Assembly: GCA_001600455.1 (NCBI GenBank)
Contig: BCKC01000006.1
Location: 1 to 64,000 of the forward strand
DNA from: Endocalyx cinctus
Taxonomy: Eukaryota > Ascomycota > Sordariomycetes > Amphisphaeriales > Apiosporaceae
Length of the DNA stretch: 64,000 nt
Direction: 5' to 3'
The number at the start of each line of letters is the position of its first letter. Position 1 is the first letter of the stretch. Position numbers and translations under genes: made by a program. The notes under the pieces were generated by a model. The model made no database searches and was not told the origin of the DNA. It saw nothing but the letters and a program-made list of their open reading frames with translations. Positions 1-64,000 of this stretch are shown here, piece after piece.

Positions 1-95
1 CCTAACCCTAACCCTAACCCTAACCCTAACCCTAACCCTAACCCTAACCCTAACCCTAACCCTAACCCTAACCCTAACCCTAACCCTAACCCTAA
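1..95. repeat. Telomere, (CCCTAA)n
   Basis: About sixteen perfect tandem CCCTAA units run from the first base and end at CCTAAGCAAC. This is the C-rich strand of the TTAGGG telomere repeat of filamentous fungi, so base 1 is at or very near the physical chromosome end and the window runs inward. Confidence 0.98.
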
Positions 96-885
96 GCAAC
101 AAACCACGTTGCGTAAACGCAAAGGTAGATACACTTTATATAGACTAATGTTAAAAACCCAATCATAACTAAACTCCGGAAGTGCAACGTGGCGGGGTAA
201 CTATGAGAAGTCGACACGGAAGGAAAGCCGCATCCTAACATACGTTTTTTTTTTATCGTCTAGTAACGCAGATGAAAGTCAAGAACCCGTTCCTAATCTT
301 CTCCTTTCGCTGAAAGCAGCCTAACTAGAGCACAACATCTCATAGTGCTGATAATGGTCTTTCCGAGACCCACGCACGCACAACGCGCTAGACAGCTCTC
401 TTTCCTCCTCGTAGCATAGCGTCTTCGCCGCGACTTTTGGTTTCATACTGTAATATCGATGAAATTGCCAAAGACACATTAGATCATAACCCTAAGCATC
501 TTAAATATATAGTAACCCTAAGCATTTCTAACAGTTCAAGAGAGGAAAGAAAGTGGTAAGTTTTGGCTGATTTGTATAGGAAATTGGTAGGGGGTGGCCC
601 GCGGCGTAATATAGTATCGCGTAAGCCATATAGTTCCGAACTGTTTATACCCTAAATATCAACGTCTAACCCTACGCATTTCGATATGATACCTCCTACG
701 GCTACCGCGGAACTTGTAGTAAAAACAACGACCCTAAGTATTTCCCTCCGGCTAAGCTTCTCCTTAATTGTATCTTGAATAATTATTTTAATCCTGACCT
801 AACTAACCCAGCTTGAGTAACGGCTAGCAGGTCCAGCGGCAATCCATATCTCGCGTCTGCGGCCGTCAAATGTCAGCAATGATCT
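96..885. other. Telomere-adjacent non-coding sequence with degenerate telomere-like motifs
   Basis: I see no gene here. Short motifs of the form ACCCTAAGCAT or a close variant recur at about 488-500, 514-527, 667-680 and 731-744. They resemble the junction where the telomere itself ends (CCCTAAGCAAC). Confidence 0.6.
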
Positions 886-3073
886 CTAATACTTGTCAAC
901 TTGGGGGAAGAGACGGAGTAAACTGCCACGTACTGGTTTCTCGCCACCTCCGAGTAAGTCGCCGAATAGGTCAATAGGATCCCACGTGCCATGCGTATCC
1001 CAATCGCCGACTTCGCAGTGAGGCAATTTGCTCCTGTCGTCGTCGGAGGTTGACCATTTGGTGTTGCCAGCCTCGATAGTGATACCGTAGTATTGGTATT
1101 CTCTTCCGGTGTCGTGCCAGCTTGGGTCGTAGCCGGGAGGGAGCTTGTCGCGCTTATACGCGCTCTCGTCCACCGAGTCGCGTTTTTTTCCGAGATGGTG
1201 GTCCTCAAATGTGAATTTGACGTCGTACCTGATCTTGTCTCGTGGGATGGTGACGGTCCGGCCGTACGGCACGGAATTGTTATCCTTGTAGCTGCCTATA
1301 TCGTTACCGGCGCCATCGTACAGATCTATACGTGCGTAGACATTGTCTTTAGTCCCGTACTCTCGGATGTGCGAATTGCACGTGCCTGTGGCGTACGCCC
1401 TGATGGTAGTAAGAGTTGGGCCAAGACAGGCCGTGGCGTCGACGCCGTTTATCTTAGATAAGGAAGTACACTCCTGCACGACGTTGTTTGGATGTGTCGT
1501 GGTGAAGGGTTTAAATTCTTCCTCCTCGGTGGTTGTCGTCGTTGCAACGGGTGTAAAGTCGGACGGGGCGGGCGAATCTGTAGGACACTTAGCGCCTTTC
1601 ATGCTAAATCTCTCGTCGTCGGTACAATGGCAGTAGCTGGTGCTTTGCTGGCGCAGAACAACCGGTGTACAGTAAACCGGGTGCTCGCTCGTCGTGCTGG
1701 CGGCGGAGCTCCTCGTACTTAAAGGCGGACTTGTCGAGGAGGGGCCTCGCGTGATCGACGGGCCGGCAGACGCCGACTTGGAGCTAGTCTTGGTGATGGA
1801 TGTTGAAAACGAGGAAGACGGTGTATTTAACGGAGTTTTTGTGGGGGTGGTGGAACCCGTTGCAACGACAGCTTTGCAAGATGATCCGATCGCGGCGCAG
1901 GCGAGCGAGTAGTAGTCATCCCCGAATGAAACTGGACCAGCGGTGCCTGATGCTTCTACGACGTAATCAATGATATCGGATACTGTCGCGGTGATGCGGC
2001 TACTGCTCGACGAAGTTGATGAAATAGATGATGTAGATGTTCGAGCTGAAGATGTGGTAGTTTCAGAAGCACTTGAGGTAGGGGTGGTGGAAGTGCTATG
2101 GTTGTCGTCGTCGTCGTCGTCGTCGTCGTCATCATCATTATCATCATTATTATTGTCACCGTCGTCACCGCCGTTGCTAACTCCGCCGCCGCTGATTATG
2201 TCAGCTTGCCCTTTGACTTTGTTCTGAGCGGCTCCCAGAGCTGCTGCTGTTCCCGCTCCTGGGTTGCTGACGGCATCGGCAGCGGCTTTGCTTGACGATT
2301 CGAGCAAGCTGCTCAAATCACCCAGGCCGGGTACGCCGCGGGAAACTGTACTATTGGTTAGACACAGATGATGTTTATTTAGTTAATAAAGGATCGGGCC
2401 GGAACTTACGATCTAGTGCATGGTTCACTTCCGTCTGAGCCTTTTTGGCGTTATCTGCGGTGGGTTTGTTCTGGTATGCAGAAACAGCGCCACCTGCGCT
2501 AGTTACCGCGGCCAAGGCTTGGGATGTTTGGATGGGAAGAGCAGTTGTCGAAGTAGGACTTTCGGTCGTAATCCCGGAGTTTGTTCCTTGGGGAACTTCG
2601 CTTAAAGTCTTACTCGATGAAGCATAACTTGAAGTATCCCCTAAAAACGGACGACTCGAGGTTGTTACTAGGGCGGGATGATTTGAAGTCGTCCCAGAGT
2701 TTGTTGCTTGGAGAGATTGGCTTGAAGGTTCTACCGGAGAAGAACGGCTTGGAGTTGTCTCGGAGTTTGATATCTGGGGAATTTTTGTCGAAGTTTTAGT
2801 TGGAGAAGGATGATTTGAAAAAGTCACCGAAGCTAGGCTTATCGAGCTCGTAAGTAGAGGGTGACGACTTGACGTCGCGCCGTTGCCTGAGACTGAACCG
2901 GCACTCCAAATGCTCGTAGAGAATGTACTTGGTTTAATAGATGGAGACGAGGAGGAAGTTTCGTTGGATCGTAATGTATAGGGACGGCGAAAGTTTGGTA
3001 AGGTTTCTGTATTACTTGCAGAAACCATCCCAAAAATGAGGTGGAAAATGCAAAACAAGATGAGTCGCGTCAT
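886..3073 (-). CDS. Secreted Ser/Thr-rich (mucin-like) protein with conserved C-terminal domain
   Basis: Two exons are predicted on the minus strand: 3073-2410 and 2345-886. A 64-bp intron (donor GTAAG, acceptor TACAG) keeps the frame and gives 707 aa. Residues 1 to about 19 are a signal peptide. A long Ser/Thr/Pro-rich stretch with Asn-Ser-Gly-Thr type repeats follows, then a run of eleven Asp residues (around 2100-2140), more Ser/Thr linker, and a Cys-containing C-terminal module of about 180 aa. That module (IRAY...CNSHIREYG...CEVGDWD) recalls the C-terminal module of some fungal GH18 killer-toxin-like chitinases, but no GH18 catalytic domain is present here; the similarity is from memory and untested. 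Probable cell-wall or extracellular protein, first gene from the telomere. Exact function is unknown. Confidence 0.65.
2098..2160. repeat. GTC/ATC trinucleotide microsatellite coding poly-Asp
   Basis: A (GTC)n then (ATC/ATT)n tract on the plus strand codes for consecutive Asp with a few Asn on the minus strand, inside the mucin-like gene. Poly-Asp and poly-Val reading frames on the opposite strand are by-products. Confidence 0.85.
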
Positions 3074-3238
3074 AATCGTCTAAAGATGTAGATGTCCCGC
3101 TCGAAGATGAAGTTCTTGATCTATGTATGGAAATACTAGAGTATTTAATTCTTAATCTCCTCAGACGTTGAGGCAAAAACAACATTGACGTCACAGCATT
3201 GCAAAAGCGTCTACACCCACAGGAGTAATTTGATATAA

Positions 3239-3345
3239 CTGTTTAACGTCGTGAGAAACCACCTTGTTGGTTTCTCAAAAGATTACCTGTCGTCATAATG
3301 ATATAAAAATATAATTAATACGGTGGATCTGTAATGATAATCAGG
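3239..3345. repeat. Direct repeat copy 1 (pair with 3429-3530)
   Basis: Shares GTTTAAC, TGTTGGTTTCTCAAA, TTACCTGTCGTCAT and ATATAAT blocks in the same order with 3429-3530. The copies differ by substitutions and small indels. Confidence 0.6.
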
Positions 3346-3428
3346 TCAAAAGGAGGTATGATATCTCTCGGGGCTAGTTAGTTAGTATACTTAGGGTTCT
3401 TTCTACTCACGAGAACGATTTGAGGTAC

Positions 3429-3530
3429 CAGTTTAACATCACAAAAAAGCGGTGTTGGTTTCTCAAAGTCTTACCTGTCGTCATTATATCACAAAAATAT
3501 AATATAATGGATTTATAGTGGATTTATCAT
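3429..3530. repeat. Direct repeat copy 2 (pair with 3239-3345)
   Basis: Second copy of the block described at 3239-3345, offset by about 190 bp. Origin unknown; possibly a decayed subtelomeric tandem repeat. Confidence 0.6.
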
Positions 3531-4003
3531 CAGGACGGATTGAGGCGTAGGCAAACCTGCATTTGTGTTGGGGCGTGCTTTGCATGTAGATATTACGAAA
3601 ATTGTGATTGTCACCAACAATTACGGAGAGAATCGACTAAAATAGCTATTTTGGATACTTTTATTAGAATTCACTGATTGATTTTATTCATTTATAATTA
3701 ACAAAAGTTGTTACACCACTCTGCTATTATTGTCTTCGAGCAAGTTGCTTCCGCAAAATAACTTGAAGATTATCAAAACGAAGCATATGCGTCATAATAA
3801 TGAATTGGATGACTTCGATACCTCTTCGAATTCTTATATAAGTGTCGGTTATTTCAACCTGAACGGTAGAGGCACGAGATTTGTACTCAAGATAATTTAT
3901 GCGTACCTCCTAAGTTGTTTATCCTGAGGTTACCCGATAACGCATAGTCCTTTACTCTGTATTCGTATTCCCCCTTCAAGCGCTTCATTTCTCATATATT
4001 GCA

Positions 4004-5252
4004 ATGTATACTTTCTTTGTGGTGTTGTGCCTCCTTTTTGGGACCAGCTTAGCGGAGATACGATTTCACGATTCTTGCCAACTTCTTGCGCAGGGAGGCT
4101 TGTCATATGATCAAGCCAAAGATAAGCTTCTCAGAGAAGTGACGGACTTAGCAGCCGGTGCTGGAAATGCTCTGAATGGACAAAGCCCGGATGACCCCTG
4201 GGAACGGTTCAGAAGGGAAGTCTTTTACGAGCAATTATTCGCAACTCAAGACGCACTGACAGCTAAGGATTTTATTACACGTAAGAATTCCTCTTATATG
4301 ACTGATACTTTTCGTTTGGTTTGACTGACAAAAACAATTACGGGTTTATAGAACGCCTTGGTGATCTCACGAGAGTTAGAAGCTGGACCCATAAAACATA
4401 TATCATATGCGATGATACAGGTCTTCTTATAGATCAAGGAGACGCTAAAGTACGCAGTGAGTATAAGCCAAACCAATGTTGAAAGCCACCAGTATCAAAC
4501 TGACGCGACGCTGCATTGAAGTGTTGCCGGCAACGAACGGACAATTCATAATAGCGGGTAATATGAAAAATAAGGCTGGAGATTGTAGCACAGTTTTCCC
4601 TAATGGCGAAAGACCTAGTGGATACAGTTTCCACGACCCTGCACAAGATGGATGGGAATATATCGTTCTATGTCCGAATAACGTGCCGAGACGTTACCTG
4701 AGCGACTGGCACCCCGCCACCGGCGAACGTATTGAAAACTTCCAGTCCACTGCAGGCACCTTGTTTCATGAGTTTCTACAGTGAGTCAAACACTTTCGTG
4801 ATCATAATCCATCGCCTATTGGTAATTACTTCGGAGTGGTAATGCTCTGATATATACGCTTGTGCGCGTACTGACAGAGGTTGATGACGATTACTAATTT
4901 ATATTTCCTTGTAGTACCGGTCCGCACGGAATTGACAGTGAGAAAAATACCCACGTTCTAATATACAGCCAGATGCTAACTTCTTATAGGTTCTAAAAAC
5001 GGAGAGTTCTACCCCTTTGCCGAATGCGTTAGACGTAGGGAGATTGGCTATCAGAATCCGGAGTCGATAACTCTATACGCAGTTGGCATCTCTCAAGCCC
5101 AATACTACTGGTTTGATGGCTATGCTAGAACGAGGCAAGACATATGGGATGATCTCGCCGCTCGGGCGAGTCATCATCCAAATCAACAAGAAAGGCAAGA
5201 AGCTCAGGGAATTATCAACGGGTGGGGTCTCACGAATCCTCAAGGTCACTAA
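4004..5252 (+). CDS. Secreted zincin-type metallopeptidase (HEFLH), five exons
   Basis: Predicted exons are 4004-4280, 4352-4456, 4522-4780, 4915-4937 and 4990-5252, giving 308 aa. Intron 2 has a CTGAC branch site and intron 4 a CTAAC branch site. Residues 1-17 are a signal peptide. The third exon ends in LFHEFL plus CA, and the fourth starts with T, so splicing creates His and completes the zinc-binding HEFLH motif. HTGPHGID follows, and later NPESITLYAVG, a context like the NADNYALYA-type C-terminal strand of M35/aspzincin-like fungal peptidases. The family's third metal ligand is usually an Asp; here an Asp of GID is a candidate. The fold assignment is inference, but the HExxH motif is direct. 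Likely an extracellular protease or effector-like zincin. The protein ends in GLTNPQGH. Confidence 0.72.
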
Positions 5253-5855
5253 GGTCAGTCCTTGTACAGGAGTCTTACCGGGCAGAAGAAGACTCGTTGG
5301 AACTATGCTAGGCGATTGGATTTAAATTTAGGATATTTGTGCCTTGAACAGAAGACTGATTCGATATAATGATAAAGCATTTTACTTTTTTCTACGATCT
5401 GAATAAATACCACTTAATTTGGCTAGCTCAACTTGTATTCGCCAGTATTAATACAGTATGATAATCTTACGTAGGCTTTCGACCGCCTGTTAGCCCTGTA
5501 TGGCCCTTGTATGAGATACTATAAATAGAAGTCTTGGTTATGATACATGCAATCTCCAAGTTTTAATTCGCCGTTGGTGTGCATTATGACGCCATAGGTT
5601 GGTTAATGTGAACGAAAGCACGATATGTATTATAAGAACGCCGAACTTCTCGTAGTCTCGGTAAATTCGCCTTTATTTTGCGCTTGTTCTTCACTTCTTC
5701 ACTATTCGTATAATTAACGTTACTTGGCTCAGGGCTTTTCATCTGGTCTTTCAGTCAGTCGATTTATTTACTGGCTTACGTAGGAACCTAACCCTAGCAT
5801 CCCCCCCTTTTTTTTTCTTTTTTTTTTTTCCCTGCGTCTTACGATAGTGTCAAGT
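5253..5855. other. Intergenic; one telomere-like motif and a C/T homopolymer run
   Basis: No gene seen. ACCTAACCCTAGCAT at 5786-5800 is followed by a run of C then T (5801-5830). Confidence 0.5.
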
Positions 5856-6864
5856 ATGCTTGTCGAGGTGAAGACGATCTCTTTTGACAGCAAGTCCGGC
5901 GACCTTGAAGATGTTACAACTACGCTAGGAAAAGTTGTGAGTACTGTTTTTTTTTTTTTTAGCCTCTCCCCTTGCTAATAGTTACTGGAGTAGTGGAATC
6001 AAACCATCAAGACATACCTCGAGTCTGACTGCACAGACTGTATTTCCTGGGGCGTTGTTATCGCGTCTTCATTCATGAAGCTGGATTCTTCAGCCGCCAA
6101 GTTGGATTATCACTCAGCTGTACAGTCGGATTATTCAACTGTGAAGTTGGTTATCGGTTAATATAGCATGCTCCAGAAATTACATGTCTGATATCTAATT
6201 CTTCTTAGAGTGGAATACTCCCGAAGCCTCTCAAGCTTTTGAGGTTAGCCCACAATACATATCGCTCCTACAAGAGTGGGAGGGTCTTTTATTCGCACCG
6301 CCGCCAGTTTGTTACAATTTCTACGGCTCTACACTTGGCTTCGACGCTCCGCTTGGTAGACAGTGTGTGTCAGCAATATTGACCTTCAAATTTCCGCCTG
6401 GATACGACCGAGAATCTCTTCATGAAGGTGACGATTTCGGGGTTCCTAAGATGTATCCGTCTCAACCTCGAACTAATTACCGGTTATGGATTGATGCATG
6501 GGGACAACTGAGGAATGAATTTGAGTTTAGGGCAGCCATCATGACCAGCTGTATGTTTACTTGTGCTTGGTCCGTTGACAGTGGCAATGCGAAACGAAGT
6601 TTGTCCTTTATCATCCCGATGTGCGTTCGCAGCGTTGAGTATGTGGAGGAAATTCTCGAAGCACAGAAATCTAAGGCGCATATGAAATGCTTACTTTCAA
6701 TGGCTACTGGGGGCTTAGAAGTGGAGTATGCCAACACGCGACGATTCACGACTGGGTGGCATGGATCGGCCACTCAGGTCTCGCGACCGCTGAGTCCTGA
6801 AACTATCAGACTACTTCAACTGCCTAAACCACCACAGTTCTATGCATTCGGCGGCTGGTATTAA
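5856..6864 (+). CDS. Hypothetical protein, three exons
   Basis: I do not recognise this family. A consistent model is 5856-5936, 5994-6156 and 6209-6864 (299 aa, TGG-starting exon 2 after a TAG acceptor). The second donor is uncertain; 6150 with acceptor 6210 also keeps frame. Exon 2 carries three near-repeated KLD/SDY segments about 11 residues apart. Exon 3 is rich in aromatic residues (CYNFYGSTLGF, YRLWIDAWGQL, FYAFGGWY at the C-terminus) and looks like a compact globular domain. No signal peptide or membrane segment is visible. It lies among subtelomeric accessory genes. Confidence 0.5.
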
Positions 6865-7614
6865 GCATTGGACTATTAGGAGTAAAAATGAAAATCACTC
6901 ATTCTTTGCCTGATTCAAAAGGACATCTGGTCATAATCCCGCCGACCTCAAAAGCATGCAGCATACGTGTTAGCTTATATGCGTTGTTATACCTGTCGAT
7001 GAAACGCACAAAACTCAAAGCATATGCAATCTATTGTATTTGGCTCTTTATCCTTTCCGGCTATATCATATAACTGTTGGAACAGTTGGCATCGACCCAT
7101 GCAGGATGGGCACCCAATGGTTGTGGGACCAACTTCACCGAAACTTGGCATATCTAAAAGAAGACTATGCGGCGTGGTAGCTTGGCAGCTCGTCCAGTCC
7201 CTAACACTACACGTCGAGTTTGAGTGACGTCAGGTTGGTATTAGTAAACGGCTCGAATGCGAAAATGACTTCCAACACAGCTGCATAACTAGGATCATGT
7301 CCCTTCTTGGCGGCTCCATTCTTGCACGTGTCTGTGGCTTTGGTGTTGTTCGTCCGCCTATGTCTAGTGTCCCGAGAGGGTAGCTTGTGAACGGTGGGGT
7401 CCTCGCGGCGTTCTCCGTGCATACCAACGTCGCTTCTCATAATCATCTGGCTGTTAATTTCATGTTGTACGTCAATTAGTAAATCTTTCCCTTGTCCTAG
7501 TGACACTCTGATAAAACCCCCATTCCAAGATAGCGTATTAGCTATCTGACGGTAAGAAATTCGGCTAGTTATGAAGCTGTAACTGTATCTTGAATGTCAT
7601 TNNTTTTTTTTTNN

Positions 7615-7652
<38 letters not shown>

Positions 7653-8975
7653 NAATTCTTCAGTTTACCAAGAAACGTATCTGGTCTGTTCCCGGCGACA
7701 GCGCACGTATTAGGCAACTCCGAACCTGCACGAATATACCAACTGATTCATAAATACATTGTTGATGGGGGCTGTTGGTTCAAGGGTATGGACTATGCAT
7801 CATGTGCTTTTATATTTTATGCAAGTTGTATGTACGAGAGCATATACGTGTATAGTAATGACAACATTACCAAATTTGTATTGCGGCAATAACTTCGATC
7901 CTACTCTTTAGAAGGGATTAGGCAGACTTGGAAAAAACGCACAATGACATCATCTACTAAGTCAAGAATTGCTGTAAACGTCTTTATTTACCTTGATTGC
8001 TATCATTGGCTTCTGCCCATGCCCATTCAATGCTTAACAAGATCCGCCTTTGGCCAATAAATGGTCCGGGAGAGGGCAAGCTGATCGGATTAGTCGACAT
8101 CAGAAAAAGCCAGCTCGTCAGATATATACTGCATGATTGAGGAGACAACCTTTGTATTAATAGGGACAAGAGCTTCCTGAAGACGGAAGATCGTATGCTG
8201 GGCCTGGGAAATGTCCAACTATCAGGGGCTCAAGAAGGTTAGTTACTATATATGCGAAGCCATGCTCAATGAAATAATATCATAAACAGAAGCCAATATG
8301 TCCTTGATACATATGGGCGAGAATACTTCGACGGCTAATCTCATGCGTTAACGGCACAAGAGAAACATCCTCTCGTAAAACTATGGGCGGGTTCTGGGCG
8401 ATATCACGTTGGTTTATTACAAATGACATGTATACGAGTCACCCAACGGGAGAGAGAAGTTCTCGACTAGGTAAGCTTGGCTTCAAGAAGCGCTCAAGAA
8501 TGTCTGATATAAAATGGAATTTTTTACTGTATCTTGGCAATATATTATAATTACTTACCCTTCTACTGCGTTTCGACTCGCTCATATAGTCAAGTGCAAG
8601 ACCAGCTAGTGACTTGAACATCGGACAGCATTTATGGTTATCAAGTTCCCCTGGTAAATGAATAACCGCTATTTGGCTTTGCATAATATCTCCATTCCCC
8701 TATGAGATTAAGGTTAGGTCTTTGCTTCCTAATAGTAGCTTCACTGATGATCATGCGCGCTGAAATACCATTTGGCAAGGATATCATGTCAGAACAGTCT
8801 CTTTCTTTTAAGTTCTCCATACCAGTCTACCTCTGTCAAGACTCATTGGATGCGTTCGCTGTCCGGACCATAGTAGACCGGTCCGTGATGCCCTCCTCGT
8901 TTCTCACACTGCCTCCCTTCCCCGATGTGCGTGTTCCCCCGTGCTGGTCTGCTCTCATAATTAGCCGGAATTTTT
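6865..8975. other. Degenerate intergenic region with unresolved bases
   Basis: No gene is convincing. An open frame on the minus strand at 7207-7506 (99 codons) and one on the plus strand at 8702-8977 exist, but neither shows a recognisable domain. Bases 7602-7653 contain N calls inside a T run followed by an A run. Confidence 0.4.
7602..7653. other. Ambiguous bases in a poly-T/poly-A junction
   Basis: NN calls at 7602-7603, 7613-7614 and one N near 7653 interrupt about 25 T followed by about 12 A. This looks like an assembly or polishing weak point, so nearby indels should not be over-read. Confidence 0.85.
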
Positions 8976-9164
8976 AATGGCTGCGAGGAGGATCAAGACG
9001 AGGACTTGCTCAGCATACTGGCTCAATCCGGCAACGTGGACATCGCCGAGACGCTTCTCGAGCGTGAGCCGGACGTAAACAAGCGCGATGAAACCTCGCA
9101 CACGCTACCCGTCGCGGCTATCGCGTACCAGCAATTCGAGTTTCTGGGGTGGCTCCTAGCGTAA
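8976..9164 (+). pseudogene. Ankyrin-repeat fragment
   Basis: An open frame without a start codon reads LLSILAQSGNVDIAETLLER then EPDVNKRDE and later VAAIAYQQFEFLGWLLA. It matches ankyrin helix-turn-helix spacing (G-x-x-D-I-A-x-x-L-L, then a D-V-N-x-R-D hairpin). Nothing upstream in frame continues it, and the frame stops at 9162-9164 unless GTAAG at 9161 is a donor. It is probably a leftover of a larger NLR-like or ankyrin protein. Confidence 0.5.
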
Positions 9165-9510
9165 GGCCCGCGATACATCGGTCGTTGAAGAATTACTAAG
9201 AATAAGTAAGGTATCCAACCTTTTGGCAGGATGTTCTAACGGTTGTGACAGAAGACACCGTGAAGCGTAGCAACACTGACAATAACCAGATCTGCTGTCT
9301 GCCTCGACGTCATCGCTTTAAACACGCGATCATAGATCTGCCTTGATGCCTATACAATTAGTAGCGGTATATGCTACCTCGATAAGTAACCATGTCTCTG
9401 CTCTCTCAGCTTTCTAGGATTGCGGTGACTGGTTTATATTACTATATATGTCCCTTTATTTACACTGATGAAAAAAGCCTGCATCTCTCTGTATATCTGC
9501 CTAATTCTTT
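9165..9510. other. Intergenic, nothing seen
   Basis: No gene, repeat or motif recognised between the ankyrin fragment and the peptidase gene's 3' end. Confidence 0.5.
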
Positions 9511-11370
9511 TTAGACTCGCCACCTGGTAGGCATAGCCGCTTTGAGTAGCTTAGGGAAATTCGGAGTTCCTAACCCGCTGACTGGATCCCATCCCACTGT
9601 CGCATTCCAGCTCGCGTAGGGAATGACGGGACTGCCGTTCGGCTCACCGTGGAATCTGGCGAACCCGTCGCAGCCGGTGCTTCCGCCGAGGGTGATATCG
9701 TTGAGGGCGTCCGGGACGGAGTACAAGAGCGGGTTCAAGAAGCCGAGGGACGGCAACTTGGCCTTCAACCTGGCATCGTTGAGCAGTGCGACGATGCCGC
9801 CGAACGTGGGGGCCGAGCATGAGGTGCCCTGGTAGCCCTTCAGAACACCCTGATCGTAAACGCGGAATCCGTAGCCTTGAGCGGAGACGTCGGGGAATCC
9901 GCGTCCGCCGGCGTTGTAATATGGCTTGAACTTGTCACCTATCTGTTGCAAGTACGATCGCACGGCGCCTTCCTGCCAGGCGGGTCGGGCCCAGTAATCG
10001 GAAAACCCGCCCGAAGAGAAATACGTGGCGGTTTCGTTGAGGTATCGAGTGGAACCGACCGAGGTAACCCAAGGACAAGAAGCGGGGTACTGGGGCTGGA
10101 ACTTGGTCGTGTTCTTGCCGTCGTTGGACTGGCACGCGGAGCCGACGCCGGAATCGCCGGAAGAGAAGATGACCGAGACGCCGCGAGAGCTGAGCTGAGC
10201 GAAGAGATTGCACACCGCCAAAGCGTAAGATTTCGGAACGCTCTGTTCGTTCTCGCCATACGAGGTCGAAATGACCTGGGGGAGGTCTTCTTGCTTGCTC
10301 TTGAGCACGTTTTTCAGGAAATCCAAGTATGGTTCGTTAAAGTTGTCGTCTTGTGTGGGTTGGTCGAGGTCGGGCACCAAAGGACCGCGACCTCCTACCG
10401 AGTACTCGGTCACGGGAAGGGGGTGGCTCATGCCGACTATGTACTGCAGATCCAAATTGGCCTCTCCACTATCGTCGGTGGAGGTCTGGTTGTTGAGGCC
10501 GCCGTTGTATTGGATAACGGAAAAGTTCTGGCCGAGTGCCTCAGGTACGATGTTCTCTTCGAACGTGGTCAGGTCGTTGTAGCGGGCGTACTCTTCCAGA
10601 TAACTAACGAAGGCGGCCTTGCTGCCGCTCTCGGGGTCGGGATCGTAGTCGATCTCGTAGAGAGTTTCCATGCACTTCGGAACGATGCCGGTGTCGCAGT
10701 TGACTTCGACGAGATCTTCAGAGACGACTTGAATGCTAACAAGTTCGCTGCTCGTCTGGTGTTGGGGACGAATAGCCGCGAAGCGAGTCGTAGGCTGAAC
10801 CAAGTTGATATGCTGAGAAATCTCATCTGGGATGGAATACTCGAGGGTGCGGAGAATCCTGCGCGGGTTGACTTCCATGCTCGTATACCATGCAAATTGA
10901 GTGTCGAGCATCTCGTTGGCAATGCCGACGGTCGTCTTGAAGGTCATCCAATCGGCATCGACATCCACGTCCTCGATGCCGGCAGCCCGGAGCCAAGATT
11001 CAACTGACGAAAGTGACTCTTGGCTCGGGAGGAGCATTCTTTTCATCTCGTCATGGCTCTGGAAGTGCTGGCCATACTTAGGATGTCTGGGAGTTGACAT
11101 ATCTAAGACGGCCTGCTCGAAACCATCGGCGTCGCCTTGGGTTAGACCTATTTGCAGCTTCAGAGCCTGGTCTTCAGCCGCATGGCCATCAAACTTCCAT
11201 CCTGCACGCATCATTAACTCTTGGTCCCATGTTTTTTTTTTTTTGGGATACATATATTTTCAAAAAAAATTCTACTAACCTTCCGGCACCTGGAATAAAC
11301 GTTCAAAGGACTCGGCTAAGGCCTTACTAACCAGCAACGAGCCTGCAACCAAGGAAAGAAAATGAGCCAT
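9511..11370 (-). CDS. Sedolisin (peptidase S53, tripeptidyl-peptidase type), secreted
   Basis: Two exons are predicted: 11370-11280 and 11201-9511 (593 aa). The 78-bp intron is confirmed because splicing restores [14 protein letters not shown], the normal start of the S53 prodomain. A signal peptide covers residues 1-20. The pro-kumamolisin-like prodomain ([15 protein letters not shown]) spans about 25-170. The catalytic domain carries the sedolisin residues: Glu and Asp in SGEANLDLQ, oxyanion Asp in SSGDSG, and Ser in GTSCSAP at about residue 491. The C-terminal calcium-binding region includes [12 protein letters not shown] and [13 protein letters not shown]. The family removes peptides at acidic pH outside the cell. 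Length is normal and the frame intact. It lies alone, flanked by long non-coding stretches. Confidence 0.93.
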
Positions 11371-13619
11371 GTTGTCCCTCTTCCTCCTAAGAATTGAAGT
11401 TGAAGCGAAGTAAGTTTAGGTGTTGAAAATGATTTCTCCTGTGGTGCTTCGCGTCTTTATGAGTTCTTTTTGGCAAGCTGCAAGGTTTATGGGGCTGCAG
11501 AGCCGTTATCTCCCTGTTGGTGAAAACTCCTTCCTATCTTGGCGTCTTTTCCCGTCAACGGGCAAGCTTCAAAATGAATGCTACCACTATTTATTACTAT
11601 TATTACTATCGCATCTGGCACAGTAGAGGCATAAACAGGGGTCTTTATGAATCGTCTGTTATCTAACCAATAGGATCAAAGGGATGCGTGGAAAACAACT
11701 CCACAGTATATCGTGTTCCGTTCGGTAGAAATTGAGGTTTGATAAGAGATATTAAATTCTGACAAGGCAAGGGTATCACTAACCTACTGCCTAGATATGG
11801 ACAATAAACCACCTGCAGACTGCAGTGCATTGATCCTACCCATTGGTTGTTTATTTTGATCAAATTTGAGTTGTCAACATTGTTGATAAAAAAAAAAAAA
11901 ACCATCTTACGGGGCAAGGAACGCTAATACCTAATAGTGTACCAAACCTCAACCAGGATTACGTCTGTGATATACGCAGCTGAGCGCGTCGATCGAGGTG
12001 CACCTAATTAGTATTCAGCAGCGCGAGTTCGGTACCCCACAATGCTTTTGTTATCCCCCTTCTAAGGAACGGAATTGTCCCACACTCGTTGAGCCTAACA
12101 TACCCGGGGGCGACGTCATGTTCAACACAAGGTTGTTCTCATTTAATACCTCGCGCCCACGAGAGGAAGCCTTAACCTTGAGGCTTAGGGCTTCAAAACT
12201 TGGCTATGTGTCGGATACACTTAAAAAAAAAAAAAAAAAAAAAAAACAGCCGGGGTATGGTGGATTAGGAGGCGACTAGCTCTCTGCCTATACCGAATCA
12301 ATTGAGTGGCAGCGCTTCAGGAGGATGCACTCCCTGTACTGGATTATACCTTATGTAGTCCAAATTCCGTTATGGTTCGGGCGGCTCCGCGCAATGTTGA
12401 GAATGCTGTAACTAGTGTAGTGGCGAGATGCGAAATAACTAACTTAAGAGCGGGGTTGCCTAGTGAAGTCGAGGGTTCAAGTGGCTATGTGCGCTGTAAA
12501 GAGAGCTTACCGCCGACGAGGTAAAGGGCACCGTGTCGCAAGTAGAATGAGACGTCTGGGAAGATCGTGTGCACGCACTTACGGGCATGCAAAGGCAGAA
12601 CACATCAGAATGCGTAAACTTCATTTTCGTTTGTGAATCTTCCTACACTGACCAGAGTAGTCTTGCTGAAAGATTCATGGTCAAACTGTGTATTATGTAC
12701 TTCATTTATATTCAAACACTTTATTTATATTTAAGCATTTTCTTGGTACTTGCTTACTTTCACTTTATGGTTACTTCCCGAGTGCAGCGACACCCTGTTG
12801 TTCTGTCAACGTCCCACTACCCCACTATATCACTTCCCGCTTTATGACGGACCATGATACCACGCACGTGCGTAAATCTTGCCTCTCCACAATTCCTTCG
12901 TTTCTGGAATCTGGATTGGGACCTGAGCAAACCTAGCTTAAGCAGCCCCTATTAAATTAACTAAAAGTAAACTTCCCGGAACGATCAAGGGGTGTCTGGT
13001 CGATGAATCCTAAATGAGTGGTAATTATCGATCTTAGAGATGGATTCGTAAACGCTCAAGTCGGTCTCCTTTAACCCGTTCATGACGTGAGGGCCAAGCT
13101 GGGAAGGTGGCATCATCTGTGCAAGCCGATTTCCAGAGCGAGAAATAGGGAATGTCAAGGCTATCAATGACACGATATTAAAGAACGTCGCGTGTCATGG
13201 CACATTAAATAGGGTTTCTGATCTTACTCATCCCCACCATTGCTTACACAGCATCTCCTAACCCTAAGCATCAAATTCTTTCTTCGAAAGCTGGGAATCG
13301 CCCCGTTCATCCACCGCTCGCTCCTTATTGGGATCTTTTCCTTGGCTACCTCTTTGTCTTAGGGATGAAATCCTTAGTGTCCCATGCCAAGTTCAATGTA
13401 TGTAGCAGTTAGAACCTGCGTATTTCCTTTATTGTAGATCAAAAGATACCGGGTGACTAACATTCAAGTCACACTTATTCCTGGGTGGCCCCAGGCGACA
13501 TAGTTCAATATTCAGTGGTTAATATTAAATGCGGATGAACGTGGAAATAGGGGAGTCTATTACCCCATATTATTTCTCTTGCTTATTCCAACTTTTCAAT
13601 CGTCTTTTTAACGAGCATC
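11371..13619. other. Long intergenic region, no gene seen
   Basis: Short open frames here show no domain or codon pattern I trust. It contains poly-A/T runs (11886-11900, 12223-12245) and one telomere-like motif, CCTAACCCTAAGCATC, at 13257-13272. Confidence 0.5.
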
Positions 13620-14384
13620 GTGAAGAGTGGCAGTATAGAGCTTCAAAGAGCGGTGATTTGCTCATCAGCGGGAAGATATAAAGTAGTGCATGATTTTATC
13701 ATCCCAACTGTCGAACTAGGTACTATGCTTTGCAAAGCCCTCGCCATTGATCTTAACCTCGCCGATGCGAAAGTCGCCGATTACTCTCCCGCACCTGGCT
13801 GTATTGAAGGCCACGATTTTTCAGGGGGTGTTTTGATCGTTGGAGAAGATGTGACAAGATTCAAAAAGGGTGATTAAATATTTGGTCTAGCATTCGGTCT
13901 TAACCGCGATGATCCAACTTCTGGGGCATTCGGTAAACACACGTTGGCAACTAAAGACCTCTCTTGCAAGGTGCCACCCGATATGACAGTCGAGGAAGCT
14001 TCGACGCTCGCAGTGGCTATTGGTACCGCTGGGTACTCGTTATACCAGAGCCTCGGGCTCCATTTGCCAGCTGATAATTCGGGATACGAAACCGATGTTT
14101 TGGTTTCTGGGGGGGCTACATCGACTGGAATGATCGCGATTCAGTTGTTGAAAATGTAAGAGAGAACTCACTTCCAACTGTAGACGTGTATTCAATGATT
14201 TATGTCTAGGTCCGGATTAAGGCCACTTGTCACTGACTCTCAAGAGAGCGAAAAGATGGTGAAGTCTCTGGGGGCAATCGAGACCTTTGACTATCACTCA
14301 CCATCTTGTGGTACACAGATACGTGAGTACACTGAGAATTGTGAGATTGTTAAAGCTTATGGAGGGTATTTGAGAGCTTGGTAA
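13620..14384 (+). pseudogene. Trans-enoyl reductase-like (MDR zinc-less dehydrogenase) pseudogene
   Basis: Residues read as a ToxD/LovC-type medium-chain reductase: VDAK-like ADAKVADYSPAPG, GHDFSGG, then FKKGD and IFGLAFG, then VPPDMTVEEASTLAVAIGTAGYS and the nucleotide-binding VLVSGGATSTGMIAIQLLK. It is broken several ways. No ATG precedes the conserved start (ATCGTG instead). An in-frame TAA at 13875-13877 cuts GD from IFG. The C-terminal half stops at about 14350, where a dispersed repeat begins. An intron at about 14157-14209 is still recognisable. In live form such enzymes act with polyketide synthases; none is present here. Confidence 0.8.
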
Positions 14385-14552
14385 TCATATTATGTAAATA
14401 TCTCATTGGACTAGGACTTAAGGAACTATCTATTTCTATAAATCGAACGGGAGCTCAACACCTTATTTATAATGCTTCCTGAGCTGGTACTACGTAATTC
14501 AGGGGTTGGTCAATAACTCAAACCGGGTTCATAAGCTTGATTCCACCCCGTA
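14353..14552 (+). repeat. Dispersed element, segment A copy 1
   Basis: Nearly identical to 22191-22386 in the same orientation, including GGTAATCATATTAT, GGAACTAT, CGTAATTCAGGGGTTGGTCA and AACCGGGTTCA. Differences are mainly C/T and A/G changes. It abuts the truncated end of the enoyl-reductase pseudogene. Confidence 0.85.
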
Positions 14553-15245
14553 ATGTAACGTCTCCGAAACCAGGTCCCATTCAGTCCCACTTCTCCGTCA
14601 CAACTCAACTATAAAAAAAAACCTCGAAAATTCAGAACTTAGCTAGTGCCCATTCATCATACAACAACACATATCAGCAACAGGTACGAGTATCGAATGC
14701 CGAGTTATGATAGGTATTAGGTTCGATTCCTAATAGCGCTAAGTGGTCTTCCTTGCCTTTCTCTATATCATCACATACTATCACATACCATCAAATACTA
14801 TCAATAAAATTCATTAGTTATCCTGTTCTTTATGGTGGTAGAGCCACTAGCCTCATCCTAGCCACAAACTTAAACACCGTTTGGATGAAAACGTATGTAG
14901 TTGGTTGGGTGGTGGTGGAGTGAGGGGTAGAGGGTTGGGTTATAGGCGCTTATATCAGAGTACGCTCCAATAGGATATCTAAGTACTAGGTAGTACTTAT
15001 TATACAAGGAGGGCCTGCGTACCCACGCACACGCGCGTTATTGGTGCAATTTAATCCCGCGGCCTCGACGGTTAGTGATCCGCATTTTGGTTCAGCTACT
15101 ACTGTGTACACAAGGCCTGGAGCTTTCGTCTTCTCTATCATTCCATCCATTACCATCACTCCGGGCTCTATAGCCTGCATACCCAAGTACCAATTCTTTC
15201 AGCTTCCTCCTCTCCCCACCCCCGCCATATAAATTCAAGTTTAGA
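14553..15245. other. Intergenic, short ATCA-type simple repeats and a Pol III B-box-like motif
   Basis: The stretch 14770-14815 is a simple repeat of CATACTATCA units. GGTTCGATTCC at 14720-14730 matches a tRNA B-box with a 5-bp stem (TTAGG/CCTAA), but no complete tRNA can be folded. No protein gene seen. Confidence 0.45.
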
Positions 15246-16777
15246 TCAAATCGTATCAAGGCTCCGGAGAGCCTGCTTGACTTGTTGGATGTTGGAGTTT
15301 AAGCTGCCTTGGGCTTGCGTCATTTCGTCTAGGATTGAGCGTGCAACAAGGCCCATTCCGTGCAGTTCGTGCTTATCTATGCTCTGGCACAATGCAGTTG
15401 GTTCCTTTCCAATTTGCCCCACATGGGTGGAATGCTGGGGAGTGCCCTCACAATGACTTTGAAAAGGCCCTTGCGGCGAACTTGGGCTTGTCATGGATGG
15501 CAAGACAGGGGCCATTCTTGCAAGATCCAACGCATGCGTTAGTTGATCCAGTTTGTTATCTAGTTTGTCAACAAGATAACTCATCAACTCCAGCGTCATT
15601 GAGAGCTGGGCGTTGGAAGGATTCTTATGCCCGAGGTGGTCTGGCAGTCGGCTATCCGGTTGATCTAAGTCGTTGTCTTGCTCACTGGACTCGTGCCTGA
15701 TGTGCACCGAGCTAGAGGCGCATACGCGTCCGAATAGATCCAGAATCCGGTGGTGGCACGACAGAATCATCATCAAAGTCGCTAAACTAGTGTCAGTTGG
15801 CGTCAAGATTACGTCGTTTGAATTGGCAGTTGCAAAACCCCTGGACTGTCCTGACTCGCTCACGGGGGGTGTGTGCACCCCAGCATAGGTGTCAAGTGGC
15901 TTTGAGGTATGCGACTTCTTGATGCCAATGGTGAACTTCGCTAGAAGGCTAAGAAGGCTGCTCGATATTTCGATCATGTCATCATGTGGCAGTGAATACG
16001 GCGGCACTGAAGTATGCGGCGATTGAGTACATATAGTGCTATGCATACGGTATATTCGTAGATTGAGGTCGCATACTTCTTGGATATGTTTCTCGGCTGA
16101 GGATATCTCGCTCGCCGGTTCATCTTTTAGCCCTATATAGCTATCGTTAGGCTCTGCGGTGTCCGAGTCTCGAGCCTCGACGGCATACTCTGCCGAGAAC
16201 AAGCTTGGTACTTCCAAATCCAACCTCACGTCGAGAGGGTATGAATTTCTCGAGGTATTGACTTCGCTAATATCAATTCTGCCATCTGTGTCGAGGCGAG
16301 CATCGTCGTTAGGGCCGGAGGTAAAGAAGTCCGCATCCCACGTGATATTTTCAAGAATTGGGGTTTGGTCGGTCGGTCTCGATTCTTGTGCAGAGCGGAT
16401 GGCGGAGGAACGATCTTGTGTGGCTCCTCGAGGAGCTGAGGGGTATTGTCGCGGCCTCTCGCGCCCGCACGGCTTATGAATTGGGTGCCGGCCGCTCCTG
16501 TGCTGCGCTGCTAACTTGTCAGGTGTACATGTACATCGAGGAAAAAAATTATATAATGTGGGAAGTTGCTCTTACGACTAAATATACAAGTAGCCTGAGC
16601 TCGTGTGCACCGAACACACGACCTCTGCTTATATGTGGCGTCGCTGTTATCATCCCCCGCGTGGGGAGGGTAATGGACAGAAATCCGCTGACAGCGGACT
16701 TTGAGTTCGCGGCAACGATCGCAAGTTTGCCGGAGAGGCATAATGTTTTCAAAATTTCTCGTAGGCGGAGCATCCAT
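15246..16777 (-). CDS. Zn(2)-Cys(6) transcription factor, AflR-like
   Basis: Exons 16777-16576 and 16507-15246 are joined over a 68-bp intron (CTGAC branch, TTAGCAG acceptor), giving 487 aa. The N-terminal binuclear cluster starts at CDRCRELKVRC and closes at CVRCTRAQATC. The spacer between the third and fourth Cys is about 24 residues, longer than the usual 5-12. After splicing the cluster is followed by IFSPQHRSGR, the basic linker position. The C-terminal half has TLMMILSCHHRILDLFGRVC, like the AflR domain (LSCYLRLLxIY) of secondary-metabolite regulators. It is transcribed away from the efflux pump at 17900, which suggests a shared control region. A pathway-specific regulator is likely, but its target cluster is not evident. 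Confidence 0.82.
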
Positions 16778-17899
16778 AGATGCTATGTGAAAAACTTGTA
16801 ATTAAATATCTGTATGTACTTCAGATACCTGTCAAATTCTGGATAGGCTCAAGCTTGCTGCATCGAACCCGATGCGGTCGGGAAAGTTGTCTGACTAAGG
16901 CTTTATACGGGAGGTGAGCTTGCAGCCCACAGAACGTCCTGAGTTTACAATTTTTACTGTGCTACACAGAAAAGATGACATAAGAAAACGACAGGGGTTT
17001 TTAAATATGGTTCCGTAGAGGCGTGTAGAAGACCCTTCGTAAACTCAGGCATATCAATCGTATTTCACTCTATTTCACATGAATCATAATTCTCTTTGTT
17101 TTTTTCTTAAGCTATCGTGTGGGTGGCTACAGCCTGCAGCCTGCATCCTGCAGCAAGTTTCGCTCCAACATTCCAGGGGTGCCCCAGTTACGATGTGACG
17201 AGTAGAGCTTTATCCCAACGGCACCTACACCAACACGCATGATTTTGGATGCAAAACGTAGCATTGCCGTCAGCAGGCAAAGACGGTGCATCAAATAATG
17301 CGACGTCAGTAAGTTATTATACGGCGTGTCTTGTAAAGTAGAGCCCCTGGACTCTAACTATGCTATGCGATTGGCTGCCGTCTAGATCTTGGATCATCCT
17401 GGCGATTAGAAAAAAATACATAAACTACACACGTAGGCAGGTAAGATTCGCCCCGTTGTATTTGTGGCCATTAAAAAAATGATATTCAAATTCTTCCGAG
17501 TCAAATTTTATACGAGAAGGTTGGCACTTTTCTCCGCATCTTGTAATTAGTGATTGGAGTAGCAACCCACAAAATTTTCCCTCTTTAGGCATGTTACAAA
17601 TAATGATATGCATGAACCATTGATACTTGTACGTTTATGAAGTTCCCGTCTCTACTTGCGGTCCGATATTTTATGCCACCTCTGGATTAGAGCCGCAAAG
17701 TGTACACCTGAAAATCACGCCCTGCTCTTCCTCCAACGTGAACTGTTTTCTGAAATTGTCTACCCTCATTGGTCTGGATTCGAGCCTTCATCGTGAGAAC
17801 CAAATAACTCTGTCGCCTATAACATAAAACTCCTCCTATCACTCACTGCTGCGCCAAATAAGTATTTAGACACCGCAGGTGTTTTAGCTGTCTTTCATC
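16778..17899. other. Intergenic between regulator and pump, holds repeat segment C
   Basis: Divergent promoter region for the regulator and the MFS pump. Apart from the repeat at 16888-17041 I see no gene. GCAGCCTGCATCCTGCAG at 17134-17152 is a small direct repeat. Confidence 0.5.
16888..17041 (+). repeat. Dispersed element, segment C copy 1
   Basis: Inverted relative to 36833-36977. The two share AACGTCCT, GTTTACAATTTTTACT, GGGGTTTTTAAA and CGTAGAGGCGTGTAGAAGACCCTT, with scattered transitions. Confidence 0.85.
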
Positions 17900-19604
17900 A
17901 TGGAACGTGCAGAGTCCCATGAGCCAACAGCGCGTGGGTGGCGCTTCTGGGTAAGTATTTAGCTTAGTTCCCATGTTAGTAACGAGTGCTTTAACTTACT
18001 CCGGCTGGCAGGGCATCATCGGGTCCTTGGCAATCACCTCTTTACTTTCTGCTCTAGACGTTTCGGCAATCGCCACCGCATTGCCGTCTATCGTTAGAGA
18101 TCTGGACGGTGATTTCGCCTACGTCTGGATAGCCAACGCCTACTTTCTTACCATGACGGCGTTTCAACCATTATATGGCCAAACCGCGAACATATTCGGC
18201 AGGCGGGTCCTCACGCTGCTCGCTGTCGTGTTATTTGGTGCCGGATCAGCAATCTCTGGCTCTGCATCTAGCCTTGGCGCTCTTATTGCTGGTCGTGCTG
18301 TGCAGGGCATCGGAGGTGGTGGCATTAACATCATGATCGAAATAGTCGTCGCTGATCTGGTGCCATTACGTGAACGACCTAAGTTCATTAGCATCATTTT
18401 TACCGCATATACCGTCGCTATCGCCCTTGGCCCCGTTATCGGCGGCCTACTCGCCGAACGTGTTTCCTGGCGATGGGTCTTTTACTTAAATCTCCCTATC
18501 TCAGGCGCTTCATTGATTTTACTCTTTTTCATCTTACACGTACACTACAAGAAGGATACGACCCTCAACTCGCTAAAGCGCGTTGATATAGGTGGTAATT
18601 CCTTACTGATTGCCTCTATTGTCTCAATCCTCCTGGCCCTCACTTGGGGCGGTGTTGAATTCCCCTGGTCTTCGTGGAGAACCCTTGTTCCTCTTATAAT
18701 CGGCTTCGTTGGAGTAGTTGGTTTCCTTTGGCTTCAATCGACCACTTGGATCCCGGAGCCTACCATGCCCATACGGATTTTCTCTAATAGAACATCACTA
18801 GGCGGGTTTGGATTGACTTTCGTACATTCAATGCTGATTTATTGGCTTTCTTACTTTTTGCCTCTGTACTTCCAATCCGTCCTTGAAGCTGCGCCAATAC
18901 AGTCAGGCGTTGATCTTCTTCCAAGCGTGGTGGTTGCAACCCCATTTGCCATACTGGCCGGGATTGGATTATCTAAATTTGGTCGATATCGCCCCTGGCA
19001 TTTCTTTGGTATAGCAACTTTGGCCATCTGTTTTGGGCTTTGCTCTCGCCTTGACGCATCTAGCAGTACCGCCTATTGGGCTGGGATTCAGTCAATTGGA
19101 GCCGTAGGGGCTGGGGTTCTGACTACCACCACGTTACCGGCTGTCCAGGCCCCACTAGATGAGAAGGACCAAGCCGTGTCTACAGCAACTTGGGGATTTG
19201 TGCGCAGTTTTGGTGGCATCTGGGGAGTCGCCATCCCAGCGGCTGTATTCAATTCCAAAGTAAACGAACTTGTTGCCCAGCGCTTAGAAAATGAGGACCT
19301 ACGCAATTTGTTATCCAACGGCGGTGCATACAGCTTGGCCTCAGGTGGTTTTATATCGTCCCTATCTTACGATATGTCGTTGCAGGCAGAAGTCAAAGGC
19401 ATATATGTCGATGCTCTCAAGTTGTCGTGGCAGGTCGGTATAGCTTTCACGCTCATTGGGTTTCTTATAGCCTGTGTGATCAAGGAGATAAAGTTGCGAA
19501 CGGACCTTCAAACTGAATTCGGCATGTATGAAGGGAAAGGAGTAATAAACCGGACATCGACTAGTGAGATGCTGGATGGCCATAGTGCTGAAATTGGTAG
19601 TTAG
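17900..19604 (+). CDS. MFS efflux transporter, DHA2 (14-TM) type
   Basis: Exon 1 is 17900-17950 and exon 2 is 18012-19604 (547 aa). The start is chosen because the 17-codon first exon joins in phase 0 and the downstream frame has no ATG before TM1. TM1 holds LDVSAIATALPSIVRDL. Motif A-like FGRRVLTL follows TM2. The drug-antiporter motif C is seen as YTVAIALGPVIGG, and RWVFYLNLPI is typical of DHA2. About 14 hydrophobic segments are visible. Relatives (for example toxin and aflatoxin pumps) export metabolites or drugs across the plasma membrane. It sits next to an AflR-like regulator, consistent with a metabolite exporter. The gene looks intact. Confidence 0.93.
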
Positions 19605-20085
19605 TCAAGATCTGGGGGCTATTGTTTGGAATGTGCCATCAAGCCAGTTAAGCCTAATGTCGGGTGTAGATTTAGTATTTTTGAAGAAATTTAAAGAACA
19701 TGACTGGACATGTAGATTTGTGGAAGATAAGGTCTCTCGGAGGCCTTAAAAGAAAGCGCGTTTGCTCTCGGTGAATTATGTTTGCGGGATATTATTTTAA
19801 GTTGAGTCACAGAACACAGTCACAGCAATTTCATTCATTCACCTCCTATATGAAAGGTTTAGTGCAACCCTTTTTTTTTTTTTTTTTTTTGGGGGGGGTG
19901 GGGGGGGTTAGGCGGGGGGTTACTGCAGCAGTTATGGTACATGATTCATTAAAGGGCAAAATGGTACACTATTTCTGGATGTGATTGTTGACTTAGCTAA
20001 CACAATGAAAAATTCCCGAGAACGGAGCTCTGCGTCAAGTAATTAAGACCGCGGATAGCCTCGAACACCTTAAATTATAACAGAC
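19605..20085. other. Intergenic with a long T/G homopolymer tract
   Basis: No gene. A run of about 20 T followed by G-rich sequence lies at 19871-19919. Confidence 0.5.
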
Positions 20086-20661
20086 TCATGATGTTGCGAG
20101 TATGAAAGCAACGAGGTAGCTCGCCCACCCCGAAAAATCGGCTACCGCACCACGCACAGCGTTGACCCTCAACCAAGCAGGCCCCCTTGCAGTATTGTCC
20201 GAATTCTTATCGTCGTTCGAGTTCTTTCGATTTCGAATCGTCGGAGGAAGATGCATAGGACGTTTTCCAAAAGGGAAATGGAGGACGCTGAGAAAAAGCC
20301 CGGTCGCATAGAAGACACCGGCAACTTGAGCCCGCGTGTCTGTTGCCGAAATATTAACTCCGTAGTCTACCACAACTAAATTGGCCGCTGTAGTTGCAAT
20401 GCTAATGGGATATATGGAGAATACGATGGCATGACCTCCACAGAGCCAGCGACCATGCCTGGGTAGGATGCAATTGCAATGATGGCGAAGTTCTGGGTCG
20501 GTTACAACGAGTGGTCTGATGAACATGTCCTCGCAGACAGTAAATATGAGTGAAGACGTCGTTTCAAGTAATGGCACAGCACGAAGAAATATGAGACCGG
20601 AGGGTATGTCGGATGTCTCCTCTATGACGTGCGGGGCCGGGTAAGAATAGCAGGGGCTTTA
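20086..20661 (-). pseudogene. Small integral-membrane protein, 5' end missing or damaged
   Basis: The minus-strand frame is open from about 20661 to the stop at 20086 but contains no suitable ATG near its start. Hydrophobic stretches (FSIYPISIATTAANLVVV, VFYATGLFLSVLHFPFG, and a C-terminal WASYLVAFILA) suggest three or four membrane segments. LRVNAVRGAVADFSGW near the end recalls small fungal membrane proteins of anthrone-oxygenase/DUF1772 type, but I am not confident. An ATG exists upstream near 20702 in another frame, so an undetected intron or a frameshift is possible. Neighbouring EthD and MFS genes fit a metabolite locus. Confidence 0.4.
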
Positions 20662-21252
20662 ATTGCGTGTAGCTCAACAGCTTCGCATTGCTAGGGACCA
20701 TGTTCGGTACTACTGATCTAATTCAGTACAACTTTTATGGGCAATAAACCTCTGAGTTGGATGCAAGCATATGATCATCCTACGAGTTCTCGGTAGATTT
20801 GTGTGCAATGTCGGTAGCTTGGCGTGCATTTATCGTTGAAGAGGGAAAATACACGCCGACACCGACCCTGTTGACTGCGTTGGGTTGAAAAGTGAATCCA
20901 GCCGATGTATAGTATATACTGTGTTGGTGCAAATTCACCGACAGTCATGCGTCAGCGCCACTCCGAATGACACCTAATGTCTACTTGCAGCCAACAAAGG
21001 GTATTTAGAGCTGGGGTTAATGGCGAGGGGCTCGTTCGGGTTACTACTGCCAACGTCCTGCTACAATTCATGTGCTGACTTCTTCATTGGACTGGAAAGC
21101 CAGTCATCCTCAATGTAGATATTTACCTACTTATGTGAGGTAATTATTGTGTCTGATTTCTTTTCTTTTGAGTAGGTAGAACTATAGCATGATGCAGGTC
21201 AAGCGACGAAGCTAATCGGCAAGCTCACATGTAAACGAGATCAAGCGTGTCC
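20662..21252. other. Intergenic, nothing firm
   Basis: Possible missing 5' exon of the membrane protein at 20086-20661 would lie here. No other feature seen. Confidence 0.4.
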
Positions 21253-21730
21253 CTAATTCTGAATAATCTTCCCGTCATCTATATACATAGTCTCCCAGCC
21301 GACTTGGATACTAGCTCTGCTCGAGTCAATCCAACCTTCTTCCTTATTCTGAACATCTTCATCCCACTCCGGATCTGCTAGCATATTTCTCAGATCGTCA
21401 GGATCACGCACCCAGTAGGTGGTAGTCACGTCGAAGTCGGACATTTTCCAATCCTTCATTCTCGGAAATTTATCTAGGTCGGCTTGGAATTGACCACGAA
21501 GAAAGGTGGGAGTCAGGAACTTGGGGACCCAAGTATCAGTGTACTAGTCTCAAGAGAATATATACGAAACTTACTAGAGTGTAGCGGGCAACGTTGTGTT
21601 TATGCACGAGCCGGACCATTCGTGGGCGGTGCACGTTTGTATACCATTCCATGAATTCCTCATCCGACTTGTCCGGATGCTTGTAGTGTTGGACAGTGAA
21701 CTTGAGGAGGTTTTGCTGTTGTTCGGCCAT
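21253..21730 (-). CDS. EthD-domain protein
   Basis: Exons 21730-21575 and 21519-21253 give 140 aa, a normal size for stand-alone EthD proteins. The 55-bp intron (GTAAGT to CCCAAG, CTGAT branch) is preferred because it produces ARYTLFLTPTF, matching the family's RYTLxxTPxSF spacing. A nearer TAG would give a 31-bp intron, which is too short. The ferredoxin-like EthD fold is shown by FTVQHYKHPDKSDEEFMEWYTNVHRPRM and later WKMSDFDVTTTYWVRDPDDL, ADPEW. Fungal members act as dehydratases or tailoring enzymes in aromatic polyketide pathways. Together with the regulator and pump this supports a decayed polyketide locus. Confidence 0.85.
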
Positions 21731-22107
21731 GGTTACTAGCGATATTATTTAAGTACGTAGGTACTAGAAGTTAGATCCGTTTTGCGTAATTCGAGCGCGT
21801 AATAACCTGAATGAGGGGAGGTGGGAAATTTCAAGTATAACAGCGGAATTGGATTTTATAGTGCTGCCTTGGTTGTTGGCGGAGGGTGCTTAGAAGCTGA
21901 TCTTTGGAAACATACCGACACCTAATGTGTTACGGTGATTAATTGGTAGGTACCTGTGTACCCTATCGGATACAATAAAATATGCCGAACAAAAATGCTC
22001 CGCATGCGTACAAACGCCCCAAATACCTGCGAAGTACTTTGGAACTAGGATTGAATCAGGGCTAATTCAGGCCTACTTAGGGGCCCTCTCATAGCACATT
22101 CTGACAG

Positions 22108-22170
22108 TTGGAGAAACCTCCCTCCTTAAGCATTAATCCATGTCATTCAATACTCCAAAAGAAACCTATC
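22108..22170 (+). repeat. Direct repeat D copy 1 (pair with 24730-24790)
   Basis: CCTCCTTAAGCATTAATC begins both copies. Copy 1 continues CATGTCATTCAATACT where copy 2 has TATATTATTTAATATT, a set of C-to-T and G-to-A changes. Confidence 0.7.
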
Positions 22171-22190
22171 TCACACTATCAGATTATCAG

Positions 22191-22386
22191 AGCTTATAGA
22201 GGGTAATTGGGAGTTTGGTAATCATATTATATAAATATGTCATTAGATTAGGGCTTAAGGAACTATTTATTTCTATAAATCGAACAGGAGCTCAGCACCT
22301 TAGTTATAATACTTCCTGAGCTAGTACTACGTAATTCAGGGGTTGGTCAATAACTCAAACCGGGTTCACGAGCTTGATTCCACCCT
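22191..22386 (+). repeat. Dispersed element, segment A copy 2
   Basis: Same-orientation copy of 14353-14552. Here it continues into segment B, which suggests A and B belong to one element. Confidence 0.85.
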
Positions 22387-22445
22387 CATTACCACTTATC
22401 ACCATACTTACTTACTATACTTACTTATCGTACATCACCATCATA

Positions 22446-22595
22446 CATTGTGGCGGTGCTGCAGGGATGACTAACACAGAGTCTTTATTATTATTAGTTA
22501 ACCCCGCAGAGCCGTATGTAGTTAGTTCTTAGTTTTATCATCATCACAATAGACCGAGTGGAGTAGAATCTTCTGTTTTGTTCCCTTTCAATCCC
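22446..22595 (+). repeat. Dispersed element, segment B copy 1
   Basis: Matches the reverse complement of 36685-36833: TTGTGGCGGTGCT, GAGTCTT, TTATTATTAGTTAA, CCCCGCA, TATGTAGTTAGTT and TCTTCTGT occur in the same order. Confidence 0.78.
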
Positions 22596-23198
22596 GCGGG
22601 ACCAAATAAATAATATGATGGTATATGATAATATGTGATGTTGTATAATGTATGGGGAATAGCTAGGTTTTGAATTTTCAAGGTTTTTTTTATAGTTGGG
22701 TTTCGTATAGTACGGCTTCCTCCGGCAACTTTTATGACCCCCTAGTTAACGATAATCGGGCAGCTAGCCGGGTGCTCGTATACTCTAGAGAATTTAGTTT
22801 AGCCCAGCTCCGTTTTATTATTAATGTATTAATTTACGTTAAAAAAAATTATTATTTAGTATTAAGTAAGCGTAATAAACTACGACGGCTGCTTTATAGG
22901 CAGTGAGATGGTAATAGATTGAGATGGTAATGGGAAGGGATGATGTAATGATAACGTAATAACGGCAATAAAATAAAGATATATAGTCAGATAATTCTTT
23001 TCGCCTTTGGCGAATTATTAGATAGAAGAATTAACAATCTCTAACAATGTAAGGGCGTGGCCCTTGACACAGCTGTATATAATAGTGAATAAGCCCTAAA
23101 GTGCCAAGTGGATTGACACTCGTAATCTTTTTGGATTATTGGCAGAGTGGTATTAGGGCACCATCCTTACAAACAACAAATTTTAACCATTACCATGT

Positions 23199-23345
23199 TA
23201 TAAACCCGCTAATATGTCGGATAATACTGGTCTACCTGACTTTGTCTGATTGGTCGGTTCGTGGTGGGTTTTGATTTAAAGGTAATAATAGATTAAGAAG
23301 TTTTGTTAAGTAAGGTTCACGATGTTTGTAAAAGAGGTTTTAAGG
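23199..23345 (+). repeat. Repeat E copy 1 (least mutated)
   Basis: Begins TTATAAACCCGCTAATATGTCGG. Two further copies follow at 23877-23940 (partial) and 23941-24085. Copy 1 retains more C and G at the variable positions. Confidence 0.8.
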
Positions 23346-23494
23346 TACTCTATACTATGGTGAAAGATAGTATTTAAATTGGAAACTAAAGAGCTAAGGT
23401 AAAGATTGACTAAATATAGTAGGAAATCTATCATTAAATATTTGTAAATTTCTGGCAGGTTAGGATATTAAGACTGGTGATGATCTATGTGATC

Positions 23495-23532
23495 TATTGA
23501 TCTAATAGATCACTCAGATCATTAGATCAATA
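23495..23532. repeat. Short perfect inverted repeat
   Basis: TATTGATCTAAT at 23495-23506 pairs perfectly with ATTAGATCAATA at 23521-23532 around a 14-nt loop, within a GATC-rich patch. Confidence 0.7.
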
Positions 23533-23876
23533 ATCACGTGACTAGGAGCTTGGTTGATAAGGCTTTTTAGTTATATTATTTGGTGATTAATCGAGTCAAT
23601 ATTTTAGGCCTGTTAAATGGGCCAATTTCTGATTTTGTAACACACCAGTTGTGACCATATTAGGCAGATTATTATTCCATAATATTACCCCGGAAAATTA
23701 TATTTTATCCAGCCGAAAATACGGCAATATAAAAATTATAAAAACCCCAACGAGCGAAATATAATAAATATTTTATTAAGTTTTATTTTTACTTATTATA
23801 TTAATTATTTATTTATTATATAACTTATTTAACAGCTTTAAACTTTTTAAATTTTACCTTTAAGTTCTTATAATTA

Positions 23877-24085
23877 TTATAAACTCGCTAATATGTCGGA
23901 TAATATTAGTTTAATTAACTTTATTTAATTAGTTAATTTTATTATAAACTCGCTAATACGTCGGACAATATTAGTCTAGCTAACTTTGTTTAATTAGTCA
24001 GTTCGTAGTAAGTCTTAATTTAAAGGTAATAATAAATTAAAAAATCTTATTAAATAAGGTTTACGATATTTATATAAGGTTATCA
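23877..24085 (+). repeat. Repeat E copies 2 (partial) and 3, RIP-mutated
   Basis: Both start TTATAAACTCGCTAATA. Relative to 23199-23345 almost all differences are transitions toward A/T (for example GTGGTGGGTTTTG becomes GTAGTAAGTCTTA). Confidence 0.8.
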
Positions 24086-24729
24086 GGTTACGAGATAGGG
24101 ACGCTGGGAAAGCTTATAGGTAGAAATATGACTTGACTAATCCTTAAGGAATATGAAGTTATTACCGGGCCTTACACCGATATATATCACACTAGTATCG
24201 GGCCCTATTCGTGCCCGATTACAATTACAGAATATGTGGCTCTTAGTCACCTGACAAGCTCGCTAAACTCCTGGTCACCTGACCGGAGTGCGGCCAATGG
24301 CCGGTTGTCAGGCTGAGCCTTAGCTCCCAGCCTTACATTTTTTCTTAACAAAATATTTAGTCGACTAGGTATTATTTCTATATTTACGGTAATTTTTACT
24401 ATATTTTTAAAATATCTTTTTAAAACAAGAGGTTTTAAATATATTAAATTATATACGTCCGACTAAGACCGTATATCTTAAAGGCTCAACAAATAGAATT
24501 ATTAACCCGTACGCTAAATATAACTAATATGGTACAATTGCGTAATTCGGAGTTACTTATTAAGAATTAATAGCTTTTAGGCTACAAAATAATATAAAAA
24601 ATAACGAAAACGACGATAATTTCGTCAAAATATAAACAAGTAAAGTAAGGAATGTATGGTATGTAGGGAGCCTATTAAAATGGCTGATTTGAGGTTTAGC
24701 ACGCAAGGGAGGGTTTTGACTTAATTAAA

Positions 24730-24790
24730 AAAACCCTCCTTAAGCATTAATCTATATTATTTAATATTTTATAAAAAACTTAACTTAATA
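24730..24790 (+). repeat. Direct repeat D copy 2, RIP-mutated
   Basis: See 22108-22170. The two copies bracket about 2.6 kb of AT-rich debris in direct orientation, as long terminal repeats or an insertion duplication would, but this is inference. Confidence 0.65.
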
Positions 24791-24885
24791 ATACTATGTC
24801 TACTAAGTTAATATTTATTAAGCACATAAGTAAACCATACTATAAGAATAAGTAACATAAAACGTTCGTTACTAAAATAAGCGTC

Positions 24886-26794
24886 TTACTCAATTGGCAC
24901 GTAGAATCTCATAAGGTTCTGAGGGTCCCATTTGGCCTTAAGGTCCTTGAGTTTGTTTAGGCGCCAGTCCTCCCAACCGTAGACGGCACGGATGTCTTCA
25001 GTACCGTGGGCATAGTTGACGTAGGCGCGGAGGTGTTGGGGGTCGTCACTGGCCTCGAGCAGGATCTCGCGCAGGGTTCTGCCGAAGTCTTGCGCGACGG
25101 GATCGATGGTCGAGTTGGGCTGGTACTGCACGTATGAGGTGACGAGGATCTCGTCGCTGCGGTGCGGAAACGCCGTACTCTTCTCGTCAACGGCTTGTAC
25201 CCCTTGGGTCGAGTACCCTTCGAGCAGGAAGAAGGAACCTGCGATCTCGGGTGTCGCTTGGAAGCTTGCGTCGATGTGGTCGTATACTTTTCGCAGAGCA
25301 GGGATGTCATACGTCTTTAGCCCGATCGGATACCGCAGCGACGTTAGTCCGTACGCGCACCCGGGTCCATCCGTGTCCTGGAAGGTGAGAACGGCTAGTT
25401 CATGTGTGGACGCGGTGCCGGCTTGGACTGATAATGCTTCAATGTTGTGGAGTGGCTTGGCGTACTCCCGCGCTTCGGCTTCCGGTCCATCGTACATGAT
25501 GCCGTACCAGAGGATGGGCTGGACGGGATTAATATATGAGTTCAAGGCATTATTGTTTGATAGAGATGGAGACAAGATACAGCGTGTATGTATGGATGGA
25601 TGGAGGGATAATGGATGGATAATAGTGTTGTGCGAGGAAAAGGGATAGGGGAAAGGAGACTTACGTGGTCAGGGTTAATCTCTGCCACTCTAATAATATA
25701 ACCCCAGTGAATAGCTTGTGGTGGCTGGCTTTTCATCATTTCGTTGGTGAGCTCGTACAAAGCCTCGAGTTTATCACCCGAGAAGATGAAAATCTCGTAA
25801 GACCACTTCGACACTCCGGGGTTGAAATCGTGCACGCGATAGGTCCACTCGGCAACATAGCCAAAATTGTGGCCAGCACCCCGGATGGCCCAGAAAAGGT
25901 CTGAGTTCTCGTCTTCCGATACGGTCACGGCCTCGCCGCTCGGAAGGACGAAGCGCGCCGAGATGATCTGATCGGCAGCAAGGCCGTATTGACCTTGTAG
26001 CCATCCGTGACCACCGCCGAGAGTGGGGGCAGTAACACCTACGCACTCGCAGATACCGGTGACTAACTAGTGGTCAGAGTCTTTTTCATTGATTTATCCC
26101 AGGGTATGCTCCTGATCCGTTGAATATAGAGATAATTACTTACCCGTACGTTTCCCCGACGCGGCCAGTCCATCTACGACTTGCTTCACAGTCGCACCAC
26201 CTCCAACTTTGGCCGTCTTACCGTCTTCGGAAAGGGACACATAGTTCATCTTACGAAAATCAATCTGGATAGCATTTTGAGCTAAAGCCATCGCTTCGGT
26301 CGCACCGTGACCTCCAGCTCTTCCGAAGAAGGGCACATTGCGCTCGTTTGCGTAGCGAATCTGATGGTGCGGGTATTTACTTAGATTAGCAAGAATAATA
26401 ATAACAAATAAAAAAAGAAAAAGTTAGCAAAAAGCTTATAGATTGAAACCTGTCATTTTATAGAAGATTCAGGTCGCTCAAGCCTTTTTTTACTCACCAC
26501 TTCCTGAATATCACTCTCAGTCACAACTTCTACGATGGCGGCAACGGTGGGTGCGTGCCATTCTCTCCATCGGCTGACGAGACCAGCAAAAGAGGCGTCG
26601 GATGGAAGGAAAAGTGTGGCCTGGGGAGAAAGGCGAGGACCGAGATCGGCAGACACGTCGAGACTCATTGTTCTACCTGCTAGAAGAAAAGATGCTAAAA
26701 GTGATGCTATGCCGAACTTGGTGATGCTCGATAACGAGAAGGTTGGTATTCTGTTCCAACCACTGTTGATCACCGCGTTATTGCTGGTCTCCAT
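24886..26794 (-). CDS. BBE-like FAD-linked oxidoreductase
   Basis: Four exons are predicted: 26794-26498, 26360-26144, 26062-25665 and 25518-24886 (514 aa). All join in frame. The N-terminus has a hydrophobic segment (ITKFGIASLLASFLLAG), likely a signal anchor. The FAD-binding PP-loop reads FFGRAGGHGATEAM with the His that normally carries the covalent flavin, followed by IDFRKMNYVSL and AKVGGGATVKQVVDGL. The third exon has TAPTLGGGHGWLQGQYGLAADQI, with no Cys at the usual bicovalent position. The C-terminal BBE region ends WDPQNLMRFYVPIE. The family oxidises alcohols, amines or carbon atoms of metabolites. Adjacent to UstYa-like genes and the repeat precursor, it could tailor that peptide; this link is inference from position. 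An alternative upstream start in frame is TTG only. Confidence 0.9.
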
Positions 26795-27713
26795 TTTTAT
26801 ACTAGAAGAAAACAAAAGCGTTTAAGAGGAAAATCACGACGGATTTATGTGGTGACACGCGAAGTAACCTTTCCACGTGGTTTAGTGGTGTTGGGGTGGG
26901 ATCTAAATATGACTCGTCACCCAACGCTTAGAAATACGGACTTCGCCCATCTTTATGGAAGGATTGGACGTGTTGGTAAAATGATTCGATTTGTACTTTC
27001 TTGGCACGAGTAAGAAAATCAGATTAATAAGTAAATAAATACTGTGCATTTTGCTCGTTTATACCGAGCCACCCCTCACGTCCGCATTGCTGATGGCGCC
27101 CATCATAAGGTAGTGCCTTGTTCCTTATCGGTCCGGGCTTGGAAAAAAAAATGACAAGGGATAAAGAGAGGGGTCGACATACACAAACAGAAGGTCCGAA
27201 GGACGGAATTATCTCTACGACTCAACCTTGATATCGTACGTGTATCTTATTACGTCCAATCCTTCGATGTTACAATATAACAAGCATGCAATATATACGC
27301 AGCTTGGTCACATAGTAGGAGCGCCGACAGAAAGCCGCTAAACCATGGTTAATCAGTATATTCACAATGTATGCACACAGTGTGACAGCTATATAACACC
27401 TGCTCGGATGGCTTATGTATACTGTAGCGGGAATGTGGGTGGGGTCGAAGCTCTTGTGGCACTTTGACAAGAGTCACAAGAGTTGTGAAATCCACAAGGC
27501 TTAAAATTGATTTAGGAGTTTTTTTTTTTTTTTTTTTTTTGCAACTCTTATTTTTCTCACAACTATTGTAATCCCCCTATAACGTACGGTACAGTAGTGA
27601 GTCGATTTGGACTAGCCCCCCGGCGTATCAAATCTCACCCGCCGACGGTTAATATTATGATACCGTTACAAATCAAGCCACGCAGGCCTACAATTTTACA
27701 TCTTACTACCTAG
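26795..27713. other. Intergenic between the BBE-like gene and the first UstYa-like gene
   Basis: Contains the promoter of the BBE-like gene and a run of about 22 T at 27519-27540. No other gene seen. Confidence 0.5.
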
Positions 27714-28571
27714 TTATGTGCTACTTACATGAGCCTTTCCATGGCTAAGCCCTGCCGCCAGGAATCCGGTAGCATTGAAAACCCTCCAGTCTTGAACATA
27801 CTGCTTCAACGCGTCGAAATCTCGACACTGTCGAAGGAAACCGCTACCTAAGAAGCCGTCGGCGTTATCGCCTCCGTACGGCTCAATAGTGCTGTCCACC
27901 TCGCAAGTGATGGTCTGTTTCAGGTAATCAAAACAATGCGCCGCATGAATCGTCCTGTTTTTACCTAGGTCGAACTCCTCGAGCTCATCGTTTGACTGGA
28001 TTGAGTAATATGAACGTCGTAGTACGTAGAGGCAGTGCAGTTGGTGGAGAGCTGTCGGGATAGAGATTTCGGGAGCCAAGTCACCGTCTCGGAAATATCC
28101 CAACCCATCTGAATTGATCGATTACTTGTCAGCTAAGTTGCAGAGACAGGAAATTGCAAGTAAAGTCCGTCGCCGGTAAGCTATTAGTCGTGTCAACTTA
28201 CTTGGTACCAATGCGTCCCAGATTGGCTCCGATTCGTCTCCAGCTCCCTCGCCCTGAGGTGGTTCTTTTGAGAAAGGTGATGCGTATTCAAACGCGAGCT
28301 GCGTGTACGGTAGCGGGATTCGCGGTGCCGTAGACGCGGCGGAGGAGGCATCGTTGTGGCTATTACTTATATGATTCCGCATCCATGTTGCGCCAAAGAC
28401 AAAGCCGCCTATGATTGATAAGAGAAACAGAAGGACGGCGATGGCCAGGCGGTAAAGACTGTCTTTGGAAATTGTCTGGCGTTTCTGTGGTATTTTAGAG
28501 GAGCAGCTTTGGTCCTCTTCATCCTTTGCAAGTCGTTGATAGTCAACCTTGCTACTGATTTGAGCCGCCAT
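27714..28571 (-). CDS. UstYa-like (DUF3328) oxidase, copy 1
   Basis: Exons 28571-28202 and 28108-27714 are joined in frame (A plus AT gives Asn; CTGAC branch, TTCAG acceptor), giving 254 aa. A cytosolic tail of about 38 aa is followed by one membrane segment (LAIAVLLFLLSIIGGFVFGA) and a lumenal domain. The two family signature motifs are present: HQLHCLYVLRRSYY and, about 45 residues on, HCFDYLKQTITCEVD. YFRDGDLAPEISIPTALHQLHC is also typical. UstYa proteins drive oxidative cyclisation in fungal RiPP and some other peptide pathways. A GTAAGT overlaps the last codons; if used as a donor with a TAG acceptor the stop moves to about 27673. Transcribed away from the precursor at 29994. Confidence 0.92.
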
Positions 28572-28645
28572 AACTGATTTCCTTCAAAATTTACGTACCA
28601 TCAGTAGTACTCTCACGAAACATGAAGGAAGACAGTCAAGGGATG

Positions 28646-28676
<31 letters not shown>

Positions 28677-29993
28677 AACGCAAATGCTTTGCCCTACGAT
28701 TATTCAGCCGGGTTGACGCCGAGGACCAGCACGTAATATAGTGTCTGATGGTTTACATCAAGTTTGACGAATTATGTCAGTCTAGCGAGAAGGCGGAGAG
28801 AATGGAAAGTGATTAATCTTGTACCCTTCTCAGTGGAACTCTGGGAATTGATGAACTTGGTACACTGCATGATCTTATGCGGGGCATGAAGTACCACGGT
28901 TGTTTACCAGACGGAGTTATTTTCGTCCAATACCACACTACCTACTTCATCAACCGGGGATTAGCTTCGTTATCAGTACAATAGTTATTGAGTTGTTGGT
29001 AGGATAAAATAATGTTCCGATTGTGCGATTCTATTTCTTTGCCCCTTACAGTACTGTGATAGTATAGTGTACAATTATGGGTGAGGCATCCGTTCAGAGT
29101 TTACAAGCGAGAATTACACAGTAAGCTACGTGTATGGGTTAAGACCATAAGCCGTAGCTTTATACGAATCCTTCGAGATATATTTCGCTTCGCTATACTC
29201 CGTACTTGGTGTGATGGGTAAAAAAGGTATGTGGGCCGGTACTGAACGAGGCCAGGGTCGTTCTGCTGTACAATTTATTAGTAAATCTACCCCCTGTTGG
29301 CATATTTTTATGAAAACGCGTGGGGGAAAACCGATGGCTAGCGCACCCCACGAGTACCTGACAGGGTTACCTTTCTTTCGCTCGCAACCAATACATGAGT
29401 GCGGAATGTGCGGCAGGACATTTCGATGCTACCAACAGGATGTTAACTTATCATTGAAATTTGACGTAACCTAATGATCATTTTGGTAAGAAATACAGCT
29501 AAAGGATCGGGTATCATCAAAATATGCGCCAATATGCGCCTGGATGGAGCCATGTTTAACTAGTTAACGCTCACCGAGCTGGGGTTTCCCAATAGTGAAT
29601 CCTATGATGTTACTGAAGCATTATCGGCCACGTATTGCGTAGAAAAGGATAAGACTGCAGGCAGAGGATGGCCGTCGCCAACACTTTACCCCTTTTGGTC
29701 TGAAATAGAATGATGGGGTTCTTATCTCGACCTATCCGGCAATGCAAGGTTCTTCTCCTAATCGGGACGAAATAACCGATACAGAAGATGGAATGTAAAT
29801 GTCGAGGTGAAAAGAGCGGAGGAGTTGAGATGGAATATGAAGATTAATCTGGGGCTGATAACCCCCTTTTTTCCTTCGAGTTTCCATCTAGACAATTTGT
29901 CGCTGTCGTGGTTTGCCAAACTCTTACCCTCCTAAGCCTACATACTTTTTTCACCAAACAATAGCACAGCCAAAACCAAAACAGTCAGTCAAC
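28572..29993. other. Promoter region between UstYa-like copy 1 and the precursor gene
   Basis: A divergent intergenic region of 1.4 kb with a run of about 25 A at 28646-28671. An 87-codon plus-strand frame at 29211-29474 has no recognisable features. Pyrimidine-rich CTTTTTTCACC and CAAAACAGTCAGTCAACATG precede the precursor ATG, a normal fungal start context. Confidence 0.5.
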
Positions 29994-30319
29994 ATGAAGG
30001 TCACCATCATCTCCAGCGTCATTTTGGGTCTATCTACCTTTGCTGTCGCTATCCCCGTCGGTAAGAGCGATAATTTTATATCCTAAATTAGGTTCACAAG
30101 CTAAATCGTTTCCTTTTCATTTTAGGCAAAGCCAGTGAAATCGATGTCGCCGATGCTTTCAAGCGTGACGCTTCCGACATCGATGTAGCTGATGCTTTCA
30201 AGCGCGACTCCTCCGAGATTGATGTTGCGGATGCTTTCAAGCGTGAATCCTCTGAAATCGATGTAGCAGATGCTTTCAAGCGTGATGCTTCTGATATCGA
30301 CGTTGCCGACGCTTTTTAA
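29994..30319 (+). CDS. Kex2-type repeat precursor, candidate RiPP (dikaritin-like) precursor peptide
   Basis: Exon 1 is 29994-30060 and exon 2 is 30126-30319 (86 aa). The intron is GTAAGA..TTTTAG, and joining G to GC gives Gly in frame. Residues 1-19 are a secretory leader (MKVTIISSVILGLSTFAVA). From about residue 27 the protein is five copies of IDVADAF. Copies 1-4 are each followed by Lys-Arg, and copy 5 ends the protein. The repeat unit is 13 aa: two acidic/Ser linker variants (DASD, DSSE, ESSE) alternate before the invariant core. All base differences between the core copies are synonymous. Cutting after KR and trimming would release peptides such as DSSEIDVADAF. Two UstYa-like genes flank it and a BBE-like oxidase lies nearby, the usual company of ustiloxin/phomopsin/asperipin/victorin-type precursors. 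Alternatives are a pheromone precursor (no Trp/Cys pheromone core is seen) or a simple Kex2-processed repeat protein. Confidence 0.88.
30150..30316 (+). repeat. 39-bp coding tandem repeat of the precursor
   Basis: Units of 39 bp code for IDVADAFKR plus a four-residue linker. Third positions vary (GTC, GTA, GTT; GCC, GCT, GCG, GCA) while the amino acids of the core do not. Confidence 0.9.
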
Positions 30320-30912
30320 ATCCAATATCTGTTGTTGATAAATTGCGGTTATTAAGACGTCGAGGTTTATGAGCGATGAACCACGGTCGGTTAGAGCAAA
30401 GCCTCTTTTTTATGCTACGAAACAGTTGTATCTAGATTTATTTTACGAGGATTATTTTGATATTGGGCCGAAAACATTCACTCAGATTTGATACATCAGC
30501 CTGTATGCGTATCATGTCATATAGTTGAAAGACACTCTTTGAATATGCATTGCTTTCCACGTTATGCTAATTAAGTTTTTCTTTCTTAATTGTTATATGC
30601 TTTGAAGTATTTGTACCGTATCATGTGGAATTTTGCGTGAGCTCTGGTACGTGTACTCGAGACGAACACCCCTTACGATTAAGCAGTTGAAGAACTTCAT
30701 TTATAACTAAAGATAAGGAATGAGCAGTACATGTTTGTGAGACGAAACAAAACAGAAAATATCATAACAGTTTCGGGAAGCTATCGTCATTGAAACTAAT
30801 CCCCAAATAATTATAAAAAAAAAGTCAATCATCGGGTACTTTATACTTTTGAACTACTCGTCAAGTGGTAACAACTCGGCTAATATGTAAGCTGGTGTTT
30901 TATACCCAAATC
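30320..30912. other. 3' region between the precursor and UstYa-like copy 2
   Basis: Convergent arrangement; AT-rich, likely holding both transcript ends. No gene seen. Confidence 0.5.
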
Positions 30913-31773
30913 TCAATCTCCCGAGCTAACGTATCCTATAGACTCGGCCGGTAGACCTTCCATGACCTCGTCAGTCGGGACATACTCGTCCGTGACGACG
31001 TAGTTGCTGCCGGGCGGGCAGTGCTTAAACCTGTCCAACTTCTTGGGGCCGTCCCATTCCGCGTTCTCGGGACGCTTGTAGCAGGCCGTGTGTTCCTTGG
31101 CAAACGCCTCGAGGGCGTCCCAGCTGCGGCACATGCGGTGCTGACCGAGCCCCGCGACGACCTCGGGCCGGCGGTCGGTGGCTCGGGGCGTATCGTCGGC
31201 ATCGCAGAGGATCTGCCGGCGCAGCGTGTCGAGGCAGTGGCTGATGTGGTGCCAGGATCGCGTTTGCTCGACGCCACGCTGGTACTCTCGCAGAGATATG
31301 TACACGTTCTTCAGGCAGTGCATGTTGTGCACGCCGTGGAGGATATACAGACCTTTCGAATGGTCCCAGGGAAACCTTTGTGCGATTCGGAGGTCGTGCT
31401 CACGGGCCCAGTCGTCCGAAAGTGCGACCACGGCCACGTCGTCGTTGATGCTCATCCATGCCTCATCCTGGACCGTCTCGTTGTTGGCCTCGGCGTACTC
31501 AGTTATATAGACGTACGGCTCTTCGTGAATACGACTGATATGGGCGTATTTTGAAGGTGGCTCTTCGTATCCTTTGGCGGGACGGAAAGATAGGACGAGC
31601 TGGGTAACGTTAACCGCTACCGATGCCAATAAAAGACCTATGAGCAACTTGAAGAGTGAGCCTCTGGAAGAAGCCCGTGATTGAATGTATTCTTTCTCGT
31701 CGTAACTCTCATCGTCTCTAAATTCAGAGAGTAAAGCCTCACGGCGTTCTACGCTGTCAACCGAAGGAGACAT
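30913..31773 (-). CDS. UstYa-like (DUF3328) oxidase, copy 2
   Basis: Single exon, 286 aa. After a 40-residue polar tail comes one membrane segment (LFKLLIGLLLASVAVNVTQLVL) and a lumenal domain. The signature is complete: HGVHNMHCLKNVYISLREY, then HHISHCLDTLRRQILCDADDT. A C-terminal extension follows with four more Cys (CRSW, ACYKRP, HCPPGSN) and the tail VPTDEVMEG. It is only distantly similar to copy 1 (different motif spacing, no intron), so the pair is not a recent duplication. It is convergent with the repeat-precursor gene, about 600 bp away. In known pathways two or more UstY proteins act on one precursor. Confidence 0.93.
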   Translation of the reverse strand: MSPSVDSVERREALLSEFRDDESYDEKEYIQSRASSRGSLFKLLIGLLLASVAVNVTQLVLSFRPAKGYEEPPSKYAHISRIHEEPYVYITEYAEANNETVQDEAWMSINDDVAVVALSDDWAREHDLRIAQRFPWDHSKGLYILHGVHNMHCLKNVYISLREYQRGVEQTRSWHHISHCLDTLRRQILCDADDTPRATDRRPEVVAGLGQHRMCRSWDALEAFAKEHTACYKRPENAEWDGPKKLDRFKHCPPGSNYVVTDEYVPTDEVMEGLPAESIGYVSSGD

Positions 31774-32869
31774 GTTGGAAATGTAACGTCTAGAAACAAA
31801 TTCTTTGCTTCACTTCCGACCAGTAGTGAAACAGTGGCTTACTTGAGAATAACGGCAAAGTTATAAGTTCTCTAAGAAACACCCGGTATCGATGCTGTAA
31901 GATGACACACGTGATACACACTCAATTATTCCGTATAAGTGATGCCGCTTAGGATTGACGTTACAATACATTCCAATATTATGCATCCGACCATTACAAG
32001 AAGGTGCTAGCAGGAAGGATTGACCCGAACCTTAAGCCGGATTATGTGCGGTCCTAATGTGTTGTATTGCTGTGCCACCCAACTATCCGCCATCATGTCA
32101 CGTCACCTAGCTGTCGCTTATATATGACTTTATGCGATATATATTCACTAGGGATTATTTGATTCTTTTTTTATTTTATTAGCTAAGTGCTGCTTTTCTA
32201 TCGGCCTCATTTTCATTATATACGTATTCGTCTCATTCATCTTTTCCCTTATCAGCTCACCCAGCCAGCCAGCTTCTCATGGAAATAAGAAAAGTCGCAG
32301 GGATATATAAACGCCCAGACTATTATCAGGAACCATGTTAGTATAACTTTAAAACAAAATCCTGACTCTGTATAAGCAAGGCGCTGCACCCTCAAAACGG
32401 CTCACCCGGTTCCCCTCATGTTATTTATCATCGATCATCACATTTAATGTTGTAGCGAGTGTCGCAGGAAGTCTTATAAAAGATGGGTCTCTTAGTGAAT
32501 GGAGTCGTAATAAAGAGAAACGGAAAACAAACTGTCTGACTATCTATACATCTGCAGTTACTTCACTGCTTGGTGGGATGCTAAACCCTGCTTACCAGTC
32601 CTAGATTTTGTTTTTGCCAGAAATAGGTCTGTTACTGTACATAATCTCGGCTTGCATTAATAGAATTGATTGCAGCGCTGATCTGACCTTCATTGGTTTT
32701 GCGGTTTTGTTCACACGGGCTGCACGGTAAGCGTGAAAGCATCGATTGATTCTTTTTGCCTGTGAGACAATACCAACTACGCCATCAATCGAGTTCAAAT
32801 TTTTAATTTTTATATACATTTATTTCGAAGTCTCTTCATTACAGTCAGAGGATCAAAGTCGCCGTCGCC
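31774..32869. other. Divergent promoter region
   Basis: Lies between UstYa-like copy 2 (minus) and the rhodopsin-domain gene (plus). Nothing else recognised. Confidence 0.5.
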
Positions 32870-34360
32870 ATGTTGTTTGAAAAGAGGACTGTTTTGGCCC
32901 TCGTGAGCGATCGCGTAGGTCTCATTGTAATGACGGCCATTTTCACCGTGCTTATTATTCTTTCCGTCATTCTTCGATTCATGGCTAGAGATGTGACGAA
33001 AGCTGGGCTTAAAATCGATGACTGGTTCGCATTGGCAGCCTTGGTAAGTTTATTCCACTTTATTTCAACGTTTTATTTCTTCGGGGAAAAAAAGAATACA
33101 ATAAAGTCAAATAAAATTTGACCATAAGTAGATATCCGTTCTCGGTCTAAACGGGGTCTTCCTTGCCGGTACCATCGATGGTGCGATTACCGGTCATTCC
33201 GTCGTCGTGAACGGTATGCCGGTGACAAATGACCTAGAGATACTTACGCAAAAATACAAATACGCATATCAAACAACGGAGAAAATCGTTTTTGGACTCA
33301 TCAAGATATCTCTCCTTTTACTCTGGAGGCGTCTCTTCGGTAGGGCCAAGGGTTTCGCCACCTTCTGCTGGGTCATGATCGGCATCGTGGTGGCCTGGAC
33401 CGTCGCGTTTTTCTTCGAGACCGTTTTCCAGTGCGGAACGAACTGGCCCCTCAACTGGGCGCCGATTTATATCTTTCTCACCCAGTGCACCTCGAGTCTG
33501 AATGTGCTCACGGTCTTTGGCGTCACCGATGTGGTCACGGACCTGATCATCATCGCAATGCCCATTCCACTCATCTGGACTCTGCAGATGCCGCAAAAGA
33601 AGAAATTGGCCGTAACCGGCATTTTCGCTCTCGGTTTCTTGTGAGTTACCGGACGTCCCTTCATAATACATACCGCATATTTTTCATCATGCACTGACTT
33701 GGAAATCTGAACAGCACTATCGGCGCCGGAGTGGCCCGCTTGTATTATTACCTCGCGACCTCTTACAACCAGGTAGAAAATCCGGATTTCATCGGAGACG
33801 TCACCCTCACGCTCTTGTGGTCCACGATAGAGGCCAATGTAGCAATGGTGGTGTGCAGTCTCCCCGTCTTGGGACCCATTATCGGCAGGTTTCGGGACAA
33901 CGTCGTCACGGTGTTGCGCCGCTCCCCGTTTGGCAAGTGGATCGACATCACGAATGACCGCAGCAGCAACACCAAAGGGAGCTATCAGTTGAGCGACATA
34001 TCTCGAGCCGAAAACGGTCACTCCAAGATAAATCCCCTTAACGATAGAACTGGCACTTCTCCGCAACATAAGGCCCAGTGGCAGGGAAGCCGCGGAACGG
34101 TTGCGTCCGCAGGCTTTTCCGGTACCATAGAACCCCCGGAACACAGGTCAGTAATTGAGAATCATTTAATAATTCTTCCCTATTTAGACGATTATATCAC
34201 ACCCTCTTCTGTCGAAGGGGAAAAAAAACATCTTGATCCTTATTCTACGTCTACTAGACACCAGCTAAACATATCAAGAGCTAACTATCGATCTTTGATT
34301 AGACCAGGTATCCTTGCGAGTACTGAAATTTCCACGACATTTGAGCCGCATGCGATGTAG
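32870..34360 (+). CDS. Seven-TM fungal rhodopsin-domain (PTH11/SAT4-like) membrane protein
   Basis: Exons 32870-33043, 33132-33640 and 33715-34360 join in frame (442 aa). Family signs are DDWFALAAL after TM1-2, the YAYQTTEKIVFGLIKISLLLLWRRLF segment (TM4, with the usual K-x-S-x-L-x-x-Y/W-R-R-x-F), QCGTNWPLNW with its Cys, the FGVTDVVTDLIIIAMPIPLIWTLQMP TM6 motif, and TLLWSTIEANVAMVVCSLPVLGP in the last TM. A Ser-rich cytosolic tail of about 130 aa follows. Related proteins are putative receptors; some sit in metabolite clusters without known role. A GTCAGT near 34147 could start a further intron, so the tail is less certain. Confidence 0.88.
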
Positions 34361-34512
34361 TGTAGGGGCACTCTATTTATTTTATAAAAACGTTACTTGA
34401 TAAAATATTAATATACTTGTCACAGAACTGGGAGCTTACCATTCGAAAAATAACTGATGTAATTCTTGTAATAATAAGGTTAAGGAAGAAAGGAAGGGAA
34501 GTAAATATCCAT

Positions 34513-36475
34513 TCATGTACGCACAACACCCTTGTAAACCTTCCGAGCAATCTTTATAACCGTGCCGGGATAATCTACCCCATCGCTTTCCAATCTTCCC
34601 ATCTGTAAATCCGCCTCGTGTGGTAAAATCCTCCGCGTCCCTTTCCAGATCTTATAACCGGCGATATTAGCTAGGTATATGACGATTCCTATGTACGAGG
34701 TTATGAAGGTTGATACCGTGAACTTTAGTATGAATGCGTTGTAACCTTGAGATTTGATTTATTTAGTTTAGCGTGAAACTAAAGATATAAGAAATAATAG
34801 AGAAAGGTAACTCAGGTAGGAAAACTGACCATTAAAGAAAACAATAATGCACGTAGCAGCCAACGCGAAATATGCTCCGTAAGGCTGCAGGCGACCTTTG
34901 TAAGGCATGCGTGCCCTTTCTAGACCTTGAATCCGCATGGCCCTCGTAAACCCGATGTAGGCCACAAGAATACTAATCCAATTCAAGGCGCCGGAGATTG
35001 TTACGAGGCTAACCAGATATCCAAACACGGTCGATGCGTTCTTGCTCACGTTCAGATATCCTAGAGCCGTGAAGACGGCGGTAGCCAGGGCGGCCCAGAC
35101 GGGCACGCCTTTGGAGTTCGTCTTTTTGAAAAAAGCCGGCGCCTGTCCGTTGCGGGCCATCCCGTAGAGCGCGCGTGACCCGATGTAGATGTCGGAATTG
35201 GCGGCGCTGAAGACGAAGATCAGCAGCGAGCCGTTGACCACGTGCGGAAAGACGGGGATCTTGGCGAGCTGGACGGCGATGACGAAAGGGCTCGCAGCCG
35301 CGCTCGTGCTTTCCTTGGTGGCCCCGACGAGCTGGTCGTTGGTGTACGGGACCGACATACCCAATACCAAGACGCCGACAACGTAGAAGAAGGCGATACG
35401 CCAGAGCGTTCGTCGGACCGCCTTACGGACCGTCTTTCGCGGATTAGGCGCCTCTCCGAAGGCGACCCCGACCACCTCGGTGCCCGTGTAGGCGAAGCAG
35501 GCTTGCACGAGGCAGGCAAAGAAACCGAGAAAGCGGCCGAGAGAACCTTCTTCCAAGTAGGTGCCGAAAGCGCCCGGGTCTTGCCAGTACCGAAACCCGA
35601 TTCGCTCCCCGGATGGTTGGCCGCCGAGGGAAATGATAAAACAGGTCAAGACGAGGGTAATGATGACGAGAGGCTTCACAGATGATAACCAAAACTCCAC
35701 TTCTCCAAAATAAGATACGTGGAGGACCTGTAGTTTGTTTTGGTAATTCCGATAATTAGCTTTAGTAATTAACCCTATATGTCTATGCGAAGGTGACGAA
35801 TGGGGGGAGCACGTACATTAATTATGATAATGGCTACGGTAAATGTCGCAACAAATATTGCTACGTTCAGTTCAGGCCGCCAGTATTGGATAATTATACC
35901 CGCTGCTGTTAAATTATTTGGTAGCACGATAGCATACTTCAGAAAGTAGTTCCAACCAGTAGCGAATCTGTTAAATCCGTTAATAATTGTATTAGTTCTT
36001 GCTTCAGGTAGCATCGTGGAGATTCCTTACCCCAGAGCTGGGTCGACAAATCGAGTAGCAAAACCTGAGAAACCTTTGTCGTCCGGGAACATGGTGGCCA
36101 TTTTAGCCATTGCCGTCATTATAAAGTAATTACAGCTCCGATGAGGATGTATGCGATGAGAAGACTAGCGGGTCCGCCTCGGACAAGACCGGTCCCAGAA
36201 CCTACGTAATAACATGTTAGAATTTATTTTTGATTTGCATCCAGATTAATAGTGATAAATATAAGACCTGCAAGCAGGGAGAAAATAGTATTACCAATAA
36301 TCAAACCCGTGCCAATAGCTCCCGCTACAGCGATCATGGACACATGACGTTCTTTGAACTCTCTCCGTAAATGATCATTAGGCTCAACGTTCCCCTCTCC
36401 AGTCGATAGAGTGTTGTGGAGATCTGTATCATCTGGGATTGAGTCATTTGTGACATGTTTGGTATTCTTATCCAT
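34513..36475 (-). pseudogene. Amino-acid permease (APC/YAT family), frameshifted
   Basis: Recognisable exons are 36475-36295, 36201-36031, 35967-35817, 35727-34830 and 34745-34513. Family landmarks are HVSMIAVAGAIGTGLIIGSGTGL with GGPASLLIAY, MATMFPDDKGFSGFATRFVDPALG, FATGWNYFLKYAIVLPNNLTAAG, FWLSSVKPLVIITLVL, and SRALYGMARNGQAPAFF. In exon 2 the frame runs into TAA TGA at about 36117-36122, and the conserved MTAMAKMATMF resumes in another frame: one base appears to be missing. The following splice phase (GGG next to ATTC) also does not fit cleanly. The rest is well preserved, so this is either a recent pseudogene or a sequencing error. About 12 TM segments would be expected. Confidence 0.75.
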
Positions 36476-38703
36476 GTTTAAGAAAGATGTTGTCAGATTA
36501 GATACCGGAGATATGTTGTTCCGAAACAACATACTGTAAATACCTGGTGAAAATTTGTATGGAAATAACACCTAATTGAACACATGCTTTTTCACATATA
36601 CAATTAAACAGATGTAGCATAAGATCTATGCAGTTGAGCGACTAAATAATTCGACAAATGCCTTAGTTTGCCTAAGTTTACAAAGGGTGAGAGAGAGAAC
36701 AAGACAGAAGACTCTGCTAACTCGCTATATCTTGAATTTTCATGAAACTAGAAACTAACTACATATAACTTTGCGGGGTTTAACTAATAATAAAAGACTC
36801 TAGGTTAGTTATCCTTTTTAGCACCGCCACAAGGGTCTTCTACACGCCTCTACGAACCCATCTTTAAAAACCCCTTTAGTTTTCTTATCTTATCTTTTTT
36901 GTGTAACATAGTAAAAATTGTAAACTTAGGACGTTCTAGGAGCTGTAAGCTCACCCCCCGTATTAAAAAGTGATAGTCAAAATAGACTACTACATAAGTC
37001 AGACCTATATAATCGGTGCCGGAGTACTAGATTTATAAAAATTTAAATAATTTCACCTACGAGATATTTGCCTCTGCGCAGATCAGAAGTTTATTCTTAA
37101 AAGGAGCTAACTTTCATTTAATATTCGATATCAAAATTACGACCGTATTTTTGATGTGGTAAAGTCTTTAGTTAGGTACGATATCATGGAATAATGACAA
37201 TGTTTTACTAAAACGCTTAAGATCTCTGTCCCACATATTTTATCTACTTACCCGTCTCTCCGCACGTTACTGCTTGCTCACGAATCTACCCCATCACTCT
37301 GCCCCGTCGGGCTCATCTCCGTATGTAAAAGCGAGAGCAACGGTTGTTTCAAGCTATTTCTCACCGTCCAGATCCACCATGTCGACTAGCTCGCCAGAAG
37401 TAGCACTCACATATCTGGAGCCCGCATAGCATGAGCTATGGCAAGGGTCGTAAAAGCCGCCGCCGGTGGAGCTACAAACTGCCTAGCACAATTCCTAGTG
37501 TTGAAGTGGAAATAATAAGGTGGGTTAGGACCATATAAACCGTTATAGCCAAGCAGATCATACCGGACGTTCGTTTTGGTTTGTGACTTGATGAACTTTG
37601 TTTTCGTCTTTATCCTATAATGAGACCGGCGTGTTAGCTCTATTTATCCAGATATACAAGTCTCGCCAAAGAGTTATGGCGTCTCTTGGAATTGCAAGTT
37701 GTTAGTTTAATCGCTCCGCTAACACTCAAGTTACCAAGGGCCTCAGTTATCATAAAGTATACGGAGCATGTCTACGGCTACCCGAGGGGTAGCCCCAGAG
37801 GGATACATCTATATACAAGAGATTGATCTATGCTATAAGTATGCCGTTATCTGCACTTAATTATTTTCCCAACATAGAGTAGGCATTCAAGTCACTTAGA
37901 TGCATGATTCGGAAAATCAGGTGAGTGATTGCCACCCTTCTAGATAGAAGTAATTACGTGAGAATAGTTATTATATAGTTATTTATTATTAACTGTATTA
38001 AATTTGGGTTGGGCGTATGGGGGCGTTACTGTGATAATTTATTTGTGTTAAGCTTCTGTAAACTAATATATCATGAACACGAGCTTACTTCGTATTATAA
38101 GAAAATTATTTTTAAAAATAATTATCCCTAAGAAGCTTTTATTAATAGATTGTAAATGTTCGCCCATATATAGTTCATTCCGGTATCCCTAAAGTGACAC
38201 GTCGTTCAACAATAACTAATAGTTATTTTGCTGACCAACAAAATTAATTAGTTACAATCTTCCGCTCATAAGACTCTCCGCCTTCCAATTAGTAGCCTAG
38301 AGACCCCCTCCCTGCTTTAAAACCAACAAAACTTTATTTAGAAAATGAAATGTTGGATTCAGGGTTAAGGGTGAAATCAAGTGTTTCTTTGGTAGCAATG
38401 GAGAAAACTTCATAAGTCGTCAAGAAATCATACGTCTAGATATTGGGGGCTCATGCGCATAATGGGATAGAATAAGCGTGAATCGGTGAATCAGATAATC
38501 ACTACGATACGTGTTTTTTTTTTGCTTTATTACAACTATAAATTATACCAATAGCAATGTCTCGTGGGTACTCGATAATAATAGATTCGAGGTACCCTTT
38601 TTAACCACTTTTTGAATAAAGGCAAACATCAAATCGAGCACTTCTCAGATATACTTAAAGAAACCTATTTCTACTCTTCTATAGCTTTAATTACAGTTGG
38701 TTT
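36476..38703. other. Intergenic, 2.2 kb, contains repeat segments B and C
   Basis: No gene is supported. It is the shared upstream region of the permease (minus) and the MFS pump (plus), with transposon debris at 36685-36977. Confidence 0.55.
36685..36977 (-). repeat. Dispersed element, segments C then B (inverted)
   Basis: On the minus strand this reads segment C (36977-36833, as at 16888-17041) followed directly by segment B (36833-36685, as at 22446-22595). It therefore links the two segments as parts of one element. Confidence 0.82.
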
Positions 38704-38730
38704 ATGTATCTCGCCTTAAATAGTATCATT

Positions 38731-40704
38731 ATGGAGTCGTTGCATTTCACCGTTCCTCTGGAGTTGACTCGTGGCAGTATACCAAGTATGCAAAATTTAT
38801 GCTTCACACACCAGGTACGGCAGAGAAAGAGTTCCGGATCCAGAAACAATGGGAATGGGACCTTTCACTCAATTAATTCCTCATGGGGGGCCTTTTTGAT
38901 AATTTTCACGTTGTCTGGCGTTACTCTTGCGAGCAGCATGACTGCTGGTCTGCTCGCTGTTCAGCTACCCGCCATAGCTAAGGATATCGGAATTCCAGAT
39001 ACTCTCTTGCTATGGTAAGCACTGCGCGTATCTCTTGTCACGATAATAACCTAACTAAATGATAAAATGCAGGCCAGCCTCAATCTACGGGTAAAATCTA
39101 CTGTTTCCTAATTACCCTTACTATTGATTTACTCACCGAACTATCGTCTGCACATACTAATAGTACTCATTCAACAATTTGTTAGACTGACTAGCGGCTC
39201 TTCCCTACTGCTTGCTGGAGCCATTGCGGACGCCGTCGGCAGTCGTAGTATTTACCTCGTAGGTTGCGTTCTTTTGACCGCATCCATACTCGCCAACGGT
39301 CTATCAAAAACTGCTACTCAGCTCATTGTATTCAGAGGAATCCAGGGCGTCGCCGCATCCATGTGCCTCCCAACTGCAATGAGCATGCTCACCTTACACT
39401 TACCCGTCGGCCAGAAACGCAACATTGGATTTGCTTTTCTCGGCACGGGACAGGTCCTAGGTTATTCGATAGGTTTCCTACTCGGTGGGTTTTTCGTCGA
39501 GTCGGTGGGATGGAGATACGGATGGTATGTCAGCACCATCGTCGCATTTTCCGTCTTTATAATCGGTATTGTTTGTTTACCGAAACATAAAGACGACGGT
39601 ATATCCTCCAATAGATGGAGAAATGTTTTTTCTGATATTGATTGGGTGGGGGCTGTGCTGGCAGCTGCGTTTCTCGCTATATTCTCTTATGTCCTGACGT
39701 GAGTATGGTCTGATTTAGCTAACTAAACGATAAACTCACTATTTTTCTTTCTCGATTATTTAGGGTTATATCAAATGATATATCTAGTATAAAGCATGTC
39801 ACTCAAATTGTGCTAGTCGTTATTGCTGCCTCTTGTTTGCCGGCCTTTGGATTTTGGATGGGCCACCGAGAACGAATCAAAAAGCCCGCTCTAATACCTA
39901 ACCATTTATGGAAGAATGTTGAATTCTCTTCTATCTGTATTATGGTTTTAATGACTTGGGCCGTCGTACAAGCAATGGAATACCTCCTAAGCCTCTAGTG
40001 AGTGATCAAGATAACAATACTAATCCTGGGCTCCTTACTAACCCTTGTACATAGTTTCCAGAAGGTCCAGGGGTTATCTGCGATTCAAACATCCCTACGT
40101 TTTACTCCTAACCTCATTGTTGGTATCGTTCTAAGTATCACAATAGGTTTCATCCTCCATAAAGTATCTACTTACCTCATTCTGATTATAGTGTGCATAC
40201 TCACTTCACTTACACCTCTTCTCATGGCCGTGAACAATCCTGATTGGCCATACTGGTATACCAACTTCTGGGCAGTCTTCTTATCCCCGATTTCCAGTGA
40301 TAGTAAGTGCTCGAAGCTGATATTAATTTGTTTAACTCTAAGGAAAACAGAGAATTGGCCGCTAACATCTATTATTACCAGCTTTGTTTGTTATTTCCGC
40401 TCTCATCATCACAAGCACATTTCCGGTTAAAACACAAGCCTTAGCCAGTGCTGCTTTTAACACGTTCGCCCAGTTCGGCACCGCCATTGGCTTAGCTATT
40501 ACGGGGACTGTCTCTTCGTTAGTTTCGAAAGCGTACATCCAGAACAATGAGGCCACTCCGGGACACGGAGAATGCCACAGTTGTAGCTTGCTTAAAGGAT
40601 ACCGAGCAACTTTCTTCGTTCTGTTCGGGATAGCAACATTAACTTGGATTTTTGGGGCCTTTGGACTAAAGAATATATCGAAAAGGGGCCTTGAGAAGCA
40701 ATAA
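38731..40704 (+). CDS. MFS transporter, 14-TM drug/metabolite efflux type, six exons
   Basis: Exons 38731-39014, 39073-39090 (an 18-bp microexon), 39186-39698, 39764-39997, 40055-40302 and 40382-40704 join without a frame break (539 aa). An in-frame ATG at 38704 would add nine residues. Features include SWGAFLIIFTLSGVTLASSMTAGLLAVQLPAIAKDIG (TM1), the loop GAIADAVGSRSIYLVGC, RGIQGVAASMCLPTAMSML, and WRYGWYVSTIVAF. C-terminal TMs include FNTFAQFGTAIGLAITGTVSS. The closest type is the aminotriazole-resistance/efflux group of fungi. It is a second candidate exporter for local metabolites. All splice sites are canonical and the gene looks intact. Confidence 0.9.
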
Positions 40705-42161
40705 TGCGTTATTGGACACGAATTTATTCAACCTGCTGCCTTTGTCTAAGTTCAAAATTGCTTAGGAAAATTGCTCTATAATTAGAGTTGGGATGAGTCG
40801 AGGCTTAAGATCTATCCTCAATTACTAGGTCATAAAAATATCAAGCTAAAGCATCTTCTTACCGGTAATCTACTATATGAGCTATCGCAAAAATATGTCG
40901 CCGTCGGATTATCGCAAGTCCCAATCAGTACATATCAAGGTGAAGTTCTAAGAGAAGGACTTCTCTTGATAATGAGTCAGAATAAGGCGACAAGTGCTCC
41001 TCGCTTATCGTGAAGCATTAGCCTTTAGTATTATGAATCCAGGGAGGGAGGACTGTTAGGTATACGGTATTGTTTACATTGAAGCATGTAATACTATTAC
41101 TCCATCATTTATTTCATCAATCCTTCCTTCCTTTTTTTTTTTTTTTTTTGTTAGACAAAAGTATTTAGACCATATAGGCATATCAAAATCAGGTAGCAAC
41201 CTTGAGGTAATTAAGGCAGGCTCATGTACTATCCTAACTACTCGATATCTTCTCTCGACTTGGCACGGTAATTTAAGCTAAGGATGTCCGTCATGGTAGG
41301 TAGCGAAGCCAGTAGTCAGTCAATCAGTCTACTGAGGTAAATTTATGGAGTGCCTGGCCTGTAGCTATTTCCATCTTCTTGGGTCGCCCCTTTTTAAATC
41401 AACCATAGAGTTTACAATGATGCTACAACTATGGTGATTGAAGAATGAGACTTCTTAAGACGAGAAGCAATGTTGATATACGTACTCACTAGGTCTAATT
41501 ACTTGGGCCGTATAATAAGAAGATAAGCAGAGAGAGAACAAGGGCATAAACAACACCCTTCTAGTTATTGAATAAGGCATTATATTTTACTAAGGGTTCG
41601 GTTTTGTGATAATCTCTTTCAAGTTATGAGTGTAATTAGTAATTTAATAGCCAAGTAGCTAATTACTGGTCAATTACCGTACTGGCCACCGGCTAGCCAC
41701 CATATTACCGGGCCAGCTGCCACCCCACTGGAGGTAGCAGTCCTAGACAAAAATGAGGGCAGCAGTACCGTTGGCAGCGCTAATTCTGGCCACTTACCAT
41801 ACTATGTAGTCAGCTCTTGGCCGGCTACAGTACTAGCTCCTGGCCAGCTACTGCATTGCCAGATCAGCTACCGCCCTGCTTGAGGTACCATTACTATAAA
41901 AAATACTAATAGGGGATCTACGAAGATGTCAGTGTCCGGTACTTAAGGAGGAGGCTTCGCAAACCATAACCCTAGCCTTCCGGTACTATCGGCCAAGTAG
42001 TAGAACACCGGGCCGGAAGCTAGTACGTGGAGAGGTATCCGCACTGTTGATTTGTATGGGAATGGTACCGGCTTGGCAGACAGCGAATAAGAAGATCAAC
42101 AATTACAAATTAGTATCGTTGGGCGAGATGATATATAATTATACAAATATCTATCTACTAA
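40705..42161. other. Intergenic, with a GC-richer degenerate repeat patch
   Basis: No gene. About 41660-41890 holds many imperfect copies of TGGCCAGCTAC or CCGGCTA-like words. A run of about 19 T lies at 41131-41149. Confidence 0.5.
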
Positions 42162-43284
42162 CTATATCATAAGCATGATTACAAGCAGAGCCACTAGACA
42201 TGTCGAATACGCTTTATTGTATCGCCCATGCCTCATCGAAAAACCAAGGCTCTCTAGAACAGTCTCACTCGTAAAAGCAACGCCATCCCCGTCGATATCT
42301 GCATCAGATAGCTGAGTGGTGTTAACTCGCATGCACAGTAATTGTGACGCATGCCCTTCGCCCTCGGAATTCCCGGAGGAAAGGTCAGTATACATCATCA
42401 AAAGACGGAGCTTGTTGGCAGCATTATTATACGTCCTGCTATCGGGTCCGTTCACGGTCTCGCTGATATTCGCGAAGAAGCCCTGGCCGCTCTGCGTGAT
42501 GTTCGTATTATTCTGCTGGAGGTTGAAGCTGTACATGTCGGTCTCGAAACCTCCCAGCACAGACGACACGACGCCGAACGACCCACGACACTCAGGAATG
42601 CTGGGCCACGGCGTGCTAGTCGTGTGCGTGGTGTTACAGTCGGTCAGGCTAGGAACGGGCGCTTGGGCCAAGACCGCGTCCACGCATTCCTGCCCCAACG
42701 CTGGCGCACAGTCTACGCTGTCTTGCTCATCGTAACCGTTGGTCACGTTCACAGGGAGATCTACATAACCACCCAGAGAAAACATGCAGAGGGGCGCTGT
42801 TCCACCGCCTAAAGCAGATGACAAGTTACCGCCTGACGACCACGAGAAGTCATATGTTTCGCTGACTATGTAAGGACTGGTTATCGTGCCCAGCGTGCCA
42901 TCCGCGTCAGGAGTGTCGATATTGGTGACGTTGACACCTATGTTGATTTATTTGTTAGCCTATACCCAGTTGCGCTTGTTGCTGGTAGTTAAATTCAAAA
43001 CAGAGAACTAAAACCGAAGAAGACGAAAGTTGAAGATACCTACGCCATGTCCACTGGGAATTGCGGAGAGAAGAACCATCTGTCAGGTATGGCCAAAAGC
43101 TTTCAAAAGGTTTGAAGTCAACAGATCGTGTCAAAGTCGGATTTCTATTGGCGGTTGCCACCACATTACGAGAGGTGTCATCGAGTGTGGTTGGAATAGG
43201 TACGCCCCATTGGGATATAGGGCCATAGTGAACTGTAGCAACTCCAGCTGTGAGGAACGCCTGAATAGCTAGAGTCGTCTTCAT
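42162..43284 (-). CDS. Secreted, probably GPI-anchored protein of unknown function
   Basis: Exons 43284-43044 and 42937-42162 (donor GTAGGT, acceptor CATAG) give 338 aa. A signal peptide is at 1-18. The mature part has several N-glycosylation sequons (NVTN, NTT, NNTN, NIS) and about six Cys (LCMF, DCAPALGQEC, DCNTT, ECRG, LCMR). A hydrophobic C-terminal tail (STCLVALLVIMLMI) after a short polar spacer looks like a GPI-attachment signal. The DADIDGDG loop resembles a calcium-binding loop. I do not recognise the family. Surface or cell-wall location is inferred from the two terminal signals. Confidence 0.7.
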
Positions 43285-43986
43285 ATTATTCTCTGTTCAC
43301 AGGCACGACGGTTTAAACGAAGCAAGCGGTAATATAGGGCACAGAAAACAAAAATTCTATGAGGGTATATGTGTTGGGATGAAGAGATAAAAGAAGTTGA
43401 AAAATGACCTATTAAATAGTGTTGAATGTCAGATGAAAAGAAGAAAAAGAAGCAAAACTTAGATAAAATCAATCTTAGTATATGTCCCAAAGCACCAACA
43501 CAAGTCATCGTTATGACATGATGCCAAGGAGTATGAGGTACGCCAAGTAAATTTTCATCTTAAATAAACGAAGACGTCTCAATTTAGAATAACATCAAAT
43601 TGACAATTGGAAAATGAGTAATAGAATTTGGTTTGTGGGTAGGAGTTTGAAAATTTATTATGCTGTTGGTTCATAATTCATGCGGCGTTGACGTTTATCC
43701 TATCTAAAAATACCAGTAAACTTTTATGCGGCTGCAGATGCGGGGAGTAAGCTTAACAATTCTCTTCAGTATCCAGGGGCGTATGAACCAAAATGAATAG
43801 GGGTAATTACCTAACGTTTTTAATCTCACTTTAAAAGAAGCGTGATAAGTTGGTTTGGATAGTTAAGATTGAGAAGAAAAAAATGACTACATAATAAATA
43901 ACGCTCGAAATAGATAATCATAGATCATGCCTCCTTCCCTCGGCCTGTTTACTAACACTACCCCTCCACGAACCTGAATGACCGAA
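43285..43986. other. Intergenic, nothing seen
   Basis: AT-rich stretch between two convergently or tandemly placed secreted-protein genes; no gene recognised. Confidence 0.5.
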
Positions 43987-44388
43987 TCATTCTTCTTCAC
44001 CGCAAGAGTACGAAACATAGATGATACCCTTGTCCTCAAGGCGTTTTTGGCACATCCAGTTACCGTCTACAAGGTGGCCATCTTCCTCCGCCTCCTCCTT
44101 AGACATCTCCCAAACCGGTTCGCCACTAGTGCAGGCATAGCTCTCCGCCGTCCACAGTCCCACCTTACACCCATCATCCCAGTCGGAGATTTTCATAGCC
44201 TGCACATCGCCGAGTCCGAGGAGACTGCAGTTTTCTTGCATAGGTTCACCCCCGCGCTCTGTGTCGGCCTTATATTCACCACACGTTGTTTGGGTGTCCC
44301 AGAATTCAACAAGCCATCCGTTAGCTTGTGCGAAGAAAGATGCTGAGAGCAGAGAAATCGTAGATTTAGATGATAGAGTGAAATGCAT
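43987..44388 (-). CDS. Small secreted cysteine-containing protein (effector candidate)
   Basis: Single exon, 133 aa from the ATG at 44388. An upstream in-frame ATG at 44406 would add six residues before the signal peptide, so the inner start gives the better leader. Signal peptide to about residue 23 (FFAQANG). The mature part of about 110 aa is acidic and contains six Cys at even spacing (TTCGEY, ENCSLL, DGCKVG, YACTSG, WMCQKR, YSCGEEE), suggesting three disulphides. No known domain recognised. Size, leader and Cys count fit a secreted effector-like protein. Confidence 0.65.
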   Translation of the reverse strand: MHFTLSSKSTISLLSASFFAQANGWLVEFWDTQTTCGEYKADTERGGEPMQENCSLLGLGDVQAMKISDWDDGCKVGLWTAESYACTSGEPVWEMSKEEAEEDGHLVDGNWMCQKRLEDKGIIYVSYSCGEEE

Positions 44389-45708
44389 TTTGCGTATATA
44401 TAACAAGCGTTGACGGTGTTGTATGTGAAAGATTTTAAATGAGATGAGATTTTATTGTTCGCTAAGTAGTCTTTTTCCTTCTTCTTTCGAGTTTCAAGGG
44501 TTGAAGTGTAGTTAAGCAAAGTTGTATATATATATGATTTTATACAAAAAAGGGATGCGTGTGGTAGTATCAGTGATAGAAACTTGCTGGGGATATCGGT
44601 TAATCGATAAATTACCCTTTTATATTAAGTTTCAATTAGCGGGCTCTTATGTTATTATACTCATCGATGTCTTATGGGCAACATTTACATCATCATCTTT
44701 ATACTTAATATGAAATCTTAGTTTCCGGTTACTAACTATGCTCCTAATAATGAATTAAGCTATGATGTAAATGGCTATTTTCAACATTCTCTAGAAATAT
44801 ACTCTTAGCAGTCCAATACCAATGACATATTAGATATTACAATATGCTAAGTAACATTCTATTTCCTAATTACTGACACATAGTGGCTGAGAAGTAATTC
44901 TCTAGATAGTATAAAATTATTTTTAGAAACCCAAGCACTATTCAACGACGTCATGAAATAGATGCCAATGGTATGTTTGTTGGTTGATCAAAAATGAAGC
45001 CTGCAGATGGATCGAGAAAAGGGTCAGTCAAGCAACGTACTGACGTGATTTTAGTATTCTACTTACATAACACGTATCTTTGGGATGTAATATATCACCA
45101 AAATAGGAACGTCAAACATTTTCCATAATAATCGCATGCATAGTTTTATCCATAATTACCAAAATTAGAAATATTTCGTTCTGGCTCATGTAGACGTTGC
45201 ATGATCAGTATTTCCACAACCGGGTAGTGGTTATCGTGAACTGGACTGTTATGGCAGTAACCAGTCTCGCGTGATATTACCTCGAAGCTTGCACATGATG
45301 AAAATCGCAGGATTATTGTTGTTTAACTTGTTCGGTTGTTAAAAATATTTTCATAAACAAAGCTTACGGTTTCGTCAGAGATCGTTTATCAATGGCAAAA
45401 ATAACGTCGACATTTTTGTTTTTTTTTTTTTTTTGATGCAATGGTGATCCTTGGCGTTGGAAAAGGAGACTTGAAATCCGAATATAGTCATATAAGTTTG
45501 TGAATAGATAATCTTAAAGACTTCATCTAATTATAGGGATATATAATGGCTAATTATATAAATGCTTAAATATCCAGCTTAGTTTTCTCCTTAAACTCTT
45601 CATCATACTCAATCATCAGTTTACTTACTATATCGCTTTTCATAAATCGATATTTTCAAGTTACCCCTTTTCAACAAAAAAAAAATCATAAAACCTAATT
45701 TTATCACT
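44389..45708. other. Intergenic, 1.3 kb AT-rich
   Basis: No gene. A run of 15 T at 45420-45434. The promoter of the next gene includes a pyrimidine-rich stretch and CACT before its ATG. Confidence 0.5.
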
Positions 45709-47062
45709 ATGACTTTGAACGTCTTGATCCAATCACTACTATTAGGTCTGCTTTCAGTCTCTGGTGTCTATGCCCAAGAAACCATTGCAGAAGTGGATCT
45801 TTACAGCGCAGGCGATTGCGGCGACGATCCCAACGATCTGTCTGTTTTGTCCTTTACTTTAGAGGCTTTCCATCGCGATAACGATCCTAACAACCCATCC
45901 TCCGACTGCATGGCCGCGCAGATAGACTTGAAGGGCTGGCCGGTTAATGACGCCGGGAGATACACAGTCTGGGTCGACTCCACTGGAATCGCAGATAATT
46001 GCAGCATGTACTTCTACCATTTCTTGGACTCGAATGAAGAGCTCCATGGGGACGCTGCTTGCCGGTATCTGTATCGTCTAGTGAATCCCAAGTCGGCGAC
46101 CTGTGCTAATTTGGAACTAACGCAAAAATTTGGATACGGGTAAGTATTCTCATATAATAAATATAATAAACAGATTTTTCTGCTGAATATGTTTAGCTAA
46201 TATTTTCGTCTTAAGGTATTGCTGTGGTGGTGCCTGCAATGACGACATTACGACATGGAAGCGAGACAATGAAGAGCTGTCAGGGTCTGAGAAAAAGACT
46301 CCAGAGAGTGTTCCCGCTCACGATGTTACTAGTATTAAGCGAGCACCACTTCTTGATCGCGTTTCGCAGCAGCTTCCAAAACGCGATGATACCTGCAAGT
46401 TTGTACTGGATGAAGAAGCATACACGACCTACGGCCAGGCGATTAAAATGGGCTCCGTACAGGCTTGTCCTGTTGATCAGACGACCTGCGGGTACGATTT
46501 TCAATATTCGGTTGGCACCGAGGTTTCTAATGGATGGAATGTCGAAGCCACTGTCAGTGCCGAATTCTTTGAAGTGGTATCAGGTGAGAACCCCCTAAGA
46601 TTTTTTCTCGTTTAGGGCCTGTTTCCAGCGCTGTATTTATCTTCCTAATTGATATGATATAATATGGGATTGGATTACTGAGAAACATAAATGTGCTTAT
46701 TTACTACTACTCTTGAGATAAATTATTAACGAGATATTTCTAGTTTCGGTATCTGCTGGATACGAGCACACCGAGTCAAATAGTGAAGAATTTAGCGTCT
46801 CCCATCATCTAGCACCACCTAATGATCATTCAGGATACGCCATTTTCATCCCATTATACGCATGTAAGTTCTTGCTTCAGCCCTATTTTGACGTAAAGAC
46901 TGTAAATCACTGATAAAATTGCTAGGTGGTAAGGGTCATACGGAGGGCATCTGTGATGAATCTGATTCTGCAGCCATTAGATCAGATGGGACTGTTTGCG
47001 TAAATAAGATGCTACCAGAAAACCGTCCAGATGGAGTTTGGGATGTAGTTGTCACTGATTAA
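45709..47062 (+). CDS. Secreted protein with internal Lys-Arg sites, four exons
   Basis: Exons 45709-46139, 46216-46583, 46744-46863 and 46926-47062 give 351 aa in one frame. The signal peptide ends at VYAQ. The N-terminal domain of about 130 aa is Cys-rich (GDCGDD, SDCMAA, DNCSMY, AACRYL, ATCANL, YCCGGACN). A linker has two dibasic sites, SIKR and LPKR. The C-terminal domain is Val/Ser/Thr-rich with alternating pattern (FQYSVGTEVSNGWNVEATVS, VSVSAGYEHTESNSEEFSVS), then a loop and IPLYACGGKGH. The alternating strands recall beta-pore-forming (aerolysin-type) folds and some fungal effector-like proteins; this is shape-based inference only. Dibasic sites suggest Kex2 processing of a proprotein. 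Confidence 0.75.
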
Positions 47063-47289
47063 ATGCCCAAATTATCTATAGAGTTGGTTTAAGTTACCCT
47101 GGTATGAATGTATTATTACGATATATATATATGCGGCCTCCCTTCCAAATATTTAGTATAAAGAGAGAGCGAGGAATCAATGTATTATTGAGCCCTATAC
47201 CTACCTAGCTAGTATCATGCGTGCTGTGCCCTTACTCCGGTATATTTATTTTTCACAAGACCGCCAAGCCCTCTCCAGCACCCCATTCG

Positions 47290-47915
47290 GCCGTCGAACG
47301 AGTGCAAGTAGGAGGCGCGCAAATCTTTGCCAGGACGCCAGAACAGGGCGTTGACTCTTCGGGGCGATTATCTCATCCGCGATCGCCACCGTTGTATGAT
47401 ATCGTGCAGGCTTGGCCTGAAAGAGGCCGCAGCGCGTGTACGTAAACATGGTGACGGCCCTTTAGATGATGACGGGAACCTGCTTCGAGAAGACACAGAT
47501 CCTGTCGATGTCCTGAAAGCGGCCCATAGCCTTTCATGTTCCCTAATGAAAACTAACACAGGATCTGAGCTGGTACGTCATCTCGTTTGAGGTCAATTTG
47601 TCTACTAGTAATATAATTCTTAAAAATGTCTTTCAACAAGCGCCACTCGCGATCCTCAACATGTTTAATAGCAACGTCGTAATACATATGATCGATGGTA
47701 CCGACATAAAACTGGCCGCGTAACGCCATCACCTTTACGACTAATTACTCTTCACTCGAGTTTTGATGATTTTCAAGTTTTCTTCGAGCTCGTCTCGGAC
47801 TGGCCGTATTACGCATATCTTAAATCTCTCGGCGGCAGGCGAATATATCGATAGTCTTCTCGGTCATATGGATAGTCAATGTGTGCAAGCAGACGGGTCT
47901 ACGGAGTTGGGCGGC
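47290..47915 (+). pseudogene. HNH-endonuclease-like relic
   Basis: Pieces of one fungal HNH nuclease lie in order but in different frames: RGDYLIRDRHRC and LKAAHSLSCSL (47340-47560), ILNMFNSNVVIHMIDGTDI (about 47650-47710), WPRNAITFTTNYSSLEF (about 47712-47763) and DDFQVFFELVSDWPYYAYL (about 47766-47822). RDRHRC and AAH are the usual core of the HNH_2-type domain. At least two frame changes separate the last pieces, so it is not translatable as one protein. Such genes are common, fast-decaying members of fungal accessory regions. Confidence 0.6.
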
Positions 47916-50900
47916 TTGATAATCCGGTCTGCTAAAATGTCAATAATTAAGCTGTATCCTTGATGCGAGGATTAATTATCTTGTAAGTCTACAACATGGC
48001 ATAATTATTCGATTCAGTAAATCAAGGGAAATAAGATTGTTATTACGCGAACCGCTGTCTATATCAAGAATCTCAGGTTTATTTCAAAGGCGAGAACACG
48101 TATGAAGCCGAGACTCGTCATGTTGATGTCTTTATACCGGTATCTGATTCTTTAATCTGTTTACTTCTCATTAAGGCAGATGAGCTATAGAACGTTTCTT
48201 CATACTGCTACGAAGATAGCGAAATAACTAAAAGAGTATCTCTATTTTATATACGTATGCAATTTTCTCAAAAGTGAGAAAATACGATCTCTGGCCTGGA
48301 ATAATGCCATTTCTAGAACGTATCATAATCCGGGGCAAATTCTTATCCTAGGTATATATGCGCACTAGGGTATCTTTCCACTTGCCTAACGTGGAAGGAC
48401 GTGAATCGTTAACGAATATGCAAACTTTTTGCTAATTTCTATACCACTTGAACGATTGAACTTTCACGGCCTCGGGGATAATTTATATTAGATTTATAAT
48501 AACATGTTAGGCTCTTACGTTGTACTAAATGCAAAGTAATACTACTTTGAACGTGACCACCTCTCTCCCACAGGTACTCGGATCTATGGAAGTTTCAATA
48601 CATATAAGAGCAGATAAATGCAAGCGTCTTTTATCCATCCATATCCTCAGAGCCACGTACGAAAAGGACATCGCAATTCGAATGAGATTACTCATCCGAC
48701 ATAAAGAAATCCGAAATGAACTATTAATAGTATGATTTTTCTTTTTTGTTTTTCTTAGGGCTGAAGAGCTTTATCGCATGTTATATGTATAGGGATGGGG
48801 GTTGGGAAGTTTATCGTGTAGAGACTGGTCTAAAGTTCTAGGAAGCAACAAAACCAAATAATACACATTGTTAAAAATCCAGTTGGAAATGTATCTAAGT
48901 AAATACTAAACCAATACTTAATACTCGTAGGATCTATAGTTTGATTCTACTCACTGCGTATGTAGATATCAGACCATTTAATAAGTGTTGGCGAAAAAAT
49001 CTAGATACATAATACGTGCACTATGTGTATGACCTTGAAGGAAGGAAAAAAAAAAGATCTTCAGGACCAAACCCTGTAAAAAGTAATATTTATAGATTAA
49101 TATAATAAAAGTACATACGTGTACATAGCAGTATACACTAGACCCGGTTGTAAGGTTAAGCATGCTGGCATGGTCTTTTACCAGCATAATGGGTCCGGCA
49201 TTATCGTTGAAAAAGGACATACTAACACGCGATCACATCCTCAGTGGTCCAAACTTCCACTTCGTTCGTATTGGTATTCAAAACAGCGCAGATATCTATT
49301 ATGAGTTAGCAATGTACGTATCTCTTGACATCACTCATAAAATCCCATAGTCAGACAAAGAGCAAGAAGTGAAGTGACGGACTAACTGAATATTTGATGA
49401 GTCGTATAGGCAGGAGTATGTACCTGGTCAATGTAGAATGGCCGAAATGCTTCAAAAAGTGTATGATTATGGTTTATGTGTGAATAATACGGGGAAAAAA
49501 GGAAGACGGAAAACAGTCACAATACATTACCAGCGTCAGCTTGTCATTTAGTGCAAATTCAATTCTAGTATAGGTTGACATACTCATACTATGTAAGCTC
49601 ATGCCAGAGTCTGTGTGGAGTGTAGATCATCTCGTGGACATTCCGAAATTGCCGCGTTTGGGATGAGAAAATGGGCGGGATGGCACGCGTCCGGATCTCA
49701 CATCATCTTTTTAATTTTAGCCCCCCGAGACAAAAAAAAAAAAGTATACATACTATAATAAAAAAAAAAAAGAAAATAAATTTCTGAAGATTGTTATGAC
49801 CTCCATTATCATTATTGCTGGAGCGTACTATGTCAAATGTTGCGAGGATAGGTAATAATACGGGTATCGGTGTATAGTATACATAGTACAGAGTACATAG
49901 TATCCATTGCTACATACTTAAGTACGTAGTATAGTAGGTATGAAGTAGAATATGATTGAACAAGTTACATTTAGTAACATTAGTCAAGACCAGGTTTAAT
50001 ACCCGGGAGACAGGATGAAAGTTCCCGAGACTCTTCCAAAGGTGATTATGTGGCATATCAAACCGGGTACAAAAGCAGGTCTGTCGATGCACGCTCTTTA
50101 ATGATGTGTGGTGTGTCGACGACGCTCTTCGATGATATGATGACGATAAAGCCCGCCCCTTTTCCGTCTCTGTCTGTGTCTCGGCCTCTCACAAACACTT
50201 GAACCGCTCTTTCTTCCGTGCATGGACCAATTATTCTAGGAAGAAGAGGGGGACGTACGGGGAAAGATGAAAAGAAAAGAAAGAAATGCAAAAAAGAAAT
50301 ACACTATTGACCCCACACACTCCGCGGGACAGGTCTTATCCACTTGGCACTCATACATACGTCCACTACAAGTACATACATATGCATCTTACTGTCTTCA
50401 GGGGCTAATGTAACACTGTGCCTGCGTGCCTTTTTCGAGGTACGTGTAAATAGTACATATTGTAGCAGCGTAGATAAAGTAGAATCCAGGGACAGAGTTG
50501 GTCAAGCGTCAGGAACAGAGATGCCATTGGATCGCGGATTTGTTAAGATGATCCGCACCCATGCGAGTTGTGGGCGGGGCAGACGTGCATGGCTCACCAG
50601 TTTTTTTTTTTTTTCCTTAGTACTTAGTACTTAATCCCTATGTAGGTAGATCCTAGGTATACATATTATCTTTGCTTTTTCGACGTACATCCCCCTTTTC
50701 TTCCTTCAAAGTCGTACGGTGGCGGACATACATTAATTCGTTTATATGTCTGAGACACCGATCTCATCCTCCACTGCTAAACTGTCAGCTATCGTTATTG
50801 TTATCGTTTGTAGTTAATCAAATATCACATGAAAATAATCAAAATGGAAATAAATTTATAAATATACGTGACTACTAGTATGGATAAATGCTTTACCGTG

Positions 50901-53401
50901 TATAATAATTTTCAAGGATTTATATACTGTATAAGTCTATGGTTTTTCATAATAGTATCTACAAGTAAACATGCATACTTAAGTACATATAGTTAGTGTA
51001 TGCGTAGTACATACCTAGGTATATGCTGTATTTTTGTGCTAGATCAAGCATATATAAATAAGAAATTATGCATGAACTCATCGATATGTATGAAAAGATA
51101 TATACTATGTATATTACTTGAGATAATAAGGATCCGAGAGTGGTGTAATCTATTCCTGTATGATGACACTAAAGAGGATGAAGCGAGACTTCTGCCACTC
51201 ATAAAAAGGAATATGTGAATGTTTCAGCCAGATTCAGCTGAGCAAGTAGTATACGTCCACCCTCTGTATGTTTCTTCTCGAGAATATATATGTTGTACTT
51301 TGTGGAATGCCGTATGTGCATATTTCAAACGCGCCTCATCCACTTGGCGGTGGTACGCCCAACGACGATGAACTTTTCTTCTTTCTCGCTTGCTTGTCTC
51401 GTGACTATCAACGAATACCAAAATGAGGATTATATCCCCCCCCCCCCCTTTTTTTTTTTTTTTCCCACTAGGGGACTCCTAGGTTCCTACTTTGGCTGTG
51501 CATGTAGTTGAGACTGAGACCAATGACTTTTGTCTATTGTAACATACATAACTGTAAATATGTCTCTGGTGAATAATGGAAAATTCTCCGAATATATTAG
51601 TTATAATCAATGGATAGAGAGGATTATCTAAGGGTAAAATAAATAATAACGTCACTATTCTTATTATTATCATTACTCCATATTACAGTATAAAGACAAC
51701 CTTACGTTAATATATACTTACTTGTAAGTCCATACCTAGCTAGCCTAGGTACCTATACTATGTAAAGATGGTACTGTGTAGTTCGTCTTCGAAATAAATT
51801 GATCTTTTTTCCCCTTCTTTCTTTAGGGGTCAAAGCAAACCTTGTCATTATACTCAGTCGCCGAGGGGAATTTTCGTCATTGAGTGAAAAATATAGAGGT
51901 AGGTTTAAGTAAAGAGTAGCTGAATACGATGTACAAGTACTGTATACACGTATGATTAGCTTTCAAGTGTTCGGTAATTTCCAGTAGTTATTGATCATCA
52001 TCTATTTTATCTATTTTTTGTCACGATTGTACACTATGGATATATTATTTTTTATTACAAGTCAAAGCTTCTAGAAGTGTGAACAAATAAGCCAAGAATA
52101 TATTATATCATAGCAGAATTTACATACTACCTAGCAGCCTAGCAGCCTAGCAGCCTAGGTAGGTACCTATGCAGGCAAAAGTAAGGATCTTAGGAATAAT
52201 GTAAAGCACATAGTATTTATTTTCTAGCGTGTATATGCTACCTTGGGAGATATTATACTAGGTACATCTACTACAAGTATGTATGTATAGTATAGTTTGA
52301 TAAAATAATGGAGTCCCCTTTTCTCTTTTTCGTACTGTATCTTTTTCATAGATTCATAGGTTCGCAAATTCACTTTCACTTTTTTTTTTCTTCTCTTCTT
52401 CTTTTTCATAGGTACATATTGGACATAATACCTGTGAACATACTTTAGTACTAGATACATGTACATAGTATATACATACGTGGTATACTACCTACCTAGG
52501 TAGGTACCTAAGTATTCTTTTTACCCCTGGTTATATGTAGCAAGGGTTTAAAAAGAATTAGGTGAATGGATATAGTATATGTACATATACGCGCATGAGT
52601 GGTGGTAACAGGTAAGCCCTTCAGCGCTATCTTGTACTAAAAAGCTTCTAGCGCGAACGGTTCTGATAGGTTCCAATAAGACGTGGTAGGCGTTAATGGA
52701 GGGGGGGATAGTGGATACTATGCTTGTAACCAGGATTCTTCGTATCCACCCGCTTGGAATTCCTCTATCTGCTGTACCTGTACCGCTGTACCGCTGTACC
52801 GCCTGTCACTGTCACTCCAAGTTAGCGAAGAGATTTTCATGGCCTATAGTATGCTCTATAGTATGCTATGAAAACTACACTAAGAATTCTTGATACTACA
52901 CAACACTATTCTAATATGCCTCTATTAACTCTTATCATCTTCACCCGTTTCCCTCTCCTTTTTTTTTCCCCCTTCACCTCTACTATCCTTCTCGTCTTGT
53001 ACTTACTCCTCACTATAGTCATTCATTTTTTTAATATTGTCGTTGTGGAAGTTTGAAATAGTCAGGTCTCACAAATAATATCAAACAGTAAAATTAGGTT
53101 TATTCTTTCTGCAAAAAGGGCACACGTGCATGAACTACGGCTTCTACCGTCCTCGCCTTGCATCGCATCTCGGAAAACAACATACGAATCTACTGCTGTA
53201 AGCCTAATCTGCAGCGTACCTCGAAATTTGTATAACCTCGAGACGATACCGACAAATCGATCCTATTTTAATCCAACAAACCGAAAGATTTCTAAACAAT
53301 TTCTCGTATTGTCCTTCATTTCCCAAGTTTTATTGCATTGTGTCAACATCAGTCAAAACGGTACGGTACAGCATCAAGTTATAAAGATATTCTAAGAGGT
53401 C

Positions 53402-53436
<35 letters not shown>

Positions 53437-53448
53437 TTTTTTTTTTTT

Positions 53449-53488
<40 letters not shown>

Positions 53489-54532
53489 CATTTACCTGAT
53501 TAAATCTGATCTTTTCACCCTTTATATATACTCTTATTGCTGTGTCTCTTTCTTCATCCGTCCCTATTCGATCGAAACGAGCAAACCGGGGAACTTTCCC
53601 GTCTTAGTTGTGTGATCGTCGGCAGGTCCCATCTTTTGAAAGCAGGCGAATGCAGAATCCTTAGATTTTGACAGTTCGGGTCTTCAATAAACGCTGAAAC
53701 GCTCCCGACACAAGAAACCTCAACCTCAGGTATGTTGCGTACATAATTTTCATCCAACCACTTCAAACAAATTCAATTCCCGACGCTCATCCCTTCATGA
53801 CTTGTCAACCATTCCCTCCTGTACTACCCCCCTCTTCAAAACATTGAAAATATCATGATACGTTGTTAAAGGATGAAGGGGGCATACCTAGCGATAGGTA
53901 TAGCTGCATACCACAACTGTATCATACCATCGAATGGAAACTTAGGAGTTTTTATCTGTTTTCATGTTTACCCTATATCATTATCAGTGCTCAAAATCCT
54001 TGTAACCATGGTTTTGCTGCACATGCCTGGTCCGTTCTGCAAACCCCCTTAAACCACCCTACCCAATAATGGATATCCCTGTAAAAAAACCATTCTTTCC
54101 CCAGAAATATCAACCGTGCTCATGCTGATCGTGATTGTAGTCAAATCTCTACACTAGATACCGCTTTCTCCCACTCTTTTTCCTCTATTCGACATCTCTC
54201 GACATTCACTCATTAATTACATCCTGTGCAGATTGATTGTATCATCTCGCAACGAAATAGTTACATTCGTTTAACTTCTATTTCCTGGCTATCGGTATTC
54301 GTGAGAATTTTACTACAAGCCAATTTCACTCATTATCAACGACTATTACCCGACACTATCATTGATGGCACCCAAAGTATAGTTTCATTCTTTGATTTTT
54401 TTTCCCCCCCTAAACCTAATTTCGACTGTTACACGTCTCGTCTGAACCAGATACTGGGTTCAAAAGAAGGAAAGTTAAAGGAACAGGTGACTATATTTCT
54501 ATAACAAGCTTCTGTCATAGAAATACATCACC
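47916..54532. other. 6.6 kb without a convincing gene
   Basis: AT-rich sequence with many stops in all frames. It holds palindromic CCTAGGTAGGTACCTA-type motifs (51741-51753, 52141-52172, 52490-52513), simple repeats, and an 80-base T tract with rare A at 53406-53485. The last 900 bp before 54533, pyrimidine-rich, probably form the leader of the following gene. Confidence 0.6.
53406..53485. repeat. Very long poly-T tract
   Basis: About 78 T in 80 bases, interrupted by A at two places. Could be a retroposon tail on the minus strand or a replication-slippage tract; assembly length is not reliable. Confidence 0.85.
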
Positions 54533-57500
54533 ATGAATCGTTTTAGGACGAAGAAGGGGAAGAAGGACGACGTTGGGTTTACCCGTCCTGTGCATGAGTC
54601 AGAATCAACTAGTTCTTTTCGTCCTTTTCGGAAAAACAAGAAACAAGAGGTGGAAAAGCCCGAGCTCGATCTAGAAAACGCCCTCCCTCCCAGCGATGAT
54701 TTCAGAACCAGTTTATTGATGACGGGATTATCTGCCCGATTTTCCATGCTTCGAGAACAAGATGATCCCAACACCAAGATTGGCAAAGCTAGCGACGACA
54801 GCGTTCTATTCCCTAAGAGGCAATCCAGACTTGACTTCGCCGCATTGAGAGGCCTTTCCGACATTGCCGAAGTAGAGTCCATCAGGGCTGCCGCGCCATT
54901 TGCTCGGAAGGACTCCTTCGCCTCCGCCGACGACGCGGACTCTCTTAATTCGAGCAGCGTCATGAACCGCTCCAAGCCGATTGAAGGCAACAATCTTTTC
55001 GGCGGTAGGCAGAAAATCTACAAGATCACCGTTGGCGCAAATTCTTCAAAAACTTTGGGTGGTGGAATGGGCGGTCGGGCGCTGTACGACGACGATGTTT
55101 CGATGTCTGCGTTTCAAAAATGGCGACAGACCGAGAGAGAACGGAAGATGACGGAATATGAAAACGAAAACGAAAACGACGAGTCTGACACCAGAGACTT
55201 GGATAACGTGGAAGTTGACGAAGCTCCACGATCGGAGTCTCCGTTTCTGGGTGGCTACTACAATCAGCGCAGGGAAACGTCTTCGACAATGTCGTCAATT
55301 CCATCGGCCGCAAGAAACTCGACGGCCGCAACTTCCATAACGTCCACTCACCGTACTCCGTCTCTGAAAGACATCCAACCGTCGTCAAACGCGAACCCGA
55401 CCGTCGACAGATCGTTCACCAGAACCCGGAGACTTTACGAAACCAGTCTCAATCTAGATCTTCACGAGCAACAATCATCCGCGTTAACCCGTATCGACAC
55501 GTTGGCTCGCCATCGTGCATTTGGTACCCGCACGCCCGATTTGAGCGCCAACTCGCCGTCGCCCACCGCCGCCGGATTCGCAGATCGATGGGGTGCTGAT
55601 CGCAAGGTTCTAGGAAAGGGTAGTGCCCCCAACCTGCGATCGATAAGCCCTCCCGCTACTGCCTCATCTTCCGGCACGGCGGACCTAGCGGTTCGTGTCC
55701 CTAGTGCCGCAGAATCTCGCCCAAATTTTGGTGGTGCCCCGCCGTTGAGCCCCCCTATCAGCGAAGCGGACGAGAACTCGATCCTGTCTATCGGCGCGAA
55801 CGACCGTGGCAAGGCGACTGCGCTGGGTGTATTCCAGAGACCTGTCCAACCATACGATGAATCTCGATATGCTCAAAGACAGTTACAGCGCCAACAAGGT
55901 CGTGAAACTCCAACCCCGATGACCCGCGAAGAGCCGTCGTCGGCGGACTCCGTCGGTGTAAGATCTAGATCATCTTCTTCCACACGACGAGAGGCGCTGG
56001 AGCCTACTGCCGGCACGACGTCCAAGTTAGCTCAGCCGCCTTCGGAGCTAGAGTTCATGCCTACCTCGTTTCTCTCTGATGGCGACGATAGCGAAGTGTC
56101 ACCGGCTGCATCACCTAAGCCCCTTCCTTCTCCGCAGGTGATACTTCGACGTCCCTCGGACAGTCAGCATCCGGCTCTCCGAGAGTCTGCCACATCAGCT
56201 CCCTTATCCGCAGGTCTGATCGCCGGCGAAGCGTCATCCGCTCCCGCACCAAGTGATTCGCCTACGCTCGGACCAACGACGGGATCTGGACTGAGTGGTA
56301 TGGTTCGCCAGCATCTGAGAGGTGATAGCAATGCATCATCCATCTACGGTGCTGCCCCTGCTACTGCGGGTTTAGAATCGCGTTTTCCAGCGGGCCCAGA
56401 AGGCTCTCGGGACCCACTAGATTTCGACACCGACGCAAATCCCTGGGACTTGCCTGATCAGAACAAAGACTGGAATCTTGATATTGACGTTAACGAGCCC
56501 GTCTTGGAAATGGACTCACCTTCTGATCCTGATTTACTGGGATCCGAGCATATCTCGCCTATGAATCCTCATCTAGGACGACCGAATCGTACATCGCGTG
56601 ACGAGTTCGCTAGTCAACTTGCGGATGGGGCACGGAGAGTACGCGAAAGACTAACTTACTACGCAGATGGCGATAGCCGCTCATCATCGCCACACGCCCC
56701 AAGGGATATCCAAGAACCTATGGATGCATCATCACCTGCACGCGGCAACGGTATCGGTGTTCGCTCGAAGGATAGTAATCAACCTCTTGTAGATCGTAGC
56801 AGGGACCCATCTCAATCGAAAGCGATGAAGATGCTCGGACTCAATACAGACGTGACCAGTCCTCCTGGCTCTCAGACGGCGAGCCCGGTTCGAGAATCCA
56901 TGGGAGGCGAGACGGAAAGGGGCCGTAGGCGAGTGGATCATCGGGAGCCCGAGAGTGATGCTACAGCATCCGTTACCGGTGACTCTCACGCGGGTATTCG
57001 CGCGTTTCGACAAGCAAGACGAGAGCTGCAGAAATTGAAAGAACAAGAGCTTCAAGCCAAGAAACAGCAATTTCCCGGAGGATCGATGCGACAAGCATCC
57101 CCAGATCAGCAACAGAGACGACCTGCGCCGCAGGGATTTCAAGCACAATACTTGGACGGTGAAGAGGGAGCTAGGCGTTACCCTGACGGGCGAAAAGCTT
57201 CTGTTAGCGAACGTAACCGAAGCGGCTCAGACTCGAGCAGTGGCCAATTACGCAGTAGGAATGGCTCTATAGACTATGAAAATCTACGACCTAGCAATGC
57301 CCCATCACGTCCGCCTATGCGCTCGCCCGGTCTACCAGGAACGGATATCAGACGATCACCAATTATGCCTCCCCAGCCGCATCCCAATGCCAGTGCTAGG
57401 ATCAACCAACTAAACGTCGCGTCGAACATCAGCCTGCGCGCTCCATTTGCTCGAAACCACGAGTCTGGCCAACAATCGCCGATATCTCCGTTGCCATCGC

Positions 57501-58105
57501 CTTTTATGAATTCTGCACCGTCAACTCCGGGTATCTCGCCGGGACGAAGGCCGTCGCAGGCTACGATTGCTAGCCACGATGGCCCTTCGGAATCCGTAGC
57601 TCCGGGCGGTATAAATGATGCGATGAAGAGGAAGGTTTCCACGCGCGACATCTCGGAGCCGACGTTCGTGATGACCACCTCTCGCGTGCCCACAATGGAG
57701 TTACCTGCGGAGGCTGCCGCGAACAGATCCCGTAGCAACAGCCGATCCGCCCCTCCCGTTCCTCCTATTAATCCCAGACGCCGACATGAGACTTCGAAAA
57801 CCCGGACGGTGTTTGAGTCCCTTACACGACGTAGAGATGAAAGTGCCTCGCGCTCAAGCACGCCTCATATGCCCTCGCCTCATTCGATGGGAAGTATGGA
57901 ACGGTTCGAAGAAAGACGCAGCGTTTTTGCGGCCGGTGACGAGGAAGACAAGGCTGAGCGAAGGCGGATTCGCAAGGGACCCTCTGATATGCCTACTATG
58001 GGCGGCAGGTCGCGCGGCAATAGTCCCCCTATTCATGTCGGCCCTCCAGCATCCAGAATGGTAGTGTCGAATAAGGCTCAGCAACGTCCAGATGGAATGA
58101 TATAA
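54533..58105 (+). CDS. Conserved, largely disordered Ser/Pro/Arg-rich protein
   Basis: Single exon, 1190 aa, starting at the first ATG after a long untranslated leader. The best-ordered part is the N-terminus: MNRFRTKKGKKDD, then LPPSDDFRTSLLMTGLSARFSMLREQDDP and GKASDDSVLFPKRQSRLDFAAL, which I remember as strongly conserved across Pezizomycotina hypothetical proteins. The rest is low complexity with many Ser, Pro and Arg, short coiled-coil potential near 830 (RQARRELQKLKEQELQAKKQ), and repeated RS/SP phosphosite-like words. No membrane segment or enzyme motif. Likely a cytosolic scaffold or regulatory protein; function unknown. It marks the start of the core-gene region. Confidence 0.9.
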   Translation: MNRFRTKKGKKDDVGFTRPVHESESTSSFRPFRKNKKQEVEKPELDLENALPPSDDFRTSLLMTGLSARFSMLREQDDPNTKIGKASDDSVLFPKRQSRLDFAALRGLSDIAEVESIRAAAPFARKDSFASADDADSLNSSSVMNRSKPIEGNNLFGGRQKIYKITVGANSSKTLGGGMGGRALYDDDVSMSAFQKWRQTERERKMTEYENENENDESDTRDLDNVEVDEAPRSESPFLGGYYNQRRETSSTMSSIPSAARNSTAATSITSTHRTPSLKDIQPSSNANPTVDRSFTRTRRLYETSLNLDLHEQQSSALTRIDTLARHRAFGTRTPDLSANSPSPTAAGFADRWGADRKVLGKGSAPNLRSISPPATASSSGTADLAVRVPSAAESRPNFGGAPPLSPPISEADENSILSIGANDRGKATALGVFQRPVQPYDESRYAQRQLQRQQGRETPTPMTREEPSSADSVGVRSRSSSSTRREALEPTAGTTSKLAQPPSELEFMPTSFLSDGDDSEVSPAASPKPLPSPQVILRRPSDSQHPALRESATSAPLSAGLIAGEASSAPAPSDSPTLGPTTGSGLSGMVRQHLRGDSNASSIYGAAPATAGLESRFPAGPEGSRDPLDFDTDANPWDLPDQNKDWNLDIDVNEPVLEMDSPSDPDLLGSEHISPMNPHLGRPNRTSRDEFASQLADGARRVRERLTYYADGDSRSSSPHAPRDIQEPMDASSPARGNGIGVRSKDSNQPLVDRSRDPSQSKAMKMLGLNTDVTSPPGSQTASPVRESMGGETERGRRRVDHREPESDATASVTGDSHAGIRAFRQARRELQKLKEQELQAKKQQFPGGSMRQASPDQQQRRPAPQGFQAQYLDGEEGARRYPDGRKASVSERNRSGSDSSSGQLRSRNGSIDYENLRPSNAPSRPPMRSPGLPGTDIRRSPIMPPQPHPNASARINQLNVASNISLRAPFARNHESGQQSPISPLPSPFMNSAPSTPGISPGRRPSQATIASHDGPSESVAPGGINDAMKRKVSTRDISEPTFVMTTSRVPTMELPAEAAANRSRSNSRSAPPVPPINPRRRHETSKTRTVFESLTRRRDESASRSSTPHMPSPHSMGSMERFEERRSVFAAGDEEDKAERRRIRKGPSDMPTMGGRSRGNSPPIHVGPPASRMVVSNKAQQRPDGMI

Positions 58106-58956
58106 GTTAAATTGGCTGCCCACCTAGATGCCGATATGCACTCTTTTCTCTATTGTTATACTTTCTTTTAAGCATTTACGAATTTTACGAACACGCGCAA
58201 GCTCATAGTCGTGCATTTCCGATATCCTCATCTGCCATGTACAAGTACACTTCATCACTGGACGATATTAAAACAAAGGTCGGTTGTATATTTCTCTGCT
58301 CGGGTTGGACCAAGGAACACGGTGTCGGATACTACTATTTCTAATTTTCCTCTTTCTTTTCGTATTCTTCTTTTTATCCCTTTTAATTTTCTCGTATCTG
58401 GCAAGGAATTGTGAGCTCTCGATTGTCACTTGGGGCGGTGCCTTACATATCGGATCGGAGCTTTGGTGTTGTAAAGTCAAAATCTTCATAGAACGAAGAG
58501 TTAGGATTGCGAAATTGCCGAAAGCAACTGATATCCTGCTGAAAGAATATAACAAAGATACCATTGCAATTTATACATAAATACCGGTATACTTTGTACA
58601 GTCTTGAAATGAATAGGCCTTGACTGTTCAAGTGATGATGCAATGGCGATCTACCGAAACGGCCACTAAAGTAGTACCTAGATACTCCCGTTCGTTGGTC
58701 GATGATTTTTTAAGCTTATTACTCTCTCATCGTTACACTAGATCGAGTTGCAACCCATGTCATTCCGTCATAGATCGACAACCACCGTTCAAAGAGGTCA
58801 TACAAAAACGTACTCTATCCAGACATTTGTGTGTATAAATACAGAGATAATTTTCTTCTAAGTTTACGTTGAGATGCTTAAACATCCGAGAGTAACTTCA
58901 TCTTTACACGTGAATTATAAATTTTTCTAATCGAGGACTCCATTGAGCTATACGCA
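58106..58956. other. Intergenic, nothing seen
   Basis: 3' region of the large gene and promoter of the small conserved gene. Short open frames on both strands overlap each other and carry no domain. Confidence 0.5.
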
Positions 58957-59357
58957 ATGCCTTCATCTAAGGGAAAACCCACAGATCCCGAGTTGAGGGA
59001 GGAGATCAAAGAAAGTGTGTTATATTCATACTGTCATGTCATCATCATTGTTTCGGTAGCATAAGCTGATCTTATCGTAATAAAAAAGACATCAAACAAC
59101 AGCCAAATAAATCAGGAGGGGGCGAAGGGCAATGGGCTGCATGGAAGGTAGGTAGTCTTCATCAGACCATCCGCCAACTTAGGGGGGGGGGGGGGGAATG
59201 AAAACTAACGGCATTTCAATAGGGCGCAAAACTGGCAAAGGAATATGAGAAGCAAGGTGGCGGGTATGAGAACGAACCCGGCTCAAAAAATGAACCAAAG
59301 AAGGGAGAACCGGAACCGAAGAGTAAGGGGAAAAAGGAAAGGGAGATGCAGGATTGA
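58957..59357 (+). CDS. Small conserved hydrophilic protein, three exons
   Basis: Exons 58957-59014, 59089-59147 and 59223-59357 join in frame (83 aa). The reading MPSSKGKPTDPELREEIKE, then KQQPNKSGGGEGQWAAWK, then AKLAKEYEKQGGGYENEPGS is a family I recognise as a conserved ascomycete protein without assigned function. The C-terminus is Lys/Glu/Pro-rich. No signal peptide or membrane segment. It is too interrupted to show as a simple open frame. Intron 2 contains a G15 run at 59182-59196. Confidence 0.85.
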
Positions 59358-59828
59358 GGGGTGGAGAGTGTTTCTTTCTGGGGTTTTCTTTAGAGAAAGA
59401 TACAAAGCGATAAATAGAATATAATTACTTGTTTATATGAATTTGATGTACATATATGCAGTACTTGGCCTATTCGTATAGACGCCCTGAGGATGTCCTA
59501 TTCAGAAGATGGAATGGATGGATGGATGTCCGCCTGGGGATGGATTATTGAAACAGTTTTATGTCACATGATCTAGTGTACAGCTGCAGAGTTGGGTCCA
59601 CTATTACCATCTCTGGCTTACATAATACCTAGGTAAATAGTAGGTAGTGGACCCCTCTTAGTTTATAATCAGCCACATACCATACCACACTGTGGCTAAA
59701 GCTTGACAGGGGGATAGCTACTTGGTACTTAGTTGTCTTTTGGCATCTCTGGTTTCGTGTCCAGTTTACCCAACTGTGCATCCCATATCTTCTCATGTAT
59801 CTCTTCTCGCATCTTTCTATTTAAAACA
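59358..59828. other. Intergenic, promoter of glucosidase II beta gene
   Basis: Contains ATGGATGGATGG simple repeat (59511-59527) and ACCTAGGTAAATAGTAGGTAG. No gene. Confidence 0.5.
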
Positions 59829-61741
59829 ATGCTACGATCTCAGACTTTGGTGCTTCTGGGTATCTTGGCCCAGAATGGGATTATCAATGCCTCTTCATTT
59901 CCACGAGGCGTTGGTCCAGAATGTATGTTACCTTTTAGTGTACAGCTCTAACCCCCCACCGTAAAGCATGGTCTAAACGTTGAATAATAACGAGATGTCA
60001 AGTTTACATGAATGACACTATATGGCGTACATTTTGGCGATAAGATTCTGGTTCTCACTGCTAACCGATTGACTCCGTAGTCGTGAAATTCTACGAAATC
60101 AACGATAAATTTACCTGCATAGGACATCCGTCGATAACCATTTCTTCCTCTCAAGTTAACGATAAGACCTGTGACTGCCCGGATGGGTCAGACGAGCCGG
60201 GAACTGCCGCGTGTGCACACCTCGATCATCTTTCTCCTAAGCAGCCTCTGCCGTTATCTTTGTCGGGCTCTACCAACACTACCAATGCACTCCCCGGCTT
60301 CTGGTGCGAAAACAAGGGTCATATAGGCACCTATATCCCCTTCATGTACGTTAACGACGGCGTATGCGACTATGACCTATGCTGCGACGGAACGGAAGAG
60401 TACGGTAATGTGGGTGGGGTGAAGTGTCCAAATAAGTGTGCCGAGATTGGTAAAGAATGGCGGAGGATAGATAAAGAGCGAAAAGAGAACCTGGAGCGTG
60501 CCAACAAGAAAAGAAGGACCATGGCCAAGGAATCGAGAGAACTCCGCCGAAGAGTGGAAGCTAAGGTCACCAGTCTCGAGGCCGAGATCGACGAGCTCGA
60601 AAAGAAGAGGGAGGACCTCTTGAACAAAGTCGAAGAGGCTAAGCGCCTCGACGCAGGCAGGGTCGTCAAGAGCGAAGGACCCGGTAAACTCGGCGTGCTA
60701 TCTGGAATGGCGAAGGCGAGAATTTCCGAGCTGCGAGAGACTCTCTCCCTGGTGATGGGCGAACGTGACCAGCTTAAGGGCAAAGTCGCCGAACTTGAAG
60801 CTATCCTCTCCGCTTTCAAGGAAGAATACAACCCCAATTTTAACGACGAAGGCGTCAAGAAGGCTGTCAGGGGCTGGGAAGATTACGCGGCTAAGAAAAC
60901 CGAGGAGGAGGCACAAAAGGGCGCGCTCGACGAAAATGATATCTACGACATCATGAAGGAGGACTCGGAGACGAACGGGATCAACTGGAAAGAATTCGAA
61001 GAAGACGATGAAGCTAGTGATACCGATATCCGTACGTGTAGAAAGGATCAACATCTTCCGAACTTCTGATTAACATTTTCGTTTCTAGTCTATAGCTTCG
61101 AGGCCTACCTGCCCGCTCCCGCGAGAGAGTTTGTCCACTCGAAAATCAACAGCTTGCGTTTGTGGCTAGTGGAGAACGGAATGCTAGCCGAGACGACCAA
61201 CACCAAGGGCGAATCGACGGCGGTGAAAGCAGCTCGCGAAGCGTACGATGCGGCCAACAACGACCTCGCGACCAAGCGACGTACCCTGGACGAGCAGACG
61301 TCGGACCTCAGAAAAGACTACGGACCTGACGACATCTTCCGCCAGCTGAAGGACAAGTGCGTCTCGACCGACTCGGGCGAGTACACGTACGAGCTGTGCT
61401 GGATGTCGCGTACCAGCCAGAAGAGCAAGAAGGGAGGCGCCGCCACCAACATGGGCAACTTCGAGAAGATCGAGTTCCAGGAGGCCGACGAGGAGGAGAA
61501 GCTCGACGGCAAAGGCCTCGGAAGGGGTAGGAGGATGGTGCTCAAATACACCCACGGCCAACACTGCTGGAACGGCCCCAATCGGCAGACGGACGTTTGG
61601 CTCGTCTGCGCCGAGAAGGAGGAGCTCTGGCGCGTCAGCGAGCTGGAGAAATGCGTTTACAAGATGGAGGTCGGCACCCCGGCCGTCTGTGAAGAGGCGG
61701 TCGAGCCTGCGAAAGAAAAGACCGGTAAGGATGAGCTATGA
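59829..61741 (+). CDS. gtb1: Glucosidase II beta subunit (PRKCSH-like)
   Basis: Exons 59829-59922, 60081-61031 and 61089-61741 give 565 aa. The signal peptide is about 1-21. An N-terminal LDL-receptor class A pair (CIGHPSITISSSQVNDKTCDCPDGSDEPGTAAC and CDYDLCCDGTEEY) follows GPEFVKFYEINDKFTC. The middle is a long acidic/basic coiled coil (about 150-260, EAEIDELEKKREDLLNKVEEA). The C-terminal MRH (mannose-6-phosphate receptor homology) domain has YTYELCWMSRTSQ, MVLKYTHGQHCWNGPNRQTDVWLVC and KCVYKMEVGTPAVC. The protein ends in KDEL, an ER-retention signal. It holds the catalytic alpha subunit in the ER and guides trimming of glucose from N-glycans. A core housekeeping gene. Confidence 0.97.
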
Positions 61742-62060
61742 TATTGTGGGACTTGAAGTACCTGAATAAAGGGGTTACATAAATAAGTACAGTCAATCAT
61801 GCGTATCTATCTATTTTGCACGCATGCGTAGAAGGAATGCGCGTTGGCGTAAACAGAACGAAACATACTGGAGATGCTTTTCTATCTATACCTTAGACGC
61901 CGGGCGTGATGTTTGATATCGATTCTGTACCGGAGATGAACGCAGCGTGAATGGAAGAAGCTGTGCCATGGTTAAGAAATTCGTGATATCATGCTCGATT
62001 TCCGTCTAGTGATATTAAATACGAAACAAAGAATATGAAGGTTGATCGATCTATCATCGC
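61742..62060. other. Convergent 3' region
   Basis: Short spacer between two genes facing each other; no motif recognised. Confidence 0.5.
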
Positions 62061-62954
62061 TTAACGTACCGCCTCCCTCTTATAACCTTCGACCATTTTC
62101 CTCCGCTTATTTCTCTCTTCCTGCTCGGCTAATACTTTCGCGGTGAGGGACGCGGTCATAGAGTTATTAATGCGACTCGATATCCCGCCGTCCTTTTCCT
62201 TCTTCTCTTTTTTCTTTTCTCCTTTCTTCCCTAGCTGTTGGTCTTCTTTATTCGCAGCGCCAGCTTTACGCTTTTTACCGTTACTACTCTTGTCCTTTTT
62301 CAGGCTATGCGTTAACCCTAAAGACCGCAGTTCCTCTATCCGTCTAGCGCACCTCTCGAGCTCGGAGGGTTCGATAGGGAGGATAGGGATTACGTCTCGC
62401 GAAAGGAAGGGCGTGTTGCACTCGGGACAGGGTTTTGATTCCGACGAGGAGTCGGGGGATTCGGAGGAAGACGACGATATCTCTTTCATGGCTACCTCGG
62501 CGAATACGTGGCCGCAAGGTACGATATAGACGGCGCGCGCTGCGGGACCTAACTCTTTCATACTGATGGGACAGGTGCGTATCTTCTCCTTTTCACCGTT
62601 TTCGCCCCGGCGCGCGGCGGTAGTGAATTTAAGGCGCACTATATCTTTTATGCTGCGTATAGGCACGTCGTTTGCCTTTTCACTTTCCGCATCTTTGCCG
62701 TTATCGTCCTCGGTGGAGGAAGAGGGAAGCAGGTACTCTAAAGCGGATTCGTAGTTATATAATCGTCCCCGGTAATCCGACACCGTGTTCTCGACGTCGA
62801 GAGGTGTTGAACCCGAAGAGGAAAGCGCGCAGAAGGACCATGAGTGCGTGAGAGATTCGAGCTGGCTCGCTTTCAGTTCGGACGTGGTGGGTAAGCGGGC
62901 GCTCGATTTGACGAGTTCGCGGCGCTTAGGGATGGAGCCGCCGTCGTTTCCCAT
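62061..62954 (-). CDS. rtf2: Replication termination factor 2 (RTF2) family protein
   Basis: Single exon, 297 aa. MGNDGGSIPKRRELVK is the conserved RTF2 start. The RING-like half-domains follow: WSFCALSSSGSTPL, SALEYLLPSS, SIKDIVRLKFT, CPISMKELGPAARAVYIVPCGHVFAEVAMKEI, and CPECNTPFLSRDVIPILP. The C-terminal tail is Lys-rich (KKGEKKKEKKEK) and likely nuclear. In fission yeast RTF2 stabilises stalled forks at RTS1; in animals it is a proteasome-handled replisome factor. Length and motifs are complete. Confidence 0.96.
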   Translation of the reverse strand: MGNDGGSIPKRRELVKSSARLPTTSELKASQLESLTHSWSFCALSSSGSTPLDVENTVSDYRGRLYNYESALEYLLPSSSTEDDNGKDAESEKANDVPIRSIKDIVRLKFTTAARRGENGEKEKIRTCPISMKELGPAARAVYIVPCGHVFAEVAMKEISSSSSESPDSSSESKPCPECNTPFLSRDVIPILPIEPSELERCARRIEELRSLGLTHSLKKDKSSNGKKRKAGAANKEDQQLGKKGEKKKEKKEKDGGISSRINNSMTASLTAKVLAEQEERNKRRKMVEGYKREAVR

Positions 62955-64000
62955 CTTTCTTTCCCTCTCTTTTTTTTTTTTTTTTTTTTGTTCTTTAAAA
63001 TTCTTGTCGTTATTTTAAATTCAATCTCGATCGGTCATATAGTATTCTGATATGTAAGACGACTGGTAGATTAAGTATCGTTATACTGCAAGTATGTACT
63101 CGTTGTGATATAGATATGGTTGAATGTGGCGATTAATTGATAACCTTGATAACTTTCCTAGTGGAAATAGCAAAATGTCAGTATTGTATGGGATATACGG
63201 AGTAGTAATTACTCTGTACTATGAATATGGATACTTGATGGGATTAAAGCTTAGCGGGCTGGCGGGCTGTTGGTTAGGTACCTCCAGGGCTGTTACCCCT
63301 CCATAAAAGAGAAATATGGACTATGTAGACCTGAGTGATTAGTTACTTTGTACATACCCGCACCTCTTCCTGCTCGTCCTATTTCTTTATAATAGGACAA
63401 TATTCAATATGTCCTGCAATTAAAATAAATATCCTAATGACCTATGTCCTATGTCCTAATGAATGAGAAATTTCAAGGTCAATTACAGCCTGCTCGTTAT
63501 TATTACCTAGCAGTCTAGGTATGTACAGTATAATGTACGGGTAGGTCAGCAGTTCATAATCCGTCTACCCGTCTACCCGTGCAGTCCCTACTGCCCTGGA
63601 CTTGTTAATACAGTGAACTGCTACCCAATTGAATAGGTAACCTATACGTAGTAACATTCACTACGGATTTACTATTTAGTTAATCTTTAGCGATAAAGTA
63701 ATATTTCTCAAGGATTGTCCTAACCTAAACCTTACCTAGGCTACCTACTTAGTACTTAAGTAGCTTACCTAGAGGTATTCCCTGGCCGTAACTAGAAAGC
63801 ATCTGGTTGTATTGATGCATAACACGCTGTCGCCTCACCTGGGTAAGCTCTCAACTACCGCATCATAGCATACCAAACTCATCTGCTTTTTACCAAATCC
63901 CATATTTGATACTTAACTATATTGTTCAACTATACCATCTGAAATTACTTTCTTTTTCTTTTTTTCTTTCTTATTCTCTTTTTTTTCCCCCTCCCCTCTT
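62955..64000. other. Intergenic, no gene seen
   Basis: Promoter of the RTF2 gene with a run of about 19 T (62971-62989), then AT-rich sequence with tandem TCTACCCG and palindromic TTACCTAGG/TAGGTAACC-type motifs (63480-63780). Confidence 0.5.

Follow-up and report, generated by a model that had tools for sequence, protein, structure and literature searches.

A gene encoding five copies of the heptapeptide IDVADAF sits between two UstYa genes, UstYa-A and UstYa-B, in the window, as we call the whole 64,000-nucleotide stretch of Endocalyx cinctus DNA analyzed here. These three genes can be assigned with high confidence to one pathway which, judged from sequence, is likely of dikaritin (ust-RiPS) type, in a minimal form and with a core that lacks Tyr, and together they very probably make one short modified peptide. 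The initial annotation had read the locus as a dikaritin-type RiPP locus with a precursor and two UstYa genes, and that reading is supported by finding these genes linked in further fungi as well. Gene structures, family assignments, repeat conservation and linkage of the trio were established by computation.

A spliced precursor gene with five IDVADAF cores

The precursor gene (29994-30319, plus strand) has no single open frame, its unspliced reading being interrupted; removal of a GT...AG intron (30061-30125) joins exon 1 (29994-30060) to exon 2 (30126-30319) and yields 86 residues. The 86-aa protein with five KR-parted IDVADAF copies described in the initial annotation is thereby confirmed, but only after this splicing. 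Its N-terminus is hydrophobic (by hydropathy only, with a 19-residue mean of 2.06 from residue 5) and is followed by the five cores with four KR pairs between them. In the sequence, cores 1 to 4 (30140..30160, 30179..30199, 30218..30238 and 30257..30277, all plus strand) are each followed by KR, and the stop codon comes immediately after the last Phe of core 5 (30296..30316, plus strand). A leader and repeated cores with Kex2 sites at their ends, as expected of a dikaritin precursor, are thus present.

Among the five core copies, 33 changes fall at third codon positions and none at positions 1 or 2 (70 codon pairs); because the copies differ at third positions only, the core is, as judged from its codons, under selection. 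When all six frames were scanned across the entire window for KR- or RR-parted repeats, the precursor was the sole match. A looser repeat scan gave no match in 100 mononucleotide-shuffled stretches of ~10 kb, a control made up of shuffled sequence, with real non-UstYa genomic stretches confined to those of the window. Elsewhere in the same genome, at least four further repeat precursors lie near UstYa genes, and the locus therefore belongs to an already known kind.

Two UstYa proteins flank the precursor

UstYa-A (254 aa; 27714-28571, minus strand) is encoded by exons 28571-28202 and 28108-27714, separated by an intron at 28201-28109, and UstYa-B (286 aa; 30913-31773, minus strand) by a single exon. 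UstYa-A and the precursor are divergently transcribed with a common upstream region of 1.4 kb, and UstYa-B and the precursor stand tail to tail. Both proteins match PF11807 (79.7 bits for UstYa-A and 75.8 bits for UstYa-B, cut-off 25), and in each there is a pair of HxxHC motifs along with a single strongly hydrophobic stretch. The initial annotation had reported complete UstYa motifs in both genes; this held for the family match and for HxxHC but not for HCxDxLRQ, which is exact in neither (HCFDYLKQ in UstYa-A and HCLDTLRR in UstYa-B). The motif His and Cys residues either did not vary or were at least 90% conserved across alignments of 55 B sequences, including UstYa-B of the window, and 43 relatives of UstYa-A, with that of the window left out, each alignment covering part of all matches. 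Predicted structures of UstYa-B and of UstYa-A relatives contain one long N-terminal helix and carry the motifs on two helices.

The closest database matches were 73% identical to UstYa-B and 65% identical to UstYa-A. Neither has a close paralogue among the UstYa matches in the genome, the others being at most 43% (UstYa-A) and 44% (UstYa-B) identical over partial stretches. For UstYa-B, no solved relative was found by sequence (best E 0.89) or by fold at E ≤ 0.001, and NCBIfam assigned it to no family.

DUF3328 (UstYa) genes beside a precursor define the class in the revised view of dikaritins cited in PMC12048977, and such genes, with two HxxHC motifs each, flank the precursor here. Tyrosinase, one of the original five dikaritin genes, had no PF00264 match in the window (1-64000), and the S41 peptidase search of the window was likewise negative, in contrast to the ustiloxin and phomopsin clusters. 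The same source reports dikaritin clusters that lack one or more of the five original genes.

The FAD oxidase and the rest of the window

A gene for a FAD-dependent BBE-like oxidase of 514 aa lies at 24886-26794 (minus strand; exons 26794-26498, 26360-26144, 26062-25665 and 25518-24886, with the last acceptor, 25518, tentative). The four exons read without stops and match PF01565 (88.9 bits, cut-off 26.4) and PF08031 (22.0 bits, cut-off 20.6), and by this evidence the gene is a genuine BBE-like gene, as the initial annotation had claimed in describing an intact FAD oxidase at 24886; NCBIfam gave nothing but sub-cut-off relatives. Its proposed membership in the pathway, on the other hand, found no support in family size or promoter words. 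That it is a needed fourth member, oxidizing for example an alcohol or amine made by UstYa-A or UstYa-B, seems to us possible but somewhat doubtful: it is an intact gene with a BBE domain, stands on the same strand as UstYa-A at a distance of 0.9 kb, and has 6-hydroxy-D-nicotine oxidase and EncM as its best solved relatives, but its family is very large in this genome (90 matched stretches, its own exons counted) and the 700-base upstream regions of the four genes have no 7- or 8-base word common to all. Four eight-base words were common to three of the four regions, compared with a simulated mean of 1.6 and maximum of 7, so that no promoter word across these 700-base regions clearly exceeded simulated sequence.

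Farther along, an MFS gene (17973; 5 kb past the FAD gene) and a sedolisin-like gene (9511; 14 kb past it) are a candidate transporter and a candidate peptidase whose links to the pathway are putative. Rfam returned nothing at gathering scores in the window.

Conservation of the core

A search of public proteins with the precursor, one of the checks suggested in the initial annotation, returned 12 relatives (E ≤ 1, best 1e-17), mostly from Xylariales, and every one contains at least one exact IDVADAF. The search matches on exact 5-residue words and the query is largely made of the core motif; relatives with changed cores would therefore be missed and core conservation overestimated. Cutting the 12 matches and the window's precursor at dibasic sites gave 49 units, 36 of which are exactly IDVADAF and 46 of which end in Phe, two of the three exceptions being at the ends of apparently truncated models. 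With the window's own units set aside, and also one exact unit from each match (which could by itself have brought the match in), 19 of the remaining 32 units were exact. Internal units end in KR (32 of 36), KKR (1), RR (1) or KH (2). Column entropy, calculated over 46 units chosen by pattern (the pattern-free recount being the 49 units), ranged from 0 to 0.66 bits in the core and from 2.0 to 3.1 bits at the four spacer positions. The mature core is probably IDVADAF or the 8-mer [D/E]IDVADAF. The [M+H]+ values computed for these peptides are 750.3668 for IDVADAF (748.3512 after loss of 2H, 766.3617 with one added O) and 879.4094 for EIDVADAF (877.3938 after loss of 2H).

Neither IDVADAF nor DVADAF was found as text in any paper in open-licence PubMed Central, supplements aside, and DVA, ADAF and DAF are absent from the main text of a survey of KEPs, the Kex2-processed repeat proteins (PMC7329392, supplement aside). 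The core is less unusual than the initial annotation made it: victorin sets a precedent for one that lacks Tyr and has Phe at its end, and in that survey Tyr occurs in only 65.6% of the Kex2 repeats next to DUF3328 genes.

Linkage of the trio in other fungi

Locus tags for UstYa-A, precursor and UstYa-B, in that order, are consecutive in Anthostomella pinea (Uu.00g010960/970/980) and Hypomontagnella monticulosa (F5Y04DRAFT_285635/636/637) and nearly so in Daldinia sp. FL1419 (333863/861/860), the order of JGI-style tags being one that need not match map order. The UstYa-A tag adjoins the precursor tag in Monosporascus sp. mg162, as does the precursor tag the UstYa-B tag in Parahypoxylon ruwenzoriense. 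With contig identity deduced from equal length and species name, UstYa-A and UstYa-B occur on one contig in 28 of the 30 named species common to both searches, Aspergillus and Penicillium among them. This count used all 92 A and 115 B matches; the count that also took in the precursor, with 68 of the 92 A, all 115 B and all 12 precursor matches, gave the same result. Two more contigs that carry no species name also bear both genes, one of them listed at 5,325 bases. Because consecutive tags and shared contigs recur in other fungi, UstYa-A, the precursor and UstYa-B are, on this comparative evidence, a transmitted unit.

A precursor match was present on only 4 of the 30 contigs bearing both UstYa genes; on the rest, small genes may have been missed by annotation or the cores may be of another kind. 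Aspergillus and Penicillium have the UstYa-A/UstYa-B pair, and none of the 12 precursor matches comes from them. By locus tag, a gene falls between the two UstYa genes in Xylariales sp. No.14919 (067120), Penicillium robsamsonii (N7447_005193) and Aspergillus filifer (183018). Conversely, five of the 12 precursor matches lack a UstYa-A or UstYa-B match on a contig of equal length: two Apiospora strains with degenerate cores (and, in one strain, KH at two sites), Nemania diffusa, with an apparently truncated precursor model, Xylaria telfairii, with its precursor on a 41-kb contig, and one 850-base contig. The A and B trees agree (r = 0.81 over 31 tips, reached by 0 of 2000 permutations), an agreement due in part to a common species history; the placement of Nemania and of Xylaria curta differs between the two.

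Proposed pathway and alternatives

From these observations we infer a course of secretion, cutting, copper use, reaction and product. The precursor would enter the secretory pathway, where Kex2 would cleave after each KR and a carboxypeptidase would then remove this pair, so that ...IDVADAF ends in a free Phe, just as the stop codon leaves the last copy. UstYa-A and UstYa-B, as membrane-anchored, lumen-facing oxidases with an HxxHC-HxxHC dicopper motif, would then oxidize the core, and the 4-residue spacer would be trimmed away. The likeliest oxidation would be a side-chain crosslink from the Phe7 ring to the beta-carbon of Val3 or Ile1, proposed by comparison with the reported Phe-Leu ring of victorin, with beta-hydroxylation or desaturation next in likelihood. 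We somewhat favor the formation of a ring from the core, and such a ring would probably use Phe. The product is called cyclic conditionally because UstYa proteins have also been reported to hydroxylate, halogenate and desaturate.

Modification by UstYa-A and UstYa-B without a ring, through hydroxylation of Asp, Val or Ile or through desaturation, is an alternative to the crosslink that we think rather unlikely. DUF3328 proteins have been linked to hydroxylation and halogenation besides macrocyclization (PMC12435403), UstYa homologues desaturate residues in the phomopsin pathway (PMC10512285), and the usual aryl ether would need a Tyr, which the core lacks. Against this, the Phe at the C-terminus is strongly conserved (46 of 49 units) and fits a structural crosslink role such as that reported for victorin (PMC9233826), and two UstYa genes per precursor are the arrangement of ustiloxin (PMC7329392).

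An unmodified, linear secreted peptide, Kex2-processed and alpha-pheromone-like, with the neighboring UstYa genes serving something else, is improbable. It would suit the lack of Tyr and a peptide alike across genera, as expected of a signal, and 78% of the Kex2 repeat precursors surveyed (6120 of 7878, PMC7329392) have no DUF3328 neighbor; against it, the linkage of A, precursor and B is seen again in further genera, A and B are carried together, and in that survey annotated mating-factor or pheromone precursors have, with three exceptions, no DUF3328 neighbors. A silent or decaying subtelomeric locus, as telomere repeats at the start of the window and an adjoining AT-rich block (33.6% GC at 22,001-24,000) might suggest, is scarcely credible given four open genes with plausible introns, precursor repeats that vary synonymously at third positions only, and a trio linked in other fungi.

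Returning to the crosslink, a joint proposal that we offer as speculative, and on the whole unlikely, is that the UstYa-A/UstYa-B pair, perhaps a heterodimer, closes a Tyr-free core by joining an unactivated Phe ring to Val3 or Ile1 without tyrosinase; that the product stays near-constant in IDVADAF lineages as a signal with a fixed receptor, not a changing toxin; and that the pair in Aspergillus and Penicillium acts instead on other cores, encoded by the gene between A and B.

Discussion

Victorin, which is chlorinated and host-selective, is the nearest chemical precedent and, like this locus, has a Kex2-type multicore precursor. Its ring joins the side chain of the C-terminal Phe to an internal Leu, according to a review (PMC9233826), and this bond is of the kind that IDVADAF could form. 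The dikaritins ustiloxin, phomopsin and asperipin-2a resemble the locus in having a Kex2-parted multicore precursor beside UstYa (DUF3328) genes; the locus differs in its Tyr-free core and in a heptapeptide that is much alike across genera among the matches found. Epichloecyclins (gigA), which are fungal cyclic peptides, likewise derive from a multicore precursor that is secreted, but they are cyclic nonapeptides described as having a Tyr-Ile link (PMC9233826). KEPs have a signal-like N-terminus and near-identical KR-ended repeats, as in the locus precursor, and 22% of the 7878 surveyed lie near DUF3328 genes (PMC7329392). Among DUF3328 proteins, CctR is a dimeric hydroxylase with a dicopper centre (PMC12435403) that, like the A and B families, has a membrane helix, two HxxHC motifs and a further conserved Cys, and the modelled helix layout of UstYa-B and of UstYa-A relatives is that described for it; its substrate is a non-ribosomal peptide, unlike that of the locus, and copper at UstYa-A and UstYa-B is putative.

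A December 2022 paper (PMC10512285) counted no more than five reported dikaritins, whereas predicted precursor types numbered at least 838, with 22% of the genes near UstYa homologues. A core found again in other genera, together with the linkage of three genes, makes the Endocalyx locus well suited to asking what UstYa proteins can do to a Tyr-free core. It also poses the questions of why two UstYa proteins are kept together and whether some such peptides are conserved signals. Because the enzyme pair occurs in Aspergillus and Penicillium without a precursor match, whether cores have been exchanged can be tested in nature's own comparison.

Precursor repeat and its relatives

The window begins the contig C6 (BCKC01000006.1) of a genome of 44.8 Mb in 15 contigs and covers its first 64 kb, with telomere repeats at its start (1-300; CCCTAA occurs 19 times within the first 1000 bases). 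The locus is subtelomeric, lying 25-32 kb from the contig end, and is adjoined by an AT-rich block (33.6% GC at 22,001-24,000). Four genes were modelled: the precursor (29994..30319, + strand), UstYa-A (27714..28571, - strand), UstYa-B (30913..31773, - strand), and an FAD oxidase (24886..26794, - strand; exon 4 acceptor tentative). A 65-base intron is required for the precursor reading frame, and the spliced 86-aa product bears out the five KR-parted IDVADAF cores of the initial annotation; a hydrophobic start is followed by the cores at an exact 39-base period, with KR after cores 1-4 and a stop codon after core 5. Across the five core copies (70 codon-pair comparisons) there were 33 third-position differences and none at first or second positions, a confinement that neither recent duplication alone nor chance explains; the repeat is genuine and constrained. 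To the right of UstYa-B, a fungal rhodopsin-domain (PF20684) gene and an amino acid permease occupy 32870-36571, and nothing ties either to the pathway.

Searching 5.8 billion proteins by shared 5-residue words, by which relatives with altered cores would be missed, returned 12 precursor relatives, from Apiospora arundinis (two), Nemania, Anthostomella, Monosporascus, Xylaria (two), Xylariaceae sp., Hypomontagnella, Parahypoxylon, Daldinia, and an 850-base ENA contig (one protein). Taxonomy look-up placed Anthostomella, Nemania, Monosporascus, Hypomontagnella, and Parahypoxylon in Xylariales, to which Xylaria and Daldinia also belong, and Apiospora in Amphisphaeriales. When these relatives and the window precursor were cut at dibasic sites, 36 of the 49 resulting units were exactly IDVADAF and 46 ended in Phe; after removal of the window and one exact unit per relative, 19 of 32 were exact. 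Of the 46 pattern-picked units, 37 have D or E immediately before Ile, and the remaining spacer positions are free to vary; the likely core is therefore IDVADAF, or an 8-mer that includes the acidic residue, rather than the entire 13-residue repeat.

UstYa-A, precursor, and UstYa-B as a unit

Searches with UstYa-A and UstYa-B gave 92 and 115 matches, respectively, in two disjoint sets. By locus tag, UstYa-A, precursor, and UstYa-B are consecutive in A. pinea and H. monticulosa and fall within four tag numbers in Daldinia sp. FL1419, while the precursor adjoins UstYa-A in Monosporascus sp. mg162 and UstYa-B in Parahypoxylon. Using equal contig size as a proxy for the same contig (JGI model numbers do not strictly follow map order), we placed 7 of the 12 precursor relatives with UstYa-A or UstYa-B, four of them with both; the other five had neither match on a contig of their own size. 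The two UstYa genes were on equal-sized contigs in 28 of the 30 named species present in both lists, the exceptions being Xylaria bambusicola (two matches from different assemblies by tag) and Alectoria fallacina (distant matches). A precursor match was found on only 4 of the 30 contigs bearing both UstYa genes (two of these contigs lie outside the named species), which, like the five unplaced relatives, speaks against a unit. They lie one tag apart in Xylariales sp. No.14919, Penicillium robsamsonii, Aspergillus filifer, and Rostrohypoxylon terebratum, where the gene between them is absent from the precursor matches and, we infer, would encode a different core or an unrecognised precursor. 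Linkage in other fungi thus argues that UstYa-A, precursor, and UstYa-B are one unit.

Both Apiospora arundinis strains (P0001 and P0006) have degenerate cores, with KH replacing KR at two sites in P0006, and Apiospora is absent from the UstYa-A and UstYa-B matches. Decay following loss of the enzymes would fit and is possible, but absence from match lists is weak evidence.

The FAD oxidase is intact and BBE-like, as initially annotated, with 6-hydroxy-D-nicotine oxidase and EncM as its closest solved proteins. Its proposed pathway role is somewhat doubtful: it matches 90 stretches of the genome, compared with 9 for UstYa-A and 6 for UstYa-B (own exons included; stretches are exons, not genes), and the upstream regions of the four modelled genes showed nothing clearly in common.

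In both trees the window clusters with Stachybotrys elegans and Xylariaceae sp. FL0594 (support 0.99 and 1.00), and the UstYa-A and UstYa-B trees agree (r = 0.81, 31 tips, reached by 0 of 2000 permutations); elsewhere they are weakly supported and discordant (Nemania, Xylaria curta). Since Stachybotrys belongs to Hypocreales by taxonomy look-up, the pair may have moved jointly between orders.

Predicted chemistry and novelty

UstYa-A and UstYa-B both exceed the Pfam cut-off for PF11807 and each carries two HxxHC motifs. The first His and final Cys of each motif are invariant in the UstYa-B family (55 sequences), with the middle His at least 90% conserved; in the UstYa-A family (43 sequences) motif 2 is invariant and motif 1 at least 90% conserved. 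Moderate-confidence models of UstYa-B (mean pLDDT 76) and of a Stachybotrys relative of UstYa-A (72), used because the window's own gene is spliced, each predict one long N-terminal helix and two motif-bearing helices, matching the architecture reported for CctR.

IDVADAF lacks Tyr, Trp, His, Cys, Lys, Ser, and Thr, which leaves the Phe ring and aliphatic or acidic side chains as reactive sites. In passages of a review, ustiloxin and phomopsin rings close between Tyr and Ile, and the victorin ring joins the C-terminal Phe to an internal Leu (PMC9233826). Our preferred guess is that UstYa-A/UstYa-B would bond Phe7 to Val3 or Ile1. The main rival is hydroxylation or desaturation of the core instead; in CctR, the HxxHC motif is reported to hold a pair of copper ions, and O2 is used to hydroxylate a C-H bond that is not activated (PMC12435403).

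The locus has the repeat precursor and UstYa genes typical of dikaritins but no tyrosinase match in the window, and its product is a predicted one. The initial annotation expected this product to be new. A search of the main text of open-licence PubMed Central articles found no mention of IDVADAF or DVADAF; the peptide class itself is already known. Two surveys are relevant, one from 2019 (PMC6339444) and one from 2020 that, in its available passages, reports 7878 Kex2-processed repeat proteins of 838 types in 1461 strains (PMC7329392) and whose supplement may list the IDVADAF type. According to passages of a Hypoxylaceae survey, every Hypomontagnella species and two Hypoxylon carry a putative RiPP cluster of the ustiloxin-like type (PMC8403587), perhaps the present locus and perhaps another, and those of the A. 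pinea genome paper report 23 predicted fungal RiPP clusters (PMC10763133); neither set of passages names an IDVADAF peptide.

Other UstYa loci in the genome

PF11807 matches 48 stretches of this genome (G000 in coordinates). At a G000:C2 locus (5575586-5587809), tyrosinase matches come after three UstYa matches within ~12 kb, as in a classical dikaritin cluster; its stretches L019 and L020 gave no precursor in the repeat scan. At G000:C11:432309-439134, UstYa matches lie 6 kb from an S41 peptidase match, the sole one detected in this genome, and such a neighbourhood is reminiscent of ustiloxin clusters.

The repeat scan, restricted to UstYa loci and the window with shuffled sequence as the only comparison, found a Kex2-type repeat in 4 of 20 stretches of ~10 kb, covering 19 of ~30 other UstYa loci, and in 0 of 100 shuffled stretches. 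L029 (G000:C10:1587000-1596900) encodes, at ~4298 on its + strand, a Kex2-type precursor with NFPAPHNSY-containing repeats ended by KR, a repeat for which open-licence PubMed Central text gave no mention; two UstYa matches flank it, forming a second trio of similar layout. The other three UstYa loci with a repeat precursor or candidate are L031 (G000:C8:1612600-1622500), L034 (G000:C7:2982600-2992500), and L036 (G000:C4:478600-488500); one of these loci has Trp in its repeat and the other two have Tyr. Tyr thus occurs in three of the four repeats and Trp in one, and the window's repeat alone has neither. Repeat precursors therefore pair with UstYa genes in this genome, and the window locus is one of several such pairings.
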